A stretch of 64,000 nt of DNA. It comes from Isosphaeraceae bacterium (GTDB taxonomy: Bacteria; Planctomycetota; Planctomycetia; Isosphaerales; Isosphaeraceae). Positions 1 through 64,000 of the stretch are shown here, in pieces. Positions within the stretch are counted from its first letter, which is position 1. Each line of letters begins with the position of its first letter. The notes below the pieces were generated by a model, which saw only the letters and a program-made list of their open reading frames with translations, searched no databases and was not told the origin of the DNA. Both the position numbers and the translations under genes were made by a program. The DNA is taken from the NCBI GenBank assembly GCA_025356475.1, contig JANXSX010000122.1, forward strand, positions 1 through 64,000. Direction: 5' to 3'.

Positions 1-2143
1 GTAGTGCTGCTTGTGGTCGGCGGTCCCCATCGCGTCGAGGATCGGTGCCTCGGTCTCCACACTGCCGGCGAATGCTGCCTGCAAGCCGTAATAGTCCTTC
101 TGGCTAATCGGGTCGAACTTGTGATCATGGCATCTGGCACAGCCGACCGTGACCCCCATGAAAACCGAGCCAGTCGTGTCCGCCCAGTCGGTCAGCCGCT
201 CATAGCTTATCTTCTTGGCGTCCATGTTCGACTCATGGATCTGAGGGCCGAGGGCGTAAAGTCCCGTCCCGGTGCGGGCTTCCAGGGATCGCAACTTCTG
301 AGGCGCTACCGTGTAATTGCCGTTCAGGGCGAGGTCGTCAGGCCACAGCTCATCGCCCGCGACCTGCTCCTGGACGAAAATGTTGTACGGCTTGTTATCG
401 TTAAAGCTCTTAACGACATAATCTCGGTACCGCCAAGCGTTTTTGAAATAGATGTCCGTCTCATAGCCGCCGCTCTCCGCGTAGCGAGCCACGTCAAGCC
501 AGTGGCGGCCCCAACGCTCGCCATAATGAGGTGAGGACAGGAGTTCGTCGACGAGTCGTGAAAAGGCTTCGGGGGAGGGATCGTTGACGAACTTGTCCAC
601 TTGGGCGGGTGAGGGCGGCAGGCCGATCACGTCAAAATAGACCCGACGGACCAGCGTCCTCTTGTCAGCCGGAGGTGCCGGAGTCAGCGATTTCTCCCGA
701 AGTTTGGTCTGGATGAAGGAGTCGATGGGCGACTTGCCCCGAACTTCGACGAGTGAGCCGTTCACCGCCCCTCCCACAGAGGCACCGGCCGAGGTCACGT
801 CCAAGCCCGGCAGGGGACCGGCAGGTGCGGTGACTCCCAGCTTGCGTGCCAGATAGGCTTCGACTCCCTCCCTCCCTTCGTTCGTCCGCCAGGGCAGTAT
901 TGAAGATAATGACTTCGCTGACATCGCCGGTGATCCCGCCGAGGCCGTTTATCGCCTGTCCCATCATGATGTCGAAGTCGGCTCGATGCCGTAAGTCTGG
1001 GACGCCCGGCGAGCCGGACACGGGCCGACTCATGGGACTTTCAATGAACGGCTTGCCGTCGACGAAGGCATGCGTCGAGTCACTCATGCCGCCAGGCTTC
1101 TTTGTGAGCGAGAGGACTCGTACGCGCTGATAAAGCGGTGAGAATGAACCCGGGCCAAATTTGGCGTCGTGGCCATATGAGCCCGCGTGGAGGAGTTGAT
1201 GGGCACCGCCGATCGTGCGGTCGATGAGCAGGAACGCCGCGATCGGTCGACCGGGATCAGAGGGAGGGGCTGGGTCACCGAAGCCCACGATCGCATCAAA
1301 GGGATATCCGCCGAATCGGGGACGGAGCGTCGCGGCGACGATGATGGTGTATGCCCCGTCACCCTCGACCGGGATGGGATTCTCAGGTGAGCTTCCGAGC
1401 CCAGACTCCCCGTCGAATCGAACTGCAGGGCGTTTCTCCCCCGCGACGGTCCTGACAAATTTGGGTGCCTGCCCGATCCCGGTGGGCTTTACGCCTCGGG
1501 TCGGCTGCAGGTCGCGCCCGTGTCCACTTGCGTCCGGCCAGCAATCGACTGGGTCGAAGTCGTTCAGAGCCAGCGTATCGGCCTTGTACCAGGCTTGAAG
1601 ATGGGTGGAGAGCCAGATATGGTTCGGCGACAAAGGTTCGACGGAGGAGAGCGCAGGAATTTCCCCCGGGATGGAGGGACTGACTGGGATACGGAACGAC
1701 CAAGGCAGAACGACGGGGGGGGCCGTGGCGATGATCGGTTCCGGGGTTTTCGCGCCCGCCTCGATCCAGCGTCTAAGGGTCGCGATCTCGACGTCCGTGA
1801 GCTTGTCCAACTTACGCGGGGGCATCTCGCGGTCATTGACCATCGTGAACAGGGGGCTCTGATCGGCCGAGCCCGGCACGATAGCCGGTCCAGAATCGCC
1901 CCCCTTAAGCATGCCGCCCAGCGTCCTGAGATCGAGTCCAGACTTTTGCTTGGTCTCACCGTGGCAGGAATAACACTTCATGGCGAGCAAGGGTCGGACG
2001 GTTGCCTCGTAAGCCTGAGCATCGGTATGATCACCCGCCGGGGAATCCTCCCGATACGGGGTCATGGGCGAGTGTAACATCATGAAAAAGAGGAAGGACT
2101 GCGTACAGGATTGGAGTACAGTGATCATTTCAATAAGCCTCAC
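1..2143 (-). pseudogene. PSCyt1 / DUF1549 cytochrome c-type protein, frameshifted, continues beyond the window
   Basis: The first reading frame (from 2143 to about 865) has a short hydrophobic N-terminus, then a planctomycete cytochrome c domain with a C-Y-S-C-H haem-binding motif near residue 57 and the usual M-P-P-R element, followed by a LamG-like region. At a (GGGA)x3 tract the frame breaks; the next frame stays open to base 1 and reads as DUF1549 (F-D-V-I-G-L-P-P, then H-Y-G-E-R-W-G-R-H-W-L-D and C-A-R-C-H-D-H). With two GGGA units instead of three the two frames join perfectly as R-R-E-G-V-E-A-Y-L-A-R-K. The family sits in the cell envelope and is usually paired with a DUF1501 protein; function is poorly known. 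The GTG at 2143 overlaps the GntR stop (GTGA); the ATG at 2128 is an alternative start. Either a pseudogene, a phase-variable gene or a sequencing error. Confidence 0.85.
865..876. repeat. (TCCC)3 tract carrying the frameshift
   Basis: Three perfect tandem TCCC units on the plus strand (GGGA on the coding strand). The unit is 4 bp, so gain or loss of one unit switches the frame of the surrounding cytochrome/DUF1549 gene. Two units would restore one continuous protein. Confidence 0.9.
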
Positions 2144-2850
2144 TTATTTCGGCTTTCAACGGCTTCCCGGGGCGAATTGAGATGTCGATCGCGGTGCCAT
2201 CGACTTCTCACCTTTTCGTTGAATTCTGTATCAAGGATGTGCTGGGAAAGAGCCTCGGTGGACGCCTCGCGGTCACCCGACCAGAAGACCTCGAAGAGCG
2301 CAACGTGAATCGCATGGATGACTAACAGATCAGCCTTCGGCACCAAGTGGTGGCCGTAGCAAGGGGTCGTCTTGTTGAGCACCAACGTCCAGAGCGGCAT
2401 GAGGTCGGACAGGCCCGCTTGCAGGAGCATGGCACGATGGAGGTCAAAGTCTCTCTCTGTCACTTCCGAATGGTCGCCCGCTTCGCATGCCAACCGGAGT
2501 CGTCCAAGCTGCTGCATCCAGTTACCAGCTTCTCGATGTTTGATCTCATCGAACCCTACGTGAAGTGCATAAGTCTCGATCATCACCCGCATCGGCAACA
2601 GGAGTTCGCGAACCGCTTCCGCCGGACGCGAGGCGACGGCTACCCCACAGTTCTTCTTAGTAACGAGAAGACCTTCGTGAACAAGCTGCTGGAGTGCCTG
2701 GCGAATCGGTGCGCGGCTCACGCCAAATCGTCGTGCCAGCGCTTCCTCTCTCAACGAATTCCCGGGACTCAACTGGCCGCTCAGCAATTCTCCACGGAGA
2801 TGGTCAATGATTTGATCACGTACGCTTATCAGACCCGTACCGATCTGCAT
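2140..2850 (-). CDS. GntR-family transcriptional regulator (FadR/FCD type)
   Basis: An N-terminal winged helix-turn-helix of GntR type (L-R-E-E-A-L-A-R-R-F-G-V-S-R-A-P-I-R-Q-A-L) covers about residues 10-70 and is followed by an all-helical FCD ligand-binding domain with the D-x3-H metal-site pattern (F-D-L-H-R-A) in the middle of the protein. FCD regulators usually sense small carboxylic acids; the ligand here is unknown. I chose ATG 2850 because GGGAGGG lies 5 to 11 bases upstream; an in-frame ATG at 2880 lacks such a site. The stop TGA overlaps a GTG start of the downstream cytochrome/DUF1549 gene, so the two are probably co-transcribed. An inverted repeat over its promoter suggests autoregulation. 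Confidence 0.85.
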   Translation of the reverse strand: MQIGTGLISVRDQIIDHLRGELLSGQLSPGNSLREEALARRFGVSRAPIRQALQQLVHEGLLVTKKNCGVAVASRPAEAVRELLLPMRVMIETYALHVGFDEIKHREAGNWMQQLGRLRLACEAGDHSEVTERDFDLHRAMLLQAGLSDLMPLWTLVLNKTTPCYGHHLVPKADLLVIHAIHVALFEVFWSGDREASTEALSQHILDTEFNEKVRSRWHRDRHLNSPREAVESRNK

Positions 2851-2898
2851 TCGAGTCCCTCCCGACCAAGAACGCTTCATAACGAAAGTTAAACATTC

Positions 2899-2933
2899 AT
2901 TGGATACTGAAACGATTGTATATTATATCCAAT
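2899..2933. promoter_or_regulatory. Inverted repeat, probable GntR operator
   Basis: A perfect 8-bp inverted repeat, ATTGGATA at 2899-2906 and TATCCAAT at 2926-2933, overlaps the -10 and spacer of the promoter read for the GntR gene. Its position fits autorepression by the regulator. This is inference from position and symmetry only. Confidence 0.5.
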
Positions 2934-2944
2934 TCGCTTGTCAA
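2915..2944 (-). promoter_or_regulatory. Sigma70-like promoter of the GntR gene
   Basis: Read on the minus strand: TTGACA at 2944-2939, an 18-bp spacer, then TACAAT at 2920-2915, about 65 bases before the chosen ATG at 2850. TATACA with a 16-bp spacer is an overlapping alternative -10. Confidence 0.5.
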
Positions 2945-3225
2945 GTGTCTCCGGCAAGTTGGGGGATACCGGATATTTAAGGCATTAATGGTCTAGAACT
3001 GGTGATCATGTCTACGTTCTACTGGGTTGTGCTCGGCCAGTGTCCAGAGTTTTGATCAGTTCAGCGGCCAAGAGAGAACTTGACAGAGAATTCCCAGGCC
3101 AATCCACGTATCGACAGAGGATTTTCGAGTTGCATGGGCCGAGGTCGACACTGATCGAAAACATCAAAATTAATATAAGAATGCTCATATGTTCACAAAG
3201 TCGATCGATTCTGTGAAGTTGCGCG

Positions 3226-3735
3226 TCACGAGGTGCCTATATTGCCCCGTCGGTCAGGATCGGCAGAAGAGCCATTATCCGCAACCAGCAAATAGTAAAT
3301 GTCCGTGCAAATCTTGGTTTCATCGGTGTTCCATTCGTCTTTCCAGTGACCATAAATCTCCCAACTCGGCCCGGCCAACGTGTATCCGTGGTGGCGGCAC
3401 CACTGACGAATTGCTTCATGCGCGTGGTGGAGCTGCCCATATGGCCCATAATGGGTCGTTGTCGCAACAGGGCCGGACGGAGTGCCTGACGCAATAACCT
3501 CACCGTACTCCGTGAACGGAGCGTCTAGCTCGACACCCACTTCCAAGTTGATCTGACCATCAAGATAGACCGCGACATGCCGGCCAGCACCCGAAATCTT
3601 TTGGGAGCGGATGACACCCCACACGACCCCACAGGCCTCGGGAACGACCTTGGACAGTTCTTGGGAGGCCGCACGACGTCGTACAACAGCCAGCCGACGA
3701 CTGCTGAGTTGTTCCAGACGGACCTTGTATTCCAT
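3226..3735 (-). CDS. GyrI-like effector-binding domain protein
   Basis: A 169-residue protein made of a single GyrI/AraC-effector-binding (SHV-fold) domain. The N-terminal beta strand (Y-K-V-R-L-E-Q-L), the central H-Y-G-P-Y-G-Q-L-H-H-A-H-E-A-I motif and the C-terminal W-E-I-Y-G-H-W element are characteristic. Stand-alone domains of this type bind small hydrophobic or cationic ligands, or act as hydrolases; no DNA-binding domain is present here. It stands alone between the GntR block and the light-sensing operon, with about 500 bases or more empty on each side of its coding strand, so it is probably monocistronic. The true ligand cannot be read from the sequence. Confidence 0.8.
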   Translation of the reverse strand: MEYKVRLEQLSSRRLAVVRRRAASQELSKVVPEACGVVWGVIRSQKISGAGRHVAVYLDGQINLEVGVELDAPFTEYGEVIASGTPSGPVATTTHYGPYGQLHHAHEAIRQWCRHHGYTLAGPSWEIYGHWKDEWNTDETKICTDIYYLLVADNGSSADPDRRGNIGTS

Positions 3736-4334
3736 GAAAATGCCTCCCGCAGCGGACTTCCTGATTCTCTATCGACGCTCTGGATATAGGTAAACGGCCA
3801 TTGTCGGCGAATCAAGAGCCGACCTTTCGATCTCGACGAAAGTCACGGGAAGATCGCTCCACGAACGCGGGGATAACTTGTCCTGGGGGACAACTTGCTC
3901 TGTCTTTTGGGAGTCGGCTCGTGATTCTGGAGGGGAAAAGAGAACAAATAAAGAGGACGGACTGAATAACCAGGCTTAATATAGCCTATTTATTCCATCA
4001 CCTTTTATCGCTCTGATCCGAAGCGGCTCCGCGTGTCGTTCGGATCGGAAGGGTGGACCCGCTGCACGGCCCAAACCCTGAGCCTAGAGTCAACACTCCG
4101 GGGACGCGGCAGACCCAAGCAGACGCTATAATTCCCTTCGTCCTCTTTCTTCGCTTTCGTTTCGGGCGAAATGTGACGGCCTTCTTCTTGTCACCTGCCC
4201 CTTTTTGTAATTATGATCCGGTATTATCTTTGCCATGCATACGACGCGACAAGGGTACTGCCGGGGGTGAGCCGTTACTTCCTGGCAGTCTCGGTGACGG
4301 TACTGGCGAAGTCGCCGCCGATGGAGAACTCCCC
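3736..4334. other. Intergenic region before the phytochrome operon
   Basis: About 600 bases with no convincing gene. An open frame from a GTG at 4053 runs into the small ORF at 4335 but has no protein-like character upstream of it. The base composition is mixed, AT-rich at 3940-4010 and 4180-4240, and the latter stretch contains a candidate promoter. Confidence 0.6.
4188..4216 (+). promoter_or_regulatory. Candidate promoter of the bphO-bphP operon
   Basis: TTGTCA at 4188-4193, a 17-bp spacer and TTATGA at 4211-4216 form a weak sigma70-like promoter about 120 bases before the first small ORF of the operon. A second AT-rich hexamer, TATTAT, begins near 4222. Confidence 0.3.
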
Positions 4335-4433
4335 ATGAATAGCAACCCTACCGACCAATCCCTTGAAGCGCCGCTACCGGCCGAAGAGAGCGATTTCGAC
4401 GAGCGGGGCGACGGCGACTGGGGAACTGCGTGA
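4335..4433 (+). CDS. Small acidic ORF (32 aa) coupled to heme oxygenase
   Basis: ATG 4335 is preceded by GGAG nine to twelve bases upstream and opens a 32-residue, strongly acidic frame ending in G-D-G-D-W-G-T-A. Its TGA overlaps the heme oxygenase ATG in the form TGATG, the classic arrangement for translational coupling. I do not recognise the peptide. It could be a leader peptide, the remnant of a longer gene, or noise; the evidence is the ribosome-binding site and the exact stop-start overlap. High G+C third positions begin here, as in the rest of the operon. Confidence 0.35.
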   Translation: MNSNPTDQSLEAPLPAEESDFDERGDGDWGTA

Positions 4434-5035
4434 TGACGACATCCGCCGCCGTACCACTGATTTTATCCCGACTCCGGGCCGAAACGCGGGCCGAACACGA
4501 GGCCATCGAAGCCGACCTCGACCTGACGGGCGGTGGACTGACCCGCGACCGCTACCGCCGTATCTTGGAACGCTTCTACGGCTTCTATGCCCCGCTCGAA
4601 CATGCTATCCGGGCCGTCGGCGGGTGGGCCGACCGCGACCTCGAACTGGACGCGCGGCGAAAGGGTCCACTGCTCGAAGCCGACTTGCGAACGCTCGGGG
4701 TCGATGCGCCGACAGCACTTCCGCTGTGCGACGACCTGCCGCCTCACGTCACGCCGGCCGACTGTTTCGGCTGCCTGTATGTGCTGGAAGGATCGACGCT
4801 CGGCGGGCAATTCATCAGCCGACACGTACAACACGCCCTCGGGGTGACGCCCGCAACCGGCGGTCGGTTCTTCCACGGGTACGGGGACAAAACGGGCGAG
4901 ATGTGGCAGAGCTTCCGGGCGTCCGTGACGGGCTTCGTCGTGTCCCCGGCCGATCAAGACGCGGCGGTGGCCGCCGCGAAAGACACATTCCAGAAACTAC
5001 ACCGCTGGACTGCAACGCGAGACGATTCACCATGA
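4433..5035 (+). CDS. bphO: Biliverdin-producing heme oxygenase
   Basis: A 200-residue all-helical heme oxygenase of the BphO type. The N-terminal L-R-A-E-T-R-A-E-H-E-A-I segment carries the proximal haem-ligand histidine (E-H at about residue 22), and the distal helix reads L-Y-V-L-E-G-S-T-L-G-G-Q-F-I with the glycine-rich kink typical of the family. It opens haem to biliverdin IX-alpha, the chromophore of the phytochrome encoded next. The ATG at 4433 overlaps the preceding TGA; a GTG at 4430 in the same frame is an alternative. Its own TGA overlaps the bphP ATG (ATGA at 5032-5035), so chromophore enzyme and photoreceptor are made together. Confidence 0.88.
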   Translation: MTTSAAVPLILSRLRAETRAEHEAIEADLDLTGGGLTRDRYRRILERFYGFYAPLEHAIRAVGGWADRDLELDARRKGPLLEADLRTLGVDAPTALPLCDDLPPHVTPADCFGCLYVLEGSTLGGQFISRHVQHALGVTPATGGRFFHGYGDKTGEMWQSFRASVTGFVVSPADQDAAVAAAKDTFQKLHRWTATRDDSP

Positions 5036-7383
5036 CCAATTCCGCTCTTCAAACTGACACCCCGCCGCCCTGGGACGGCCAGCCGTACAGCATCAAGCGG
5101 CACGGCCTCACCCTCACCAACTGCGACTCAGAACCCGTGCAGACGCCCGGGTGCGTCCAGGCCCATGGGGCGCTCCTGGTGTTGCGGTCGACCGACTTGA
5201 CCGTCCTCCAGGCGAGCGAGAACATCGAGAGCCTGCTCGGGCACGGGCCGGACCAACTGCTCGGCCAGTCAGTCGCCGCCGCCGTTGGCCCGAACGGCGA
5301 AGCCCTACTCCGCGAGTTCCTGGCGAGCGAGCCGACTGACCGCAACCCTCTGTACGTGTATACCCTACCAGACCGCGGCGATTTGCCCCCGCTCGACGTG
5401 ACCGTCCACACCATCGACGGCGTGGCGGTGGTCGAGTTCGAGGCTACCGGGCGGACGGACTCCAGCGAGCCGGACTACTACGCACTCGTCAAGAAGACCG
5501 TGACCCGGCTCCAGACAGCCGACACCCTGCGACAATTCTGCGACATCGCCGCCGAAGAGTTCCGCACCCTGACCGGCCTCGACCGGGTGATGGTCTACAA
5601 GTTCCACGCCGACGGGCACGGCGAGGTGTTCGCCGAGAGCAAGCGGGCCGACCTCGCCCCGTGGCTCGGTCTGCACTACCCGGCCGAGGACATCCCCAAA
5701 CCTGCGCGGGACATCTTTCAGCACATCTGGATCCGACCGCTCGCGGACGTTCACGGCGGCCTGGCCGAGTTGGTCCCGCTCACCAACCCGGACACCGGCC
5801 GGGCACTCACGATGACGTACTGTGCCCTGCGCGGGGCGTCGCTCATGTACACCGAATATCTGGCCAACATGGGGGTACGGGCAGCCCTCGTCATGCCCAT
5901 CCGCGGAATGGCCGGGCTGTGGGGCCTGGTCTCCTGCCACCACTACGCCGGGCCGAAGTTCATTCCTTACCAGGTGCGGGCGGCGTGCGAGTTCCTGGCC
6001 CAAGTGGTCTCGCTCCAGTACAAGGCGGCCGAGGATCGAGAACACTTCGTCTACCGGCTCAAGCTCGACGGCGTTCACCAGCAACTCGTCGCCCGGGCGG
6101 CGCAAGAGGGCGACCTGTCGGCCATGACCGACGGCAAGCCGGCCCTGCTCGACGGCCTCGCTGCGGGCGGGGCGGCCCTGTTCCACCGCGACCGCTGGTG
6201 GCGGGTCGGCACGACCCCGACCGAGTCGGAACTGGAAGCCCTCGGCGAGTGGCTGGTCGCGCGCCCGGAATTCGCCTCCGCCACCCGCCCGCTGTACGTC
6301 ACCGACTCGCTCGACCGCGACTACCCGCCGGGCGCGGCGTTCGCCGACGTGGCCAGCGGCGTCCTCGCGTTCCCGCTCTCGCGGGCCGGGAGGAACGTGA
6401 TGCTCTGGTTCCGCCCGGAGACGATTCAAACGGTAAACTGGGGCGGCAACCCGCACGAGAAGCCGACCGTGACGGGGCTGCACGGCCTGCGGCTCACCCC
6501 GCGGCGGAGCTTCGAGCTGTTCGCCGAGTCGGTTCGCGGGCGGTCCCTGCCGTGGACCCCGGTCGAAGTGGACGCGGTCGCCCGCCTGCGGATGTTGGTG
6601 ATGGAACTGGTTGTCAGCCGGGCCGAGCGGCTGGCCGACCTGAACGCCGACCTGTCCCGGTCGAACGAGGAACTCGACGCCTTCGCCTACGTCGCCAGCC
6701 ACGACCTCAAGGAGCCGCTGCGCGGCATCCACAAGTACGCCCACCAGTTACTCGAAGAAGCGGCCGTGACGGACGAGGAGCACCGCAAGAAGCTCGAAAG
6801 GCTGATGCGGCTGACGGTGCGGATGGACGGCCTGCTCGACTCGCTGCTGCACTTCTCCCGGGTCGGTCGGGCGGCCCTCCGGTTCGAGGAGACGGACCTG
6901 AACGAGGTGCTGGCCGAGGCCGTCGAGATGGTCGGCTCGCGGACCGCCGACGGGCGGTCGGAGGTGGTCGCCCCCCGGCCCCTACCACACGTGCGGTGCG
7001 ACCGGGTGCGGTGCCGGGAAATCCTGGTCAACCTCCTGTCGAACGCCCTCAAGTACACTGGCGAGGGGGAGAAGCGGATCGAGGTCGGGTACATCAACCC
7101 GGGCGAAGACCACCCCCGGCCCGCGTGCCCGGACGGGGCCGCAGGTCACTCGATCTTCTACGTCAAGGACAACGGCATCGGCATCAGCCCGAAGCACTTC
7201 GGGCAGGTGTTCAAAATGTTCAAGCGGCTGCACGGGCAGGACGATTACGGGGGTGGGACCGGTGCCGGGCTGACCATCGTGAAGCGGCTGGTCGAGCGGC
7301 ACCGCGGGCAGGTCTGGCTCGACTCGGCACCGGGAACCGGCACCACCTTCTATTTCACCCTGCCGTGCCAGGAAGGAGCCTAG
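5032..7383 (+). CDS. bphP: Bacteriophytochrome histidine kinase
   Basis: A 783-residue bacteriophytochrome with the full PAS-GAF-PHY-HisKA-HATPase order. Cys31 in T-N-C-D-S-E-P lies where bacteriophytochromes bind biliverdin covalently. The GAF domain has H-Y-P-A-E-D-I-P near residue 220, and the PHY domain has W-F-R-P-E-T-I-Q-T-V-N-W-G-G-N-P. The HisKA helix carries the phosphoacceptor His557 in A-S-H-D-L-K-E-P-L-R, followed by an N-box (N-L-L-S-N-A-L-K-Y), D-N-G-I-G-I and a glycine-rich G2 box. It should be a cytoplasmic red/far-red sensor. The open frame extends upstream to 4363, but that part merely shadows bphO; ATG 5032 overlaps the bphO stop. Nearly every third codon position is G or C. 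Confidence 0.92.
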   Translation: MTNSALQTDTPPPWDGQPYSIKRHGLTLTNCDSEPVQTPGCVQAHGALLVLRSTDLTVLQASENIESLLGHGPDQLLGQSVAAAVGPNGEALLREFLASEPTDRNPLYVYTLPDRGDLPPLDVTVHTIDGVAVVEFEATGRTDSSEPDYYALVKKTVTRLQTADTLRQFCDIAAEEFRTLTGLDRVMVYKFHADGHGEVFAESKRADLAPWLGLHYPAEDIPKPARDIFQHIWIRPLADVHGGLAELVPLTNPDTGRALTMTYCALRGASLMYTEYLANMGVRAALVMPIRGMAGLWGLVSCHHYAGPKFIPYQVRAACEFLAQVVSLQYKAAEDREHFVYRLKLDGVHQQLVARAAQEGDLSAMTDGKPALLDGLAAGGAALFHRDRWWRVGTTPTESELEALGEWLVARPEFASATRPLYVTDSLDRDYPPGAAFADVASGVLAFPLSRAGRNVMLWFRPETIQTVNWGGNPHEKPTVTGLHGLRLTPRRSFELFAESVRGRSLPWTPVEVDAVARLRMLVMELVVSRAERLADLNADLSRSNEELDAFAYVASHDLKEPLRGIHKYAHQLLEEAAVTDEEHRKKLERLMRLTVRMDGLLDSLLHFSRVGRAALRFEETDLNEVLAEAVEMVGSRTADGRSEVVAPRPLPHVRCDRVRCREILVNLLSNALKYTGEGEKRIEVGYINPGEDHPRPACPDGAAGHSIFYVKDNGIGISPKHFGQVFKMFKRLHGQDDYGGGTGAGLTIVKRLVERHRGQVWLDSAPGTGTTFYFTLPCQEGA

Positions 7384-7384
7384 C

Positions 7385-7828
7385 ATGACCGCCGTACCGA
7401 AACTGCCACCCATCATCATCGTCGAGGACTCGGACGAGGACTTCGACACCGTCCAGCAAGCCGTGCGGAAGGCCGGCGTCGTGGCGGAGGTCCGGCGGGC
7501 CACGACCGGGGGCGGGTGCCTGGACCTCCTCCACGGCGTCGCCGCGATCCGCCCGGCGATGGTGCTGATGGACCTGAACACGCCGGGCACCGACGGCCGG
7601 GAGGCGCTCGCGGCCATCAAGGGGGACGACGCGCTCAGGGCGTTTCCGGTGGTGGTGTTCAGCACGTCGGCCGACCCCCGCGACCTGCTGTACTGTTACA
7701 CCACCGGGGCGAACGCCTACCACGTCAAGCCCATCCGCTACCCCGACCACCTCCAGCTCGTCATCGACATTCTCACCTACTGGCTCGGAAGGGTCGCCCT
7801 GCCGGACCCCGGAGAGACAAGCCCATGA
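7385..7828 (+). CDS. Single-domain response regulator (Rcp1 type)
   Basis: A 147-residue receiver domain with the acidic pair E-D near residue 14, phosphoacceptor Asp63 in L-M-D-L-N-T-P-G, the conserved serine/threonine in V-V-F-S-T-S-A and the lysine in Y-H-V-K-P. The L-N-T-P-G and H-V-K-P-I-R-Y signatures match the small response regulators that accompany bacterial and cyanobacterial phytochromes. The ATG lies one base after the bphP stop, and the TGA overlaps the next ATG. It has no output domain, so it probably relays phosphate from BphP to another protein, possibly to or from the hybrid kinase that follows. Confidence 0.88.
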   Translation: MTAVPKLPPIIIVEDSDEDFDTVQQAVRKAGVVAEVRRATTGGGCLDLLHGVAAIRPAMVLMDLNTPGTDGREALAAIKGDDALRAFPVVVFSTSADPRDLLYCYTTGANAYHVKPIRYPDHLQLVIDILTYWLGRVALPDPGETSP

Positions 7829-10800
7829 CGACCGTTTCGGCTCAAATAGAGGCCCAGGTGTGGCGGGTCGTCGTCATCGACGACAGCCCGGACGACCGGG
7901 CCGAGGTCCGCCGGCTCCTCCTGAAGGGGTCCGAGCGGCGGTACCAGTTCGTCGAGGCCGAGACCGGGGCGGCCGGGGTGCGGGCCGCCCTCGACCCAGT
8001 CGCCGGGCCGCCGGGGTGCGTCGTCCTCGACTACAACCTGCCGGACCTGGACGCGGTGGAGGTGCTGGCGGCCCTGGCCGGCCCTGACGGCCTGACGGCC
8101 TGCCCGGTGGTGGTGCTGACCGGCACCGTCGGCCACGAGCACACCCGGGCGGTCCTCCGGGCCGGGGCGCAGGACTACCTCGGCAAGGGGTGGATGACCC
8201 CCGAGAGCCTGACCCGCGCGGTCGAGAACGCGACCGAGCGGTGGGTCATGGCCCGCGAACTGCGCAAGCAGAAGGCGGCTCTAAAGACGAGCGACGACCG
8301 CTTCCGGCTCGCCGCCGACGCCGTGAACGGCATCATCTACGAGTGGGACATCCTGACCGGTCACGTCGAGCGGCAACGTGGGCTGTACGAAGTCCTCGGC
8401 TACCACGCCGTCGAGGTTCCGCTGACCGCCGCATGGTGGCGGGAGCAAATCCACCCCGACGACCTGGAGGTAGTCGAGCAGCAGTTCACGGAGTTAGCGG
8501 GCAACTCCGTCGTGAGCGAGTACCGGGTGCGGCACAGGGACGGGCGTTGGCTGCACCTTGAGGACCGGGCCGTGTTGCTGCGGGGCGACGACGACCGCCC
8601 GGTGAAGATGGTCGGCTGCGCGGTGGACATCACCGACCGCAAGCGGGCCGAAGAGCGGCTGCGGTACAGCGAGCAGTTGCACCGCGTTGCGTTCGACCAA
8701 TCCCCGACCGGAATGGTTTACGTCGGGGCGGACGGGCGGCTCATCAAGGTGAACCCTGCGATGTGCGTGATCACCGGCTACCCCGCCGAGGAGTTGGTAG
8801 GGATGAAGGTGTCCGACCTCACGCACCCGGATGACCTGGCCGCCGACGCCGAACTCGTCACCCCCTTCCTGCGCGGCGACACGCTGACCTACGAGAACGA
8901 CAAGCGATATGTGCGGAAGGACGGCGGCGTCCGCTGGGTGTCCATCACCGAACGTATGGTGACGGACGCTGAGGGCCAACCGCTCCATAGTGTGGGCGTC
9001 GTCCGGGACATCACCGAGCGCAAGCGGGTCGAGGGGGAGCGGCAGCTTCTCGCCTCGATTGTGGAGAACTCGTCCGACTTCATCGGCATCTCGGACACGC
9101 AAGGCAACCCGGTGTACGGCAACCGGGCGGCGATGGAACTCGTCGGCGTCCAAGACCTCGAGCAGGTCTGGCGTACTAAGATTGTCGAATACTTCGTCCC
9201 GGAGCAGCGACCATTCGTCGCAGAAGTTATCCTGCCCGCCGTCGTTAAGGACGGGCGCTGGTGTGGCGAACTGACGATGCAACATTTCGTCACGGGGGCG
9301 ACGATCCCCGTCTGGTACGACCTGTTCCGGGTAGACGACCCGGTGACGGGCCGGCCGATCAACTTCGCCACCATAACCCGCGACCTCACCGAGTCGAAGC
9401 GGGCCGTGGAGACGCTCCGGGCGAGCGAGGCGTTCAACCGCAGCCTGATGGAAGGGAGTGCCGATTGCGTTAAGGTGCTGGACTTGGACGGGCGACTGCT
9501 GCACATGAACTCCCCCGGCCTGTGCCTGATGGAGATTGACGACATCGGGCCGCTGTGCGGGCAGGAGTGGCCGGCCCTGTGGCCGGCCGAGGCCGAAGTC
9601 GGCATCCGCCGGGCCGTCGCCGCAGCCAGCGGCGGCGACAGCTACTCGTTCCGGGCGTTCTGCCCGACGGCGAAAGGGACGCCCAAGTGGTGGGATGTGG
9701 TCGTTAGTCCCGTTTGCAACGCCGCCGGGCGGGCCGTGCATCTGTTGGCGGTCTCCCGCGACATCACCGCCTACAAGGAGGCCGAGGACGCGCTAAGCGC
9801 GAACGAGGAGCGACTGCGGATGGCCCTGGCCGCCGCCCAGGCCGGGGCGTGGGCGTGGGAGGTATCGACCGAGGTCATCACCTGGTCGCCAGAAAACTAC
9901 GAACTCTACGGGTACGACCCCCAGGCCGGCGGTCCGCCGGCCTACGCCGACTGGAAGGAACGGGTCCACCCGGACGACCGCACGCAGGCGTACGCCGCCG
10001 TCGACGACGCCCTAGCCGGCCGCACCCCCGAGTTCCGGTCCGAGTTCCGCGTCACCCACCCGACCCGCGGCGACCGCTGGCTGCTCGGCCTCGGGCGGGT
10101 CGAGTTCGCCCCTAACGGGGAGCCGCTTCGCGTGGTCGGCATCAACCTGGACATCACCGACCGCAAGCGGACCGAGCAGTTAATGGCCGAGCAGGACGTG
10201 CGGAAGGACGAGTTCCTGGCCACCCTGGCCCACGAACTCCGTAACCCGCTCGCCCCGATCCGCAGCGGGGTGGCCGTCCTCCGCATGACTCACGCGCCCG
10301 AGCTAACCGAGAAGACGCTCGGGATAATCGACCGGCAGCTCGGGCACCTGGTCAACCTGGTGGACGACCTGCTCGACGTGTCCCGGGTGCGGGCCGGGAA
10401 GATCACTTTGCGGACCGAGCAGGTGACGGTCCGCGACGCGGTGGACGCAGCCGTCGAGGCGTGCCGGCCCGCCATCGACGAGAAGTCCCACACGCTCGAC
10501 GTGGACCTCCCAGCCGAGTCGCTGGCCGTGACCGGGGACAAGACCCGGTTGGTGCAGGTGGTCGCCAACCTGCTCACCAACGCGGCCAAGTATAGCGAGC
10601 CGGGCGGCCACATCCGGATCACTGTCAAGCGTGACGGCAAGAAGGCTCTCGTGAGTGTCTCGGACACCGGCATGGGCATCGCGCGGGAAACCCTGCCAAC
10701 CCTGTGGGACATGTTCACCCAGGTGCGGGACACGCTGGACAAGGCCCAGGGCGGCCTCGGAATCGGGCTGTCCCTGGTCAAGAAACTGGTCGAGATGCAC

Positions 10801-11331
10801 GGCGGGTCGGTCGCGGCCGAGAGTGCCGGGGTCGGCCGCGGCAGTACCTTCACCGTCCTCCTGCCGCTCGCCTCAGCGAGCATGGCCGCCGCACCGTCCG
10901 TGCCGTTACCGGAGAGCAACGGGTCAGCCCGCCCGGCGGCCCGGCGGGTGCTCGTGGTGGACGACAACGTGGACGGGGCCGAGATCCTGGCCCGGCTGCT
11001 CACGTTCTCAGGCCACCGGGTTGAGGCCGTCCACAGCGGACCAGCCGCATTGGAAGCCGCCCAAATGTTCTTGCCCGACGTGGTACTCCTCGACATCGGC
11101 CTGCCCGGGATGGACGGCTACGAGGTCGCCAAGCGGCTTCGCGCCGACCCGACCACGGCCGCCGCCGTCCTCGTGGCGCTGACGGGTTGGGGGAACGAGG
11201 ACGACAAGCGGAAGTGCCGGGAGGCCGGGTTCGACGTTCACCTGACCAAGCCCGTCGAATTCGCGGCCTTGACAGACGCGCTCTCCCGCTCTTCCTCCCT
11301 CAACCGGCGAGACGGCAGTTGGCACTGGTGA
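7825..11331 (+). CDS. Hybrid histidine kinase, REC-PAS(x5)-HisKA-HATPase-REC
   Basis: A 1168-residue cytoplasmic kinase without membrane segments. Order of domains: receiver (Asp69, about 10-130), five PAS/PAC modules (about 150 to 790, each closed by an R-D-I-T or D-I-T-D-R-K type PAC end), HisKA with His803 in A-H-E-L-R-N-P-L-A-P, HATPase_c (N-L-L-T-N-A-A-K-Y; D-T-G-M-G-I), and a C-terminal receiver (Asp1090 in L-L-D-I-G-L-P-G-M-D-G). ATG 7825 overlaps the previous stop. Receivers at both ends fit a phosphorelay in which the N-terminal one takes input from the phytochrome branch. The last three codons and the stop lie inside the left terminal repeat of the mobile element that follows, so the original C-terminus was probably slightly different; both receivers look intact. 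Confidence 0.9.
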   Translation: MTTVSAQIEAQVWRVVVIDDSPDDRAEVRRLLLKGSERRYQFVEAETGAAGVRAALDPVAGPPGCVVLDYNLPDLDAVEVLAALAGPDGLTACPVVVLTGTVGHEHTRAVLRAGAQDYLGKGWMTPESLTRAVENATERWVMARELRKQKAALKTSDDRFRLAADAVNGIIYEWDILTGHVERQRGLYEVLGYHAVEVPLTAAWWREQIHPDDLEVVEQQFTELAGNSVVSEYRVRHRDGRWLHLEDRAVLLRGDDDRPVKMVGCAVDITDRKRAEERLRYSEQLHRVAFDQSPTGMVYVGADGRLIKVNPAMCVITGYPAEELVGMKVSDLTHPDDLAADAELVTPFLRGDTLTYENDKRYVRKDGGVRWVSITERMVTDAEGQPLHSVGVVRDITERKRVEGERQLLASIVENSSDFIGISDTQGNPVYGNRAAMELVGVQDLEQVWRTKIVEYFVPEQRPFVAEVILPAVVKDGRWCGELTMQHFVTGATIPVWYDLFRVDDPVTGRPINFATITRDLTESKRAVETLRASEAFNRSLMEGSADCVKVLDLDGRLLHMNSPGLCLMEIDDIGPLCGQEWPALWPAEAEVGIRRAVAAASGGDSYSFRAFCPTAKGTPKWWDVVVSPVCNAAGRAVHLLAVSRDITAYKEAEDALSANEERLRMALAAAQAGAWAWEVSTEVITWSPENYELYGYDPQAGGPPAYADWKERVHPDDRTQAYAAVDDALAGRTPEFRSEFRVTHPTRGDRWLLGLGRVEFAPNGEPLRVVGINLDITDRKRTEQLMAEQDVRKDEFLATLAHELRNPLAPIRSGVAVLRMTHAPELTEKTLGIIDRQLGHLVNLVDDLLDVSRVRAGKITLRTEQVTVRDAVDAAVEACRPAIDEKSHTLDVDLPAESLAVTGDKTRLVQVVANLLTNAAKYSEPGGHIRITVKRDGKKALVSVSDTGMGIARETLPTLWDMFTQVRDTLDKAQGGLGIGLSLVKKLVEMHGGSVAAESAGVGRGSTFTVLLPLASASMAAAPSVPLPESNGSARPAARRVLVVDDNVDGAEILARLLTFSGHRVEAVHSGPAALEAAQMFLPDVVLLDIGLPGMDGYEVAKRLRADPTTAAAVLVALTGWGNEDDKRKCREAGFDVHLTKPVEFAALTDALSRSSSLNRRDGSWHW

Positions 11332-11831
11332 ACATTTCTGGGTGCCACTAGTCGTACCTGACTAGTGCCTTCATGGGGCCATCGGCGGTCCTTGCTCAGA
11401 GGAGATTTTCAGGTGAATTTCGTCGACTCTGAACGCACGTTAAGAGATTTCACGCGCCCGGTAATTGCCACGAGTTGACTTCTCGTACCATCCTCGGATG
11501 CCGCTCTTGACCAACACTACGAGCGGCCCGGATTTCATCGTCTTCGATCCTTGCAGGAAAGGCAAGTTCTGATCGGAACCGCCGGTCCGCCAAGTCCGAG
11601 GAAGCCACGATCGCCTCTATGATACGAGAACCCGGTTCGTCGACAACTCTGCAAGAAGATGGCTGATTGGCGATGGTCGAGTGCTCGTCACGACTAGGTG
11701 CACGGAAAATCCATTGCCAATCCAGGAATTGACCTGAGAATTCTCTGCTGAATTCTCACTTGGCCGCCGAATAGATCAAGACACTTGCCGAGTACGACCC
11801 AGTGGATCCCCAGACATGCTCACCAGTGCCA
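11320..11831. mobile_element. MITE-like element, copy A (512 bp)
   Basis: Ends are perfect 11-bp inverted repeats, TGGCACTGGTG at 11320-11330 and CACCAGTGCCA at 11821-11831; allowing mismatches and small gaps the inverted repeat extends for about 50 bp. No open frame codes for a recognisable transposase. The right-hand two thirds match copy B at 12595-12933, while 11367-11557 is absent from copy B and matches a separate repeat at 17770-17964. I saw no clear target-site duplication. The family is not one I can name. Confidence 0.7.
11367..11557. repeat. 190-bp dispersed repeat, copy inside element A
   Basis: This stretch aligns with 17770-17964 along most of its length, sharing blocks such as GGTCCTTGCTCA, GATTTCACG and TTGACCAACA-like segments in the same order. 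It is missing from the related element B, so it looks like a nested insertion. A small hairpin, ACGAG and CTCGT around a 7-base loop, is conserved in form between the copies. Confidence 0.6.
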
Positions 11832-11936
11832 TCCGCCGGGCTGGCCGATCAAAAATCGATCAAAGCGTGCTTGCGCAAGCTGCTTGAGCCAAAAAACGCC
11901 TCAGGCGTACGCCGGTTGCTGTCGGGGACGTGAATA

Positions 11937-12263
11937 CTAACCTTCATTCTCTTTCGGATTTACCGGCTTTTCGCCCGGTGCTCCGATGGCGAGAATGACC
12001 ACCTCGTCGCCTCGGACGACGAAGAGTGCTCGATATTTCCGGCCCTTCGGGAGCCCAAAGAGCAGATGACGAACCTCTTCGTCAAAGCCCGGGTTCTCGT
12101 AGGCGAGGCCGCAGGAGAGGGGAAATTACGCAAGGCGGGAGAGACATTCTTCGAAGCGTGCTTCGAGACGGTCGGCCGCCTGGGGAAACCGTTCGGCAAG
12201 CGATTCGAGGAGACGATTCATGTCCTTGCGGGCTCGCTCCGAAAACTCAATTCGGTAATTCAT
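11937..12263 (-). pseudogene. RelE/ParE-family toxin, inactivated by a stop codon
   Basis: The frame starts at ATG 12263, overlapping the antitoxin stop as ATGA, and reads as a ParE-type toxin: M-N-Y-R-I-E-F-S-E-R-A-R-K-D near the start, then after about 45 codons an in-frame TAA (12128-12126), and beyond it F-P-L-S-C-G-L-A-Y-E-N and K-G-R-K-Y-R-A-L-F-V-V with R-G-D-E-V-V-I-L-A-I-G, ending at TAG 11939-11937. Apart from the TAA the frame is continuous for 108 codons, the normal size of the family, so a single base change separates it from an intact mRNA interferase or gyrase poison. The antitoxin upstream is intact. Confidence 0.85.
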
Positions 12264-12514
12264 CGATTACCAAGGCGAAATTTTTTGCGGAGATCGGCGA
12301 GGACTTCGTTGGCGGGACGAGTTCTCCCGGCATACATATCGTCCAAGCCTTCACGGATAGCCACGGCGGTCTCCTCTCGCTCCTCATCGGTCTGATTCTC
12401 GTATTCCCAGAGGTCGAGAGCCTCTTCGAGCGTGATGTTTGCCCCACCGTTTGAGAGCTTGGCGTCGGCGAAATCGCGGAAAGCTTTCAGGTCATTCGCT
12501 CGTACTGTTTCCAT
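12260..12514 (-). CDS. Type II antitoxin, partner of the broken ParE toxin
   Basis: An 84-residue acidic protein starting M-E-T-V-R-A-N-D-L-K and containing E-A-L-D-L-W-E-Y-E-N-Q-T-D-E-E-R-E-E-T and a C-terminal I-R-E-G-L-D-D-M-Y-A-G-R-T-R-P-A-type segment that is common in planctomycete toxin-antitoxin antitoxins. ATG 12514 has GGGAGGG ten bases upstream; a TTG at 12523 in the same frame is too close to that site. The TGA overlaps the toxin ATG by four bases (ATGA). With the toxin dead, this is an orphan antitoxin, perhaps kept for regulation or for neutralising a related toxin elsewhere. Confidence 0.75.
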   Translation of the reverse strand: METVRANDLKAFRDFADAKLSNGGANITLEEALDLWEYENQTDEEREETAVAIREGLDDMYAGRTRPANEVLADLRKKFRLGNR

Positions 12515-12594
12515 AGTGTTCAAACCCTCCCAGGCTTCACTTCTAGAATAACACTAAGGGCGAATTTTGGGTGCGATTGATGAAGCACTGGCAT

Positions 12595-12933
12595 GTGGCA
12601 CTAGTGAACAATTCTGGGTTTCACTGATCGTACTCGACTAAGGAGATCAGAGCGGACGCAAAAACGCGAGAAGAACTCCCCTTCCTTGCTACAGACACCT
12701 CTTAATACGAGAACCCGGTTCGTCGACAACTCTGCAAGAAGTTGGTTGATTGGCGATGGTCGAGAGATCGTCGCAACCAAGTGGACGGGAAAGGCACCCC
12801 CCAACTCGAAAATCCACCGCCGATTGAGGGCTTGCCTTAGAATTCTCTGCTCAGCCCTTGCTTGGCCACCGAACAGATCATGACTGTGGTCGAGTACGAC
12901 CAAGTGGCACACAGACATGCTTAGAAGTGCCAC
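12595..12933. mobile_element. MITE-like element, copy B (339 bp)
   Basis: GTGGCACT at 12595-12602 is repeated inverted as AGTGCCAC at 12926-12933, and the imperfect inverted repeat runs on for about 50 bp including GTCGTACTCGAC-like sequence. The interior shares a long block with copy A, beginning ACGAGAACCCGGTTCGTCGA and including AACTCTGCAAGAAG and TTGATTGGCGATGGTCGA. A 110-residue open frame on the minus strand has no recognisable domain and is probably incidental. Confidence 0.68.
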
Positions 12934-12946
12934 CCGCCGGAGATCT

Positions 12947-12967
12947 GTTCAAATCCCATCGCCCCGA
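12947..12967 (+). other. 3' fragment of a tRNA gene (proline-like), possible attachment-site scar
   Basis: G-TTCAAAT-CCCAT-CGCCCCG-A reads as G53, T-loop, 3' half of the T-stem, 3' acceptor strand and discriminator base. CGCCCCGA at the 3' end fits a tRNA-Pro that starts CGGGGCG. The 5' partner of the T-stem is absent, and upstream lies mobile element B, so only the 3' end of the tRNA is present. A fragment of this size is what integrase-mediated insertion into a tRNA gene leaves at the distal end. Confidence 0.5.
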
Positions 12968-12983
12968 CTTTGTTTTCGGGAAA

Positions 12984-13016
12984 GCTCATCGCTGGGAACG
13001 GCGATGGGCCTTTTTG
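12984..13016 (+). terminator. Rho-independent terminator behind the tRNA fragment
   Basis: A 9-bp stem, GCTCATCGC (12984-12992) with GCGATGGGC (13001-13009, one G-T pair), an 8-base loop, then CTTTTTG. It is probably the original terminator of the tRNA gene, now orphaned. Confidence 0.75.
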
Positions 13017-13238
13017 CTTGAAATTAAGCGTTCTCGGGCCGCAGCCCTGTGGTTCAAATGTTCAGAACTTTGGCAGGGGTTCTTTTCGTCGCTCGTTGCA
13101 ACCGCCTTGCCACATTGATGTTGCGTTGGTTCAAACGTTCAGGCGCCGCGCGCTGAGTGTCAGCTTGAACCCCGTTCCACTACAATATGTCTGGGAGTGC
13201 CGAGGACAGCTTACGAAATTATTTTGAGTTGCGTATGA
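13017..13238. other. Intergenic region with two near-identical 15-bp repeats
   Basis: No gene seen. GGTTCAAATGTTCAG at 13051-13065 recurs with one change as GGTTCAAACGTTCAG at 13128-13142. Their role is unknown. Confidence 0.4.
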
Positions 13239-13385
13239 TGTCGCTCGAACTGCCTCGACTGGACGAAGGTCAACCCCGACATTTTCGGCTCCATGATCCA
13301 GGCGGTGGCCGATGACGAGGAACGCGGGGCGCTACTCCCGCAACTGCTGAGCCGCAGCCTGCAAATCAATTATCAAACCGAATAA
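13239..13385 (+). pseudogene. Relic of an MmeI-like DNA methyltransferase
   Basis: A stop-bounded frame of about 48 codons contains L-D-W-T-K-V-N-P-D-I-F-G-S-M-I-Q-A-V, which matches the conserved pre-motif of MmeI-type adenine methyltransferases (W-x-x-V-N-P-x-I-F-G-x-M-x-Q), then E-E-R-G-A-L, where the family continues with G-x-H-Y-T. Here the similarity stops and TAA follows at 13383-13385. The parental enzyme is over 800 residues, so this is a short internal remnant directly before the helicase gene, evidence that a restriction or defence locus once stood here. Confidence 0.6.
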
Positions 13386-13389
13386 TACC

Positions 13390-15537
13390 ATGATTAACAC
13401 AGTATGGGGCAGCACAGATAAGCCCGTTGCGAGCTGGCGGCTGGCGCAAATTCTCAACGCGGAAGCGGACCTCGAAGGCACTCTCTACATTGGGTATCCA
13501 ATAATCGGCACGCCTGAGGGTTCCTTTCCGATAGATGCGTTACTCGTGTCGCCGACCAAAGGCCTCGTTTTGTTTAGCGTGGTTGAAGGCAGGGTTCTCC
13601 CGGACTTCGTCGAGGCACAAGACGAGGGCTTTAATAAGATGCAGGCAAAGCTGCTTCAGCATCAGACCCTGATCCGCAAGCGGCAGCTGATTGTTCGTAT
13701 TCACACAGTCACTTTTGCGCCTGCCATCCTGCAACTTGAACCTTCCGACGATTACCACCTTCTCTGCAATGCAGACACCTTGGTTTCGACTATCAAAGCA
13801 CTCGATTGTTTCGACTCGGAGGTTTTCCCGTCACTGGTTTCGGTCATTCAAGCAATATCCACACTACGAAGGGGCAGGAAAAAGCGCGCACTGCACAGCC
13901 AAACTTCGCGAGGCACTAAGATTAAGGCATTGGAAGATTCGATCGCGAATCTCGACAGCCAGCAAAGCGCAGCAGTGGTTGAAACGTATGAAGGTGTTCA
14001 GCGGATTCGTGGGCTCGCAGGATGTGGCAAGACCATCGTTCTGGCTTTGAAGGTAGCCTACTTGCACGCCCGCCATCGGGACTGGTTGATCGCTGTAACA
14101 TTCAGCACACGGTCACTTAAAAAGCAGTTCGAGAACCTCATCACGACATTCGTGCTAGAGCAGGCAAACGAAGAGCCGGATTGGGACAAAATCCGCATCT
14201 TGAATGCGTGGGGCGCACCGGGCGGATCCGACCGCACTGGCATCTACTACGAGTTCTGCTGTGACCATGGCGTCGAGTATCTTGATTTTGGAACCGCAAA
14301 GAATCGCTTCGGGTCCGACAAAGCGTTTGAAGCGTCGTGTGAAACCGCCCTTCAAAGTGTCAAACAATTCGTCCCAAAATACGATGCGATCCTCGTCGAT
14401 GAGGCTCAGGATTTTGCGCCCAACTTCTTGTTGCTCTGTTACGAATATCTCAAGGAGCCGAAGCGCCTAGTCTACGCATACGACGAGTTGCAGAACCTCG
14501 GGAATAGGTCACTTCCGCCTGTCGAAGAAATCTTCGGAAAAAACACAGATGGAACTGCCCGCGTCGTCATCCACCCGCCCGAGACAGGCAAGCCAAAGCA
14601 GGATATCATCCTCGACACCTGCTACCGCAACTCGCGCCCTGTCTTGTCCACGGCTCACGCACTTGGGTTTGGGGTTTACCGCGCCAAGGGCCTAGCTCAA
14701 ATCTTTGAAAACAAGAACCTCTGGTTCGACATCGGCTACCAAGAGACCGATGGGGAAATCAAAGACGGCAAACTCGTGACTATCAGCCGCACGCCAAAAT
14801 CCAGTCCTGAGTTTTTGGAAACCCATTCTCCCGTGGATGACTTGATTCAGTTTGAAGTCTTCAAAACCGCCGAAGCACAGACTGCCTGGCTCGTTGCGGA
14901 AATTGAGGGGAACCTGACTAAGGACGAACTGATACCTGACGATATTGTCGTCATCAATCCTGACCCGTTAACAACGAAGGAGGCAGTCGGAGAGGCGCGA
15001 CGGATGCTGTTGCAGATGGGAATCAATTCGAACCTCGCTGGAGTGACGACGATTGCCGATGTTTTCACCGAGCCAGGGACTGTGACGTTTACTGGCATCT
15101 TCCGCGCAAAGGGGAATGAGGCTGCGATGGTTTATGTGATCAACGCACAGGATTGTTTTGGAGCAAACCTGCCAAGGGATGTCGCACGCGTCCGAAACCG
15201 CCTTTTTACGGCAATCACACGCTCGAAAGCTTGGGTGCGAGTTCTCGGTGTTGGGGAGGCGATGTCGGCTCTGAAGGAGGAGTTCGAAAAGGCGAAGAAG
15301 CAGAACTTTGCGCTGCACTTTGTCTACCCAACCGAAGACGAGCGGATGACGATGATGACTGTAAATCGTGACATGTCGAAAGCAGAGCAGGACCGAAGCA
15401 ATAAACGTACAAACGATTTTGCTGACATTATCGAGTCCTTGGATTCAGGAGAGAGCGTCATCGAAGATTATCCCGATGACCTGGTGAAGAAGTTTCAAAC
15501 CTTTGTGGCCAACAAAGCCAAACGCCGCCGAAAATGA
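13390..15537 (+). CDS. Superfamily I helicase with N-terminal NERD-like nuclease region
   Basis: 715 residues. The N-terminal part (about 20-110) contains P-I-D-A-L-L-V-S-P-T-K-G-L-V-L-F and resembles a NERD/PD-(D/E)XK nuclease, although the usual E-x-K is not intact (V-V-E-G-R). A UvrD/Rep-type motor follows: Walker A G-L-A-G-C-G-K-T near residue 208, Walker B L-V-D-E-A-Q-D-F near 335, a C-Y-R-N-S motif, and a C-terminal T-A-I-T-R-S-K motif VI near 608, ending in a lysine/arginine tail. It probably unwinds or senses DNA ends in the cytoplasm. The start has a weak ribosome-binding site. Its stop overlaps the DUF2290 gene by four bases. G+C is lower and codon use different from the operons on either side, consistent with transfer. 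Confidence 0.82.
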   Translation: MINTVWGSTDKPVASWRLAQILNAEADLEGTLYIGYPIIGTPEGSFPIDALLVSPTKGLVLFSVVEGRVLPDFVEAQDEGFNKMQAKLLQHQTLIRKRQLIVRIHTVTFAPAILQLEPSDDYHLLCNADTLVSTIKALDCFDSEVFPSLVSVIQAISTLRRGRKKRALHSQTSRGTKIKALEDSIANLDSQQSAAVVETYEGVQRIRGLAGCGKTIVLALKVAYLHARHRDWLIAVTFSTRSLKKQFENLITTFVLEQANEEPDWDKIRILNAWGAPGGSDRTGIYYEFCCDHGVEYLDFGTAKNRFGSDKAFEASCETALQSVKQFVPKYDAILVDEAQDFAPNFLLLCYEYLKEPKRLVYAYDELQNLGNRSLPPVEEIFGKNTDGTARVVIHPPETGKPKQDIILDTCYRNSRPVLSTAHALGFGVYRAKGLAQIFENKNLWFDIGYQETDGEIKDGKLVTISRTPKSSPEFLETHSPVDDLIQFEVFKTAEAQTAWLVAEIEGNLTKDELIPDDIVVINPDPLTTKEAVGEARRMLLQMGINSNLAGVTTIADVFTEPGTVTFTGIFRAKGNEAAMVYVINAQDCFGANLPRDVARVRNRLFTAITRSKAWVRVLGVGEAMSALKEEFEKAKKQNFALHFVYPTEDERMTMMTVNRDMSKAEQDRSNKRTNDFADIIESLDSGESVIEDYPDDLVKKFQTFVANKAKRRRK

Positions 15538-16199
15538 CACCCAAGCAAACGCTCAAACAGATCAATGAACTCACCCAGGCTCTGGTGGGACTGAGCCTTT
15601 CGAATGAGCAGAATTTTCCAACTACGCAGGGGAAACCCAAGGCGGCGTTCGAGATTTCAGTGAGCACCGCCGCAGGAATGAGCGTCGCACTTAAAAATTT
15701 AGCTTACCGTGACATCTACGGGGAGCTGGAGAAAGCGCGGTGCTTCAACATCAAGATGCTGGATGGCGCATTGGTTTCACTTCGCTACCGCTTTCTGGCC
15801 GGAGTCATCCGCGAACATTCGCTCGCATACTTCCCGTCTCCGGACCTCGAACATTTTCAGAACGAGCCCGAAATTTATCTGGAGGACGAGATCTATGCGG
15901 ATGTCGTTGCGAAAAATATCGTGCCGTTCCCTATTCGTTTCGACTTTAGTGACGACAAAGAGAAGTTTGTGGACGTTGACCACCCGTATTCCCACTTAAC
16001 GCTCGGCCAATACAAGAATTGCCGAATACCAGTCTGCTCCCCACTTGGACCGCTTGCTTTCGGCGGCTTCATTTTGAGGAACTTCTACAACACGGCCTTC
16101 CGCAAATTCTCAGACAGATTTCCAACCAGCAAATTGGGATTCGCCAACACAATCACCGCGAAGGAAAGAAAGATCCAGCATGTCGTCTTAGGCGTGTAG
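15534..16199 (+). CDS. DUF2290 family protein, partner of the helicase
   Basis: 221 residues, no signal or membrane segment. The Y-R-D-I-Y-x-E-L-E-K-A-R, K-M-L-D-G-A-L-V-S-L-R-Y, F-P-S-P-D-L-E-x-F-Q-N-x-P-E-I-Y-L-E-D-E-I-Y-A-D and H-P-x-S-H-L-T-L-G-Q-Y-K-N-C-R-I-P segments, plus the C-terminal F-I-L-R-N-F-Y-N-T-A-F, are the full-length signature of DUF2290 as I know it. The family has no assigned activity. The ATG overlaps the helicase stop (ATGA at 15534-15537), so the two proteins are made in fixed ratio and probably act together. The invariant histidines, aspartates and glutamates leave room for a metal-dependent activity, but that is a guess. Confidence 0.75.
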   Translation: MTPKQTLKQINELTQALVGLSLSNEQNFPTTQGKPKAAFEISVSTAAGMSVALKNLAYRDIYGELEKARCFNIKMLDGALVSLRYRFLAGVIREHSLAYFPSPDLEHFQNEPEIYLEDEIYADVVAKNIVPFPIRFDFSDDKEKFVDVDHPYSHLTLGQYKNCRIPVCSPLGPLAFGGFILRNFYNTAFRKFSDRFPTSKLGFANTITAKERKIQHVVLGV

Positions 16200-16658
16200 A
16201 GTCGGCGTCGATGCTGGCCTTGGTACCGGTCGGCGGCTATACTTCATCTGCGGGGTGGGCTACATGCCGAACGCCTGCCGCATCCTGCTGACTGAAAAGA
16301 ATCGGGAGGCAAAGTTGCTGGCCGACGTGCTCCTGTGGTGAGTGGTGGGATGGTGTGGTGCGGGCACAAAAAATGAATGCGGTGAATCGTAAGCATCATT
16401 CCTGCTTAGGCTTACCGTCATCCATCCGCCGTCGCAACCCGGCTTCCCAGCCCCGAATCGCGGCCAGAAAAAGTTCTAACCGTGTCCTGTCGCCCCGAAG
16501 GCTTGTTACGAGCGGGTTCGTCGTGGAGAATGAGCGAGTGTATGATTGCGGGCTGGCCCGGAAGTTGGCCGGATGGCCGGGTTGCAGCCAGAATCGAGCG
16601 GAGATCACCTGCCCCACCAAAACCTATCGGCACCCCTTCTCGGTGAGAGGAGTCGGAC
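16200..16658. other. Intergenic/relic region behind the DUF2290 gene
   Basis: No intact gene is convincing. 16200-16338 stays open in the +1-shifted continuation and ends at a TGA after A-D-V-L-L-W, which could be the tail of a lost gene. On the minus strand, 16396-16620 is a 74-codon frame with R-L-E-L-F-L-A-A-I-R-G-W-E-A-G-L-R-R-R that looks protein-like but is not one I recognise. Both are treated as possible remnants. Confidence 0.35.
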
Positions 16659-17678
16659 TTGGTCATGTTTACGTATAATCAACAAAAACGGTTTTTTAAT
16701 TTTCTAAATGGCGAAGAGTTCACTTTCCCTAATCGCGCATTGCTTGACATGCACTTGGGTCCCCCGCAGGCATTTGGCGCAGCGGCTGGCCCGGTAAGTC
16801 TAATGTGCATCCCGGATTATTTAGTAGGAACCCTCATTAACGGCAACTCTGGACTTTATCAGTACATTCATAATTCCAAGCTCCAACCTCTTGAAATGAG
16901 AATAGAATCTGAATCACCCCCTCGGATAGAATTTGGAATTGCAGGGGACAGACTGCATTGCGAATTCGAGTGCAATAGTCTTGACGATCTCGAGAGCATG
17001 ATATTCTCGATCGTGTTTTTTTATGTACCACTCCTGAACCTTGAGTCGCTTGACCCTCCTGTCGTGATTTGTGTCTCGGGGAGTGCAGGAAGGACAGAAT
17101 TCCGATGGGAGCATTTGCGCCATATGCTACCCATGAATACAACGACGGAAGAGTCCCTGATAAATCACATGTCCAACTCTTACAAAAATTTAGATCTTGT
17201 TGGAAGGGAGTGCAACCGGCGTCTAGCGGTTGCACTCTCGTATTTTTACGTTGCCGCGCGACTTCTAGTCGTCGGACAATCGAGGTGGGAATTCATGGCC
17301 GAGTGTGTGCTCAATCTTTCGAAGACGTTGGAGATCCTTTTCGGCGGGACTAGAGACAAGACCCGCACTCACCTAGCAGCGCTTGAGTAGAACAGCCAGG
17401 AGATAGAAGGGGACTTCATTCCCCTTATGCTGCTAAGGGACGAATTAAACGTTGCCCACGTAAGACTGTGTTTAGTGAAGAGTGAAGAGCTCGACGTGAT
17501 TTATAGGTATCTCACTCACGGCGAACTGCGCATACGAGAACTCCTCAAGAAAATCATTGCGAAAACCACTGACGGCACTTATGCGTTAGAACCGGGGGGG
17601 AGCTTGACCCCCGATTCCCAACGACAAGCAAAACTCAGTAAGCTGATCGAGAGTATGGCAAAACGGATTCCGGAGTGA
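16659..17678 (+). pseudogene. Unknown, possibly HEPN-like protein interrupted by an amber codon
   Basis: TTG 16659 (AGGAG six bases upstream) or ATG 16665 opens a frame of 243 codons that ends at TAG 17388-17390. The same frame continues without shift for another 96 codons to TGA 17678, and the text across the TAG is smooth, so one gene of about 340 codons has acquired a stop. The C-terminal half contains S-K-T-L-E-I-L-F-G-G, R-D-K-T-R and L-R-D-E-L-N-V-A-H-V-R (an R-x6-H pattern), reminiscent of HEPN-type domains in abortive-infection proteins. I do not recognise the N-terminal 200 residues. It lies in the low-G+C accessory block after the helicase-DUF2290 pair. Pseudogene, sequencing error or readthrough are all possible. 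Confidence 0.6.
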
Positions 17679-17769
17679 GCGATGATTTCTCCCAGCCCAA
17701 CTGAAAGGGTCGAAAACAGCCGGCTTCACTGATGATCATATTGAAATTCCTTTGAAGTACACAGTCAAC

Positions 17770-17964
17770 GCCTTTGTAGGGCCTTCAAAGGTCCTTGCTC
17801 ACAGGCGATCTTCACATTACTGACTCGACTATGTGCGGTGGTCGAAGGAGCGTCAACAGATTTCACGAGCCCGGTGATTGCCGCGAGTTGAACTTCTCGT
17901 GCTACTGTCAGGTGTCGCGCCTGACCAACATTTCGAGGGGTCGGGACTTCATCCAACGTGCAGG
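17770..17964. repeat. 190-bp dispersed repeat, second copy
   Basis: Aligns with 11367-11557 over its length in the same orientation, with shared GGTCCTTGCTCA, GATTTCACG(A/C)GCCCGGT and GACCAACA blocks. No terminal inverted repeats are visible around this copy. It marks the right edge of the scarred accessory block, just before the catalase gene. Confidence 0.6.
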
Positions 17965-18080
17965 TCGGAATCAATGCGGACGCGGGTGTGTCGAGGACTC
18001 TATTCCCACCGAGGACCGTGGGAATAGAGTTTTGAAGCCAGATCGACTGATGAAAAGGGGATTTATGACGGGCCCATTTC

Positions 18081-19610
18081 TTAGCGGGCGGGCTGAGCTG
18101 CGGTAACCTCGGAGAGGTTGATGCCTAGCGCCTTCGCGACCCGGGTGCCGTAGTCGGGGTCGGCCTGGTAGAAGAAGGAGACGATCGTCCGCTTCACGGA
18201 GGGGTTCTTCACCTTGCCTAGGTCACCTGCAATGTTCTTGATGAGATTGACCTTTTGTGGTTCCGTGAACGAGCGGTAGAGCTCGCCGGCTTGCTGGAAG
18301 TTCAGGGTCTTCGCGATCGGCTGCTGGACGATGGTTCCAGCGATCTCGGCCTTGCTGTACTCAGCGGTCGAGTTATCGCGGCGTCCGCCACTGGTCACGC
18401 TGGGCTCGTAATTGACGTCCCCTTGCGTCGCCCCCACGTGACCCTGGCCCGCTTGGTTGTTGTTCGAGACCTCCGTCAGCGATCGGTTGATCGGGAGCAT
18501 CAGGTAATTCGTACCGAGCCGGTAACGCTGGGTATCGGCATACGAGAAGAGACGGCCCTGGAGTAGGCGGTCTTCCGACGCTTCGATGCCGGGGACGACC
18601 ATGCCAGGTGAGAATGCGACCTGCTCGGTGGCCTCGAAGAAGTTATCCGGGACCCGGTTGAGGGTCATTCGGCCAATTTTGGTCTCGGGCACGCCGGTCC
18701 AAACTTTGGTGGCGTCGAGCGGGTTGAACGCGAACTTGTCGAGGTCCGTGGGTTTCATCATCTGGATGGTCAATTCCCATGAGGGGAACTTGCCGGCTGT
18801 GATGTGTTCATAGAGGTCTTGGGTGAGATTACTATGGTTCTTTGCAGTCGCGGCGGCCGCCTCGTCAGCAGTGGCGGTGGCGTGGCCCTGAAGGCTCCTC
18901 CACTGGAATTTGACGTAAGTGACCTCTCCCGCGGCGTTCACCATTTTAAAGGCATGGACGCCAAAACCATCCATCTTGCGGAGGCTGGCAGGAGTCCCCT
19001 GATCTGAGTAAAGGAAAGTCAACATATGCGTCGATTCAGGGACGTGCGAGAAGAAGTCGAAGAACCGATTCGGGTCCTGCTGATTGGTGACCGGTGAAGG
19101 CTTCAGTGAGTGGACCATGTCGGGGAACTTCATGGCGTCGCGGATGAAGAAAACCGGCATGTTGTTGCCGACAAGGTCCCAGTTACCCTGATCGGTGAAG
19201 AACTTGACGGCAAACCCGCGTGGGTCGCGGAGCGACTCAGGCGAGCCTCCGGGATGGATCACGGTCGAGAACCGGACGAAAACCGGGGTCTTCTTGTCAG
19301 CGGTCGAGAACAGAGAAGCCTTGGTAGTCTTCGACAGGTCGCCATAGGAGACGAACTCACCATGTGCCCCAACACCTCTAGCGTGAACAACGCGCTCGGG
19401 GGTCCGTTCGCGGTCGAACCGGGCGAGTTTCTGGATCAGTTGAAAGTTGTCGAGCAAAACTGGGCCGCCGGGACCAGCGGTCCGCGAGTCCTGATTGTTG
19501 CCGACAGGCTGGCCGCCGTCCTCAGTGAGCGGACGCCGCGATTTGTCGTCTCCCCTGGCGAGGTCCGCCGAAGCGACGAGCGCGAGAAGCAGTAAAACTG
19601 TGCGAGACAT
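18081..19610 (-). CDS. katA: Secreted/periplasmic catalase
   Basis: A 509-residue monofunctional haem catalase, the size of the small-subunit clade. The catalytic histidine is in R-V-V-H-A-R-G near residue 76, the asparagine in G-N-N-M-P-V-F-F-I-R-D near 149, and the proximal haem tyrosine in R-L-F-S-Y-A-D-T-Q-R-Y-R-L-G. It disproportionates hydrogen peroxide. ATG 19610 was chosen over an upstream in-frame start at 19664 because it has GGAG eight bases before it and because the first 20 residues (M-S-R-T-V-L-L-L-L-A-L-V-A-S-A-D-L-A-R-G) are a Sec signal peptide, placing the enzyme outside the cytoplasm. It is divergent from oxyR across 123 bases, the usual arrangement for OxyR control. Confidence 0.93.
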   Translation of the reverse strand: MSRTVLLLLALVASADLARGDDKSRRPLTEDGGQPVGNNQDSRTAGPGGPVLLDNFQLIQKLARFDRERTPERVVHARGVGAHGEFVSYGDLSKTTKASLFSTADKKTPVFVRFSTVIHPGGSPESLRDPRGFAVKFFTDQGNWDLVGNNMPVFFIRDAMKFPDMVHSLKPSPVTNQQDPNRFFDFFSHVPESTHMLTFLYSDQGTPASLRKMDGFGVHAFKMVNAAGEVTYVKFQWRSLQGHATATADEAAAATAKNHSNLTQDLYEHITAGKFPSWELTIQMMKPTDLDKFAFNPLDATKVWTGVPETKIGRMTLNRVPDNFFEATEQVAFSPGMVVPGIEASEDRLLQGRLFSYADTQRYRLGTNYLMLPINRSLTEVSNNNQAGQGHVGATQGDVNYEPSVTSGGRRDNSTAEYSKAEIAGTIVQQPIAKTLNFQQAGELYRSFTEPQKVNLIKNIAGDLGKVKNPSVKRTIVSFFYQADPDYGTRVAKALGINLSEVTAAQPAR

Positions 19611-19709
19611 GGGAATCGCTCCTAAGCCGGTTGCTGGTCTGTGTTGACTTTGCATGACTAACATTTGACATTATGAGGAGCGTTCATCGATAGGTCCAAG
19701 ACAACATTC

Positions 19710-19735
19710 CTATCAAACCGATAGGCGATACCTAT
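19710..19735 (+). promoter_or_regulatory. OxyR-type binding site overlapping the oxyR start
   Basis: CTAT at 19710, ATAG at 19721 and CTAT at 19732 are spaced exactly 11 bp apart, matching three of the four tetranucleotides in the known OxyR pattern ATAG-N7-CTAT-N7-ATAG-N7-CTAT. An additional ATAG lies at 19690, two bases off the ideal phase. The last CTAT overlaps the oxyR ATG, which fits autorepression; the same region could activate katA divergently. Confidence 0.6.
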
Positions 19736-20618
19736 GGAACTTCACCAGCTTCGGTACTTTGCCAAGGTGGCCGAGCTTGGCAGCTTCACTCGGGCAGCCG
19801 AGGCCTGCTTTGTGTCTCAACCTTCCCTCAGCCAGCAGATCATCAAGCTCGAACGAAATATTGGCCGTCCCTTGTTCGAGCGGCTCGGCAAGCGTGTTCT
19901 GTTGACCGAGGCGGGGAACCGGCTCAAGCCATTGGCCGATCAGGTGCTCCGCTTGGTCGAGGAGGCCAAGGGGCGACTTGACGACGATCAGAATGCGGGC
20001 CGTCTGGTGATCGGCGCTGCGCCGACGGTTGTCCCCTACTTCCTGGTTCAGGTCCTCGGCGAGTTCACGCGGCGATTCCCGAGAGCTCAGGTCGAGATCG
20101 TCGAGGATGTCACTGCGTCGATTGTGAGGAAGTGCTTGGACTTCGAGATTGATCTCGCGGTTCTGCCGATGCCGATCGGGCACCACGACCTCCGTTCCGA
20201 GCCTCTGTTCGAGGAGGAGTTGTTAGTCCTGCTCCCCGCCGGGCACCCCCTGGTCAAGAAAGCCAAGATCACCCTTGATGACTTGCAGGACGAGCCATTC
20301 ATCTTGCTGAACGACGCGCACTGCTTGACAGGCAGCGCGCTCGGATTCTGTCAACAGAGGCGGTTCCGCCCGATTATCACCAGCCGAGTCAACCAACTCG
20401 CGACAATTCAGGAGCTTGTCAGCCTTGGCCAGGGAGTGTCGCTCGTGCCCGCAATGGCCCGGGCTGCCGACACGAACAAAAGCCGGGTCTACCGCTCGCT
20501 CGCGGGCGAGCGACCAATGCGGACCATCGGACTCATCCATCAGGCTCAACGCATGCCTAGCCCATTGGCCGATCACTTCATACGAACGATCAAGGAAATC
20601 AGCAAGCCTTTGATATGA
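19734..20618 (+). CDS. oxyR: OxyR, peroxide-sensing LysR regulator
   Basis: 294 residues with an N-terminal LysR winged helix (L-G-S-F-T-R-A-A-E-A-C-F-V-S-Q-P-S-L-S-Q-Q) and a periplasmic-binding-like sensor domain. Cys197 and Cys206 in H-C-L-T-G-S-A-L-G-F-C have the spacing of the disulphide-forming pair of OxyR (Cys199/Cys208 in E. coli), which separates it from ordinary LysR proteins. When oxidised it should activate the divergent catalase gene. Some extra cysteines (Cys25, Cys134) are present. It is followed by about 60 bases before a convergent small gene. Confidence 0.9.
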   Translation: MELHQLRYFAKVAELGSFTRAAEACFVSQPSLSQQIIKLERNIGRPLFERLGKRVLLTEAGNRLKPLADQVLRLVEEAKGRLDDDQNAGRLVIGAAPTVVPYFLVQVLGEFTRRFPRAQVEIVEDVTASIVRKCLDFEIDLAVLPMPIGHHDLRSEPLFEEELLVLLPAGHPLVKKAKITLDDLQDEPFILLNDAHCLTGSALGFCQQRRFRPIITSRVNQLATIQELVSLGQGVSLVPAMARAADTNKSRVYRSLAGERPMRTIGLIHQAQRMPSPLADHFIRTIKEISKPLI

Positions 20619-20681
20619 GACTTTATGACGTCGACTTGGTGGTTTAAGGTCTACTGAGGTGTATCAAGACTCGGGCATAAA

Positions 20682-20948
20682 TCAGGATGGCGTCGGTTCA
20701 GGGTCGCATTCGAGGGGGAGTTCCTCCTCCTCGGTCGCTTTGCGTTCTGCGTCAGCGAGGGCCTCAGCCGCCAGTCTTAAGGCGTCTTCCCGCTCCATGT
20801 GAGCGATCTTGCGCGCAATTCGCGATCGTTCGCGGTCGGCACGAGCCTGAGCGTACTTCGACTCGACGCGTCGCGACTCGTCCTTGGCCGATGTGGCCGG
20901 GGTCCCTGGGGTGTCCGCCTTGACATTCGTCTCTTCTCCAGCGGACAT
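20682..20948 (-). CDS. Small charged coiled-coil protein, unknown
   Basis: 88 residues, beginning M-S-A-G-E-E-T-N and dominated by an alanine, arginine and glutamate-rich helix (about 25-75) that should form a coiled coil, with an acidic, proline-ending tail. ATG 20948 has AGGAG eight bases upstream; the frame is open to 21029 but that part lacks a ribosome-binding site. No known domain. It lies between oxyR and an EamA transporter, convergent with oxyR. Confidence 0.55.
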   Translation of the reverse strand: MSAGEETNVKADTPGTPATSAKDESRRVESKYAQARADRERSRIARKIAHMEREDALRLAAEALADAERKATEEEELPLECDPEPTPS

Positions 20949-21049
20949 GGCATCGACTCCTGAGTTGAGGAACGAGCCCACCAAGAATTGTATCCCGCCC
21001 GAGGGCGGTAATTCGACTTTATCTGACAATCATCGAACAGAACAAAATC

Positions 21050-21907
21050 CTAGTATCGCACAGGGAGATACCTGCACGCCACTCCTGCCAGTAGGAACAG
21101 ACCTCCGACAATTGTCAAATCTGCGGGACGTTCGCCATGGAAGAGCACAACCCAAATGGGGTTGAGGACCGGTTCCAACAGGCCAATCAATCCGGCCTCC
21201 GGGGCGCTCAGGGTGCGAACCCCTCGTGCGAAGAGCATGTACGGGATCGCCATTTGGATCGCTCCAAAGCCGAACAGGACTACCGCCTGAGTTGGTGTCG
21301 GCAGGCTGATCGAGCCGAGCGCAGCCAGTGCGACGATTCCGATCGCAAACGAGCCGGTCAGGTTGTTGAAGGCGCTCAGCCAGCCGGAGTCAATCGCTCG
21401 AAACGCTCGCATGCCAACCATAGCGATCGCGAAAAGGATCCCGCTGAAGAGCCCGAGTGCGATTCCCCAACCCTCGCCACTTCGACCGTCGCGACCCCAG
21501 ATCACGATAATGACGCAACCGACCATCGCCATCGCGATTCCAACCAATGCGCGGCGGTCGGGCCTTTCCTTGAGGAAGATGGCTGAAAGGGGTACGCTCC
21601 AGAACACCGATGTACACTGAAGAAAGATGGCATTGGCGGCAGTGGTCAACGAGATTGCCACAATATATGCACCGGTCATGACCCCAAAGAGGATGCCCAA
21701 GGGGATCATGGCGGGCCTGATCGTCCAGCGGCTCCTTGGCACAAAAGGCAAGAGGGAAAGTCCCGCGAACAGGCCTCGGTAGAACGCGATCGAGAGTGGA
21801 TCGAGGTCGATCCCCTTGGTGATAACCCCGCTGGTACTCCATAAGACGGCTGCGACCAGGATCAGGATGCGTCCAGTTGCGACAGTATCACCATGTTGCT
21901 CAGTCAC
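21050..21907 (-). CDS. EamA/DMT-superfamily membrane transporter
   Basis: About 285 residues with ten predicted transmembrane helices arranged as two EamA repeats; each repeat starts with a hydrophobic helix (I-L-I-L-V-A-A-V-L-W-S-T-S-G and G-I-A-L-G-L-F-S-G-I-L-F-A), and the second ends in G-L-L-E-P-V-L-N-P-I-W-V-V, the typical E-P motif. Members export metabolites or amino acids; the substrate cannot be inferred. GTG 21907 is preferred because AGGAGAG lies seven bases upstream; an ATG at 21964 in frame adds 19 non-conserved residues. The gene stands alone, divergent from the HtrA protease. Confidence 0.82.
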   Translation of the reverse strand: MTEQHGDTVATGRILILVAAVLWSTSGVITKGIDLDPLSIAFYRGLFAGLSLLPFVPRSRWTIRPAMIPLGILFGVMTGAYIVAISLTTAANAIFLQCTSVFWSVPLSAIFLKERPDRRALVGIAMAMVGCVIIVIWGRDGRSGEGWGIALGLFSGILFAIAMVGMRAFRAIDSGWLSAFNNLTGSFAIGIVALAALGSISLPTPTQAVVLFGFGAIQMAIPYMLFARGVRTLSAPEAGLIGLLEPVLNPIWVVLFHGERPADLTIVGGLFLLAGVACRYLPVRY

Positions 21908-22068
21908 TTTGCGGCTCTCCTGCCAGTCGATATCCCCAGCGGTGGGAACAAGGCATCCTCGCATGGCTTCTCAGGTTAGGGCAACCCGGACCGGGTTGAT
22001 TTCGACACCAAGAGTGCCTAGTCTGATAACACAGTCAGACGCGTGCCGACCGCCCGGAGTTTGCCCCC

Positions 22069-23592
22069 ATGTCTTTGCCCGACCATTCCGAACACTCATC
22101 GCTCGATGCGCCACCTCCCCGACCGACCACTCCGCCCGTTCGTCGCGGCTTCGTCAGAGTCTTGGCTGCCTTATCGGTGTTAACTAGCATCGTCTACGGA
22201 ATTCCCTTCGTGGCGGATCGGACCGGGTACGCGTACGAAGCCGGTCGAGCCCGGGCGGCGATCGAAGCTCTGGCCACACTCGGAGAAGATGGTCAGGTCG
22301 AACGAGCCAACACGTTATTTCGATTGGCTAGCCGAGCTGTGGCTCCTGCTGTTGTTCATATTGACACCGGTCGAAAACGTCGGGAGAGCACCGCAGACGC
22401 GATCCCGATTGGTGGTGGAGGGATGTTCGCGCCCGAGTTCGCCCCGCTTGGGGTCGGTTCAGGCTTCGTGATCGATAAAAAGAATGGATATATCGTTACC
22501 AACTACCACGTGATCCGCGGCGCGGATCAAATCACGATACGTCTCGGTCGAGGAGCGGCCCAGGCAGCCCTTGAGGTTGGTCACGATGAGAAGACGGACC
22601 TTGCTGTATTGCAGGTCAAGGGAGGACGATTCAAGGTCGAGGCAGCGTGGGGTGATTCGGACAAGCTTGATGTCGGCGACTGGGTACTCGCGATTGGCAG
22701 TCCATTCAATCTCGACAGTACGGTGACTGCGGGGATCGTTTCAGCGACCGGAAGACGCAATTATATGACGGGTGGTCGCGACGTCTATGAGGATTTTGTC
22801 CAGACCGATGCGGCGATCAACCCGGGAAACTCGGGGGGTCCGCTCGTCAATTTGAGCGGTAAAGTGATCGGTATCAATACCGCAATCTATTCGGAAAATG
22901 GTGGTTCTCAGGGTATCGGCCTGGCGATCTCGTCATCTCTGGCCAAGCGGGTCACCGGCGACATCATTACCAAAGGCAAGGTGGTCCGAGGTTATCTGGG
23001 GATCTCGCTCGATGCGATCGATCCCGCGAAGCATGAGCTGCTCAAGCTCCCGGAGTCTGGGGGGGTGCTGGTCACTGGCGTTCAGCCCCAGAGTCCGGCA
23101 GCACGTGCGGGTCTGATGCCTGGCGATATTATCACGAATATCGCCGGTAAGGCCGTTGAAGATCCCTCTGGCCTACGAAATCGGACTGCGAATCTGGACG
23201 TAGGTGCGAAAGTCGCGGTCGACATCGTGCGTCGAGGCAAGCCGCTATCTCTGGAAGTCACGATCGGTGAATTGCCGACCCCGAACGTAACCGCAATGAT
23301 GGGGCTGATCTTGCGTGAGGTTCCCCCTGGGCAGAATGGGAACACGACCTCCGAGCCTGCCGTTGTGATCACGGACGTCGCTCCGAATAGTCCAGCGGCG
23401 ACAATCGGGCTCCAACCCGGGATCCAGGTGGTCGGAGTTGGCCAGTATAAGATCCGGGGCCTGGCGGAATACGAACAACTCGCTGCCCAGACCGATCTGG
23501 CAATCGGTTTGCCACTGAAACTTCGTCTGCCCGATGGTCGGGAGGCGCTCGTCTATGTGGGGGGCCCCGGACCGCCCCCGCCGCCCAAATAA
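22069..23592 (+). CDS. HtrA/DegP-type serine protease with two PDZ domains
   Basis: 507 residues. A proline-rich cytoplasmic start is followed by one hydrophobic segment (about 28-48) acting as signal anchor. The trypsin-like domain has His137 (N-Y-H-V-I), Asp167 (K-T-D-L-A-V-L) and Ser245 (G-N-S-G-G-P-L), the complete triad. Two PDZ domains follow, about 290-385 (G-Y-L-G-I start, A-R-A-G-L-M-P-G-D) and 395-495, and the protein ends in a short polyproline tail. It should degrade or refold damaged envelope proteins. It stands alone, downstream of the divergent transporter; nearness to katA/oxyR hints at a stress theme but no shared operator was seen. Confidence 0.92.
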   Translation: MSLPDHSEHSSLDAPPPRPTTPPVRRGFVRVLAALSVLTSIVYGIPFVADRTGYAYEAGRARAAIEALATLGEDGQVERANTLFRLASRAVAPAVVHIDTGRKRRESTADAIPIGGGGMFAPEFAPLGVGSGFVIDKKNGYIVTNYHVIRGADQITIRLGRGAAQAALEVGHDEKTDLAVLQVKGGRFKVEAAWGDSDKLDVGDWVLAIGSPFNLDSTVTAGIVSATGRRNYMTGGRDVYEDFVQTDAAINPGNSGGPLVNLSGKVIGINTAIYSENGGSQGIGLAISSSLAKRVTGDIITKGKVVRGYLGISLDAIDPAKHELLKLPESGGVLVTGVQPQSPAARAGLMPGDIITNIAGKAVEDPSGLRNRTANLDVGAKVAVDIVRRGKPLSLEVTIGELPTPNVTAMMGLILREVPPGQNGNTTSEPAVVITDVAPNSPAATIGLQPGIQVVGVGQYKIRGLAEYEQLAAQTDLAIGLPLKLRLPDGREALVYVGGPGPPPPPK

Positions 23593-23891
23593 TCGGGGGC
23601 CCGTCGCGGTGGATCGAGGGCTCAAGGAACGGAAAACCCGATCCCAATCGAACGATTTGGCGGGTTATGCCAAGGCAAGACCTGGCATCGTCCCAGATCG
23701 CGACCCACTTCTCAACTCATGACTGGGGCGCTTCGCCAAATCTTCCCCAAACCGAAAAGATGGTTGCGTTGCGTGACTTTTCGCTGTATGTTAAACAATC
23801 GTTAAGCGTTGATTGTCGATGAGAATCGTGATCAGCGCGCCGCAAGAGCCGGTCGCGGTCTGGCCCGGTATGTGAGTCTGAGGGCGCAACC
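23593..23891. other. Intergenic region with an operator-like inverted repeat
   Basis: No gene seen. ACAATC at 23795-23800 and GATTGT at 23811-23816 form an inverted repeat around 10 bases, about 80 bases before the DUF1549 start, within an AT-rich stretch suitable for a promoter. Confidence 0.35.
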
Positions 23892-25586
23892 ATGCGCATC
23901 CTAGTGGTCGTGGTCCTTGCTGCCGGAATGCTTGCTGCCCCGAGTGCGCACGGGGGCAACTTGCTTCGCGATGCGATCGATCAAGCGATCGAAGCGGGAC
24001 AAGCTGGCAAGCTTGGACCACCTGCAACCGATGGCGAGTTTCTCCGCAGAGTCACGCTTGACCTCACGGGACTGATTCCAACGAGTGCCGAAGCGCGGGC
24101 GTTTCTCGATGACCCATCGCCCTACAAGCGTGAGCGGCTGATCGATTCACTGGTCGATCGTCCTGAATATGCTCGACGGATGCAGGTGGTCTTCGACGTG
24201 ATGTGGCTGGAGCGGCGACCCAACGCACAGGTGCCCGCCGATGCCTGGCGGGGCTACCTCCGAAAGCAGTTCGCGGCGAATCGACCGCTCGATCAAGTTG
24301 TTCGCGAGATCCTCTCGGCAGACGGTTCCGATCCCAAGACCAGACCGGCGGCGGCATTCGCTCTCGAACGGGCGGGCGATCCTCATGTGATGACTCGAGA
24401 CGTGGCCCGAATCTTCCTGGGCCGTGACATTACCTGTTCGCAGTGCCACGACCACATCCTCTACGATGATTACAAGCAATCTCATTATTATGGGTTGTTT
24501 GCCTTCTTCAACCGCACGTATCTCGCCGATAACGGAGGTCCTGACGGTAAAGCGGCCCTAGGGGAACACGCGGAAGGGGATGTCACCTATAAATCGGTCT
24601 TCAAGAAAAAAGTCACCAGTACGACCGGCCCCCATGTGATCGACGCGACCGATGTGAAGGAGGCTCCGATCACCAAGGGAGAGGAATACTGGGCCTATCC
24701 AGTCGGCAAGGGCCGCGCAGTTCCTCGCCAGAGTCGGCGTGCCCTTCTCCCGGCACTCTTGACCTCCGAGCAGACCCCGGAATTTCGCAGAACGCTTGCG
24801 AATCGACTCTGGGCGATGATGATGGGGCGTGGGCTGGTTCATCCTGTCGACCTAGATCATAGTGATAACCCCGCCTCGCATCCTGAGTTGCTTGTGCTTT
24901 TGGGCGATTCCCTCGCCACGTCGGGTTATGACTTGAAAGCCTTTCTCCGCGAGCTCGCCAAGACCAGGGCGTACAGCCGATCGAGCGAACCACCCCCAGG
25001 CCTCTCGCCGGGCGACCTCGCTCCGGAGAAGTTTACCGTCGCGATCATGAAGCCGTTGACCCCGGAACAGATGGGATGGGCGGTGATGGGGGCGACTGGG
25101 GTGGTCTCGAACTACAAGCTCGCGGTTGAACATGATCTTTATGAGGTCAATCCCAAGCTCCGCGACCTCATCAAGTCAGATCCCAGACGTACACAGTTGG
25201 GGATTGAACTCGCGGAAGAGGAACTCCATCGGCGGCTCGACCCTTCGATTAATGGGTTCGTCCAGCACTTTGCACGCCCGCCTGGTCAGGCTCAAGACGC
25301 TCAGACCTCGACCGTCAATCAGGCCTTGTTCTTGACCAACGGCGACCCACTTCAGACCTGGCTCTCGAACGGCGGGACTTATCTGAACGGTCGGCTGGTC
25401 GCGCTGGCAGACCCATCCTCAGTCGCTGAGGAACTTTATCTGTCGACCTTGACCCGTCGCCCAACTCCTGAAGAGCGTGACGAGGTAACTCGTTACCTGG
25501 CGGATCGCGGCAAAGACCGTCCCCGGGCCATGCGCGAGCTGGCCTGGGCTTTATTGACCTCGACCGAGTTCCGATTCAATCATTGA
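23892..25586 (+). CDS. DUF1549/DUF1553 secreted protein
   Basis: 564 residues beginning with a Sec signal peptide (M-R-I-L-V-V-V-V-L-A-A-G-M-L-A-A-P-S-A-H-G). DUF1549 occupies about 25-200 with F-L-R-R-V-T-L-D-L-T-G-L-I-P, and the C-S-Q-C-H-D-H motif near 190 that could bind a haem or metal; DUF1553 fills the C-terminal half (N-R-L-W-A-M-M-M-G-R-G-L-V-H-P-V-D). Unlike the broken gene at the window start, there is no PSCyt1 domain. It is the first gene of a three-gene operon with a DUF1501 and a WD40 protein, a very common planctomycete arrangement, whose function is not established. Confidence 0.88.
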   Translation: MRILVVVVLAAGMLAAPSAHGGNLLRDAIDQAIEAGQAGKLGPPATDGEFLRRVTLDLTGLIPTSAEARAFLDDPSPYKRERLIDSLVDRPEYARRMQVVFDVMWLERRPNAQVPADAWRGYLRKQFAANRPLDQVVREILSADGSDPKTRPAAAFALERAGDPHVMTRDVARIFLGRDITCSQCHDHILYDDYKQSHYYGLFAFFNRTYLADNGGPDGKAALGEHAEGDVTYKSVFKKKVTSTTGPHVIDATDVKEAPITKGEEYWAYPVGKGRAVPRQSRRALLPALLTSEQTPEFRRTLANRLWAMMMGRGLVHPVDLDHSDNPASHPELLVLLGDSLATSGYDLKAFLRELAKTRAYSRSSEPPPGLSPGDLAPEKFTVAIMKPLTPEQMGWAVMGATGVVSNYKLAVEHDLYEVNPKLRDLIKSDPRRTQLGIELAEEELHRRLDPSINGFVQHFARPPGQAQDAQTSTVNQALFLTNGDPLQTWLSNGGTYLNGRLVALADPSSVAEELYLSTLTRRPTPEERDEVTRYLADRGKDRPRAMRELAWALLTSTEFRFNH

Positions 25587-25602
25587 TTGAGGAGTCCCAC
25601 CT

Positions 25603-26895
25603 ATGCGTTGTGAATACGCCTGCAACTCGGCTGAGCATACCCTCTCACGCCGTCGGTTTCTTGGTGGGATGGCGGCAGCCGGAACCGTCGGCATGGCGGG
25701 GGGCTTCAGCCGGTTCCTCCAACCCGCTGCCGCTGCCGCGATGAACGGAAAACAGAAGCACTTGCTCGTCGTCTGGCTAGCGGGGGGTGCGAGTCAGTTG
25801 GAAACGTGGGACCCGAAGCCGAAGACGATCACCGGCGGCCCGTTCCGCTCGATCGAGACCTCCGTCCCCGGCGTGAGGATCTCGGAACTGATGCCCAAGA
25901 CCGCCCGCCAGATGCACAGGATGGCGCTTGTACGTGGTGTGAACACACATGAAGACGATCACGGCAAGGGACAAGTGTTGATGCATACGGGAAGGCCGGA
26001 AGCCCCCGGCAATCCTCAGCCCCACCTGGGCTCACTCGCAGCCCGGTTCATGACCGACGAGTCGAACCCTTTGCCAGGCTACATTCACATCACACCCGGC
26101 GGAGGTGGATCGGGGACCTCGGAAGCCGCGTTCCTGGGGCCTAAATACAACGCGATGTTTGTGGGCAACGGTCAGCCCCCCGCGAATACCGCACGTTCAG
26201 GATGGTTCGATGAGCCCGGCGATGTCGCTCGGCACACAATGCGCCGTCAACTCAACGACCGGTTCGCCACACGACGCCGGACGGCAGATACGGAAGCTTA
26301 CACATCGACTTATGACCAAGCCCAGCAATTGATGGCCAGACGCGACGTGTTCGACGTGACCAAGGAACCCGCCGAGGTCCTCGCCCGCTATGGAACACAT
26401 GACTTCGGTCGCCACTGCATGCTTGCCAGGCGCCTGATCGAGGCTGGTTCCACCTACGTCCAGGTCTCGCATTCCAACTATGACACGCACAACGAGAACT
26501 TCTCGTTCCACCTGGAACAGGTCGGCGAATTTGATCAGAGCTTCGCCGCTTTGCTCGACGACCTCGCCCAGCGAGGACTGCTCGAACACACGTTAGTGGT
26601 TGTCATGTCTGAATTCGGTCGTACCCCGACCATCAATCAGCTCTATGGTCGTGATCATTGGAGCAAGGCCTGGTCGGTGGCGATGGCCGGCTGCGGGATT
26701 ACTGCTGGGAACGTCGTAGGTAAGACGAATGAGAAGGGGACCGAGGTCGTCGATCGTGAGGTTGGGGCAGGGCACCTGTTCCATACCATGCTAAGCGCAG
26801 TCGGGCTGGACCCCAAGGCGGGCTATGAGGTCGATGGCCGCTCGATCCAGATTGCCGACCCGGCCGCCGCTCCAATCAAAGAGCTGCTCATATGA
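25603..26895 (+). CDS. DUF1501 protein with Tat-type signal
   Basis: 430 residues. The N-terminus S-R-R-R-F-L-G-G-M-A-A-A-G-T is a twin-arginine signal. The DUF1501 core, an alkaline-phosphatase/sulfatase-fold relative, is recognised by W-L-A-G-G-A-S-Q-L-E-T-W-D-P-K near residue 55, Y-D-T-H-N-E-N-F near 290 and E-F-G-R-T-P-T-I-N with G-R-D-H-W near 345-355. GGAG sits ten bases before ATG. It follows the DUF1549 gene by 16 bases and overlaps the WD40 gene by four, so all three are one transcription unit acting at the cell surface. Confidence 0.9.
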   Translation: MRCEYACNSAEHTLSRRRFLGGMAAAGTVGMAGGFSRFLQPAAAAAMNGKQKHLLVVWLAGGASQLETWDPKPKTITGGPFRSIETSVPGVRISELMPKTARQMHRMALVRGVNTHEDDHGKGQVLMHTGRPEAPGNPQPHLGSLAARFMTDESNPLPGYIHITPGGGGSGTSEAAFLGPKYNAMFVGNGQPPANTARSGWFDEPGDVARHTMRRQLNDRFATRRRTADTEAYTSTYDQAQQLMARRDVFDVTKEPAEVLARYGTHDFGRHCMLARRLIEAGSTYVQVSHSNYDTHNENFSFHLEQVGEFDQSFAALLDDLAQRGLLEHTLVVVMSEFGRTPTINQLYGRDHWSKAWSVAMAGCGITAGNVVGKTNEKGTEVVDREVGAGHLFHTMLSAVGLDPKAGYEVDGRSIQIADPAAAPIKELLI

Positions 26896-27893
26896 ACGCA
26901 CCTGACCCGACTAAGATCAAGCTTGATCTCGACCTGACGCACGACCGACCCCTCGTCTCGTGCAAGTTCGACCCGACCGGCAAGTTCGTCTTCGCCGGCA
27001 CCGAGTCCGACGCCGTTGTCCGTTGGGATCTGGCGACCAAGACGAAAACGGTCATGGTTGGACACGAGACATGGGTCTTCGCCCTCGCGTTCACTCCCGA
27101 TGGCAAGGTCGCCCTCACAGGAGGCTGCGATGGTCGGCTGGTTCTCTGGCCAACGTCTGATGAGAAACCTGCCCCGATTCGGACCATTGATGCCCACACC
27201 GGTTGGGTGAACGCGATCGCCGTCAGCCGGGACGGTCAGCTTGCGGCGACGGTCGGCAACGACCGGATCGCTCGTCTCTGGTCGCTCGCCGATGGCTCAC
27301 TTGTCCAGGAACTTCCCGGACATGACAAGCCGGTCTACCAGATCAGCTTCGACCTTACAGGTCGATATCTCGTCACCGCAGATCTTCAAGGTCGAGTCAT
27401 CCAGTGGGATCTCGCCTCACGGAAGGAAGCGCGTCGATTCGACGCTGGCAAACTCTACGCCTATAACGGTGGCCAACAGGTCGACTATGGCGGCGTTCGA
27501 GATCTTTCCTTCAGCGCCGACGGAACACTCCTCGCATGTTCCGGTCTGATCGAAGCCTCAAATCCGCTAGGAGCTGTCAGCAACGCCGCGCTCGTCATTT
27601 TCGACTGGGCGACAGGGACCGAGAAGATCCTGCTTCGAGCCAAAGAGGACCTCAAAGGGGTCGGCTGGGGTGTGCGATTCCACCCGTCCGGCTTTGTCAC
27701 GATGCTTAATGGCGGCAATGGGGGAGGAATCCTGCTCTTCTTCCAACCCGCCGGCCCGAATGAGTTTCATAAGTTCGTCCTACCCAATACCGGTCGAGCC
27801 CTCGACCTCCACCCTGACTCCATGAGCTATGCCGTCGCGCATCACGATGGACACCTGCGGACGTACCGAATGCCCGTCAAAGCGACCGCATGA
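26892..27893 (+). CDS. WD40-repeat beta-propeller protein
   Basis: 333 residues with about six WD40-type blades, for example the blade ends V-V-R-W-D-L, L-V-L-W-P, I-A-R-L-W-S and V-I-Q-W-D-L. No signal peptide is visible, so it may stay in the cytoplasm, unlike its operon partners. Its ATG overlaps the DUF1501 stop (ATGA). Propellers of this sort serve as protein-binding platforms; the partner here is presumably linked to the DUF1549/DUF1501 pair. Confidence 0.87.
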   Translation: MNAPDPTKIKLDLDLTHDRPLVSCKFDPTGKFVFAGTESDAVVRWDLATKTKTVMVGHETWVFALAFTPDGKVALTGGCDGRLVLWPTSDEKPAPIRTIDAHTGWVNAIAVSRDGQLAATVGNDRIARLWSLADGSLVQELPGHDKPVYQISFDLTGRYLVTADLQGRVIQWDLASRKEARRFDAGKLYAYNGGQQVDYGGVRDLSFSADGTLLACSGLIEASNPLGAVSNAALVIFDWATGTEKILLRAKEDLKGVGWGVRFHPSGFVTMLNGGNGGGILLFFQPAGPNEFHKFVLPNTGRALDLHPDSMSYAVAHHDGHLRTYRMPVKATA

Positions 27894-27918
27894 ACCAGGG
27901 CTTTGTCGGCGGAATCCC

Positions 27919-28188
27919 TCAGTCGGGCAGGGGGTCGCTCCCCTTTGAGTCTTTTCGGTCGTCACTCTCGCAGAGGGGTGCCAAGTGGCGGGCACCGAAC
28001 AGGAAATAAGCCGCAAGAGCCAAGTCGGAGGTCGCGAACAGAAGCTGTTCGGTCGGGTTCGCGCGACTGGTCGTCTCAATCAGGCCGAGTTTGTAGTCAA
28101 CGAAGCCGGTGAGGTAAGTCGCCGCCCGCGTCACCATCCAGATGCCGAAAAGCCGGATGCCTAACACAAACCATTCACGTGGGTTCAT
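27919..28188 (-). CDS. Small membrane protein, unknown
   Basis: 89 residues with two hydrophobic segments (about 6-28 and 47-66) and a charged, aspartate-rich tail. A purine-rich GAGAGAA precedes the ATG by six bases. It is convergent with the WD40 operon and carries no domain I can name; the text has normal codon use for the region, so I consider it a real gene. Confidence 0.55.
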   Translation of the reverse strand: MNPREWFVLGIRLFGIWMVTRAATYLTGFVDYKLGLIETTSRANPTEQLLFATSDLALAAYFLFGARHLAPLCESDDRKDSKGSDPLPD

Positions 28189-28236
28189 TTCAAAGTTCTC
28201 TCGTCAAGAGTCGGCTGACAGCAAGTTTCAGAGAGG

Positions 28237-28518
28237 TCAGGCTCTCGACTGCCAGCGATCTGGATCTCGCTTGGTATGGTGGACGGCGATTACAACGATC
28301 CGATCGGGTTCCGCCCGATAATACACCGCGTAGGGGAAGCGCTTTGCCAGGACGTACCGGACGGTCTGATAGATGGGGGCTTGTTGAATGCGGTCGAGAA
28401 TAAACTAGATTTCGGCCAAGAACTCCTCTCTCAAGCTGGTACGTCTACCCTCGTACTACGTGCAGCTCTCATTGATCTCATCCCGGACTTCAGGCTCGAA
28501 GACCAGTGGGCGGTTTAT
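28237..28518 (-). pseudogene. Second RelE/ParE toxin, decayed
   Basis: The frame reads N-R-P-L-V-F-E-P-E-V-R-D-E-I-N-E-S at its start and F-P-Y-A-V-Y-Y-R-A-E-P-D-R-I-V-V-I-A-V-H near its end, closing D-P-D-R-W-Q-S-R-A, which is a canonical ParE toxin. It contains two internal TAG codons (probably from W and from E or Q) and its first codon is ATA where the antitoxin overlap predicts ATG (ATAA in place of ATGA). So it has lost start and continuity but almost no length: recent decay by point mutation. Confidence 0.8.
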
Positions 28519-28673
28519 CGGTGACGTCTCACGAACTCTTCGATCGCCTCCCAGGTGGTCACACTGTGTGGGTTCGCTGCCAATGCAGCCAAGCGGCGAT
28601 CGAGCTTTGCTTCGAGTTCCTCGGTCAACGCCGGCTCGTATTGTTCGTCGTGCAACCCATCCCCATGGACCAC
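28515..28673 (-). pseudogene. Remnant of an addiction-module antitoxin
   Basis: The C-terminal part of a TIGR02574-like antitoxin is legible: L-T-E-E-L-E-A-K-L-D-R-R-L-A-A-L, then N-P-H-S-V-T-T-W-E-A-I-E-E-F-V-R-R, ending at TAA overlapping the toxin. The usual N-terminal 25 to 30 residues are missing or out of frame; only a GTG at 28673 opens this frame. Confidence 0.6.
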
Positions 28674-29107
28674 CTACGATTTGTTTGACAACCGGAAAAG
28701 AAGCGGTCGACTCCGCTTTGTTGATTCAGCATATCCCTCCTGGTCGGCTCAGCCCAGCCCGATCGAGACGAGTCTGACCATCGAACCCGAGTAGGTCTCC
28801 ATTCCGACGATAGCCACTGGCAGCTTCTCGCCGAGAACGGGGTAAGACCAAGTTCTGGACACCTAGATTTGGAGAATGACCGCGTCATTTGGGGTCTTCG
28901 ACGCGGTTCCTGGGGAGCGATAGCTCATCATAGACCCCTGACCTCTCCGTTTATGTGGAATTCGCCAGGCAGCCCTTGACGTCGCGTTGAAAAAAAGTTC
29001 AACTTTGTTGATTGACACGCCCGAACGTGTCAAAATAGAGAAGAAGGTGCCAAGTTGACCTTCTCCTTCCCGCCTGCCAGATCGTGCATACCCCGGGGTC
29101 GACTCCG
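28674..29107. other. Intergenic region before the second DUF1501 gene
   Basis: The left part holds the eroded 5' end of the antitoxin; 28750-28985 shows nothing recognisable; the right part carries two inverted repeats described separately. Confidence 0.5.
28986..29033. promoter_or_regulatory. Two adjacent inverted repeats upstream of a DUF1501 gene
   Basis: GTTGAA (28986-28991) pairs with TTCAAC (28998-29003), and TTGACACG (29012-29019) pairs with CGTGTCAA (29026-29033) around six bases. The second contains a good -35 hexamer (TTGACA). They lie 75 to 120 bases before ATG 29108 and look like operators or a transcript hairpin. Confidence 0.45.
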
Positions 29108-30457
29108 ATGCTAACCATCTTCAGCCAGGGCCAGGGCCGTTATTGTGACGGGATCAGTCGGCGCGGCTTCTTGAAGATCGGTGGACTCTCACTAGGGGCC
29201 TCGACCCTCTCCTTGGCCGACCTCTTCCGCCTTGAGGCCAAAGGGGCGAGCCCTTCCAAGCGGCATAAGGCGGTGATCCACGTCTTCCTGGGGGGCGGCC
29301 CTCCCCACCAGGACATGTGGGATATCAAGACCGAAGCTCCCTCGGAAATTCGGGGCGAGTTCAAGTCGATCCACACGAACGTCCCAGGCATCGAGATCGG
29401 CGAGTGCTTCCCTCGGATCGCTCAGATCGCCGACAAGTCGGTCTTTATCCGGTCCGTGATGGGCGTGACAGACCGTCATGAAGCCTATCAGTGCAACACC
29501 GGCTGGCAGGAGAACGATCTCCGTCCGATCGGTGGCCGGCCGAGCTTGGGCTCGGTGGTTGCGAAGCTCCAAGGGCCGATCGACCCCGCAGTGCCCGCAT
29601 TCGTGGGGATGGCTGCTCCCACCCAGCATAAGCCATGGTCCGACGCCGGTACGGTCGGCTTCCTTGGACCGACCTACGCCCCGTTTAAGCCTGACGGTCC
29701 CGCCCTTGAGAATATGAAACTCAAAGGGATGACCCTCGAACAGCTTGGCGACCGGAAGAAGCTGATGACCAGCTTCGATGGCCTCCGACGCGATGCCGAC
29801 GCTTCGGGAGTGATCGCCGGTGTCGATAAAGACACAGCCTTGGCCTTCGATGTCCTGACCTCCAGCAAGCTGGTCGAGGCTCTGGACATCTCCAAGGAAG
29901 ACCCTCGGATTCGCGACCGGTACGGTGACGGCAAGCCCTACAAGTTTCAGTTCGACGGTGCTCCAACCGTAAACGAACAACTTTTGATGGCGCGTCGGCT
30001 CGTTCAAGCAGGGGTCCGCGTCGTGACCCTTTCCTATGGTCGATGGGATAGCCACGGCGACAACTTCAACCTCGTCCGAGACCACGGCGGCAAGCTCGAC
30101 CAGTGCTTGAGCGCCCTCGTCGAGGACCTGGCCGCTCACGATATGCTCGATGATACAACTGTCATCGCCTGGGGTGAGTTCGGTCGTACACCGCGCATTA
30201 ATGCTCAGGCAGGCCGTGACCACTGGGCACCGGTCTCGTGTGCCTATCTTGCGGGCGGAGGGATGCGGACCGGCCAGGTCATCGGCTCGACGAACCGGCT
30301 CGGCGAGCACGCCAAGGATCGTCCTGTTCATTTCCAGGAAGTTGTGGCGACCCTCTATCACAACCTCGGGATCGACCCGACAAGCGTGACGATCAACGAC
30401 CCAACCGGTCGTCCTCAGTACCTCACGGAACGTGGCCCAATGCGTGAGCTGGTTTGA
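29108..30457 (+). CDS. DUF1501 protein with Tat-type signal (second copy)
   Basis: 449 residues. The typical planctomycete start M-L-T-I-F, then D-G-I-S-R-R-G-F-L-K-I-G-G-L (twin-arginine signal), then the DUF1501 markers F-L-G-G-G-P-P-H-Q-D-M-W-D, R-W-D-S-H-G-D-N-F and E-F-G-R-T-P-R-I-N with G-R-D-H-W-A-P. ATG 29108 fits the family N-terminus; a GTG at 29084 adds eight residues. Unlike the copy at 25603 it has no DUF1549 partner next to it and stands alone behind two inverted repeats, so it is probably separately regulated. Confidence 0.88.
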   Translation: MLTIFSQGQGRYCDGISRRGFLKIGGLSLGASTLSLADLFRLEAKGASPSKRHKAVIHVFLGGGPPHQDMWDIKTEAPSEIRGEFKSIHTNVPGIEIGECFPRIAQIADKSVFIRSVMGVTDRHEAYQCNTGWQENDLRPIGGRPSLGSVVAKLQGPIDPAVPAFVGMAAPTQHKPWSDAGTVGFLGPTYAPFKPDGPALENMKLKGMTLEQLGDRKKLMTSFDGLRRDADASGVIAGVDKDTALAFDVLTSSKLVEALDISKEDPRIRDRYGDGKPYKFQFDGAPTVNEQLLMARRLVQAGVRVVTLSYGRWDSHGDNFNLVRDHGGKLDQCLSALVEDLAAHDMLDDTTVIAWGEFGRTPRINAQAGRDHWAPVSCAYLAGGGMRTGQVIGSTNRLGEHAKDRPVHFQEVVATLYHNLGIDPTSVTINDPTGRPQYLTERGPMRELV

Positions 30458-30469
30458 TCTCAGACCGCC

Positions 30470-31492
30470 TTAGCCGCCTTGGATCATTGAGGAAGCACTG
30501 ACAACTCGCCTTGTCTCCGCGACATCTTGACCGATTTGTTCCAGCAAGTCGTCAATCCCGGCGAACCTACGAGTGCCTCTTAAAGGTTTGTGGAGATCAA
30601 TCTCCATTCGGCGACCGTAGAGGTCGCCTGAGAAGTCGAGCAGGTGAACCTCCACTTTGCGGATTTGCTCGCCGAAGCTGACATTCGGCCCGATATGACA
30701 CGCGGCTGCGTGGCTTCCGACGAAACCTTCGACAGAGGCTCGGGCCGCATAGACCCCGTCGAGTGGGATCAAAGTATCGATCTCATCAAGGTTCGCAGTC
30801 GGGAATCCTAGGCCTGCGCCCCGACCGGCTCCGTGTGTGACGACCCCTCGGAGTCGGTGGGGTCTTCCCAAGAGCAGGGCCGCCGCATCGGCACGCCCCT
30901 CATTCAAGAGAATGCGAATGCGGCTGGAGGAAACCGCCACGCCGTCGACCTCGACGGGGGGCACGACTTCCAAACTCACTCCAGAGCTACCGCAGAGGAA
31001 CTCCAGGAGCGTGGCATTCCCCTCGCGATCGCGGCCGAATCCGAAATTCGAGCCTTCAACCAAGCCTTTCGCCGCGAATTGGTCGAGGACGACTCCTTGA
31101 AAGAACTCGCGGGCTGTGAGTTTCAGGAGCCAGTCTCCTGTGCGGAAGATGCCGACATCAGTGGCACCGGCGTCCTTCAAGAGGGCGACGTTTCGTTCAG
31201 TCCAGTTGAGTGGGATCGGAGCGGCTTCGGGGCGGAGCAAGGCAACGGGGTGCGGGTCGAACGTCAAGGCAACTGCGGCTACTCCCGCCGCATCCGCCCG
31301 GGCCCGAAGCCGTCTTAGAAGGTGGGCGTGCCCGTGGTGGACCCCATCGAAGTTTCCGATCGCCAGATAGCCCTCGCGTGCTCGCAGAGGGACCGCCGAA
31401 TCAAGGCTCTCCAGATTGATCAACGACACCAACCCCTTATCTGGCCTAGTCTTGGGATGTTCCTCTCTCCAGCGAGCCGGAGAGGTTCCCAT
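30470..31492 (-). CDS. ribF: Bifunctional riboflavin kinase / FAD synthetase
   Basis: 340 residues from ATG 31492, or 319 from a GTG at 31429 that matches the family start more closely. The nucleotidyltransferase half (about 40-200) has the G-N-F-D-G-V-H-H-G-H motif and T-F-D-P-H-P; S-S-S-R-I-R closes it. The riboflavin kinase half (about 205-335) has G-L-G-F-P-T-A-N-L and G-V-Y-A-A-R. It converts riboflavin to FMN and FAD in the cytoplasm. The gene is convergent with the DUF1501 gene and alone; no FMN riboswitch was seen upstream. Confidence 0.9.
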   Translation of the reverse strand: MGTSPARWREEHPKTRPDKGLVSLINLESLDSAVPLRAREGYLAIGNFDGVHHGHAHLLRRLRARADAAGVAAVALTFDPHPVALLRPEAAPIPLNWTERNVALLKDAGATDVGIFRTGDWLLKLTAREFFQGVVLDQFAAKGLVEGSNFGFGRDREGNATLLEFLCGSSGVSLEVVPPVEVDGVAVSSSRIRILLNEGRADAAALLLGRPHRLRGVVTHGAGRGAGLGFPTANLDEIDTLIPLDGVYAARASVEGFVGSHAAACHIGPNVSFGEQIRKVEVHLLDFSGDLYGRRMEIDLHKPLRGTRRFAGIDDLLEQIGQDVAETRRVVSASSMIQGG

Positions 31493-31669
31493 GGGATGTA
31501 TTATCCGCTTCAGAACGCTTTCGGGTCAATCCCGAGGGCTCAGGGCCGAAGAACCGATGTCGATCGGAGGTCAAGTGGTTAAGATACACCTGACCCCTAA
31601 CGCCAGGCTTGTCCACGAGTGCGTCGCGGTGGACGCTGCCGGTTCCTTTATCATAATCGGCCTGGATTG

Positions 31670-32860
31670 ATGAACGTCTTGATTCTGGGCGATGGTGGCG
31701 ACGAACTGGCCTGGGCCAGGGCGGTCGAGGGTCATCCAGACTTCACCCTTTGGGCGGCGTATCCCGGCTTCAAGGAGCTGGCGGACCTGCCGACCTCACC
31801 CGTCGATCTCGACGATGCCCTTGCGCTGGCGGGCGTCGATTTGGTCGTTGTCGGAGGTGAGCCCAAGTTCCGGGCGGAGGCTCTCCGACGTGTTGCTGTG
31901 GAAGGCTTGCCGACGATCTGCCTCCACCCCCCAGGACCGAATGCCGATCCCTATTACCAGGTTGCCTTGAGCGAGGCCGAGACCGGTTCCATCGTCGTGC
32001 CAGACCTGCCAATACGGCTTCACCCCGGGTTCCTCAAGCTCAAGCGAGCACTCGATCAAGCCGATCTCGGTGCCTTCCGGGAAGTCCGCCATGAGGTTTC
32101 GGTTGACGATCATGAGGGGAGTAGTAACCTCGTCCTGGAGGTCTTCCCGACCGCCGTCGATCCTGTTCGAGCCCTCATCGGTGAGATCGATACAGTCACC
32201 GCGACCGGCGAGCCGCTCGATGGGCCACCAACCCAGAGCTTGCTGGTCCAGGTACGCTCAGCGCAGGCGAAACGCGCTGAGGTTCGGATCACCGCAGGAG
32301 GTGAGTCCCCAGCCAGGCTGACCTTGATTGGGTCGGAAGGGACCATCGTCCTGGAATACGACCCCAGCTTTGAGACCAACGCACGAATCATCACGCGGGT
32401 TGGTGGGGTCGAATCCGAGGTCGACCTGCCGGCCTTTAATCCGTACGATGCGATTCTGCGAGTCTTGGTCCGGGCGATGGAGGCATCGTCCCCGCCAAAC
32501 CCGAGCCTGATCGACGGTACCCGAGCCATGGAACTGGCCGAGGCTTCGGCCCGGAGTCTTCGCCGCCATCGCACGATTGACCTTCATTATGAGGAGGTCA
32601 GCGAGGCGGGGAACTTCAAAACGGTGATGACCTCGGTCGGGTGCGTTGGGCTTTGGGGGGTCTTGCTGGCGTTGCCGATTGCCCTGGTTGGGCCTGCGTT
32701 TGGTGCGCCTTGGACGATCTATATCGCCTGGTTAATCCCTCCTTTTTTGGTGCTGTTCATCCTGCTGCAATCGCTGAAAATGGCGATCAAGCCTAAGCTC
32801 GATGGATCGTCGAAACGGAACCCGACCGTGAAGCCGGAGATGCTTGACGTTGAGTCCTGA
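31670..32860 (+). CDS. Gfo/Idh/MocA-like oxidoreductase with C-terminal membrane segments
   Basis: 396 residues. The N-terminal Rossmann part begins M-N-V-L-I-L-G-D-G-G-D-E and continues D-L-V-V-V-G-G-E-P-K-F-R, and the middle, with G-S-E-G-T-I-V-L-E-Y and a sugar-oxidoreductase-like C-terminal sheet, resembles Gfo/Idh/MocA enzymes. The glycine-rich loop differs from the usual G-x-G-x-x-G and the E-K-P motif is not visible, so catalysis is uncertain. Residues from about 325 to 370 form two transmembrane helices, an unusual anchor for this family. The stop overlaps the DedA gene by 17 bases. Confidence 0.6.
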   Translation: MNVLILGDGGDELAWARAVEGHPDFTLWAAYPGFKELADLPTSPVDLDDALALAGVDLVVVGGEPKFRAEALRRVAVEGLPTICLHPPGPNADPYYQVALSEAETGSIVVPDLPIRLHPGFLKLKRALDQADLGAFREVRHEVSVDDHEGSSNLVLEVFPTAVDPVRALIGEIDTVTATGEPLDGPPTQSLLVQVRSAQAKRAEVRITAGGESPARLTLIGSEGTIVLEYDPSFETNARIITRVGGVESEVDLPAFNPYDAILRVLVRAMEASSPPNPSLIDGTRAMELAEASARSLRRHRTIDLHYEEVSEAGNFKTVMTSVGCVGLWGVLLALPIALVGPAFGAPWTIYIAWLIPPFLVLFILLQSLKMAIKPKLDGSSKRNPTVKPEMLDVES

Positions 32861-33686
32861 GGATCTGGTCAACAGGCTTGGCTATCCCGGAATCTGGCTC
32901 CTCCTGGTGCTCGGGGGACTCGGCCTGCCCGTGCCCGAAGAAGCTCCGGTGATCCTGGCGGCTGTCCTCTCACGAAAAGGGACAATGTGGTGGCCCTATG
33001 CCCTCACAGCGTGCTTTACCGGTGTGCTCGCGGGGGATTTCGTTGTCTATTTTATGGGGTTCTTCTTCGGAGAGCGCGTCCTCAGCTTCCCACTCACACG
33101 TCGGTTGTTGACAAGACAACGTGAAGCTCAGCTTAAAGGCTACTTTCATCGACATGGGTTTAAGATTTTGATTCTGGGACGATTCGCACCTGGATTTCGG
33201 ACAGCCGCATATCTTACCGCCGGAATCCTCCAACTCCCGACATTGAAGTTGTTCTTCACCGACCTACTCGCTGCCTCACTGAGCACGGGCCTCATGTTTG
33301 GCTTGGCCTATGCGTTCGCGAGTCAGATCGAACATGGCGTGCGCGAGGTGCAACACTGGTTACTGGTCGGTCTGGCAGTCGGGATCTCCGCCTGGTTGCT
33401 CCAACGCTACGTCAAGGCCCGCCGTCGGGCCGGTCGAGTCGTCGGGCCGCCGGTTCTTGTTGAGGGCGAGGAGGATGTCCTCCCCAGCCCCGACGAGCCG
33501 GTCGAAGCAGCACTCTTCACCGGTTCCGCAGTCGCGATCGATCCGCTTCCACTGAGCTTGGAGCTATTCCTAGCCTTTGTGGAACCCGATGGAGTCGCCC
33601 CAACAGAGGTGATCGCGAAGCCCGACTCGATCCCAGAGGACTCGACGACTTTCTCCACTTCCACAACAACCCAAGGTCACGGTTGA
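32844..33686 (+). CDS. DedA family membrane protein
   Basis: 280 residues from TTG 32844 (GGAG five bases upstream; a TTG at 32850 also fits). The DedA/SNARE-associated domain is clear: G-L-P-V-P-E-E-A-P-V-I-L near residue 28, G-D-F-V-V-Y-F-M-G near 64 and R-F-A-P-G-F-R-T near 113, with four to five membrane helices. The last 90 residues are a hydrophilic, acidic and threonine-rich tail not usual in DedA. DedA proteins act in lipid flipping and membrane homeostasis. It overlaps the Gfo/Idh-like gene, which itself has membrane helices, so the two may work together at the membrane. Confidence 0.85.
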   Translation: MTLSPEDLVNRLGYPGIWLLLVLGGLGLPVPEEAPVILAAVLSRKGTMWWPYALTACFTGVLAGDFVVYFMGFFFGERVLSFPLTRRLLTRQREAQLKGYFHRHGFKILILGRFAPGFRTAAYLTAGILQLPTLKLFFTDLLAASLSTGLMFGLAYAFASQIEHGVREVQHWLLVGLAVGISAWLLQRYVKARRRAGRVVGPPVLVEGEEDVLPSPDEPVEAALFTGSAVAIDPLPLSLELFLAFVEPDGVAPTEVIAKPDSIPEDSTTFSTSTTTQGHG

Positions 33687-33891
33687 GCTGCGAACGCTTG
33701 ACATGTGGTGACTGCTGCGTGAAAACGTGAAAACATTCTAGCTCCAGCGAATTCAGGTCCAGACCTGAGCTCCGGCTGTTCTCTGACGCGGGGATCGACT
33801 CCCTGGACCTTGGCCCCATGCGGCTCGATCCGTTATGATTTCGACTAGCTTGAGGGATGCCCGACAGAACGGACTCAATGAGCCTGCCAGC

Positions 33892-35205
33892 ATGAATTTT
33901 CCACCGATCGCCCGAGTCCGCCAGGTCTGGGACACCCAGCCTGAAGTCAGAGATGCTCCTGCGGCGATCGCGGAATCGATCCGGTCGAGCCGGCTCGTCG
34001 AGCGCGTCAAGCCGGGGGGCCGAGTCGCGATCACGGCAGGGAGTCGAGGGATTGCCGGTATCGATCAGATCCTCAAAGCGGCGATCGACACGATTCGCGA
34101 ACTGGGGTTCGAGCCCTTCCTGGTCGCTGCGATGGGGAGCCACGGGGGTGGGACTACCCTCGGTCAGCAAGGGTTGCTGGCCGAGTTTGGTATCACGGAG
34201 AGCCGGATGGGCTGCCCGGTTCGGTGCGAACTTGACACCACCATTTTGGGGACGAACAGCTTCGGTTTGCCGATCCACTTCGATAGCAATGCGTTGGCTG
34301 CCGATGGCATTGTCTTACTGAATCGGATCAAGCCGCATACATCCTTTACGGGAAATTATGAAAGCGGTCTCTTGAAGATGTTGACGATCGGCCTGGGCAA
34401 GCGGCAAGGGGCTGCCCAGGTCCACAAGCTTGGCCTCCCCGGCTTGAAGACGCTTTTGCCGGAAGTCGGTGCGTTCCTGCTGGAGAAGACTCCCGTTGTG
34501 CTGGGTATTGCCCTCCTCGAAAACGCCCGTGAGCATACAGCGAGGGTCGTGGCGGTCGAACCCGAAGCGATTTTGGAGACCGAGCCTCGCTTGCTCGCTG
34601 AGGCACGCACCCTGATGGGACGACTTCCATTCGATCAAATTGATGTCTTGATCGTTGGTGAACTCGGCAAGAACTACAGTGGAACCGGGCTCGACCCGAA
34701 CGTGATCGGTCGACAAAGGGTCGAGACCATGCCGGACCTGCCTAGGCCCGTGGTAACCAGGCTGGCTGTACTTGACCTCTCGGTCGAAACCAAGGGGAAC
34801 GCCCTCGGGATTGGGCTCGCTGACCTCACGACCGAGCGACTCACGCGGTCGATCGACCCGACTCCGATGCGGGTCAACAGCCTCACCACGAACTTCCTCA
34901 CCAGAGCTCGCGTCCCGTTGGCGTTGCCGACCGATCGCGACCTCCTGACTGCATGTCTGAATACGTGCTGGCGCATTAGTGCTGCCGAAGCAAGACTTGT
35001 GTTCATTCCTAACACACTTGAACTGGAATCGATGTGGGTGACAGCGTCTCTTTCGGACGATGTTTTGGAAAACCCCACTCTCGCCTTCGAATCGGATTTT
35101 CAGACTTGGCCCATTGATGAGAGTGGAACGATCGATCAGCAAGCCTTGTTCCCCACGAGTGTACGGGGGCGTCGCAAGGATTCTCCAACGCATGAGCGAG
35201 CTTGA
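33892..35205 (+). CDS. Lactate-racemase-domain (LarA N-terminal, DUF2088) protein
   Basis: About 437 residues. G-G-R-V-A-I-T-A-G-S-R-G-I near residue 42, A-A-M-G-S-H-G-G-G-T near 80 and a long run including N-R-I-K-P-H-T-S-F-T-G are the marks of the LarA N-terminal family. Real LarA uses a nickel-pincer cofactor on a lysine and two histidines; the family relatives with this shorter layout have no assigned substrate. ATG 33892 matches the usual start; an upstream ATG at 33835 is in frame without a better ribosome-binding site. The stop lies just before the HAD gene, so the pair is likely an operon. Confidence 0.75.
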   Translation: MNFPPIARVRQVWDTQPEVRDAPAAIAESIRSSRLVERVKPGGRVAITAGSRGIAGIDQILKAAIDTIRELGFEPFLVAAMGSHGGGTTLGQQGLLAEFGITESRMGCPVRCELDTTILGTNSFGLPIHFDSNALAADGIVLLNRIKPHTSFTGNYESGLLKMLTIGLGKRQGAAQVHKLGLPGLKTLLPEVGAFLLEKTPVVLGIALLENAREHTARVVAVEPEAILETEPRLLAEARTLMGRLPFDQIDVLIVGELGKNYSGTGLDPNVIGRQRVETMPDLPRPVVTRLAVLDLSVETKGNALGIGLADLTTERLTRSIDPTPMRVNSLTTNFLTRARVPLALPTDRDLLTACLNTCWRISAAEARLVFIPNTLELESMWVTASLSDDVLENPTLAFESDFQTWPIDESGTIDQQALFPTSVRGRRKDSPTHERA

Positions 35206-35210
35206 GATTT

Positions 35211-35867
35211 ATGGTCATGTCGATTCGCGCGGTCGTCTTGGATCTCGATGGGACGATGTTTGATACCGAGGCTCTGTTCCATCGAGTTGCGGGAGACTAT
35301 CTCGCGGAACGGGGGAAGGTGTTCACACCTGAGATCATGAGAGCGATGATCGGGCGGCAGGCACCTGTCTCGGGCCTGGCGCTCAAAACCATGGCGAACC
35401 TTGATGGGACAGTCGAGGAAATCCTGCTCGACCTTCGAGATCGATTCTTTGCAAGAATGGATGCCGAGGTCCAGCCGATGCCAGGTCTCTTCACACTCCT
35501 CGACACCTTGCGCAAGCATAAGATTCCACATGCGGTTGCTACGTCATCCCGCCGTGCCTACGCCGAGCGGATCTTGCGGAATCACGAAGTGTGGGACCGA
35601 CTTGACTTTGTCTTGGGGGCGGAGGATGTCACCCACGGAAAACCCGAGCCCGAGATTTATCTGAAAGCGGCAGGGCGATTGGACCTTCCCCCCGACGCGA
35701 TTTTGGTGCTGGAAGATAGCCCCCCAGGAGTCACCGCAGCAAAGGCGTCTGGAGCCTTCACCGTTGGGGTGCCACACGATCAGAGTCCTGCTGACGGGAT
35801 TGGACATGCGGACTTGATCATCGATCGGCTTGATGATCCGGCGATCTTGATTCGTCTGGGAATCTGA
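35211..35867 (+). CDS. HAD-superfamily phosphatase (phosphoglycolate/beta-phosphoglucomutase type)
   Basis: 218 residues. Motif I is L-D-L-D-G-T-M-F-D-T near the start, motif II T-S-S-R-R near 110, motif III the lysine in G-K-P-E-P-E, and motif IV E-D-S-P-P-G. A helical cap follows motif I, as in subfamily I phosphatases. It should hydrolyse a small phosphorylated metabolite. The start may be ATG 35211 or 35217; the gene follows the LarA-like gene by only a few bases, which suggests a shared pathway for a hydroxy acid or sugar phosphate. Confidence 0.85.
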   Translation: MVMSIRAVVLDLDGTMFDTEALFHRVAGDYLAERGKVFTPEIMRAMIGRQAPVSGLALKTMANLDGTVEEILLDLRDRFFARMDAEVQPMPGLFTLLDTLRKHKIPHAVATSSRRAYAERILRNHEVWDRLDFVLGAEDVTHGKPEPEIYLKAAGRLDLPPDAILVLEDSPPGVTAAKASGAFTVGVPHDQSPADGIGHADLIIDRLDDPAILIRLGI

Positions 35868-35874
35868 TCAACGC

Positions 35875-35910
35875 ATGCCAGCCAGAGGCGGCTGTGCCCT
35901 GGGCTGGCAT
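35875..35910 (+). terminator. Hairpin behind the HAD gene
   Basis: Perfect 9-bp stem ATGCCAGCC / GGCTGGCAT around an 18-base loop, eight bases after the HAD stop. There is no T-run, so it is a terminator-like or mRNA-stabilising hairpin rather than a classic terminator. Confidence 0.5.
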
Positions 35911-36041
35911 GGATAATTACCAAGAATCGGCTTGAACCGGGCGAGAATAGTACTACATCGCCAGGTTTGCTCTCCTGACGCGGATGTCGCGACGAATCTA
36001 TCCTCCCTATCACGGCTTAGTGAGATATATGTATGTACGGA

Positions 36042-36335
36042 TCACAGCTTCGCAAGCTCAAACCCAAGCTCCGTCAATTCCTCAACCGGTTCGATCACTG
36101 CTTCCCGAGGTAGGATACCCGCGAGCACCTGCCTGTGTAGATTACTGGACAGCTCTCCGACATTCTCGAAAAGAGCGTCGAGCCCGATCGCTCTCAATGC
36201 CGGCGTGCCAGTCAACACCGCTGGGATCATTACGAGGCACGCGATCAACTCGAGCACATCGTTCGCGAGGAGCATTGAGGACCCAACTCCATTGGAATCT
36301 TTCCTAGGGCTAAGAAGTAAGATGGGAGGCATCAT
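36042..36335 (-). CDS. Hypothetical protein, doubtful
   Basis: A 97-codon frame between the HAD gene and the esterase. The C-terminal half (D-A-L-F-E-N-V-G-E-L-S-S-N-L-H-R and P-V-E-E-L-T-E-L-G-F) looks like ordinary protein, the first 20 residues do not, and there is no clear ribosome-binding site. It may be a small gene or the remnant of a larger one. The rest of 35911-36442 shows nothing. Confidence 0.3.
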   Translation of the reverse strand: MMPPILLLSPRKDSNGVGSSMLLANDVLELIACLVMIPAVLTGTPALRAIGLDALFENVGELSSNLHRQVLAGILPREAVIEPVEELTELGFELAKL

Positions 36336-36442
36336 GGAATCATGTTTGGGGCTTCGAAACGACGAGTGGCTCGGTCCCGGATGAAAATCATCCCAAGATC
36401 AAGCCACTTTTGTTCATGCGAGTATTATCTGACTAACAAGGT

Positions 36443-37426
36443 CTAGCCGATGGTTCTGATCGCAAGCGATCGGCGACCGAGTCCGGCGAGGCCAGCAACA
36501 CCAAGTCCGAGCAGAATGAAGCTCGACGGCTCGGGCACGGCAACACCGAGCTGTGTGGTGATCACATCATAACCTGCCTGGTTCGGATGGACACGAACCA
36601 CGCCATCGCTAAACACGGTGCCAATGAAGGTGAGTGCGAGCTCATTCCCGATGAACGAAGGCATGACATCAACGAATTTCACGCCGAGACTCTGGGCAAC
36701 GCTGCCGATCGTCTGATCGAGCGCGACGAGAGCCGGCTGAGCAAGTAATGCCGTCGCTCTGAGCTGGTCCGTGGCCGGATTGTCTGGGAGATTCCGGAAC
36801 GGGGCGAAGGGGTCATAATAGTCCAGAACCAGGATCTTGGCTTCTGGTGCCGCAATCTTTAGCTCTTGCAACAACGTGCCTTCGTTCTGAGCGAAGGCCG
36901 CAAGGGCGGGCCCTACGGCTGCTTGTTTCTGAGCAAGCGTCAGAGCTGGGTTCAGAAGGATCAGGTTGAGATCATTCGAACCGAGATTGACGGTGATCAA
37001 TGAAACCTGATGGCCAAGACCATGTTCGCTCGAGATCCGATTCAGAACTTGGGTCCGCTGAGCGACCGTCTGAACCCCGCTCGCATAGTTTGAGTTGCGG
37101 GCGGCGGCGGTGTTTCCTTGAACTCCATTTCCCAGGTTGAGTGGGAAGTAACTCGCACTCGTCTCGCCACTGATGCCGTAATCGAAGACTGTGGGCCGAA
37201 CACCGCCGTTACGGAACTTGATGGTATCGGCGAGCCCCTTCACGTAACCGCGGTCGCCATTACTGGTATCGCCAGTTGAGTCGTCGAACCCGACACCGAA
37301 TGCTAAGGAGTCGCCCACTGCGATGTAGGTGCCAAAGTCGGCACGAGCTTCGACCGCTAGTCCCCCGATACCGCTCAGCAAAGCCAGAACCGCCGCAAAT
37401 CGCCCTTTTTGCGTCATCATTGTCAT
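36443..37426 (-). CDS. SGNH/GDSL hydrolase with PEP-CTERM sorting tail
   Basis: 327 residues. A Sec signal (about 8-29) is followed by G-D-S-L-A-F-G (nucleophile serine in block I), the N-L-G-S-N-D block III motif and V-H-P-N-Q-A-G-Y with the catalytic histidine, a complete SGNH set. The C-terminus V-P-E-P-S-S-F-I-L-L-G-L-G, hydrophobic helix and R-R is a PEP-CTERM signal, so the enzyme is exported and processed at the surface by an exosortase. It is probably an esterase or lipase. It reads away from the next gene at 37797; the 370 bases between them contain no other gene. Confidence 0.88.
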   Translation of the reverse strand: MTMMTQKGRFAAVLALLSGIGGLAVEARADFGTYIAVGDSLAFGVGFDDSTGDTSNGDRGYVKGLADTIKFRNGGVRPTVFDYGISGETSASYFPLNLGNGVQGNTAAARNSNYASGVQTVAQRTQVLNRISSEHGLGHQVSLITVNLGSNDLNLILLNPALTLAQKQAAVGPALAAFAQNEGTLLQELKIAAPEAKILVLDYYDPFAPFRNLPDNPATDQLRATALLAQPALVALDQTIGSVAQSLGVKFVDVMPSFIGNELALTFIGTVFSDGVVRVHPNQAGYDVITTQLGVAVPEPSSFILLGLGVAGLAGLGRRSLAIRTIG

Positions 37427-37796
37427 CGCTCCTTGACTCTAGATCCTAGTAGTTCATCCTTGGCCCCGGCGTCTTTGATGAGATACCGGTGCGATCTTCA
37501 GCCGAGTCCCAAAACGGAACAGGTCACTGAAGAGAACGAGGATATAACCTTTCAAGCGATTTCAAGGCAACCCAAGATCCGCGATTTGTCAATTTTCTTT
37601 TCAGCAGGTGTTCCAATCGGGTTCCGACGTGCCCGAACACGTGGGACCTGAGGACCTCGGTCGGGAGGACGGTCAGATTGTGCCGGATTCTCTTCAAGAA
37701 TTCAAAAGATGGGACCGGCCCAGACCCTGGTAGGTCGAGTCTTCGTCTTGTATCTTGAATAGGATCCAAGTTTACCTTCTCTCTGGAGACCTCCCA

Positions 37797-38942
37797 ATGT
37801 CTCGTTTCTTGCAACGGTCAGGGCTTCTCGCGATCGTGATCGCCTGCCTTGGGGCTCCTGCCCAGGCCCAGTACAACTATCCGGGCGGTTACGGTGGCTT
37901 TGGTTGGGGAGGATGGGGTGGAGGCGGAACCGTAGCGGGAAATGCGGCTCATGGGATGGGTATCTACGCAGCCGGCGCAGGTGCTTACAACCAGCAGACG
38001 GCTGTCGCTCAGTCGATTAACGCCGATACGGCAATGCAGTTAAACAGCTACATTCATGACTCAACCTACCGCAACGCCGCAAGTGAGTTACAGCGGCGTA
38101 AGAATCAACAAAAGCTCGTCACCGAGTCGCTCGAAGCGACTTATACTCGGCTTCGCGACAATCCCGAAGCGAGCGACATCCGGTCGGGCGAGGCCCTCAA
38201 TATTATCCTCAACGAACTGACCAACCCGAAGGTTTACACTCAGGTCGTTCAGAAGTCGAATGTCCCGGTCAACAGTCAACTCGTCAAGAATATTCAGTTC
38301 CAGTACGCGGCGAACATGATTGCTATCAGCCTGGCCGACCTGAGCGAACGGGGCGTTCCGGATGAACTGGCCACCAACCCAGCTTTCGCCGAGAACCGGA
38401 CGCAGATCCGGGACCTGTTCGGTAAACTGAGGAGAGAGACTGATAGTTCGGGCAATGCCTCGATCGAGACGTTGCGGAACTGCCGAGTCGCCATCAAGGC
38501 CCTTCAAGAAAAGGTTCGAGTTGTGCTGCCCGTTAGTAATGTCAACCGTGCCCCGGCTGACAACTTCTTGAAGGCCCTCTTCGGCCTCACCAAGATGATG
38601 GAAACTCCTTCGGTCGAGCAGTTTCTCAAGGGGCTCGACAAGTACCCAAGCACAACGCTTGGTCACTTGATTACCTTCATGAACAGCTTCAACCTCCGGT
38701 TCGGACGGCCAAGTAGTCCCGTTCAGGAGGCTGCGTATGCCCAGCTCTATCCAATGCTGGCGAGTGTTCGGGACCAAGCCCAGGCCAAAGGCCCGAACCC
38801 AATCTCCGAACCGGTCGCCGCGCCTGATCCTAAGCAACTGACCGGTTTCTTTTCTGCGATGGATTACAGCCACTTTGACCCGCAGCCGGACCCCCACACC
38901 AACAAGATTCCCGCGCCGCCCGCAGCCAACGCCCCCAAGTAA
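37797..38942 (+). CDS. Secreted protein of unknown function
   Basis: 381 residues with a Sec signal peptide (first 23 residues ending A-Q-A), a glycine/tryptophan/tyrosine-rich stretch (about 24-45), a helical middle with A-S-E-L-Q-R-R-K-N-Q-Q-K and a proline-rich C-terminal tail. ATG 37797 has GGAG seven bases upstream. It resembles planctomycete-only hypothetical proteins; no catalytic motif is visible. It stands alone and ends in a strong hairpin. Confidence 0.72.
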   Translation: MSRFLQRSGLLAIVIACLGAPAQAQYNYPGGYGGFGWGGWGGGGTVAGNAAHGMGIYAAGAGAYNQQTAVAQSINADTAMQLNSYIHDSTYRNAASELQRRKNQQKLVTESLEATYTRLRDNPEASDIRSGEALNIILNELTNPKVYTQVVQKSNVPVNSQLVKNIQFQYAANMIAISLADLSERGVPDELATNPAFAENRTQIRDLFGKLRRETDSSGNASIETLRNCRVAIKALQEKVRVVLPVSNVNRAPADNFLKALFGLTKMMETPSVEQFLKGLDKYPSTTLGHLITFMNSFNLRFGRPSSPVQEAAYAQLYPMLASVRDQAQAKGPNPISEPVAAPDPKQLTGFFSAMDYSHFDPQPDPHTNKIPAPPAANAPK

Positions 38943-38967
38943 TACGAGCCAAATTGTGCTTTCCCTC

Positions 38968-39021
38968 CAGACGCCAAGAACTTTCGCTTCGTCATTTGAA
39001 GTGAAGGTTTCTTGGCGTCTG
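38968..39021 (+). terminator. Long hairpin after the secreted-protein gene
   Basis: CAGACGCCAAGAA at 38968-38980 pairs perfectly with TTCTTGGCGTCTG at 39009-39021 (13 bp), with a smaller stem inside the loop. It begins 25 bases after the stop. No T-run follows. Confidence 0.6.
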
Positions 39022-39143
39022 AGTTCTGATGCCGTCAGAGAATGGCCACTACCTCAAGTTTCAAAATGCATCCAATACTCGTTGAAGTCGTATTTTTGAA
39101 TGTTCAAATACGTTTTCATTTCTGAATACAGTGAGAGAAGCTC

Positions 39144-40424
39144 ATGAGTGTCTTAACTCGATGGTTTCTTGGTGTTAGGAAGAATTCGGCAGGAAGTATG
39201 GTGAGACGGCGTCCACGCTTAGGCTGCGAAGTTCTTGAAGGTCGTGAATTGCTCTCAGGAGGTTTAGCCAGGTTCTCACTTCCGGCTGGGCCGGTTGGAA
39301 CATCGACCTATGTCGGGCCGATCACTGCCGGACCTGACGGAAACGTCTGGTTTGTTGAGGCCTTCGACACGATTAACCGACCGTTCACGACTTCAAACGC
39401 AATCGCGAGGATCACGCCGACCGGAGTCGTGAGCACGGTTGTTCCTTCGTCTGCTCTTCCCGCGACCCATGTTTACTCACTAACGACCGGCTCGGACGGT
39501 AACGCCTGGTTTGGGGGGTTCCGCTCGGTCGAAGGTTCGGCCTTTCAGGGGGTGGTCGGTCGGGTCACGCCAGCGGGCGGCCTTACGGTCTTTGTTGTTC
39601 CAAATGCATTCACGGTCGATCGTATCACTCCGGGACGGGACGGCAATCTCTGGATCACAGCGACCGGTTCAAACACTGGAGGGGCGAGCTTCGCCGCGAG
39701 TGTGACACCGTCCGGCACGATCACCGAGTTCCCACTCCCAGGAACACCCTACAATATCACCGCCTCCACCTCCGACAGGCACGGCAATCTTTGGGTCGGG
39801 TTCACACTTGCTTCGCTCGTTATCTCGCAGGCCGATAAAACCGTGGTCGAACGGATCACGCCGACCGGCAAGGTCACCAGATACGTTCTCCCTCCGTACC
39901 ACGTACCAGCAGCGCCGATTGATGGGTTTGGTCTTTCTCATCCGGCCTATCATGCAGCGATCACGATTAACGGGCTTGCCACCGGTGCTGACGGCAACGT
40001 CTGGATCTCGGAAGGAACCAACTCCTCTTTGTCGATCCCCCGATTCATCGCGAGGGTCACTCCGTCCGGCAAGTTCTCACAATTTAAGGTCCTGCCCCGA
40101 GGTGTCGAGGGGGATCCAGGATTGATCGTGGCAGGGCCCGGGCGGCAGCTCTCGTTCATGGTGGCGCATGAGTTCGCTGTTGTCTCGTACCGCCAGTTCA
40201 AAATCGGTCGAATTAGCACAACTGGCCATGTTTCCTTGGTCGGACTGCCGAAGTCGACGGACCCACAGGTGAACTCAACGTCTATCAGCATTACTGCGAT
40301 GACTACCGGGTCTGACGGCAATCTCTGGTTTGTGAACAACGTGAGCAAATCCGGCGGTATTCAGGTCATGGAGATCGACAGGCTGACCGTCATCGATCCA
40401 CGACGACATTCGAAAGGTAAATAA
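39144..40424 (+). CDS. Virginiamycin B lyase-like secreted beta-propeller
   Basis: 426 residues. Repeated blades with G-x-D-G-N-x-W-F (for example P-D-G-N-V-W-F, S-D-G-N-A-W-F, R-D-G-N-L-W-I, A-D-G-N-V-W-I, S-D-G-N-L-W-F) and I-A-R-I-T-P-T-G make a Vgb/SMP-30-like six- or seven-bladed propeller. The N-terminus R-R-R-P-R-L-G-C-E-V-L-E-G-R-E-L-L-S contains the L-E-x-R-x-L-L-S motif found at the start of many planctomycete exported proteins, instead of a classical signal peptide. The blade histidine and glutamate needed for a true streptogramin lyase were not identified, so I call only the fold. The gene stands alone, with an AT-rich 120 bases upstream. Confidence 0.78.
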   Translation: MSVLTRWFLGVRKNSAGSMVRRRPRLGCEVLEGRELLSGGLARFSLPAGPVGTSTYVGPITAGPDGNVWFVEAFDTINRPFTTSNAIARITPTGVVSTVVPSSALPATHVYSLTTGSDGNAWFGGFRSVEGSAFQGVVGRVTPAGGLTVFVVPNAFTVDRITPGRDGNLWITATGSNTGGASFAASVTPSGTITEFPLPGTPYNITASTSDRHGNLWVGFTLASLVISQADKTVVERITPTGKVTRYVLPPYHVPAAPIDGFGLSHPAYHAAITINGLATGADGNVWISEGTNSSLSIPRFIARVTPSGKFSQFKVLPRGVEGDPGLIVAGPGRQLSFMVAHEFAVVSYRQFKIGRISTTGHVSLVGLPKSTDPQVNSTSISITAMTTGSDGNLWFVNNVSKSGGIQVMEIDRLTVIDPRRHSKGK

Positions 40425-40654
40425 TCCTGGATATTTCGGGATTTCCACGGGTATGATTCGGAACTCCCGATTGTTTTTATGTGGCCGCTCGCTTCGACCC
40501 ACAGTGAGCGGTCGCATCCAACGGATCAATCGAAAAAACGAGAACTTTTTCACATGAATGCTATGCGCATATGGGTAGAGACGTCCGACTTACACACATC
40601 GATTGTGTTTTGGTGATTCATTGCTCCGCCCTGCGCATGTCATTCACAAATGCC

Positions 40655-40867
40655 CTATATCGAGCCCGAGCGGAAAGTCAGTCCCAGGGGCTCCATTCCG
40701 ATCGCCTTCACGGCTTCATCTCCATACAGGCATGCAAAGATCGTAGGGAGATCCGTCGCATCCAGGTGAGGCTCGATTACCTGACTTGTATACGTCATCT
40801 CCTCGTCATTGAGGTCCGTGACACAGATCCCGGAGTAGGCCTGCGCCTCGGCGGAATATATCGTCAT
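40655..40867 (-). CDS. Hypothetical small protein, doubtful
   Basis: A 70-codon frame starting nine bases after the YfhO stop on the same strand. The text (for example D-L-N-D-E-E-M-T-Y-T-S-Q-V-I-E-P-H-L) is plausible, but there is no recognised domain and only a distant GGGG before ATG. The rest of 40425-40654 holds no gene; a weak hairpin CCGCTC/GAGCGG lies near 40485-40511. Confidence 0.3.
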   Translation of the reverse strand: MTIYSAEAQAYSGICVTDLNDEEMTYTSQVIEPHLDATDLPTIFACLYGDEAVKAIGMEPLGLTFRSGSI

Positions 40868-40876
40868 GAAGTCGTG

Positions 40877-43411
40877 TTATCCCCGGGTCATAGCTTCGAT
40901 TCCTGCCCCCCAGGTGAAGCGATGGAAACTCTTCGACCACCTTGACTGGATTCCGATCGTCCCACCATCGAAAGAGATCGTTGATGCGAAAATCAAGACG
41001 GCAATTGCACAAATGAACATTAGTGGCCAGTAATTCGGCCAGCCGGAGTCGCCATGATCGGGGCCCAGGAGCGCGACTCGTCTCGGCCAGAGCAAGAAGC
41101 AAGCGGCGACGATTAGGCCGAAGCTGGTAAAGCCAAGTCCGAGGGCGAATCGGGCGGGTCGATAGGTGAAGATCACCCGATGTTTGCCCGCAGGGACCAA
41201 CACTGCGCGAAAGGCGATGTTCGCAGGAGCAATCTGGGTAGGAGTGTCGTCAATTGAGGCCGACCAGCCAGGGTCGAAGGTGTCGGCGAGGATCAGATAG
41301 GCGGTTGAAGCGATGTCAACTTCGATCTCGACTCGTTCGGGTTCGTCATGCCGAATGGTCGCGGTTCCTGAGATATCATTGGCATCAAGGGGTTGGCTGG
41401 GGGCTTCGATCACAGTCGTCGTTACGACACGTGTGCCGAGTTTCGCCATGAGTTCGCCCGCATTCTGTGCGTTGCGAGCGGAGACGACTCGCCTGCTAAG
41501 TCGGGCACGCGGAAGTGGATCAGGATAGCTATAAATCACGGCCCCACCGACCCGTTGCATTGGCCAGCGGATTCCTTCCTCGGGCCGACCGAGGACAAAA
41601 TGCGACACTCCTTCGATCGCGAATCGCCCACCGGTTTTACTCGCTTGCTCAAAATAGTCAAGGAGACGTTTGGAGTAGATCGGGGTCTCACCGATGGCGG
41701 AGTTCAGGTCCCAGACCGGCGGCAGGCTCCAGCCCAGGGGGTCGCGGACTCTCATGAAATCGATCGGCTCACTTGCGTACCCTGGCTCCCCGGACGATTT
41801 CTCAGCCTGGGTGTAAATACGCTGGAGTTTGGGATCGCTCTTGAGTCGAGCCACCGAGGCTGGGGGATCCGTCCAGTAGGCCGGGTCGATTGTGGGGACA
41901 TCGTTCCAATGCGAACCTAAGAGGTCGAGGATGACGAAGACCGGAAGAACCCAGCTCAGAATCGACTTAATTCTGAGGCTTTCCGTGCGAGTGGCCCATC
42001 TCGCGACCGCCAGTGCCGCCACGATGAGGATTGATGTCCGCGTGCTCGCCACCATCAACTCACGACCGAGCCAGCCGAATCGGAGTGAGTGGTAAGGAAG
42101 CGTCCAGCGAGCAGCCTGGGTCCAGACCGGCAGGTAGAGATAGACCATGATCGGGATCGACAAGGCAATGAGAGTTAACCCAAATCCGATCGCCCCTCGG
42201 AGTCGTACAGGACCCGCTCGACTGAGCCGATCGACCCCGACAGCCGCCAGAGCAGCGACTGCAAGGCTCACCCAAAGGTGCAATCGCACCGGAATCCGTG
42301 AGCTACCAATGATCGGGATTTGATGCACATGATCAAATAAAGCTGTGTATCGACCTAGCATCAGCGCTGAGCCGATCAGGGCCAGGATCAGCCAAAATCC
42401 AACCCAGCGATCACGGTAACCCGCCGCACCCATGACCGCCAGTCCCAAAGCGATCAAACCAAGGTATGCATTCATCTCGTGGTAGGGATAGAATCCGTCC
42501 ATCCAGTCGGTGTCGCGAGCGCGGGTGCCGTAGGCTTCGCGGACGATCAGCGTCGGAAGCAACTCGGGGTGCCACGAGCCATAGGTCAGCTTCTCCCAGG
42601 TCAACCCCTCCGCCCGAGGTGACCGGTCGAGCAACTCCTTGGAGGGGACCCACTGGACCGCCGCGATCGAGACTCCAAGCGTGATCAGAATCAATGTTGA
42701 GCTGAGTGCGTATAGTCGTGCGTTTCGACCCTGCTCGATGAGACATCGATAAAGCCCGTAGAGCCCAAGCAAGCCTGCGGTGAGCAAGGTGTCCTGCAAG
42801 TGTCCGGCAAAGACTTGAGATGCGAGAGCGATCGATCCAAGAGCGACGGCTCGGAGCTTGCCCCCGGCCCAGGCGCACTCTAGAGCCCAAACCGCGAATG
42901 GAACACTTGTCAAAGCATTGTTCATGCTCGTGTGAATCAGATGTGCCCAGGTGAATCCACCCAGGCCAAAGATCGCAGCGCCGGTCAAAGCCCCCGCCGC
43001 AGCAACGTGGCGGCGGAGCCATCCATAAGTACCCAGACCTGTTAGCCAGACCGACAGGATCGTGTCGAGGTTAAGCGCCTGCCAGGTGGCTAGCCAGGGG
43101 TAAAGAACGTACTTGAGAGGGTGTAAATAGCCTGCCTGGCTCTCGGAATAGAGTGGCAGGCCACAATAGAGACCTGGAAACCAGCGTGAGAATCGCCCCG
43201 CCTTCAGCTCACGGGCGAAGAAGTCGCGATACGTATAATTAATCTCAGTGATGTCGAAGTAAAAGAGAGCTTTCCGGAGTGTCACAGCATCGAAAAAGAA
43301 GATTCCGATCGCTGCTGTCCAGATAAGAATCGCTGCCAGATCGGCGAAACCCCACCCGCGAGGTTCGCACGTCCAAGGGAGGGTAGGGGAGGGGCTGTCC
43401 GAGATCGTCAC
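40877..43411 (-). CDS. YfhO-family large membrane protein
   Basis: 844 residues with about twelve transmembrane helices in the first two thirds and a soluble extracytoplasmic C-terminal part ending with another membrane pair. The G-L-P-L-Y-S-E-S-Q-A-G-Y-L-H-P-L segment near residue 80 and W-S-A-S-I-D-D-x-P and P-A-G-K-H-R-V-I-F-T-Y-R-P near the end are typical of YfhO. In Firmicutes YfhO glycosylates teichoic acid; related GT-C proteins move sugars from lipid carriers, so a role in surface glycan synthesis is likely. It starts at GTG 43411, six bases after the upstream gene, and forms the end of a three-gene minus-strand run. Confidence 0.82.
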   Translation of the reverse strand: MTISDSPSPTLPWTCEPRGWGFADLAAILIWTAAIGIFFFDAVTLRKALFYFDITEINYTYRDFFARELKAGRFSRWFPGLYCGLPLYSESQAGYLHPLKYVLYPWLATWQALNLDTILSVWLTGLGTYGWLRRHVAAAGALTGAAIFGLGGFTWAHLIHTSMNNALTSVPFAVWALECAWAGGKLRAVALGSIALASQVFAGHLQDTLLTAGLLGLYGLYRCLIEQGRNARLYALSSTLILITLGVSIAAVQWVPSKELLDRSPRAEGLTWEKLTYGSWHPELLPTLIVREAYGTRARDTDWMDGFYPYHEMNAYLGLIALGLAVMGAAGYRDRWVGFWLILALIGSALMLGRYTALFDHVHQIPIIGSSRIPVRLHLWVSLAVAALAAVGVDRLSRAGPVRLRGAIGFGLTLIALSIPIMVYLYLPVWTQAARWTLPYHSLRFGWLGRELMVASTRTSILIVAALAVARWATRTESLRIKSILSWVLPVFVILDLLGSHWNDVPTIDPAYWTDPPASVARLKSDPKLQRIYTQAEKSSGEPGYASEPIDFMRVRDPLGWSLPPVWDLNSAIGETPIYSKRLLDYFEQASKTGGRFAIEGVSHFVLGRPEEGIRWPMQRVGGAVIYSYPDPLPRARLSRRVVSARNAQNAGELMAKLGTRVVTTTVIEAPSQPLDANDISGTATIRHDEPERVEIEVDIASTAYLILADTFDPGWSASIDDTPTQIAPANIAFRAVLVPAGKHRVIFTYRPARFALGLGFTSFGLIVAACFLLWPRRVALLGPDHGDSGWPNYWPLMFICAIAVLIFASTISFDGGTIGIQSRWSKSFHRFTWGAGIEAMTRG

Positions 43412-43417
43412 GAGTGG

Positions 43418-45016
43418 TCAGTCCCACGGTTGGCGGTTCTGGGGAGGTCTCGACCAGTTCCAACGGTAAATCTGCATGCCGCGAAGCGGCACCGGCTCGA
43501 TCCAGCCCTTAGTGGGAACTCGTCCCCCATGAGCCACGAGGTAGACGTCCGACTCTGTATTTTTCGACTTCCACTCAGGAAAACGATCCGGATAAATCCC
43601 AAGCGGACGTGGGAGCAGTCTACCTAAAGTTAAGAATGACAAGCGATATACATCCCAGTAATCGCCATAGATTCGCGTCGCATCAGGGTGGGCCCGAAAG
43701 TAAAGTACAGCCGGGTCGGTCGGTGCGAGTCGGTGCGTCGTCGCAGTTTCCTCAATCCAACCATAATGGCGATAGCCACGATAGACGTCGAGCGTCATCA
43801 TTCCCGCAAACCCAAGACCGACCAAGATCGCGGCGATCCGGCCTGCGTTCCCACGACTCGCCAGGGCGTCGAGCAAAAGACCAAATCCTAAGGACCAAGG
43901 GATCAGTAAGAAAACGAGATAACGGTAATTGTCAGAATTAAAGATGTTTCGATTGATGATGAATGCAGCCAGCACTCCAACAGTCAGGATCAATAACGAG
44001 GAAGCCACGCCCGACGAGGCGACCGATATTGGCCAACAAACGGACTTACGAAGGATCATCACGATTCCAGCAACGAAAAGCGTCAGGCTAATGATAGTCG
44101 TTATGGCAGAATAGAGGTCGAATTGGGGCGACGCGGATAAACTCGCCCCACGACCTGGTAATTTACTGGCGGGTGGCTCGGGTCCGAAACGATGAAACGT
44201 ATGACCACCGATCAACCGAGGTAAGCACTGAGTGAAGAGGATTTGGGTGTGCTCCGCAAGAACATCGCGTTGGAAGATCGGGTCAAACTGCCCTTGATAG
44301 GCGTCATGAGGTTCTAGCCTCTTACCCAGCTCGCGTGGTAATTGGCCAACCGCGAATCCAACACCGAACAGCAAGAGAAACACTAGCTTGGATCTAAGGA
44401 TTGTCGGCGATCGCCAACCGATCACGGTCGTCGGGACTATGATTGAGATGAGGACCAGTAGGATCATTGAGTCGATATAATATCCAAATCCACACCAGAG
44501 ACCAAAGATCAGAGATCGCCGACTTCCGCCATTGGTCCAACAGCCGAACATCAGCGCAAGGGCCCCGGCAGACCAGGCCGTCACGAGGAGATGTCCTCCT
44601 GTAATCCGACTCGACAGCCAAATGGTCCCGAGCGAGCTGAAGACTGTAGGAACCAGACTCCAGCAGGCGATTCGATGGCCAAATACTCGCCAGATCGTGA
44701 GAAATGTCGATGTCAAAATCAAGCAGGCGGCCACGGTTCCGCCGCTGACGAGGGTTTGGGAATCAACCCCCCAAATCTTGGCCTGAACCCACGACAGCAC
44801 CACAGCGGGGGTGCCAATGTGGGGAGTCCCTGGGTAGTGCCACCGCCAGTTCCCCTGGGTGGCTTCCAGAAGTGTTAGCCCGTCGACGGCAAGGTCGCTA
44901 TCGAGATGATCCTCGGCATAGAGGACGATTGGGATTCGAATCAAGACGGTCCAAATCAGTCCGAGCATCAGAACAAGCCAGGGCCAGCGCGGAGAGTGGG
45001 GTGGTTCGGTCGGCAT
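43418..45016 (-). CDS. GT-C-type glycosyltransferase-like membrane protein
   Basis: 532 residues from ATG 45016 (the open frame runs upstream to 45343 but only as a shadow of the radical SAM gene). A first helix is followed by an outer loop with D-S-D-L-A-V-D-G-L-T-L-L-E-A near residue 37, the acidic site seen in GT39/ArnT-like enzymes, and W-R-W-H-Y-P-G-T-P-H-I-G; about ten more helices follow, with a soluble C-terminal part. It probably transfers a sugar from a lipid carrier. The tight spacing to YfhO (six bases) suggests the two act in the same surface-glycan pathway. Confidence 0.68.
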   Translation of the reverse strand: MPTEPPHSPRWPWLVLMLGLIWTVLIRIPIVLYAEDHLDSDLAVDGLTLLEATQGNWRWHYPGTPHIGTPAVVLSWVQAKIWGVDSQTLVSGGTVAACLILTSTFLTIWRVFGHRIACWSLVPTVFSSLGTIWLSSRITGGHLLVTAWSAGALALMFGCWTNGGSRRSLIFGLWCGFGYYIDSMILLVLISIIVPTTVIGWRSPTILRSKLVFLLLFGVGFAVGQLPRELGKRLEPHDAYQGQFDPIFQRDVLAEHTQILFTQCLPRLIGGHTFHRFGPEPPASKLPGRGASLSASPQFDLYSAITTIISLTLFVAGIVMILRKSVCWPISVASSGVASSLLILTVGVLAAFIINRNIFNSDNYRYLVFLLIPWSLGFGLLLDALASRGNAGRIAAILVGLGFAGMMTLDVYRGYRHYGWIEETATTHRLAPTDPAVLYFRAHPDATRIYGDYWDVYRLSFLTLGRLLPRPLGIYPDRFPEWKSKNTESDVYLVAHGGRVPTKGWIEPVPLRGMQIYRWNWSRPPQNRQPWD

Positions 45017-45041
45017 CGATTCAAACGCACCCCTCGCGTGG

Positions 45042-46838
45042 TCAGACTGCGGCAGCCATCGACTCGAGCTGGATGATCGATCGATTCTGCTCTTTCGCGA
45101 GGTACTCACGTCCTTTTTTGACGAGGATGTGATCCCAAGGCAGGATCTCGTCGATCGGCCGCTCGCGTTGGCTATAAAACGTCGTATCAATACCGAGATC
45201 AGCAAAAGCGCCCCACCAGATCTTGGGCTGGAAGTGCTCGGTCCAGGCATCGAGCCTGGCACCGCGCCTCCACGCCTCTTCCAGGGCGACGGCCACGCGA
45301 CGATCACCTCGAGTGAGAATCCCTTCCAGCAGACTCGTCTCAATGTCGTGGCATTTGATCGTCACCGAACGCAGTTTGACCCGAGAGCGAAGGTATCGAT
45401 GTGCCCAATGGAAGTATTCACGCGTTTGCATGCCATTCCACTGATACGGCGTATGTGGTTTGGGCACAAAATTCGAGACGCTTGCGACCACATCGGCATA
45501 GCGACCTGTCACATCCTTGCCAATCTTGGCGATCGTTTCGGCCATTTCAATAATGCCGTCGAGGTCGGCTTCGCGTTCGCCGGGGAGTCCGCAAAGAAAG
45601 TAGAGCTTGACCTTCCGCCAGCCGCGTTTGAAGGCTTCCGCAGCTCCCTCATAGAGATCTTTGTTATCAATAGGTTTGCGGATCTGCTCGCGCATGTCAT
45701 CGCGGGCCACTTCCGGGGCAAGGGTCAACCCTCCCCGCCGGCCTTCTTGCATCAGGGCAGGAATTTTCTTCAATGTCTCAGTGATACGCAGCGATGGCAG
45801 CGAGATCTTCACACCCAAGGGAGTGAACACATCACTCATCTTGGTGACAAGTTCTTCGAAGTGCGGATAGTCACTGGTCGAGAGCGAGAGCAGGCTGATC
45901 TCGTCATACCCCGTGTTGCGATACGAGGCGAGAGCGGCGCTGATGATCGTGTCAACAGTCCGGTAGCGGAGTGGTCGCTTGATGACGGTGCTCTGACAGA
46001 AACGGCACTGCCAGGGGCAGCCGCGCATGATCTCAATTGCGATCCGGTCGTGTGCGGTTTCAACAAACGGCACGATCGGAAAGAGGGGCAGGGGAGAGCC
46101 CTCGAAATCGTCGATCACACAGGCTTTGATGGAAACGGGGATATCGGGCCGGAGCGGAATGATCCCGGCGATTGTCTCGTCCTCGTGGTACTGCATCTCG
46201 TAGAAGCGCGGGACGTAGGCCCAATCGACGCTCGATGCGATCCGCGCGAGTTTGTCCTCGCGAGTCAGCGTCGGGTCGCCTTGCATCTCTTTCCACATCT
46301 CGCAAACGATCGGCAAGCTCGGCTCGCCGTCGCCGATCACGAAAAGGTCAATGTAAGGGGCGAGAAGCTCAGGGTTCTGGGCACCTGGTCCACCTGCGAT
46401 CACCAGCGTGTCATTGGCCCCACGATCAACCGCGTGGAGGGGAATTCCTCCCAGGTCAAGCATCGTCAGCACATTTGTGTAGCAAATCTCATATTGAAGC
46501 GAGAATCCAATCACATCGTACTGGTTCAGAGGTGTGAAAGTCTCGAGTCCGTACAAGGGCTTGCCGTGTTCGCGGAGTGCCGCTTCGAAGTCGGGCATCG
46601 GGGTAAATGCGCGTTCGCAAGCCCAGCCTCGCGCATTCATCAGGCTGTAGAGAACCTGCAAGCCGTGGTGGCTCATGCCGAGTGAATACGTGTCGGGAAA
46701 CGCCATGCAAAGCGTGCCGATACAGTCGCGATGGTCTTTGCGGACACTGTTCCGTTCGCCACCAAGGTACTGGGCGGGCGTCGTTACGTTCGGCAAGACA
46801 CGTCCGACCAGGTAGTTCTTGAGTTCCGTATTCAGCAT
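45042..46838 (-). CDS. B12-binding-domain radical SAM protein (TIGR03960 type)
   Basis: 598 residues. The N-terminal part (about 30-190) has a degenerate cobalamin-binding fold including the G-M-S-H-H-G-L-Q-V-L-Y and I-A-G-G-P-G-A-Q-N-P-E-L motifs; the radical SAM cluster cysteines are in R-G-C-P-W-Q-C-R-F-C-Q near 265. E-V-A-R-D-D-M-R-E and F-V-P-K-P-H-T-P-Y-Q-W are signatures of the TIGR03960 family, often adjacent to a TIGR03936 partner in other genomes, which is not seen here. Its substrate is unknown. It leads the minus-strand run with two membrane proteins, and lies near the other B12 enzyme, metH. Confidence 0.88.
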   Translation of the reverse strand: MLNTELKNYLVGRVLPNVTTPAQYLGGERNSVRKDHRDCIGTLCMAFPDTYSLGMSHHGLQVLYSLMNARGWACERAFTPMPDFEAALREHGKPLYGLETFTPLNQYDVIGFSLQYEICYTNVLTMLDLGGIPLHAVDRGANDTLVIAGGPGAQNPELLAPYIDLFVIGDGEPSLPIVCEMWKEMQGDPTLTREDKLARIASSVDWAYVPRFYEMQYHEDETIAGIIPLRPDIPVSIKACVIDDFEGSPLPLFPIVPFVETAHDRIAIEIMRGCPWQCRFCQSTVIKRPLRYRTVDTIISAALASYRNTGYDEISLLSLSTSDYPHFEELVTKMSDVFTPLGVKISLPSLRITETLKKIPALMQEGRRGGLTLAPEVARDDMREQIRKPIDNKDLYEGAAEAFKRGWRKVKLYFLCGLPGEREADLDGIIEMAETIAKIGKDVTGRYADVVASVSNFVPKPHTPYQWNGMQTREYFHWAHRYLRSRVKLRSVTIKCHDIETSLLEGILTRGDRRVAVALEEAWRRGARLDAWTEHFQPKIWWGAFADLGIDTTFYSQRERPIDEILPWDHILVKKGREYLAKEQNRSIIQLESMAAAV

Positions 46839-47001
46839 CGGACCAGGACTCCGCGCCCGGGCGGCGTTAAGCGGGTTGAACGAATGTGTAGTTTAGCGGC
46901 AATAGCGTCGGTCGGATAGACGGGGCGGTGGAGCAAGCCCCTTCCAAAGCATCCAGACGACTGCATATGGGGAAAAGGCCTCGTCTCAAAGGACACCGGT
47001 T

Positions 47002-50000
47002 TCACGCCGGGTCGTAGGACAAATTCGGTGAGAGCCAACGCTCGATGTCGGCCTGGGGCATGCCTTTACGTCGTGAATAGTCGATGACCTGGTCTTTGGT
47101 GATCATGTCAACGGCGAAGTACCGGGCCTCGGGATGACCGAAGTAGAAACCGCTGACACTGGCGGCAGGGTACATCGCCAGGCTTTCGGTCAGAGTGATC
47201 CCGGTCGCCTGTTCGACTCCGAGTAACTCCCAGAGGGTCCACTTTTCGGTATGGTCCGGGCAAGCAGGGTAACCTGGAGCGGGTCGGATCCCCCGGTATT
47301 TCTCCTCAATGAAGTCCTCGGCGGACAGGTTTTCGCTTCGACCGAAGCCCCAGTCGTGGCGAGCTTGTTGATGCAGTCGTTCTGCGAAGGCTTCGGCCAG
47401 GCGGTCCGCCAAGGATTTGCACATGATCGAGCTGTAATCGTCGTGATCGGCCTCGAACTTGGCGACCAAGGAATCGCAGCCAAATCCCGTACTCACAGCG
47501 AACGCCCCCAGATAATCGGCCCGACCACTATCGATCGGTGCAATGTAGTCGCTCAAGCTGCGGAAACTGGTCTGGCCCTGTCGCTGCCACTGCTGCCGGA
47601 GGCAATGGAATCGGTGGCGGACACCGATTCGCGACTCATCGGTATAGATCACGATGTCGTCGCCGTCGGAGTTGGCTGGATAGAAGCCAGAGGTGGCGTG
47701 TGCCTTCAGCGAGCCGTCGGCCACGATCTGCGTCAACAAATTCTGGGCGTCATCGAAGAGCTTCCTCGCTTCGACTCCGACCGTTTTGTCCTCGAAAATC
47801 TTGGGGTATTTGCCCGAAAGTTCCCAGGCCTGGAAGAACGGGGTCCAGTCAATATAGGGGAGAAGGTCGGCCAGCGGGTAATCACCGAGGACCTTGGGAC
47901 CGAGGAATTCAGGGGTCGCAATCGAGGTCGTTGCCCAATCGATCGCGAACCGCTTGGCAAGGGCCTCATGGTAGGGGACAAGGTTGCGATTCGCCTTACG
48001 GGCGAACGACACTCGCTCGCGCTCCTGAAGGGCGCGGTTCTCGCGATCGAAATCAGCGCGGAGGTCGTCGCGAATCAGTCGATCGACGACCCCGACTCCT
48101 CGTGAGGCATCTTTTACCTGGATCACAGATTGGTGGTAGCCTGGGGCGATCTTGACCGCTGTATGCTTGACACTGGTGGTGGCCCCACCGATCAGGAGCG
48201 GGATGTCGAACCCCTGTCGCTCCATCTCCTTGGCGACGTGAACCATTTCGTCAAGTGAAGGAGTGATCAAACCGGAGAGACCAATGATATCGACATTATG
48301 TTCTTTGGCAGCTTTCAAGATCTGATCACAAGGAACCATCACGCCGAGGTCGATGATCTCATAGTCATTACAGCCGAGCACGACTCCGACAATGTTCTTG
48401 CCAATGTCGTGGACATCCCCTTTTACGGTGGCCATGAGGATCTTGCCACGTGCCTTGCGGACCGATGCATCACCGCCAGCGGCGCGTTCTGCTTCCATGA
48501 ACGGCATCAGGTATGCGACGGCCTTCTTCATGACGCGGGCACTTTTGACCACCTGCGGGAGGAACATCTTGCCCGCGCCAAAGAGGTCGCCAACCACGTT
48601 CATCCCGGCCATCAGCGGGCCTTCGATGATCGAGAGGGGACGGGCGTAGTTCTGGCGGGCCTCTTCAACGTCGAGGTCGATGAAGTCCGTCGTGCCGGTG
48701 ATCAAGGCATGCTTGAGCCGCTCTTCGACCGGTAGGTCGCGCCACGCGAGCAGGGTGTTCGCGTTGACCTTCTTGCCCTTTTGCTTGACGGTCTCAGCGA
48801 ACTCGGTCAGTCGGTCGGTTGCGTCGGGCCTGCGGTTCAGGAGGACATCTTCGACCCGTTCCAGCAGGTCCTTGGGAATCTCTTCGTAGACTTCAAGCTG
48901 GCTAGGATTGACGATCCCCATCGACAGGCCGGCAGAGATCGCATGGTACAAGAAAGCCGCATTCATCGCTTCCCGAACAAGGTCATTGCCTCGGAAAGCA
49001 AACGACACGTTACTCACGCCGCCCGAGGTCTTGGCTTCAGGGAAGCGTTCCTTCAACTGCCGGACCGCTTCGATAAACTCGACCGCGTAGTCCGCATGCT
49101 CTTCGATCCCGGTGCCGACGGTAAGGATGTTCACATCAAAAATGATGTCGGACGAGGCGAACCCAACGTCCTCCGTTAGCAACTGATGAGCCCGTGCGCA
49201 GATCTCCACCTTCCGTTTGGCATCGGTCGCTTGGCCTTCCTCGTCGAACGCCATGACGACCACGGCGGCCCCGTAGCGTCTGACGGTGCGGGCCTGAGCG
49301 AGGAACTTGGCTTCGCCTTCCTTGAGGCTGATTGAGTTGACAATCGCCTTGCCTTGGACGCATTTGAGGCCAGCCTCAATGACCTTGAAGTCGGAGGAGT
49401 CGATCATCACCGGGATGCGCGTGATGTCGGGCTCGGCGGCGATGAGGTTGAGGAAGCGAGTCATCGCCTTGGGGCCGTCAATCAGCCCTTCGTCCATGTT
49501 AACGTCGAGAACATTGGCCCCCCCTTCGACCTGGTCGCGGGCGACGGCGAGTGCATCGTCGTACTTGTCTTCACGGATCAGGCGAGCGAACCGCTTACTT
49601 CCCGTGATGTTGGTCCGCTCTCCCACCATGATAAAGTTGGTTTCGGGGCGGATCACCAGAGGCTCGAGCCCACTGTAGGCGGACCAGCCCGAGACCACTG
49701 GGCGAATGCGAGGCTTGACGTCTCGCACCGCTCTTGCAATCTGGTTGATATAAACAGGCGTGGTCCCGCAACAACCACCCACAATATTCAGCCAGCCGTT
49801 CGAAGCGAACTCGGCGATGGTCGAGGCCATGTGCTCGGGCGAGTCGTCGAAGTTGCCAAATCCATCAGGCATCCCGGCGTTGGGATGGCAGCTAATGAAG
49901 CTATGCGAGACCCCCGCCAGACTTTCAAGATAGGGACGCATATCCGTCGCGCCTAGAGCGCAATTGATACCGACCGAGAGCATGTCAAAGTGCGAAACCG

Positions 50001-50715
50001 AGTGCCAGAACGCCTCGATCGTCTGGCCCGAGAGGGTCCGACCACTCCGGTCGGTAATGGTCCCGGAGATCATGACGGGTAGTTTGACATTGTTGTTGAC
50101 AAAGTACTGATCGATCGCGAACAAGCACGCCTTAATGTTGAGCGTGTCGAAGCTTGTTTCCGGAAAAAGAATGTCAACTCCACCAAGCACGAGTCCGTGG
50201 ATGGACTCTGTATAGGCTTCGACCAGATCGTCGAACGTGACCGATCGGTATCCAGGATCACTGACACGTGGGGAGAGGGAAGCAGTCTTATCGGTTGGTC
50301 CGAGCGAACCGGCGACGAACCTGGGTTTATCGGGATTCTTGCGAGTGAACTCGTCGGCAACATGGCGGGCGACTTCGGCGGCGGCCTGGTTGATTTCGAC
50401 GCAGTGGTGTTCGAGCCCGTAGTTCTCCATCGTCAACTTGTTGGCGATGAAGGTGTTGGTCTCGACGATGTCGGCCCCAGCTTCGAAGTAAGCGCGATGG
50501 ATGCTCGCGATCACATCGGGCCTCGTGAGCACGAGTAGGTCGTTGCATCCCTTGAGCGACTTAGGATGGTCGCGAAACCGATCGCCCCGGAAGTCTTCTT
50601 CTTCAAGACCATGAGTCTGGATCATCGTCCCCATCGCGCCATCGAGCACCAGCACGCGTTCGGAGAGGAGTTCTTCGAGGAGATCGTGGGAGGTGGTCAA
50701 GTCTGCGGTGGCCAT
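47002..50715 (-). CDS. metH: Cobalamin-dependent methionine synthase
   Basis: 1237 residues, the usual length. Domain order: homocysteine-binding barrel (about 15-330, zinc ligands in G-G-C-C-G-T-T-P near 315), methyltetrahydrofolate barrel (about 360-610, start [12 protein letters not shown]), cobalamin cap and B12 domain (about 660-900; D-V-H-D-I-G-K-N carries the lower-ligand histidine), and activation domain (about 930-1230, with [12 protein letters not shown]). It makes methionine and tetrahydrofolate. The gene stands alone; the ~240 bases before it show no B12 or SAM riboswitch that I could recognise. Confidence 0.95.
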
Positions 50716-50952
50716 GGTCGGGAAGAGTTCCAGTGGAGCGGAAGGAGGACTTTGTCACTCAGAGTAAGATGAATTATCGAGGCGATAGGGACCAAGTGTC
50801 AAGGCGAGGAACGATAACGATGGGGTTTTGTTCAGTAATTCCCTCATTCCGTCGGGAAGATGACCCCCAGGAATGGGCTCGGAATGAGGCCAAGGTCTTT
50901 CTGGTCTCTGACCTGAGAGGGTTTAAGGTTCGAAATGGATCCTCGACTCGTC

Positions 50953-51399
50953 CTAATAGAACAACACCAGGAAGAAAAGACCGGTGATAATGATCAGGTA
51001 GATCCAAAGAAGGAGTTGACTCCTTGGCGTCGGCCAGCGAGACGAATCGTCTGGGGTCAACCCAAGGTATCGCTCGGCGACAGAGCGACAGTAGTGGCGG
51101 TTACGATGACGATACCAGCCAGTCCGCCCACAATCGACACAATGATATTGGACGAGGCGAGAAAGCAGTACAGGAATTGCAAGTATCGCAAAGATCCAAT
51201 ACCGAACCTGAGCAGCGTGCGGGATCGACCAGGCGAACAGCATCACCCAGGGTACGAGGAGTGTGAAGGCCAGCAGGGGGTTGACTACCAGGCGTTGGTA
51301 GAAGCCCAGATTCGCACCCTCGCTCGGACCTATCCGGTTGACAGGGTCGAACTCCGGGTCATGGTCTCGGTCTACCGGAGTTGGGCTCGTCCTGAACAT
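50953..51399 (-). CDS. Small membrane protein with a zinc-ribbon-like cysteine set
   Basis: 148 residues. Two helices (about 38-80) are followed by Y-H-C-V-D-C-G-R-T-G-W-Y-R-H and H-Y-C, a probable metal-binding ribbon, and a last helix at the C-terminus. The frame is open up to 51597, but the first 66 codons overlap the argB promoter region and look unlike protein; ATG 51399 is preferred, without a strong ribosome-binding site. Function unknown. It is divergent from argB. Confidence 0.55.
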   Translation of the reverse strand: MFRTSPTPVDRDHDPEFDPVNRIGPSEGANLGFYQRLVVNPLLAFTLLVPWVMLFAWSIPHAAQVRYWIFAILAIPVLLSRLVQYHCVDCGRTGWYRHRNRHYCRSVAERYLGLTPDDSSRWPTPRSQLLLWIYLIIITGLFFLVLFY

Positions 51400-51541
51400 G
51401 ATGTTTGGCGGTTTTGTCCAAATTCGCGCGATTCTTACTTTACATTGGTGGCTCACGGATTCAGAATAACGTTTTGGGATCAAATCGACCGCCCTCTTGC
51501 GATCGGCAGTTATCATTCTCGTAGAGTTAAGGGTCACCACG

Positions 51542-52468
51542 TTGCATGAAGATGCGATCCGCAAGGCGGATGTTCTGATCGAGGCCTTAGGCCACATCCG
51601 GCAGTTTCACGGCAAGTACACAGTGATCAAACTCGGTGGCTCGGTCATGGAGAGCCCAGAAGCCCTTCGCGCCTTGCTGGTAGATGTCGTGTTCATGCAG
51701 TCCGTTGGTATGAGGCCGGTGGTTGTCCACGGTGGTGGCAAAGCGATCACGTATGCCATGGAACAAGCAGGCCTCAAGGCCCACTTTGTTCAGGGGCGTC
51801 GATATACGGATAAGGCGACTCTTGATATCGTGGCCAGGGTGCTCGCCGAGGAAATTAATCTCGACCTAGAGCGTCACATCAATAAGTTCGGCGGTCGGGC
51901 CCGGGGCTTGCATCACAAGTCTCACCAATGCCTCTATGGTCGGAAATTGACGCATCTTGATGGTAAAGAGATCGACCTTGGGATGGTCGGTGAGGTGACC
52001 GAGGTCGACGTGCCACCGATCGAAGACCTTTGCGTGGCAGGAGTTGTGCCTCTTCTGCCCTCATTGGCGGAGGACGACGACGGCGGTCTGCTGAATGTGA
52101 ATGCCGACACAGCGGCCGCAGCGGTCGCGATGGCATTGAAGGCGGAAAAGCTTGTCTTCTTAACCGACACGCCCGGGATTCTTCGTGATCGGAACGAACC
52201 CTTAAGTCTCATTCCGAGTCTGACGCCCATCGCCTGTCGAGAACTGATCGCCCAGGGGGTCATTGCCAGCGGGATGCTTCCCAAGATTGAAGCGTGTCTG
52301 GCAAGCCTTGAAGCGGGAGTCAAGAAGGTGCATATCATCGACGGTCGGCTCAGGCACTCGCTCCTCGTCGAGATGTACACCGACCAAGGGGTTGGCACTG
52401 AGATCACGCTGGGTAACCAGCCGAGTGTCGATCACTCCGGGCGAAAATTGGTCGGAGCGAGGTCGTAG
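51542..52468 (+). CDS. argB: Acetylglutamate kinase
   Basis: About 308 residues. The amino-acid-kinase fold is clear: K-L-G-G-S-V-M near residue 26, V-V-H-G-G-G-K-A-I near 60, N-V-N-A-D-T-A-A-A near 180 and F-L-T-D-T-P-G-I near 205, and the C-terminal G-M-L-P-K-I-E-A-C that faces the active site. It phosphorylates N-acetylglutamate, the second step of arginine synthesis. No ATG is available at the right place; TTG 51542 with AAGG nine bases before fits the family start, while a TTG at 51497 gives an unneeded extension. argD follows after 128 bases. Confidence 0.92.
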   Translation: MHEDAIRKADVLIEALGHIRQFHGKYTVIKLGGSVMESPEALRALLVDVVFMQSVGMRPVVVHGGGKAITYAMEQAGLKAHFVQGRRYTDKATLDIVARVLAEEINLDLERHINKFGGRARGLHHKSHQCLYGRKLTHLDGKEIDLGMVGEVTEVDVPPIEDLCVAGVVPLLPSLAEDDDGGLLNVNADTAAAAVAMALKAEKLVFLTDTPGILRDRNEPLSLIPSLTPIACRELIAQGVIASGMLPKIEACLASLEAGVKKVHIIDGRLRHSLLVEMYTDQGVGTEITLGNQPSVDHSGRKLVGARS

Positions 52469-52596
52469 GTACAAGTCATCTTGGAACCACCGACGCAATC
52501 AGCGATTGATTGCCCGGACCAAGTCCCAACCGCGACCTCGTTTGACGCTTCCTGTTGAATCGAAAGCAATTCCTCTTGAAACCGGAGTCCCCTGCA

Positions 52597-53808
52597 TTGG
52601 CCCACGCCACGACCCAAACCTCGGCTGAGACGATTGCTCAGTTCGATCGCTATGTGATCCCCAACTACCGCCGTTACCCGGTGTGCTTGGTCAGGGGCGA
52701 GGGGTCGCTCGTGTGGGATGCCGAAGGGAGGCAGTATCTCGACTTCTTCCCAGGCTGGGGCTGTAACCTGCTGGGCCATTGCCCGCCTCGTCTGGTAGAA
52801 GCCGTTCGCGAGCAGGTGGGCCAACTGATCCATGTGCCGAATACCTGGTATATGGAAGCCCAAGGCCAGTTCGCCCAGGCACTCTCGGAACGCTCGTTTG
52901 GTGGGCAGGCCTTCTTCTGCAACAGCGGGGCTGAGGCCAATGAGGCCGCAATCAAGCTGGCGCGGGTTTATGGGTCGGCCCAAGGCAAGTACAAGATCAT
53001 GACCATGGAACATGGCTTTCATGGTCGGACCTATGCTGCGCTCTCAGCGACCGCCCAACCGAAGTACCATCAGGGTTTTGAGCCGATGGTGCCCGGTTTT
53101 ACGTATGTCGCCCACAACGATCTCGCGGCGGCTGAAGCGGCATTCGATGCCGAGACTGCCGCGATCTTGATCGAGCCGATCCAGGGCGAAGGGGGAATCA
53201 ATCTCCCTGCCGACGGCTACCTCGAAGGGCTTCGAGCCCTCTGTGACAAGCATGGCGCGCTTCTGATGATGGACGAGGTCCAGACCGGGCTCGGTCGGAC
53301 CGGCGAGTGGTTCGCTTACCAGCACTACGGCTTCGTGCCTGACGTTCTGACCTGCGCCAAGGCGCTCGCCGGCGGGATCGCGGCTGGGGTGATGCTCGCG
53401 AAGCGCGAAGTCGCCGCAGTCCTCAAGCCGGGGATGCACGCCAGCACGTTTGGCGGCAACCCGATCGCCTGTCGGGCGGGTTTGGCCGCGATCGAGACGA
53501 TTGAGGAAGAGGGTTTGCTGGTTCGCGGTGAGGCGATCGGCGAGCGATTCCGCACTCACTTCGAGCAGATGCGTGCCGATCGTCCGGATCTCGTCAAAGA
53601 TATCCGGATCCGCGGAGTGATGATCGGCCTGGAACTCACCGTCGATGCGTCCACAGTCGTAGCGGAGTCTCTGAATCGCCAACTCTTGATCAACGCGACT
53701 CATGGGACGGTGATTCGTCTCTTGCCGGCGTTGACGATCAGTGACCAGCAGGTGGACGAGGGTTGTGCCTTGCTCGCCGAGATCCTTAGCGGCCTGCCCG
53801 CGTCTTGA
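52597..53808 (+). CDS. argD: Acetylornithine aminotransferase
   Basis: About 403 residues of a class III PLP aminotransferase: F-C-N-S-G-A-E-A-N-E-A-A-I-K near residue 107, G-F-H-G-R-T near 137, D-E-V-Q-T-G-L-G-R-T near 228, and the PLP lysine in T-C-A-K-A-L-A-G-G near 257. It makes N-acetylornithine. I chose TTG 52597, which has GGAG nine bases upstream in the sequence GGAGTCCCC also seen before argF; the frame opens at a TTG at 52555. It lies between argB and argF in the expected gene order. Confidence 0.92.
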   Translation: MAHATTQTSAETIAQFDRYVIPNYRRYPVCLVRGEGSLVWDAEGRQYLDFFPGWGCNLLGHCPPRLVEAVREQVGQLIHVPNTWYMEAQGQFAQALSERSFGGQAFFCNSGAEANEAAIKLARVYGSAQGKYKIMTMEHGFHGRTYAALSATAQPKYHQGFEPMVPGFTYVAHNDLAAAEAAFDAETAAILIEPIQGEGGINLPADGYLEGLRALCDKHGALLMMDEVQTGLGRTGEWFAYQHYGFVPDVLTCAKALAGGIAAGVMLAKREVAAVLKPGMHASTFGGNPIACRAGLAAIETIEEEGLLVRGEAIGERFRTHFEQMRADRPDLVKDIRIRGVMIGLELTVDASTVVAESLNRQLLINATHGTVIRLLPALTISDQQVDEGCALLAEILSGLPAS

Positions 53809-53838
53809 CCAATTTTGCAACGCGAGGGAGTCCCCGCG

Positions 53839-54813
53839 ATGTTCCGTCATTTTGTCGACCTCTTTGATCTGACGCCCCAAACTGCAGCCGACCTCCTCGA
53901 CCAAGCGATCGCGCTCAAACGCGACGATCGCGAAGGTCGGAGGCCTGCGTATTTGGCAGGTCGAACGCTCGGTCTGGTCTTCGAGAAGCCGTCCCTGCGC
54001 ACCAGGGTCAGCTTCGAGGCGGCGATCGCTCAGCTTGGCGGGCAAGCGATCTTCCTTCCCGGCAAGGATGTTGGACTCGGTGTTCGGGAAAGCGTCGCTG
54101 ACTTCGCTCGTGTCATCAGTCAATATGTCGATGCGCTCGCAATTCGCACGTTCGCACAAGAGACTGTGGACGAGTTAGCTCGATATGCGACGATCCCCGT
54201 CATCAATGCCTTATCCGACGCAGCTCACCCCTGTCAGGCGATGGCGGATCTACTCACGGTCCGCGAGACTTTTGGAGCTCTCGAAGGGCTGAAGCTCGTG
54301 TTCGTGGGCGATGGCAACAACGTCGCGCGGTCATTGGCCCTGGCGTGTGCGTTATTCCAGGTCGAATTCGTCCTAGCCTGCCCCGCCGCCTACGACTTCC
54401 CTGAGGAATTCAAGACGCGATTCCACGAGTCGTTTCCTAACATTCATCTCAACGTCGAACATGATGCGAATCTCGCCGTTCGCAATGCCGACGTCCTCTA
54501 CACGGATGTCTGGGCGAGTATGGGCCAAGAGCACGAAGCCGAGGAGCGGCGAGGGGTTTTCGCCCCCTACCAGGTGAATGAGGCTCTCCTGGGCCAAGCC
54601 CGGCCCGAGGCGATCTTCTTGCACTGCCTCCCCGCCCACCGAGGCGAAGAAGTGACCGATCAGGTTCTCGATTGCGAACGCAGCATGGTCATCCCTCAAG
54701 CGGCGAATCGGCTTCACTTCCAGAAGGCGTTGTTGCTCTGGTTGCTGCAGGATCGAGTCGTCGAAACGACACCCCGGCTGGTCACCACACCGAAGCTGCG
54801 GACCCAGGCCTGA
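53839..54813 (+). CDS. argF: Ornithine carbamoyltransferase
   Basis: 324 residues. The carbamoyl-phosphate motif appears as S-L-R-T-R in E-K-P-S-L-R-T-R-V-S-F-E (serine in place of the first S-T), H-P-C-Q-A-M-A-D near residue 132, F-V-G-D-G-N-N-V near 155 and H-C-L-P-A-H-R-G-E-E-V near 268. It converts ornithine to citrulline. ATG 53839 follows GGGAGTCCCCGCG; a TTG-type start at 53815 in frame is less likely. It ends the argB-argD-argF run and converges with the small lipoprotein gene at 54829. Confidence 0.95.
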   Translation: MFRHFVDLFDLTPQTAADLLDQAIALKRDDREGRRPAYLAGRTLGLVFEKPSLRTRVSFEAAIAQLGGQAIFLPGKDVGLGVRESVADFARVISQYVDALAIRTFAQETVDELARYATIPVINALSDAAHPCQAMADLLTVRETFGALEGLKLVFVGDGNNVARSLALACALFQVEFVLACPAAYDFPEEFKTRFHESFPNIHLNVEHDANLAVRNADVLYTDVWASMGQEHEAEERRGVFAPYQVNEALLGQARPEAIFLHCLPAHRGEEVTDQVLDCERSMVIPQAANRLHFQKALLLWLLQDRVVETTPRLVTTPKLRTQA

Positions 54814-54828
54814 CCTCAGCCAGTTGGT

Positions 54829-55338
54829 TTAGTGTCGCTTTTCCGGCAGAGCTTGGATCTCAGGATCGTCAGGGAAGGCGTGTTTCGCCAGTTTGAGAAT
54901 GTCTGGTCGAACTGGCCCGAACTCCTGCCAGGCACTCGGGCCAAGTGTCATGACATCGCACTTGAAGCAGAACAGGGCGTCGACGGAGTTGCCCTTCGTA
55001 TCGACGATCCGGAAGGCGACTCCGGGATAGAACCCGCACTTCAACGTGTTCGAAGTGAGGCTTCTCCCTTCGAGGATCTTGCAGAGCCGGAGTGCGGTAG
55101 GTTGGTCAAGCTTCGTCCCCCTGGCCAAAATCTTGAAACGACCGATGGTCTGGCCTGGGATTGGCAGTGTCTCGTCGGGATCGACCCGGAACGATTCCAA
55201 GTACTCGGGATTGCTGAGGATCGCTTTGGTCGCAGGGTCAAGCCCGTCGCGAAGGACTGGTTCTCCAGGACCACATGAGGCAATGCCGACGACCAAGGCT
55301 GTTAAAACCGCGAGGGCCATCGTCGCTTTGCGTCTCAT
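54829..55338 (-). CDS. Putative lipoprotein with C-F-K-C-D motif
   Basis: 169 residues with a lipoprotein signal (A-L-V-V-G-I-A-S-C, Cys22). The mature part ends in D-A-L-F-C-F-K-C-D-V-M-T-L-G-P-S-A, then F-G-P-V-R-P-D-I-L-K-L-A-K-H-A-F-P-D-D-P-E-I-Q-A-L-P. ATG 55338 begins the signal; the frame extends further upstream only as overlap. It is a close paralogue of the next gene on the same strand. The C-x-x-C pair could bind a metal or form a disulphide; no function is known. Confidence 0.68.
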   Translation of the reverse strand: MRRKATMALAVLTALVVGIASCGPGEPVLRDGLDPATKAILSNPEYLESFRVDPDETLPIPGQTIGRFKILARGTKLDQPTALRLCKILEGRSLTSNTLKCGFYPGVAFRIVDTKGNSVDALFCFKCDVMTLGPSAWQEFGPVRPDILKLAKHAFPDDPEIQALPEKRH

Positions 55339-55390
55339 CGTCGGGCTCCTTGTCCGAAGTGTGAAGATGTCGACAGCGTTGATCTTCGAT

Positions 55391-55900
55391 TCAGCGCTTC
55401 TGGCTGGGCAACTCCTGAATGCTAAGATCGTCCGGCAAGCCTTTCTTCGCGAGCTTGAGAACTCTTCCACGTACTGACCTAAAGTTATGCCTCGCGCTTG
55501 ATCCAAGCTCCATGACATCGCACGCGAAACAAAAGAGGGCGTCTACCGACTTGCCCTCCGTGTCCGCGATCTGGAACGCGACCGCTGGCGCAAAGGGGCA
55601 CCGACTCCCGGACACAGGGAGAGCGTCACCAACCAGAATGTTGACAAGTTCACGAACATCGGTGTCATCAAGTTTGGAGCCCGTCGCGAAGATCGGATAT
55701 CCACGAATCGATTCATTCGTGGTGTCGTCGGACTTCGGGCCTTTAATCCGTAAGGTTTTTACGCTGGACGCACCTTTGAGGATCGACCGAGTTGATTCGT
55801 CAAGCTGGTCTCGAAGCAGCGTGAGTTCCGGGTCTGCCTGGCGACTACTGCCGACCGAAGCTGTTACCGCTACGACCACGATCACTACAAAGATTCGCAT
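55391..55900 (-). CDS. Secreted paralogue with C-F-A-C-D motif
   Basis: 169 residues with a Sec signal (M-R-I-F-V-V-I-V-V-V-A-V-T-A-S-V-G-S-S). ATG 55900 has GAGG six bases upstream. The C-terminal half aligns with the neighbour at 54829: F-A-T-G-S-K-L-D-D against A-R-G-T-K-L-D-Q, then K-S-V-D-A-L-F-C-F-A-C-D-V-M-E-L-G-S-S-A, V-L-K-L-A-K, and I-Q-E-L-P. The signals differ, one lipoprotein and one ordinary, so the products may be located differently. The tandem arises from duplication, with substantial divergence. Confidence 0.68.
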   Translation of the reverse strand: MRIFVVIVVVAVTASVGSSRQADPELTLLRDQLDESTRSILKGASSVKTLRIKGPKSDDTTNESIRGYPIFATGSKLDDTDVRELVNILVGDALPVSGSRCPFAPAVAFQIADTEGKSVDALFCFACDVMELGSSARHNFRSVRGRVLKLAKKGLPDDLSIQELPSQKR

Positions 55901-55978
55901 GTTCAGCCTCGTCAACGCAGTGCCGGTTGTGGTCTGATACGCGAAATCAAGCTCGAACCGAGTTCAAGGCGAAACCCA

Positions 55979-56731
55979 ATGACACCACGACATGATGGTC
56001 GGATGCCCAGCGAGATCCGTCCGGTTTCCCTCCAGCGAGGTTTCGTCCGGACCAGTCCCGGGAGTGTGCTCTACCGCGCTGGAGCAACCACAGTACTGGT
56101 CACTGCGCACCTCGCAGACAAGGTTCCGCCGTTTCTCGAAGGGAAGGGAACGGGTTGGCTGACCGCCGAGTATTCCATGTTGCCTGGTAGTACTCCGACC
56201 CGCAAGTCTCGTGGTCCTGACGGACGAGCCACGGAGATCCAGCGTCTGATTGGTCGTAGCCTGCGTGCGATCATTGACATGAAGGCCCTCGGCCCATGGA
56301 CGATCCATATTGATGCCGACGTCCTCGAAGCCGATGGCGGGACTCGAACTGCTGCAATCACAGCCGCCTTCCTGGCGGTGGCCGATGCAATTCGGGTCCG
56401 GATGGGGGCGCACCGAGTCCCTGAAATTCTCAAGGACAGCGTCGCGGCGATCAGCGCTGGGATTGTCAAAGGCGAGCCGGTCGTCGACCTGGATTACGTC
56501 GAAGATTCGACCGCCGATGTGGACATGAATGTGGTTCGACTGGGAAGGGGCGGCCTGGTCGAAGTACAGGGGACCGGCGAGGGGGGGACGTTCACGCGTG
56601 GGCAGTTGCAAGCCTTACTTGACCTGGCGGAGTCGGGCATTGATCGTTTGACGATGCTCCAACGCGAGGTTCTGGCGGGCGATTGGCCGTTTTCGGAAAC
56701 CGACCTAGGCGGGATTGGCAACATTGGTTAA
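55979..56731 (+). CDS. rph: Ribonuclease PH
   Basis: 250 residues, the normal size. R-P-V-S-L-Q-R-G-F near the start, W-L-T-A-E-Y-S-M-L-P-G-S-T near 60, R-A-T-E-I-Q-R-L-I-G-R-S-L-R near 84, D-A-D-V-L-E-A-D-G-G-T-R-T-A near 112 and D-L-D-Y-x-E-D-S-x-A-x-V-D-M-N-V near 172 are the RNase PH signatures, including phosphate-binding arginines. It trims the 3' end of tRNA precursors with phosphate in the cytoplasm. It is divergent from the small secreted paralogues and is followed by other genes on the plus strand. Confidence 0.95.
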   Translation: MTPRHDGRMPSEIRPVSLQRGFVRTSPGSVLYRAGATTVLVTAHLADKVPPFLEGKGTGWLTAEYSMLPGSTPTRKSRGPDGRATEIQRLIGRSLRAIIDMKALGPWTIHIDADVLEADGGTRTAAITAAFLAVADAIRVRMGAHRVPEILKDSVAAISAGIVKGEPVVDLDYVEDSTADVDMNVVRLGRGGLVEVQGTGEGGTFTRGQLQALLDLAESGIDRLTMLQREVLAGDWPFSETDLGGIGNIG

Positions 56732-56845
56732 ATTCCGGCCCGCAAGTCGCCGGAGTCTGCCCACCTGACATTCCCCCAGTCGCGATCGTAAAAAAGCCGA
56801 ACATTAAGTTCGATCTCACCCGCAAGGATGATGGGGGATTTCGCC

Positions 56846-57973
56846 ATGAGACGGCCTATCGCCGCGACGGCCTTGACCGTCGCACTGCTGACGACCGGCA
56901 CAACGACAGTCGCACTGGGTCAGAACGCTTCGCCCCAGAGGACGAAGCTCTTTGGTCGCTCCCCAGCGGATGCGTTTGCTCCTAAAGAAGCTCCGAAGAG
57001 CGATGCGATGGTCGTTCCGGCCAACCGCGTGCCGGACCTCGTGCCGGCCGACCAGCTTGGTGAGGTCAAGACCGTTTTGCCCACCGAGCCGATCGAGCCC
57101 TACTTGCTCACCAAAGAGAACGGCCCGTTCATGGTTTTGGCCCATACCTTCCGGGGGCCGAATGCGGATAAATATGCACAGGCTCTGGCGATGGAGCTTC
57201 GCCGGGATTATGGTTTGAAGGCGTATGTCTGCCGGATTCGTGACATCCCAATGCATTCAAACGTCTTTGGGATTCCCCCAACGGCCCCTTCCGGTGTCAG
57301 TCAGCCCAATGTCCAGTTCCCTGAGAAGGTCCGAACGACCGACGAGGCTGGCGTGTTCGTGGGCGATTGCAAGACAATCGATGAGTCGGGCAAGCTCTGG
57401 CACCAGGTGAAGAAGATCAAGCCCGTATCGGTCGACGGTGTGCCAACGATGTTCGGATGGCGGAAAGGCCAGGGGTTGAGCCGGGCGTTGAAGACGACGA
57501 ACCCGTTCGTTCCAGCCCAGGTGCTCTTCCCCAAGAAGGCGGACCCGATGATCAAGCAGATCAACGGTGGACCCCACAGCATTTTCGGTTGCACGGGCAA
57601 TTATACGTTACAGGTGGCCGACTTTAGCGGTCGGGTCCGGATGGACGACGGCAGTGTCCGTGCCCAGAGCTTCATGACCGCCAACCTCAAGGAAAGCCCG
57701 CTCGCCTCCGCCGCTGCGGACGCGGAAAAGTTGGCTGAAGGTCTTGCTCGCGACAAGGACGTGCAACAAACTGGCTACAAGCCGTATGTCTACCACGATC
57801 GGTTCAGCAGTAAGGTCACGATGGGTTCATTCAATAGCCCGGACGACCCCAACATCCCCAAGCTCAAGCAGCGATTGCTCGAACTCTCGGGACCGCTCAA
57901 CTCCCGGAAAGCGACCGATGTCTACATCGTCCCCGGCGAATTGATGAAGAATCCATCGCTCGGAAACCAATGA
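56846..57973 (+). CDS. Secreted protein of unknown function
   Basis: 375 residues with a Sec signal (M-R-R-P-I-A-A-T-A-L-T-V-A-L-L-T-T-G, cleavage about 27). The mature part has L-A-H-T-F-R-G-P-N-A-D-K-Y-A-Q-A-L-A-M-E-L-R near 110, which resembles a SPOR-like or small alpha/beta domain, and a repeat of the same style near 285 (A-E-K-L-A-E-G-L-A). ATG 56846 follows GGGGGA at eight bases; ATG 56828 is also in frame. I know similar proteins only as planctomycete hypotheticals. It lies between rph and rdgB, the rdgB start following after 28 bases. Confidence 0.7.
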   Translation: MRRPIAATALTVALLTTGTTTVALGQNASPQRTKLFGRSPADAFAPKEAPKSDAMVVPANRVPDLVPADQLGEVKTVLPTEPIEPYLLTKENGPFMVLAHTFRGPNADKYAQALAMELRRDYGLKAYVCRIRDIPMHSNVFGIPPTAPSGVSQPNVQFPEKVRTTDEAGVFVGDCKTIDESGKLWHQVKKIKPVSVDGVPTMFGWRKGQGLSRALKTTNPFVPAQVLFPKKADPMIKQINGGPHSIFGCTGNYTLQVADFSGRVRMDDGSVRAQSFMTANLKESPLASAAADAEKLAEGLARDKDVQQTGYKPYVYHDRFSSKVTMGSFNSPDDPNIPKLKQRLLELSGPLNSRKATDVYIVPGELMKNPSLGNQ

Positions 57974-58001
57974 TCACGTCTCTAGAGGTGCCCAGTCTGT
58001 G

Positions 58002-58649
58002 ATGCGTGATTTGATCCTCGTCCTTGGCACCAAGAACAAGAAGAAGCTCCGCGAGCTCGCCGAACTCATCGCCCCAGTCTGGGACCCCAATCCCCGGCTG
58101 GGGCGGCTCGATGTCCGGGCCCTTGATGCCTTTGGGCCTACTCCCGATGTGGAGGAGGACGCCCCCGACTTCGCGGGCAACGCTCGCAAGAAGGCGACCG
58201 AGACCGCTCTCGCCGTCGGACATTGGGTCCTTTCCGATGACTCCGGACTCATGGTCGATGCACTTGATGGGGCTCCCGGCGTCTTCTCCGCTCGCTACGC
58301 CGGTGTTCATGGCGCAGACGATGCCAACAATCTGAAGTTGCTCGATGTGATGAGTGACGTTCCCGACGACCAGCGAGGCGCGGCATTCATCTGCGCTTTG
58401 GCTCTCTCGGACCCTTCCGGACAGATCCGCCTCGAAGCCTTCGGCACTTGCCGAGGTCGAATCACTCGCGATTGGCGAGGCCCCCAAGGGTTTGGCTACG
58501 ACCCCCTATTTCTCATCCCCGAATATCATAAAACCTTTGGTGAACTCGGCCCGATCGCCAAGGCCCAGCTCAGCCATCGCGCTCGCGCCTTCGAGAAATT
58601 TCGACCTGGTCTCGACCGCCTGATCGCGTCTGGCCTCTACGTCGGATAA
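58002..58649 (+). CDS. rdgB: RdgB/HAM1 non-canonical purine NTP pyrophosphatase
   Basis: 215 residues: L-G-T-K-N-K-K-K-L-R-E near the start (S/T-x-N-x-x-K), E-D-A-P-D-F-A-G-N-A-R-K-K-A near 52, L-S-D-D-S-G-L-M-V-D-A-L near 80, S-A-R-Y-A-G near 98, G-F-G-Y-D-P-L-F near 167 and S-H-R-A-R-A near 194 are the complete ITPase motifs. It removes XTP and dITP from the nucleotide pool. The start may be GTG 57999 or ATG 58002. It follows a secreted-protein gene closely and ends before a strong terminator. Confidence 0.94.
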   Translation: MRDLILVLGTKNKKKLRELAELIAPVWDPNPRLGRLDVRALDAFGPTPDVEEDAPDFAGNARKKATETALAVGHWVLSDDSGLMVDALDGAPGVFSARYAGVHGADDANNLKLLDVMSDVPDDQRGAAFICALALSDPSGQIRLEAFGTCRGRITRDWRGPQGFGYDPLFLIPEYHKTFGELGPIAKAQLSHRARAFEKFRPGLDRLIASGLYVG

Positions 58650-58696
58650 GCGATTCTTCACATCGGCTCAAGTAGAAGTAGACCATTCGAACGCCA

Positions 58697-58728
58697 AACG
58701 GCTCTCGGAGATGAATCCGAGAGCCGTT
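58697..58728. terminator. Strong bidirectional hairpin between rdgB and the YTV gene
   Basis: AACGGCTCTCGGA at 58697-58709 pairs perfectly with TCCGAGAGCCGTT at 58716-58728 (13 bp, 6-base loop). It lies 48 bases after rdgB and 32 bases from the end of the convergent YTV gene, so it can serve both. Confidence 0.8.
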
Positions 58729-58759
58729 CGGGTTTCAACCAGATCTGATCGTCGAATGA

Positions 58760-61012
58760 TCAGAACTTGTGGAAAAGCTTACCAAGCACTGGGTGCTTAT
58801 GGCTGCAAGGGTCGCAGGGGAGTGTGGCCACAACAGGGATACCCTGGGGGGTAGCCAACACGCTCTGAGCCGAGGGGGAAACGGGGTCGGCTATGAACAC
58901 GGGCACCTTAACGCAGACTTCCACGGGAACTTGACGGCAAACCGTCCTGGGCTCGCAGATTGTCTTGCATTCCATCACCTTCTTGGTCACGCAGACCGGC
59001 ACGCAGATCGTACTCGTCACCGGGATCTGCTTGCAGACGGTGAAAGGAACTTTCTTGGTGCATTGGATCGTTTCCATCGAGCAAGTGGTTACAGGAACGC
59101 ACTTGACCCGCTGCTCGCATACCGTTTCGCAGATGGTTTCAGGGACCCGCTTGACGCAAGTCTCGGAGACCATCCGGCAGGTTGTCACTGGAACCTGTCG
59201 GTAGCAGGTTTCCGTCACCGTCCGGCAGGTGGTGATGGGAACTTGCTTGACGACCGCGTCGGTGACGTACCGGCAAGTCGTCACGGGAACTCGCTTCACG
59301 CAGGTGGTCGGGACCATCTTGGTGACGGTGCAGGGGACCTGCTTGACGTGGGTTTCCTTGATCAACTTGGTGATGGTGACCGGCACCTGGCGAAGCTCGG
59401 TGGAAGCAACCATCTGGGTGGTCGTGTAGGGCTCTGTCCGGCAAGCGGTCTTGCTAACCATCTCGGTCACGCAGACCGGGACGCAGCGGGTGAAGGTCCG
59501 GGGCTCCATGACGCAATAGGTGTAGGGAACAGTCTTGGTGGCTGTTTCCTGAACCATGCGCCGGGTGGTCACGGGCACCTGCTTGACGACTTCCGAGGAG
59601 ACCAGCTCACAGATCGTCTGGGGCACTTCCTTGGTCATGACTTCGTTGACGTAACGAGTCGTCGTGACCGGGATCTGCTTGACGATTTCCTCGGAAACCA
59701 TGGTGCAGGTCGTGACGGGCACCTGCTTGGTCGTGGTCACCGGGATCTGCTTACAGATGGTGATCGGAATCACCTTCTTGACTGTTTGCCGTTCGTACAC
59801 GACCACAGAGACGTTCTCGGTCACCGTGCGAGGGACCCACGTCTTCTTGGCAGTATAAGTGCCTGGGCACTGGACCCACTGACCGTTGACGCAGACGACC
59901 TTGCCTGGAATGTACACCTGTTCGCAAACGAATTCACCGCACTCTTTGACAATTTGCTTGACTTCAGTGCGAGGAACGCACACGGTCTCGCAAACTTCGC
60001 GGCTGGCGGTTTCGGTCACGTTTTGGTAGCTGGTCTCGCAAACCGTCCGGTAGCTCGTGGTTTGCACGGGCTTGCAGACGGTGTAGCGACATTCCTTGAT
60101 CGAGGTCTCTGTGACTGGGCGGCAGACCGTGTACGAGCACGTCTTCATCACCGTCCGTTTGACCGGAGTCTGGACGGTGTAACGCTGCTCGGTCATGGTT
60201 GTCTCGCAGACGGGTCGGCAGACCGTGTAGGCGACCTGCTTATACCCGCACTGCTTGACGGGCACGTTTTGCGTGTAGGACTGGGGCTGCATCACTGTCT
60301 TCTGGACTGGCACCTGTACGGTGTAAGGAACCGAACGGTACGCAGTGACTTGAACAGGCTTGCAAACCTTGTACGCACACGTCTTGTAAGAGGTTTCCTG
60401 GACGGGCCGACAGACAGTATAGGGGACGCTCTTGCTGAACGTCTCCTGGACCGGCTTACAAACCGTGTAGTAGTGATCCTTATATGAGACCTCACGCACA
60501 GGACGTGTGACGTTATAAGTCACGGTCTTGAGCGAGGTTTCCTTGACGGCCCGCTGCACGGTGTAGGGACGCGATTCGATATGCGTCTCTTTGACCGGCT
60601 TCTGTACCGTATACGTGACATCCTTGTAGATCGTACGTGAGACGGGACGCTGCACGGTATAGGTCTGCTGCTGCATCACTGTGTTGTAGACAGGACGCTG
60701 GACCGTGTAGGCCTCATCGCGGTAGGCGACCTCTTGGACCGTCTTGAACGACTGGACCGTTCGGGGCTGGAGCACCGTCTCGGTCACGTCGCGTTCGACG
60801 TTGATCTGCTTGGTTTCATAGACAGTCTCAGACACCGTTCTGAGGACTGTCTGTCTTTGGATCTGATATTCAACACGCCCCCCGCACTCCGCAGGGGCCG
60901 GGCAACAACGAGACGAGGCTCCACCAGCGTAGCTGGCCGCCTCCGCCGGGCGACCGCCGCCAAACGCCCCAACAAACAGGGACGCCAGTGCGATCGACAG
61001 TAGGTTACGCAT
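58760..61012 (-). CDS. Cysteine-rich YTV-repeat surface protein
   Basis: 750 residues. After a Sec signal (first 25 residues) and a short cysteine-containing stretch, the protein is almost entirely a 16-residue repeat. The first block (about 100-325) has units of the type Y-T-V-C-R-P-V-Q-E-T-S-Y-K; after a linker with V-P-G-K-V-V-C-V-N-G-Q-W-V-Q-C-P-G (about 365-395) the second block (about 420-710) has units of the type K-Q-V-P-V-T-T-C-R-M-V-S-E-T-C-V. Cysteines recur at fixed positions, so many disulphides or a beta-solenoid are likely. This is the YTV family of planctomycetes, linked to the proteinaceous cell envelope. It is monocistronic. The 48-bp DNA repeat makes it prone to length change. 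Confidence 0.88.
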   Translation of the reverse strand: MRNLLSIALASLFVGAFGGGRPAEAASYAGGASSRCCPAPAECGGRVEYQIQRQTVLRTVSETVYETKQINVERDVTETVLQPRTVQSFKTVQEVAYRDEAYTVQRPVYNTVMQQQTYTVQRPVSRTIYKDVTYTVQKPVKETHIESRPYTVQRAVKETSLKTVTYNVTRPVREVSYKDHYYTVCKPVQETFSKSVPYTVCRPVQETSYKTCAYKVCKPVQVTAYRSVPYTVQVPVQKTVMQPQSYTQNVPVKQCGYKQVAYTVCRPVCETTMTEQRYTVQTPVKRTVMKTCSYTVCRPVTETSIKECRYTVCKPVQTTSYRTVCETSYQNVTETASREVCETVCVPRTEVKQIVKECGEFVCEQVYIPGKVVCVNGQWVQCPGTYTAKKTWVPRTVTENVSVVVYERQTVKKVIPITICKQIPVTTTKQVPVTTCTMVSEEIVKQIPVTTTRYVNEVMTKEVPQTICELVSSEVVKQVPVTTRRMVQETATKTVPYTYCVMEPRTFTRCVPVCVTEMVSKTACRTEPYTTTQMVASTELRQVPVTITKLIKETHVKQVPCTVTKMVPTTCVKRVPVTTCRYVTDAVVKQVPITTCRTVTETCYRQVPVTTCRMVSETCVKRVPETICETVCEQRVKCVPVTTCSMETIQCTKKVPFTVCKQIPVTSTICVPVCVTKKVMECKTICEPRTVCRQVPVEVCVKVPVFIADPVSPSAQSVLATPQGIPVVATLPCDPCSHKHPVLGKLFHKF

Positions 61013-61405
61013 CGTCAGACGCTCCTCGACAACATCCCGACTTTCACTGGGCTTTCAGCCATGCCGACCTCGAGCCTCCGGCTCTGTCTGGCATGCCGCT
61101 TAACTCACGAAGACCATCGACCTGTTACTCCTCTTGGCTTCAGCATCTTTCTCCAGATTTCCCAAGATCCCGAGAGTGCCCTAACGCACACTTTGCCTAG
61201 TTGTTACGTGCGTTACCTACGGCCCCTGGATTATCGTCAAATCAGGAGTGGCTTTCGGGATCGGCGCGATATGATTGCATGGAAAAGTCCACTTGATTCG
61301 GAGGGTCGCGGCTTTGCTCGCCCCGAGGCGAGGACCGGTGACTTGCAGGAGGGGAGGTCGGCGGCTAGCCTTTGAGGACGCGTGACTTCCATGTGAGGAG
61401 ACGGA
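61013..61405. other. Intergenic region between the YTV and SDR genes
   Basis: About 390 bases carrying the divergent promoters. I see no gene, RNA or strong repeat; the short open frames here lack ribosome-binding sites. Confidence 0.6.
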
Positions 61406-61411
61406 TTGACG

Positions 61412-62182
61412 ATGGGTGTTCTGGATCGATTTCGGCTGGATGGTCGGGTCGCCCTGGTGACAGGTGGGGCCCGTGGACTTGGTCAGGTCTTCGCCGATGC
61501 GCTGGCGTCGGCAGGGGCGTCGGTGGTTCTGACCGCTCGCGAGCTCGAACCAGCTCGGCTTGCGGCGGAACGGCTCCATAGGCGGGAAGGGGTTCCCACC
61601 CTGGGTGTTGCCGTCGACGTGACCAAGAGTGGAGAAGTGGATACCCTGGTCGCCAAGACCCTCGACACGTTCGGAAGGCTCGACATCCTGGTCAACAATG
61701 CGGGTATCAATATTCGGGGGCCGATCGATGGCTTAAAGGAAACCGATTTCGACGAGGTGATCGCTACGAACCTCAAGGGCCCCTGGCTGGTCTGTCGTGC
61801 GGTCGCGGAACCTATGAAACGGCAAAAGTGGGGTCGGGTGATCAACGTGTCCAGCATGTTGGGCGAAGTGGCACTCGCCGAGCGAACTCCCTATTGCGCG
61901 AGCAAGGGGGGACTCACACTGATGACCCAGTCGCTCGCACTCGAATGGGCTCAGACCGGGATCAACGTCAATGCCCTCTGTCCCGGCTTCTTCGCAACCG
62001 AGATCAATAAGGTCTTGTTAGAAAATCCTGTCACCCGAGCCGCGTTCGTCGCCAAAGTGCCGATGGGTCGGTGGGGCGAGCCTGAGGAGCTGGGGCCAAC
62101 CATCGTTTTCCTCGCGTCCGAGGCGTCGAGCTATATGACCGGGGCGACCCTCATATTCGACGGCGGATACACTGCTCAATAA
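61412..62182 (+). CDS. SDR-family oxidoreductase
   Basis: 256 residues of a classical short-chain dehydrogenase: T-G-G-A-R-G-L-G-Q near 17, N-N-A-G near 93, S-S with Y-C-A-S-K (catalytic tyrosine and lysine near 158-162), and P-G-F-F-A-T near 190. The closing F-D-G-G-Y-T matches gluconate 5-dehydrogenase or 3-oxoacyl reductase relatives; substrate uncertain. ATG 61412 fits the family start; a TTG at 61406 lies closer to GAGGAG. The stop TAA overlaps the argJ ATG by one base (TAATG), so argJ is translated downstream of it. Confidence 0.88.
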   Translation: MGVLDRFRLDGRVALVTGGARGLGQVFADALASAGASVVLTARELEPARLAAERLHRREGVPTLGVAVDVTKSGEVDTLVAKTLDTFGRLDILVNNAGINIRGPIDGLKETDFDEVIATNLKGPWLVCRAVAEPMKRQKWGRVINVSSMLGEVALAERTPYCASKGGLTLMTQSLALEWAQTGINVNALCPGFFATEINKVLLENPVTRAAFVAKVPMGRWGEPEELGPTIVFLASEASSYMTGATLIFDGGYTAQ

Positions 62183-63432
62183 TGCCCAAGCCTAGAATGA
62201 CCCTCGACCCTTCAACCCCATTTAGGTTGTCTGATATGTCCGATGCCCCAAGCATTCCTCAAGGGTTCCGGATGGGTGCCGTGAAGGCGGGGATTAAGCC
62301 CTCGGGGGGGCTTGACCTGGCCATCCTTCTGAGCGATCGGCCCTGCACGACTGCGGGGACATTCACGCTCAATCGTGTCGCCGCCGCTCCGGTCCAGTGG
62401 GACCGCAGGCTCGTTCCGTCAAGTTCGATCCGCGCAGTTGTGATCAATGCGGGGAATGCCAACGCCGCAACCGGTGCAGAAGGCCTGGCGAACGTCAAGC
62501 GAACCGCCGAGTTGGCCGCATCACTCTTCGGGTGTGAGGCCAAGGATATCCTGGTTGCCTCGACTGGTGTTATTGGTCATCAGTTGCCGATGCCGAAGCT
62601 GGAATCAGGGCTCCACGCTGTGGTCCCGACCTTGGGATCGACCCCAGAGTTGCTCGACCTAGCCTCGCGTGCAATCCTCACAACCGACACCGTCCCCAAG
62701 GTCGTCTCGCGAGTGATGGAGTTAAGCGGGCGAACGATCCAACTTCTCGGAATGGCCAAGGGGGCAGCAATGATCGGCCCTCGAATGGCAACAATGTTGG
62801 GATTCTTCATCACTGACGCCCATGTGGGGTCAGACGATCTCCAGACCCTTCTGTCACATGCTGTTGAGCATTCGTTCAACTGCATCTCTGTCGAAGGGCA
62901 CGCCAGCACCAATGATACCGTCCTACTGCTTGCGAATGGCGCGGCGGGGGGCGATCAGTTGGTGGGGGCCGATCTTGAGTCATTTGCTTCTGAGGTCAAG
63001 TCGGCCTGTGTCGAACTCGCCAGAATGATCCCCGCCGATGGCGAAGGGGCGACGCACCTGATCACGATCGATGTCGAAGGGTGTGCGAGCCGGAGAGAAG
63101 CCCGTGATCTTGCGCGGGCGGTGGCTGATAGCCCCCTGGTCAAGACTGCGATCCACGGGGCCGATCCCAATTGGGGGCGCATTGTCTCGGCAGCCGGATA
63201 TGCGGGCGTCCCGTTCGAGGAGAACGAGGTCTCGCTATGGCTAAACGGCGTTGCTCTTTACCGGAGAGGAACCCCGCTCGCATTTGATTCGGCACGAGTG
63301 TCAAATTCGATCCGGATGAACCGAGAGACAACGATCAACCTCGTCTTCGAACGAGGTGACGCCTCGATTCGCTTCTGGACCTGCGACCTCACCGCCGAAT
63401 ATATCCGGCTCAACGCCGACTACACGACTTGA
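62182..63432 (+). CDS. argJ: Bifunctional ornithine acetyltransferase / N-acetylglutamate synthase
   Basis: 416 residues. The self-cleavage site is in R-M-A-T-M-L-G-F, where the threonine becomes the N-terminal nucleophile of the beta chain; the N-terminal half has T-L-N-R-V-A-A-A-P-V and I-N-A-G-N-A-N-A-A-T-G, the C-terminal half G-A-D-P-N-W-G-R-I. It recycles the acetyl group between ornithine and glutamate in arginine synthesis and pairs functionally with argB, argD and argF at 51.5-54.8 kb. The ATG overlaps the SDR stop (TAATG); a later in-frame ATG at 62236 would shorten it by 18 residues. Confidence 0.94.
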   Translation: MPKPRMTLDPSTPFRLSDMSDAPSIPQGFRMGAVKAGIKPSGGLDLAILLSDRPCTTAGTFTLNRVAAAPVQWDRRLVPSSSIRAVVINAGNANAATGAEGLANVKRTAELAASLFGCEAKDILVASTGVIGHQLPMPKLESGLHAVVPTLGSTPELLDLASRAILTTDTVPKVVSRVMELSGRTIQLLGMAKGAAMIGPRMATMLGFFITDAHVGSDDLQTLLSHAVEHSFNCISVEGHASTNDTVLLLANGAAGGDQLVGADLESFASEVKSACVELARMIPADGEGATHLITIDVEGCASRREARDLARAVADSPLVKTAIHGADPNWGRIVSAAGYAGVPFEENEVSLWLNGVALYRRGTPLAFDSARVSNSIRMNRETTINLVFERGDASIRFWTCDLTAEYIRLNADYTT

Positions 63433-63461
63433 GCTCCGAGATCGCCCAGCCCACCCACTGC

Positions 63462-63971
63462 TCAGGCTTCTGGTTTATTACGGAGGTTCAAAGCCAGAGG
63501 ACGCAGCACCGCGAGCATGGTATTGATGTGGGCGAGCTTGGGCCCGAACTTGTCGACAAAGTCGCTCAGGGCGAAATCGCCATCGACCAGGTTTTCGTGG
63601 TTGTCGTCCACGTATTCGGACATGTCACGCATCAGGCCAGAATGGACCTGTTCGAGCTTAGCGAGGGCTTCCTTGCAGTTGTCAATCACCCCGTCGTGAC
63701 TGTTCTGCCAGCGCTCCAGGTCGGAGATCTGCCGAGCCCGTTGGTCGCGGGCGACCTGGGTGTTCTCGCGGGTTAGCTCCAGGATCTGACGCTCTTGTTC
63801 GAGCGACTGCCGCTGCAATTCCAAAGTCTGTGACTGAAGGTTGATCAGGATATGGAGCAACGCAACCGGGTCGTTACCCTGGGGAGTCCCCGGAGCGGGT
63901 GAGGAACCGCTCTGTGAGGCTTCGACACGATAGGTCCACATTGGTGACGGCGTGTTCTCTCGTGTCGACAC
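63462..63971 (-). CDS. Coiled-coil protein of unknown function
   Basis: 169 residues with a glutamine/glutamate/arginine-rich coiled coil (L-Q-R-Q-S-L-E-Q-E-R-Q-I-L-E-L-T-R-E, about 55-95) and an acidic C-terminal half. No signal or membrane segment. GTG 63971 has GGGAGG five bases upstream; a TTG at 63989 is in frame. It is convergent with argJ. I know of no function for it. Confidence 0.65.
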   Translation of the reverse strand: MSTRENTPSPMWTYRVEASQSGSSPAPGTPQGNDPVALLHILINLQSQTLELQRQSLEQERQILELTRENTQVARDQRARQISDLERWQNSHDGVIDNCKEALAKLEQVHSGLMRDMSEYVDDNHENLVDGDFALSDFVDKFGPKLAHINTMLAVLRPLALNLRNKPEA

Positions 63972-64000
63972 CCCGACCTCCCTTAACAACGATGGTCTAT

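Follow-up and report, generated by a model that had tools for sequence, protein, structure and literature searches.

The locus studied here raises the question of how a light-sensing operon of foreign composition came to lie in the genome of an Isosphaeraceae planctomycete, and to what its light signal is wired. The window, that is, the whole stretch of DNA analysed, covers 64,000 nt of a 106-kb contig in a 5.9-Mb draft genome of 232 contigs (G000). The evidence below indicates that the locus is probably a horizontally acquired, translationally coupled red/far-red cassette in which a bacteriophytochrome (BphP) addresses both a stand-alone response regulator (RR) and REC1, the N-terminal receiver of a hybrid kinase, with REC1 acting as the light port of an otherwise exchangeable kinase.

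Gene content and operon type

The open reading frames and Pfam matches bore out the heme oxygenase (HO), phytochrome, response regulator and 1168-residue hybrid kinase that a sequence-only reading had described (Table 1). The TGATG, ATGA, one-base and ATGA junctions that it listed were also found, with the TGATG coupling an unnamed short open reading frame to HO, not two named genes; the others separate HO from BphP, BphP from RR and RR from the kinase, respectively. The four-base RR/kinase overlap recurs in two other Isosphaeraceae genomes, G018 (L032, 9637/9640) and G005 (L033, 17179/17182), as well as in Polaromonas (L143, 9827/9830) and Schlesneria (L155, 5609/5612), and the HO/BphP overlap recurs in loci L145 and L151; translational coupling is thus a kept feature and not a chance one. 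The short open reading frame is a possible leader of the cassette; when it was weighed as a leader or conserved partner, this role was unsupported and conservation was not found. In G005, its place is taken by an open reading frame of ~75 codons with a MerR-like helix-turn-helix recognised by eye (L033, 13550–13800), which seems to overlap the HO start by ATGA, has no counterpart in the window and is a possible regulator of that cassette.

Table 1. Positions of the cassette genes, their parts and the flanking repeats in the window
Feature	Position	Strand	Basis
Fragment of the 11313–11838 element, upstream of the cassette, inverted	2998..3126		Repeat analysis
Short open reading frame, 32 codons (MNSNPTDQSLEAPLPAEESDFDERGDGDWGTA)	4335..4433	+	Open reading frame; TGATG-coupled to HO
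Heme oxygenase (HO, BphO type), predicted biliverdin maker	4433..5035	+	PF01126, 7.5e-18; HemO/pa-HO relatives in PDB
Bacteriophytochrome BphP, 783 aa, PAS_2-GAF-PHY-HisKA-HATPase	5032..7383	+	Pfam; solved bacteriophytochromes matched over the full length
Cys31, position of biliverdin attachment (C24 in DrBphP)	5122..5124	+	Alignments
Tyr273 at DrBphP H260 position	5848..5850	+	Alignment of 103 homologues
His557, phospho-accepting His of BphP	6700..6702	+	His in 102/103 homologues
Single-domain response regulator RR, 147 aa	7385..7828	+	PF00072; 1k66, 9.6e-33 (RcpB, Calothrix)
Hybrid kinase, 1168 aa, REC1-PAS5-HisKA-HATPase-REC2	7825..11331	+	Pfam, TIGR00229
REC1, N-terminal receiver, inherited together with BphP and RR	7861..8244	+	Identity by part, correlations
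3' end of the unbroken DNA match to the cassettes of G018 and G005, kinase residues 144–146	8258..8264	+	DNA comparison
Five PAS units, residues ~150–275, 276–402, 403–527, 528–653, 654–783	8272..10173	+	Pfam, TIGR00229, repeat family D1
HisKA + HATPase_c	10204..10872	+	Pfam
REC2, C-terminal receiver	10948..11283	+	Pfam
Dispersed host element, 526 bp, imperfect inverted-repeat ends (30 nt, 87%)	11313..11838		Repeat analysis
Second decayed copy of this element	12582..12940 (about)		Repeat analysis
Further copy of this element	~17770–17953		Repeat analysis

All five BphP domains (PAS_2, GAF, PHY, HisKA and HATPase_c) scored above their Pfam cut-offs, and alignment placed the N-terminal biliverdin-binding Cys at Cys31. 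Across 103 aligned homologues, Asp220, the Asp of the PASDIP motif, was invariant (103/103); the second pocket His (His304) and the PRxSF tongue motif (PRRSF at 490–494) are also kept. The usual pocket His is absent, and Tyr273 stands at the position that corresponds, by motif, to His260 of DrBphP. This position is occupied by His in 67, Cys in 17 (mostly cyanobacterial) and Tyr in 19 of the homologues. Because this His is usual but not defining, and cyanobacterial members of the superfamily vary here too, the assignment as a bacteriophytochrome leans on the other features. The BphP clade of the window contains 16 of the Tyr carriers and its sister group the remaining three, so that nearly the whole cassette clade carries Tyr; a Tyr-for-His260 clade appears to be new, as none was found in the papers searched (open-licence full texts only).

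RR consists of a receiver only and begins one base after BphP, in the manner of phytochrome-linked regulators. Its best PDB match was RcpB (116 bits), compared with 63–78 bits for other solved regulators of this kind. The hFWAhL dimer motif of the arm-in-arm subtype (RtBRR and AtBRR) is not present in RR, the aligned residues being TYWLGRV. The last gene encodes a hybrid histidine kinase, with HisKA, HATPase_c and receivers on a single chain. Receivers at both of its ends and five PAS domains, as noted earlier from the sequence, were recovered by Pfam and by TIGR00229 (five stretches), and each PAS unit closes with a D(I/L)T-type motif. The acceptor Asp is kept in RR, REC1 and REC2.

Known systems resemble the operon to different degrees. 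In the cyanobacterial pairs Cph1/Rcp1 and CphB/RcpB, too, a CheY-like regulator that lacks an output domain follows the phytochrome kinase; the operon in the window adds HO and the hybrid kinase, and its BphP carries the attachment Cys at the N terminus, as biliverdin-binding phytochromes do. Deinococcus radiodurans shares the BphO-BphP-RR arrangement, and DrBphP shares the Cys, PASDIP Asp and tongue motif, but DrBphP differs at the pocket His and in having PASDIP where the window has PAEDIP. In other Isosphaeraceae (Paludisphaera soli, L182), REC-REC-HisKA-HATPase-REC kinases occupy the same operon position behind BphP-RR and have receivers at both ends, but they carry two N-terminal receivers and no PAS units, and their BphP is ~44% identical. 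The gene order itself has been described before, in the non-photosynthetic Ramlibacter tataouinensis TTB310, whose operon hmuO-RtBphP1-RtBRR-RtBHK (Rta_25460 to Rta_25490; PMC6848086) corresponds to that of the window gene for gene, down to the single-domain RR and the hybrid kinase. RtBphP1 is autophosphorylated in the dark and passes the phosphate to its RR, and loss of BphP and loss of the hybrid kinase give an identical cell-division phenotype (PMC6848086). Polaromonas, a carrier of the clade found in the window, is also a betaproteobacterium (Comamonadaceae); the window differs in its five PAS units and its planctomycete host.

Origin of the cassette

As a reference for the composition of the operon, we used the window together with ~280 kb of sampled contigs, comprising 176 native open reading frames of at least 200 aa. 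The G+C content of the operon was 0.684, against 0.54–0.59 in sampled pieces of the same genome, and the GC3 values of BphP, RR and the kinase (0.898, 0.925 and 0.895, respectively) exceeded the native maximum (mean 0.662, sd 0.052, max 0.826, n=176). HO was only mildly raised (0.745, ~94th percentile). The contrast in G+C and third-position bias previously noted against the flanks thus extends to the sampled genome, and the operon composition is not genome-wide. The G018 and G005 cassettes resemble their own surroundings (0.633 vs 0.638 and 0.661 vs 0.632, respectively), and the window copy therefore probably arrived via a higher-GC host. HO may have a separate history, given its mildly raised GC3 and its absence beside BphP in G018; there (L032, 6100–6842), the DNA is stop-riddled up to the BphP start, which suggests a scar at the end of this copy, too. 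Elsewhere in the window genome, a 438-aa open reading frame (L065, 2810–4126, contig C120; GC 0.686, GC3 0.826) was the sampled native one closest to the cassette in composition, and it is possibly another import.

The window BphP was 75–78% identical to the copies in G018 and G005, which belong to two other Isosphaeraceae genera, and 60–64% identical to copies in Polaromonas, Rubrivivax, Herminiimonas and Methylococcaceae; more distant named relatives were Byssovorax (54%) and Schlesneria (50%). Identity to G020, the sister of the window genome by RpoB, was 44.5%. At an identity of at least 70%, this BphP type occurred in 3 of 45 Isosphaeraceae genomes, including that of the window, and the congeners of G018 and G005, together with the RpoB sister, carried types just 44–52% identical. 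The cassette is hence not shared by all close relatives, with two other carriers among the 45 genomes. Of 392 evenly drawn Planctomycetota, none but the window genome and G050 (44%) reached E 1e-160.

The BphP and RpoB trees were discordant. RpoB paired G000 with G020 (99/99), G018 with G031 (100/100) and G005 with G023/G033 (94/93), while the BphP tree united G000, G018 and G005 (100/100) away from these partners. Accordingly, RpoB/BphP identities were 85.8/77.6 for G000–G018 and 89.6/44.5 for G000–G020, and those of the same-genus pairs were 93.9/51.6 (G018–G031) and 92.7/45.6 (G005–G023). AU tests rejected the host-tree groups G018+G031 (p = 1.4e-4), G005+G023+G033 (5e-57) and G000+G020 (7e-35). 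Foreign composition, a discordant gene tree and the AU tests all point to horizontal acquisition of the cassette, which supports the import proposed by the sequence-only reading.

Vertical inheritance, in which a few Isosphaeraceae would have retained an old paralogous cassette that others lost, its high GC being produced by selection, is very unlikely in our estimate. Same-order cassettes do occur in many members of the family, and Isosphaeraceae have therefore long had such systems. However, a BphP identity of 75–78% at an RpoB identity of 85% fits pairs with RpoB at ~96% (G013–G062: 96.3/74.6), and a pair at the same RpoB distance in another BphP clade is lower (G020–G023: 84.5/62.7). GC3 also lies ~4.5–5 sd above native, and proteobacterial sequences are nested inside the clade.

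The three planctomycete BphPs formed one clade with beta- and gammaproteobacterial ones (100/99), with Myxococcota next. In most proteobacterial loci of the clade, HO was followed by BphP, RR and a kinase that starts with a receiver, as in the window; contig ends truncate some of these loci. As every close proteobacterial record comes from a metagenome assembly, the host labels are provisional; in their favour, several bins obtained independently agree, and the GC contents fit (0.47–0.50 in Methylococcaceae, 0.62–0.68 in betaproteobacteria). A 3.4-kb contig with HO and a BphP of this clade is filed in a Klebsiella pneumoniae metagenome bin (L152) and is most likely misbinned. The clade appears to have moved between at least three phyla, in most cases as a cassette, and this cross-phylum movement is apparently new, being absent from the open-licence full texts searched; nor did we find among such texts a paper joining phytochrome with Isosphaeraceae.

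Copies of a dispersed host element lie on both sides of the cassette, in agreement with the mobile-element scars reported before. The hybrid kinase takes its final codons and its stop from the copy at the 3' junction; since REC2 ends before this copy, the kinase is complete. The family has ~25 matches in its own genome and was present in only one of 39 relatives. The element ends are CGGCRGGTGGCACTGGTGAACATTTCTGGGTG, and contig C218 (L082) carries end-like repeats in tandem. No transposase was identified for the element, no integrase was recognised among the flanking open reading frames scanned, and no target-site duplication at the element was evident by eye.

Since the 3' junction falls exactly at this element, the type of site at which chimeric joins occur, and the genome is a draft in many contigs, an assembly or binning artefact was considered, in which a repeat led to a foreign contig piece being fused with host sequence. 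Copies of the element elsewhere in the genome differ from that at the junction by ~6% or more over short stretches, making repeat collapse unlikely, and the DNA at the 5' transition is unique in the genome except for a 50-bp patch. The cassette moreover lies inside its contig, and the listed contamination is 1.62%. We regard an artefact as most improbable, and retain horizontal acquisition.

Other features were observed around the cassette. Upstream, an imperfect inverted repeat (3935–4163, 33-nt arms, 76%) contains a 50-bp part that recurs four times in the genome, once on C218 near the end-like copies. Downstream, between two copies of the element, a decayed toxin-antitoxin-like pair was recognised by eye on the minus strand (11940–12515), in which an in-frame stop apparently interrupts a ParE/RelE-like frame and the antitoxin-like open reading frame looks intact. 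Just beyond, in low-GC (0.51–0.52) DNA, lies a candidate anti-phage defence pair (13390–16199), with one gene matching the PADLOC model 'Helicase' over its full length at 1043 bits and the other matching the model 'DUF2290' at 325 bits.

The REC1 boundary

DNA homology to the window was unbroken over 5031–8258 in G018 and over 4756–8264 in G005, and both stretches stop at the helix after REC1. Identities to G018 and G005 were 76 and 73% for the photosensory module, 63 and 62% for RR, 76 and 72% for REC1, and 53 and 53% for the kinase core, respectively. We then correlated pairwise identities over 12 cassettes of the clade, using the photosensory module as the reference. The correlation was strong with the BphP kinase part (r 0.92), RR (0.84) and REC1 (0.85), weak with the hybrid-kinase core (0.35) and nil with REC2 (0.01); the REC2 figure is noisy, because the G005 kinase leaves its contig and its REC2 value comes from a stray receiver.

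The middle of the kinase varied with the host. It consists of five PAS units in the window and of a different PAS set in G018; G005 and Polaromonas (L143) combine GAF with PAS, other Isosphaeraceae have a second receiver at this place, and no domains were detected there in loci L146 and L155. A search of 58 relatives at E<=1e-150 yielded no orthologue covering the whole hybrid kinase. These patterns argue that BphP, RR and REC1 travel as one unit across hosts, the kinase downstream of REC1 being exchanged. The correlation of RR and REC1 with BphP could come partly from physical linkage, both being nearer to BphP, and not from interaction; against linkage alone, REC1 and the core share one open reading frame, yet the change is abrupt at the domain edge. 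Co-inheritance of REC1 with an abrupt exchange point appears to be new, judging from the open-licence full texts searched.

It is also conceivable that REC1 and RR are not both targets of BphP, with REC1 an allosteric or dimerisation domain and the kinase a separate system that merely shares the operon, as the evolution of its core and REC2 independently of BphP might suggest. We consider this unlikely, as REC1 tracks BphP as closely as RR does despite lying in the same open reading frame as the non-tracking core, and as both receivers retain the acidic pair, acceptor Asp, Thr/Ser and Lys. Furthermore, the Ramlibacter hybrid-kinase mutant phenocopies the BphP mutants (PMC6848086).

Predicted signal flow and its meaning

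In the preferred reading, with BphP acting on both receivers, HO would make biliverdin, which BphP would bind through Cys31. BphP would then serve as a light-switched histidine kinase controlling the phosphorylation of RR and REC1, with REC1 as a fixed light port gating the hybrid kinase and the five PAS domains feeding other cues into it. The HisKA/HATPase core would load REC2, which may pass the phosphate to an Hpt protein encoded elsewhere in the genome, where five Hpt matches were found. That phosphate flows in this direction, that BphP targets REC1 and that an Hpt step follows are predictions from sequence. The catalytic and chromophore residues, which are largely intact, and the Ramlibacter operon of the same order (PMC6848086) support the light-sensing phosphorelay proposed earlier, with phosphotransfer being predicted. 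The proposal of a branched relay joining light with other signals gains indirect support from the co-evolution of REC1 with BphP and the swapping of the PAS/kinase part. By analogy with Ramlibacter, the system may influence growth mode or the cell cycle.

More speculatively, BphP, RR and REC1 could form a mobile 'light adaptor' grafted onto recipient kinase cores across phyla, with a Tyr-for-His260 phytochrome of altered photochemistry; we see this as a tentative possibility. If true, it would place exchangeable multi-input kinases under light control. The clade supplies natural phytochromes with Tyr in place of a pocket His usually regarded as conserved. To our knowledge, single-domain phytochrome regulators mostly have no known target, and a REC1 that follows the phytochrome through cross-phylum transfers would offer a concrete downstream step for the Rcp-type pathway. 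The REC1 pattern may also represent a natural design rule for wiring light control to different hybrid kinases.

Follow-up and report, generated by a model that had tools for sequence, protein, structure and literature searches.

The window, i.e. the whole stretch of 64,000 nucleotides analysed here, belongs to one contig (C131) of a 5.9-Mb draft genome in 232 contigs, designated G000. The part of the window under study carries two copies of a terminal-inverted-repeat element (element B), a short piece of a tRNA-Pro gene, a terminator, two adjoining genes and a second tRNA-Pro-derived sequence, as follows.

11313 to 11839, unstranded: element B, copy 1, with inverted-repeat arms at 11313-11342 and 11809-11838 (87% complementary)
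12590 to 12940, unstranded: element B, copy 2, lying where the 5' part of the tRNA should be; left end approximate
12947 to 12967, plus strand: tRNA-Pro 3' fragment from G53 to the discriminator A73, an attL-like core and probable left boundary of a cassette (sequence match)
12978 to 13016, plus strand: intrinsic terminator directly after the core, a hairpin and T-run (minimum free energy -21.0 kcal/mol)
13390 to 15537, plus strand: UvrD-like helicase gene (PADLOC PDLC03002 'Helicase', 1042.9 bits, E 0; Pfam UvrD_C_2, 31.5 bits)
15534 to 16199, plus strand: DUF2290 gene (PADLOC PDLC02999, 325 bits; Pfam PF10053, 172.9 bits)
16408 to 16468, plus strand: conserved 3' end of the cassette, the left arm of the right-hand site, common to other planctomycete loci
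16469 to 16498, plus strand: right-hand site AAAAGTTCTAACCGTGTCCTGTCGCCCCGA, an element-side arm and then the 14-nt tRNA-Pro core (exact match)
16659 to 17390, plus strand: ORF in the low-GC segment after the cassette, with no Pfam match at 0.01

The fragment, GTTCAAATCCCATCGCCCCGA, corresponds to the 21-nt 3' end of a tRNA-Pro. The initial annotation had recognised such an end with a terminator attached to it, and both the match and the hairpin with its T-run are borne out; copy 2 of element B, the element held there to replace the rest of the tRNA, stops a few bases before the fragment. The 21-mer has two mismatches each to the host tRNA-Pro(CGG) and tRNA-Pro(GGG) ends and five to that of tRNA-Pro(TGG), a gene whose end differs from those of the other isoacceptors. 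ARAGORN found no tRNA in the window, and Rfam gave no match there at gathering score. Window positions 12959-13088 align (72% over 131 columns) with DNA at and after a related site in another contig of the genome, C137, where a terminator is present too.

Across G000, the last 20 bases of the fragment recur at 10 places with two or fewer mismatches and at 11 with three or fewer. Three of the 11 represent two intact tRNA-Pro genes (GGG, where the ends of contigs C3 and C227 overlap; CGG, in C137), seven are 3' fragments, and the remaining one, in C201, has three mismatches. The seven fragments fall into six loci, namely the window itself (C131), C50, C35/C37 (whose contig ends overlap and hence form one locus), C103, C27 and C147; a G precedes the 20-mer in all six, and the 5' part of the tRNA is absent from each. 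The exact 20-mer is found only in the window and in C50, both of them fragments. Extra tRNA-Pro 3' fragments also occur in relatives and, judged by eye, some span about 45 nt from the anticodon loop and others about 21 nt.

The fragment forms the left edge of a 3.5-kb segment on its right, which is closed by a second tRNA-Pro-derived site, so that the core stands at both ends of 12947-16498 as a duplication of a tRNA 3' end at an element boundary. The initial annotation had placed the fragment at the distal end of a single island; that layout is not supported, for the cargo lies to the right, in 12968-16498. The two ends flank the helicase gene, the DUF2290 gene and unassigned DNA, with no genes for integration or transfer, which is the make-up of a CIME, and we infer that both ends are working att sites. 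The arm at 16408-16468 recurs with 82-93% identity over 60-119 columns, site included, at L261/L317, L263/L340, L272, L283, L296, L300 and L355. GC content is 0.528 in the cassette, 0.503 in 16499-18080 and 0.582 in 18081-64000, and the low-GC segment with the ORF at 16659-17390 is possibly the next cassette; no closing site was found after 16498 up to 21000, and a scan for weaker sites was also negative.

The helicase and DUF2290 genes are adjacent and overlap by 4 nt, as in the two-gene make-up of a known defence system. The available part of the report on P4-like satellites describes a Helicase and DUF2290 pair that inhibits phage T7 (PMC9122126), and its two-protein make-up is the same as that of 13390-16199; in contrast to the satellite system as presented there, the pair here sits in a planctomycete cassette. 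Going by this likeness, the pair is probably an anti-virus system. Ahead of the helicase gene, a short open stretch at 13240-13385 is maybe a gene remnant; a methyltransferase remnant, suggested for about 13240-13385 by a motif, was not supported by comparison with the type IIG-like enzyme of C37.

A local-alignment scan of 12 contigs or parts of contigs of G000 revealed 24 core-like places and none in reversed controls. The repeated motif, AAAAAGTTCTAACCGTGTCCTGTCGCCCCGA, has the tRNA-Pro core as its last 14 bases, and its first part replaces the T-loop. In the whole of G000 there are 15 copies of this site at three or fewer mismatches (control 0), their direction is uniform on every contig that holds more than one, and the site was present in eight of the 59 genomes searched, G000 included. 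Genes adjoining or separating these sites include those for toxin-antitoxin and restriction systems, for Septu and for CARF-HEPN. Cassettes closed by a site at each end, or by a core and a site, carry a type IIG-like enzyme with an AAA ATPase (C37), a HipA-like protein (C103), SocA/Panacea (C147), ParA with HEPN (C50), Fic (C212), an ABC-3C-type pair (C201) and, right after tRNA-Pro(CGG), a PIN protein (C137); Septu PtuA/PtuB with a Cmr1-like gene (C27) and a CARF-HEPN gene (C137) adjoin a core or site that has no closing partner on its contig.

For the cargo of G000, 30 cassette or neighbouring ORFs were compared with Pfam and 10 cassette ORFs with PADLOC. Matches to toxin-antitoxin, restriction-modification, CRISPR, HEPN/CARF, Fic, ABC-3C, Septu or Helicase/DUF2290 families were obtained for 14 of the 30, a set chosen by eye and not a fair sample. 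In other genomes, PADLOC at 1e-10 matched none of 10 ORFs to the right of sites and two of 10 to the left (an AbiEi and a Fic-like ATPase with weak pAgo-type matches), and weakly matched two of the 10 window ORFs that served as backbone controls; 10 ORFs were taken from 69 that were available and 10 from 72, besides the 10 from the window. Defence enrichment as a general rule was not demonstrated in this small comparison.

A search of contigs from 84,980 species genomes with the site pattern returned 100 stretches from about 77 assemblies, as counted by accession prefix, where our own arithmetic gives about 0.1 chance matches for the whole collection. By title, 89 stretches belong to Planctomycetota, five to unnamed bacteria and six to contigs of metagenome-assembled genomes (MAGs; 3.4-85 kb) labelled as other groups. 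Several matches are cultured isolates (Zavarzinella, Stieleria, Roseiconus, Roseimaritima, Singulisphaera and strain TBK1r), and binning error therefore cannot explain the spread. Neighbouring sites, present in five of the 100 loci, point the same way in 7 of 7 pairs and are 0.57-5.4 kb apart; the cassettes can be very small, with 569 and 649 nt in L321 and 1482 nt in L303. Further, G038 and G057, genomes of different bacterial families, share an oxidoreductase-like ORF that lies near sites and has 86% identity between them; it may be taken as a second sign of movement, besides that of L320 below. Plasmids and phages gave no DNA match to the site region of the window, nor did plasmids to the fragment, and among IMG/VR viral contigs the site pattern occurs in one.

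The link of these sites to tRNA-Pro is seen most directly in the eight of 100 loci whose fetched stretch contains a tRNA-Pro (the other 92 have none). In seven of these the tRNA lies upstream of the site, on the same strand and at 0.8-4.7 kb, with TGG, CGG and GGG isoacceptors all represented, and in one it lies on the opposite strand; tRNA-Pro accounts for 8 of the 14 tRNAs in site loci against an expectation of 3 in 46 (P about 7e-7). A clear, almost exact repeat of the tRNA trailer follows the site in one of the seven loci (L287, score 115). Repeats at L341 (39) and L361 (48) are weaker and fall below the best cross-locus score of 57, and the other four loci score 11-15, as do unrelated pairs (mean 15.4). 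In four of the seven (L329, L356, L358, L361), the site and the adjacent tRNA do not agree in their last nine bases, a figure to be read with the search pattern in mind, as it fixed eight of those nine bases. Since trailer repeats are rare and the last nine bases differ in 4 of 7, the exchange does not in every case amount to a clean replacement of the tRNA end.

In the Isosphaeraceae, tRNA-Pro is a hotspot for insertion. The gene that precedes the G000 tRNA has a relative next to the tRNA in 7 of 18 CGG and 10 of 14 GGG loci examined. Few ORFs downstream of the G000 genes are shared: 16 have any match around the tRNA-Pro genes of other genomes, and several of these match related families whose distance from the tRNA is different. 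In one relative, G023, a segment of about 4.3-4.4 kb (L121:4394-8833) extends from tRNA-Pro(CGG) to a 3' fragment, the two having identical 21-nt ends, and no integrase was recognised among its listed ORFs. In another, G020, tRNA-Pro(GGG) and a matching 3' fragment lie 98 kb apart on one contig (L134:600-2085 and L133), with an integrase-like gene just inside the fragment that is 42% identical to one in G013.

The sequence that speaks most clearly for exchange is L320, a 3.4-kb contig of a MAG labelled Rhodanobacteraceae. It equals C103 in 115 of 115 nt before the core and in the 21-nt core itself, and diverges from it immediately thereafter, so that two different cassettes stand behind one left flank: the HipA-like cassette in C103 and, in L320, genes that read as catalase-peroxidase and Fur-like. 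The L320 cassette ends in a site two bases before the contig end; it was not found elsewhere in G000, where a search with L320 matched just 43 nt around the shared core (E 1e-10; 40 of 62 candidates scored). On comparison of the sequences, the pair provides the best evidence for an apparent change of cassette at the core. The counts for upstream conservation and for trailer repeats detract from two of the supporting arguments, whereas the central ones stand. Taken together, we consider it probable, with reasonable confidence, that 12947-12967 marks where a small mobile cassette (12947-16498) was joined by recombination on its left, one of many located at a tRNA-Pro-derived core and served by an integrase acting in trans.

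Other readings of the fragment have to be weighed against this one. A random tRNA-like 21-mer without function could be suspected from its shortness and from its two mismatches to the nearest host tRNA-Pro ends. This reading is already refuted, and its probability is negligible, given that about 0.005 matches with two or fewer mismatches to the 21-mer are expected by chance in G000, that the backwards control has none and that the 20-mer recurs exactly in C50. The 3' piece might instead be a passenger of a transposable repeat, be it element B or a dispersed repeat of about 190 nt together with the core, with no site-specific recombination involved. The repeat indeed lies directly before the core in C27, C103, C147 and G009, G005 has just the last part of it in that position, the core beside a copy in C174 is degenerate, and element B precedes the core in the window and in C50. 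Yet the sequence left of the core varies among arrays, which have the core and the internal sites in common whether the repeat is present or not, tRNA-Pro lies upstream of the site in seven of the 100 loci, and the L320/C103 breakpoint falls at the core end; we regard a passenger origin as unlikely. The third possibility is the one held in the initial annotation, a single phytochrome island in tRNA-Pro with 12947-13016 as the distal att site and an intact tRNA to be expected past the left end. Pairs of a tRNA-Pro and a far 3' fragment do exist in relatives (98 kb apart in G020, 4.4 kb in G023), and the region at 4363-11331 has 68.4% GC. On the other side stand the second site that bounds the cargo on the right, the ordinary genes (aconitase and enolase, by reading of their translations) to the left of the fragment in C103 and C147, and the failure to find, among the tRNAs of the G000 assembly, any that ends CCCATCGCCCCGA, the 3' end that the initial annotation had proposed to look for. 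Nor was an intact tRNA seen at the other boundary, either in the window or in the rest of C131, a contig that starts at window position 1. The nearby integrase that should accompany such an island was sought as well, and PF00589 has no match on C131. We hold this island to be very improbable. From the integration-scar reading, the look of a recombination boundary and the tRNA-Pro hotspot stay, as does the general idea of tRNA-Pro as an att site, given the hotspot and the adjoining recombinase genes in relatives; what finds no support is the single-island layout and, with it, the phytochrome operon as cargo, as nothing ties 4363-11331 to the fragment site.

The fourth rival concerns the agent and would class the cassettes as ordinary integron cassettes (CALINs) on whose attC sites the IntI of G000 acts. 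In integrons and CALINs, small and varied cassettes follow one another in a single direction, the integrase lies outside the array, the attC sites form long palindromes, and the integron box is GTTRRRY. The planctomycete arrays share the one-directional layout, with cassettes down to 0.57 kb, the variety of cargo and the separate integrase, and G000 has an IntI-like gene (TIGR02249, 356 bits) at C152:64870-65583 (L034, L168), cut by the contig end, with no cassette array of its own seen on C152. Against this, IntI above the cut-off is found in one of seven checked site-bearing genomes, G000 alone, and seven other genomes with IntI above the cut-off have no site. The sites also differ from attC in having no attC-like folding and no GTTRRRY box: for the 120 nt up to the end of the site, 97 loci with 20 shuffles per locus average a z of -0.17 and show no sign of folding, a stretch of that length centred on the end of the site, in the region of the terminators, averages -1.69 (96 loci), and the site has GTTCTAAC or GTTCAAT. 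By the features tested, the arrays are not an integron, and service by the G000 IntI is highly improbable.

Candidates for the agent of the proposed cassettes are found beside the sites themselves. A home-made profile and Pfam detected integrase-type genes on the site or immediately behind it in 5 of 100 loci (L306, L309, L336, L349 and L358; the Pfam match of L309 covers an N-terminal domain only), and these integrases suggest a source of mobilisation. They are tyrosine integrases and form several distant groups, which points to no single enzyme. The integrase of L336 is 42-46% identical to those of G006 and G003, and further integrase genes lie 1.1 kb (L282) and 3.6 kb (L353) from a site. 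In relatives, tyrosine integrases stand beside tRNA-Pro or its fragments in G006 (by Pfam) and in G003, G013 and G020 (by similarity). G000 itself has six PF00589 places, none of them on contigs with fragments. A large serine recombinase as the agent in G000 was set aside, as PF07508 has no match in that genome. Putative large serine recombinases were noticed directly downstream of, and antisense to, tRNA-Pro(CGG) in G013 and G014 (L216:14873-16840, L223:36-1055), with a C-terminus, NRGERI, and stop codon that are encoded by the tRNA 3' end.

In the model that we favour, a cassette would comprise a 14-nt core of the TCCTGTCGCCCCGA type, from the T-arm and acceptor strand of tRNA-Pro, usually a terminator, and one to a few genes, and would end in a 3' arm terminating in AAAAAGTTCTAAC[C/G]GTG or a variant, followed by the core again. 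Cassettes would insert at tRNA-Pro 3' ends, where the incoming core and terminator could replace the tRNA's own end, and insertion at other core-bearing places would give rise to one-directional arrays. Most cassettes would lack a recombinase, and the most likely agent would be a tyrosine integrase supplied in trans by related autonomous elements, some of which appear to carry their integrase at the same site. The identity of the recombinase, excision and transfer are all read from sequence comparison and are to be taken as predicted.

By analogy, the mode of action may resemble the tandem accretion of cis-mobilizable elements at an RNA gene. Among the cases found, the ssrA islands of Dehalococcoides come nearest: in the part of the report available (PMC3146451), they lie in tandem downstream of the RNA gene, with insertion in the T-loop and direct repeats of its 3' end; 15 islands without an integration module are suggested to be cis-mobilizable, a motif precedes each repeat, and the islands, all of them no more than 100 kb from their target ssrA, have 20-bp repeats and a serine recombinase. 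The tandem layout, the T-loop insertion, the 3' repeats and the members free of an integration module are alike in both. In contrast to that description, the planctomycete cassettes have a tRNA-Pro target, tyrosine-type integrases, a Planctomycetota-wide site, very small size and tRNA-less edges. CIMEs, described in the available text of PMC5704250 as decayed ICEs or IMEs, have att sites, no genes for integration or transfer and a tandem arrangement with other elements, in all of which the planctomycete cassettes agree with them; the latter differ from that account in going down to 0.57 kb, in being many per genome and in a site common to classes of the phylum. In a largely open-access body of literature, the titles and abstract openings showed nothing recognised as such a system.

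It is tempting to go further and to envisage a phylum-wide, integron-like system built on the tRNA-Pro 3' end, in which the 30-nt site would correspond to attC, and tRNA-Pro together with tRNA-less 'pads' to attI. A recombinase acting in trans would shuffle cassettes of less than one to a few kilobases, some of them for defence, each with its own terminator that would keep the tRNA functional. We put this forward tentatively, as a possibility that we hold to be somewhat doubtful. Are integrase-free cassettes, far below the size of islands, shuffled in trans at a tRNA gene like integron cassettes at attI? Whatever the answer, one 30-nt site offers a sequence handle with which the accessory genomes of planctomycetes can be divided into mobile units, and should help to find their cargo, some of which are candidate antiphage systems.

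A few observations concern the left part of the window and the dispersed repeat. The region at 4363-11331 holds phytochrome histidine kinase and hybrid histidine kinase genes, with 68.4% GC against 58% in the right part of the window, and was possibly acquired, but has no att site linked with it. On the minus strand at 11940-12540, flanked by the two copies of element B, lies a toxin-antitoxin-like pair, named from reading of the sequence, whose second ORF contains an in-frame stop. A structured RNA was considered for the repeat of about 190 nt and rejected, the folding z being -1.14 and the covariation unfavourable, with two-sided change in 3 of 36 pairs; Rfam on eight loci gave no match besides one intact tRNA. 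The repeat is dispersed over several genera of the family (L174-L178, L180-L182, L184, L185 and L187; C27, C103, C147 and C174) and in some places lacks the core, and several of its copies have a hairpin core like GCGTCGGTGTGTCGGACCGACGC, sometimes directly before the tRNA-Pro core.

Follow-up and report, generated by a model that had tools for sequence, protein, structure and literature searches.

The analysed window is a 64,000-nucleotide stretch of a contig from a planctomycete (Isosphaeraceae bacterium), and it carries a pair of complete open reading frames on the forward strand, the first encoding a superfamily 1 (SF1) helicase and the second a DUF2290 protein. The four-base overlap of the two frames, which had been noticed in the original prediction, is also the most frequent helicase/DUF2290 junction among the relatives (22/80). 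The features of the locus were assigned as follows.

13252–13333, + strand: relic of an MmeI-type (type IIG) methyltransferase gene, joined to the hsdS tail (85% DNA identity to locus L075)
13330–13390, + strand: remnant of a type I specificity gene (hsdS), corresponding to its C-terminal end (DNA similarity, amino acid match)
13390–15537, + strand: UvrD-family SF1 helicase belonging to Helicase+DUF2290, 715 amino acid residues (PADLOC PDLC03002, Pfam)
13390–13884, + strand: helicase N-terminal domain, residues 1–165, of no known family (alignment, model)
14011–14034, + strand: Walker A motif GLAGCGKT, residues 208–215 (73 homologues)
14398–14409, + strand: Walker B motif DEAQ, residues 337–340 (73 homologues)
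15534–15537, + strand: ATGA, the four bases common to both genes (ORF coordinates)
15534–16199, + strand: DUF2290 protein, 221 amino acid residues (PF10053, PADLOC PDLC02999)
15936–16025, + strand: conserved core of DUF2290, R135, D137, H150, H154, T156, C163 and R164 (invariant in 73 sequences)

As predicted, the composition of the pair is unlike that of its flanks, with a G+C content of 52.0% against 58.2 ± 1.5% for 2.8-kb stretches of the window between 18 and 64 kb. Every SF1 motif residue that was checked is intact, and the dN/dS values of the pair against its kin (∼0.05–0.13 where computable) indicate strong purifying selection.

Surroundings and origin of the gene pair

DNA similarity to the loci L008, L010, L014 and L016 begins at positions 13330–13335, about 60 bases 5′ of the helicase gene. 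In these four loci, the corresponding bases are the end of hsdS, which adjoins the helicase gene, and hsdR or fragments of it lie downstream; the relic in the window matches the final 24 amino acid residues of the L010 HsdS at 62.5%. Because the hsdS end in the kin coincides with the start of similarity in the window, the sequence comparison indicates that the window pair most likely arrived from a type I restriction–modification (R-M) operon, the other genes of which have since gone. Only the hsdS relic is retained in the window, whereas 12 of the 86 relatives are nested in hsd operons. The methyltransferase relic had been recognized in the original prediction, and the related gene of L075 matches MmeI_Mtase, MmeI_N and MmeI_hel.

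Toxin–antitoxin and mobile-element debris, likewise foreseen, was located upstream. A ParE-type toxin gene (11937–12263, reverse strand; ParE_toxin, 3.9e-10) is interrupted by an internal stop at residue 46, and an adjacent ORF of 87 amino acid residues (region 11937–12523, reverse strand), which matched no family, may encode the ParE antitoxin. A MITE-like element of about 527 bp (11313–11839) has 30-nt inverted ends that are 87% complementary, and gave 44 matches in the genome, nearly all of them partial; partial copies flank the defence pair on both sides (12698–12940 and 17770–17953). Downstream of the pair, an orphan gene (16659–17678, forward strand) is split by an in-frame TAG at 17388–17390, and a HEPN-like motif, RDELNVAH, was seen by eye in its second part. 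The earlier description of this neighbour as HEPN-like found no Pfam support, as 16659–17390 matched no Pfam family even when read through the in-frame TAG, and the gene was rejected as a system component because no homologue was found in the 86 loci, on plasmids or in 58 relatives. Elsewhere in the window, genes for sensor kinases and response regulators are clustered at 4000–11000, where the G+C content is 0.63–0.71 (mean 0.68) against 0.58 for 18–64 kb; this block seems to have been acquired separately, from a donor rich in G+C.

Protein families and relation to known systems

The helicase matched the PADLOC model PDLC03002 (“Helicase”) with 1042.9 bits over residues 1–707, and UvrD-helicase and UvrD_C_2 scored above the Pfam cut-offs. 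Within the Walker A motif, G208, L209, A210, G211, G213, K214 and T215 are invariant among the 73 homologues, while position 212 is S in 63, C (as in the window) in 9 and T in 1; within the Walker B motif, D337, E338 and Q340 are invariant. The AlphaFold model (pLDDT 84.7) gave Foldseek matches to SLFN11, Dna2, UvrD1, PcrA and Upf1, and the predicted fold is near the UvrD, Dna2, Upf1 and Schlafen helicase cores. A Schlafen label was rejected, given that the best Foldseek match, human SLFN11 (6e-16), reflects the common SF1 core with TM-scores of 0.3–0.4.

The original prediction had called the protein a “NERD-like/superfamily I helicase” and the module a nuclease–helicase; the SF1 part stands, whereas the nuclease part found no support. 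None of 54 N-terminal domains (the window protein and 53 homologues) matched NERD (PF08378), and the PADLOC NERD+UvrD model aligned to the helicase core only. The domain has no ExK motif: all 73 sequences carry F or I at position 62, and L, I or V at position 64. Both NERD and PD-(D/E)XK nuclease were thus rejected as the family of the N-terminal domain, and an active nuclease there appears unlikely because the domain is not NERD by sequence and the ExK motif is missing. Three acidic residues of the domain, D49, E66 and D78, are invariant.

The DUF2290 protein matched PF10053 (E = 7.2e-51, 172.9 bits, cut-off 25) and PADLOC PDLC02999 (325 bits, residues 1–218). Besides the core residues, Y58, D77, Y85 and E211 are invariant in the 73 proteins. 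The AlphaFold model (pLDDT 84.8) had no Foldseek match in the PDB at E ≤ 0.001 (best E 0.21). Among viral models the nearest was Gp492 of Bacillus phage G, which at E = 0.058 was not significant, and no DUF2290 relatives were found in phage records. Judging by the alignment, the invariant residues appear to outnumber those expected of a scaffold, and the R/D/H/H/C/R core resembles a site for catalysis or ligand binding.

Since both proteins match PADLOC models end to end, we are nearly certain that the window pair is an intact, horizontally acquired copy of the already described Helicase+DUF2290 system (PDLC03002, PDLC02999), with the same two families, the same order and full-length model matches. 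The module is therefore not the undescribed candidate that had been proposed: it is present in PADLOC and was reported in 2022 by Rousset et al. from enterobacterial P4-like satellites, where it protects specifically against T7, as well as from Vibrionaceae and Bacillus prophage hotspots (PMC9122126). In contrast to those copies, the window copy resides in a planctomycete, and the hsdS tail, a trace of a former type I R-M context, takes the place of the satellite or prophage hotspot. The low-G+C, horizontally acquired pair PA1372/PA1371 of P. aeruginosa PAO1 is likened to the window pair through its assignment to Helicase+DUF2290 by others in 2024 (PMC11637435); it is known from plasmid cost rather than from phage tests.

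Two other helicase systems were compared. Hachiman (HamA + HamB) likewise consists of two genes, a helicase and a small partner of formerly unknown function, but HamB is a different helicase from that of the window, Foldseek returned no solved structure significantly similar to the DUF2290 model, and membership was rejected because the window partner matches PF10053 and not HamA PF08878. A HamA gene was observed on a short contig of the same genome (G000:C47:3601-4287, L098). Gabija (GajA + GajB) likewise has a UvrD-like helicase, and GajB models matched the window helicase core weakly; membership was rejected because the partner is DUF2290, which was unrelated in every test run, and the OLD/TOPRIM nuclease GajA is missing.

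Linkage, distribution and nesting among relatives

Genome contigs were scanned with an alignment of seven sequences, which yielded 80 loci; a further 6 were read from among 11 plasmid records, giving 86 loci in all. As a single motif seeded the scan, it may overlook distant DUF2290 proteins that have a different partner. The neighbourhood statistics called for in the original prediction showed a helicase homologue directly upstream of DUF2290 in 82 of the 84 loci with upstream room, a few of the homologues being frameshifted or cut. The distance matrices of the two proteins are correlated (Mantel r 0.904, with 0 of 999 permutations as high), and the helicase and DUF2290 are strictly linked and co-inherited.

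The closest proteins (70–90% identity) come from Verrucomicrobiota, Planctomycetota, Pseudomonadota and Thermodesulfobacteriota, mostly from metagenome bins. Apart from the window's own genome, DUF2290 occurred in none of 148 close relatives and, phylum-wide, in 5 of 391 genomes, and the distribution of the pair is thus sporadic and cross-phylum. Several copies are located on plasmids, and the L003 copy was not detected in E. coli genomes at megablast level. Given the cross-phylum nearest kin, the rarity in the own phylum and the low dN/dS, the window pair is recently moved and functionally constrained.

In 12 of the 86 loci (L008, L010, L014, L016, L018, L020, L021, L039, L040, L047, L051 and L054), the pair is nested in type I R-M hsd genes or abuts them, on the same strand. 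Two further pairs (L006 and L071) are within BREX or at its edge, and one (L072) is within DISARM. HamA, considered as a control for the frequency of nesting, gave only 13 loci with short flanks, too few for a useful comparison. Nested pairs often overlap or abut the genes of the operon: in L072, the helicase shares 16 bases with DrmMI, and DUF2290 shares 4 with DrmA. In the Thioflavicoccus BREX cluster (L006, 3829–10732), the pair separates two parts of a PglX-like gene, a methyltransferase ORF upstream and, on the other side, an ORF matching the PglX C-terminal half, as though pglX had received the insertion. Of 78 immediate upstream ORFs, 9 matched type I specificity models; of 67 immediate downstream ORFs, 5 matched type I restriction enzymes. 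At least 10 changes of state are needed to account for the 11 nested rows on the helicase tree; therefore, nesting arose many times.

Helicase+DUF2290 is a further example of defence units nested in hsd operons. TgvAB, a nested unit in an hsd operon (PMC11411939), and PrrC, linked to a type I enzyme (PMC2610378), are likewise one- or two-gene defence units in or linked to such operons, with proteins unrelated to those of the window. Additional genes were observed downstream of DUF2290 in some of the nested loci. In L008 (4564–5858) and L010 (10667–12340), the 5′ end of hsdR occurs twice around extra cargo (a DUF3800 protein in L010), as if the cargo had been inserted with duplication of the hsdR start. 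In L020 (10688–12301), an AlbA_2/Schlafen-type protein with a RecG-C-terminal-like domain is encoded directly downstream of DUF2290, within the type I R-M operon.

Proposed function and alternative explanations

By analogy with the tested relative, the window copy probably functions in defence, and the prediction that the coupled genes are a laterally moved anti-phage module fits both published work and the neighbourhood statistics, with the helicase next to DUF2290 in 82 of 84 relatives and a share of them in or beside R-M, BREX and DISARM genes. We consider it reasonably likely that the pair, as a copy of the known system, encodes two proteins working as one complex, in which the helicase acts on phage or plasmid DNA structures and DUF2290 does the blocking. 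The SF1 helicase would move on DNA using ATP and would recognize replication or recombination structures of the incoming phage or plasmid, and the DUF2290 partner would convert this recognition into a block. The plasmid effects of PA1372 inactivation, described below, also count in favour of this reading, although PA1372 belongs to a different host and its study used a plasmid. The division into a helicase sensor and a DUF2290 effector is put forward more tentatively, at somewhat less than even confidence, and is favoured because the invariant residues of DUF2290 seem more numerous than a scaffold should require. The evidence that points to a putative enzymatic role of DUF2290 is its conservation, and the N-terminal domain of the helicase, keeping D49/E66/D78, could hold the effector activity instead. 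No paper giving the mechanism was found in a search that was thin on subscription journals and bioRxiv-only preprints.

It is unlikely that plasmids or other replicons, rather than phages, are the main target, with the helicase interfering with replication initiated by a foreign Rep. This explanation draws on a 2015 study in which loss of PA1372 function removed the cost of pNUK73 in PAO1, restoring fitness, and abolished SOS induction (PMC4410645). The same loss lowered rep expression 11-fold; the copy number of pNUK73 was not significantly changed (PMC4410645), which speaks against this explanation, as does the protection against T7 by a relative (PMC9122126). Moreover, several copies are themselves plasmid-borne.

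Ocr of T7 inhibits R-M and BREX, and PrrC is set off by Stp. A second-line guard, triggered either by a phage anti-restriction protein (T7 Ocr, for example) or when the surrounding R-M, BREX or DISARM operon is inhibited, is suggested by the protection of the tested system against T7 only, a phage that carries Ocr, together with the triggering by Ocr of PARIS, from the same study (PMC9122126), and the nesting in type I R-M and BREX. The same-strand, often overlapping or abutting arrangement, the repeated label changes on the helicase tree and the HsdS tail of the window are consistent with such a guard. However, no nesting was seen in 71 of the 86 loci, some of them on short contigs, and the copies on plasmids and satellites are free-standing; we regard this explanation as rather unlikely. 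No escape mutants or Ocr tests for Helicase+DUF2290 were found in the literature.

That the pair is a decaying remnant, non-functional in the window genome, might be read from the debris around it (the hsdS tail, the MmeI fragment, the broken ParE gene and the repeat elements), but this is improbable in view of the complete ORFs, the motif residues present and the low dN/dS. A housekeeping role in DNA repair, with DUF2290 as accessory protein to the helicase, is suggested by the UvrD/Dna2-like core. This reading is very improbable and already largely refuted by the sporadic distribution, the cross-phylum kinship and the finding that, in the absence of the plasmid, the PA1372 mutant showed neither a transcriptional nor a growth phenotype (PMC4410645).

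As a member of the known Helicase+DUF2290 system, the window pair is ordinary. What is new is the hsdS tail fragment that still stands in front of this copy, together with the recurrent occurrence of relatives within R-M operons; the invariant DUF2290 residues provide a list for a first mutagenesis. The nesting, the T7-only protection and the partner of unmatched fold raise the question of whether the system backs up restriction by sensing anti-restriction proteins. We give a low probability to the fullest form of this idea, in which a portable second-line unit would repeatedly settle in type I R-M, BREX and DISARM operons and fire upon inhibition by DNA mimics such as Ocr, with DUF2290 as an effector of a fold unseen in solved structures; if true, it would explain the T7-specific protection.
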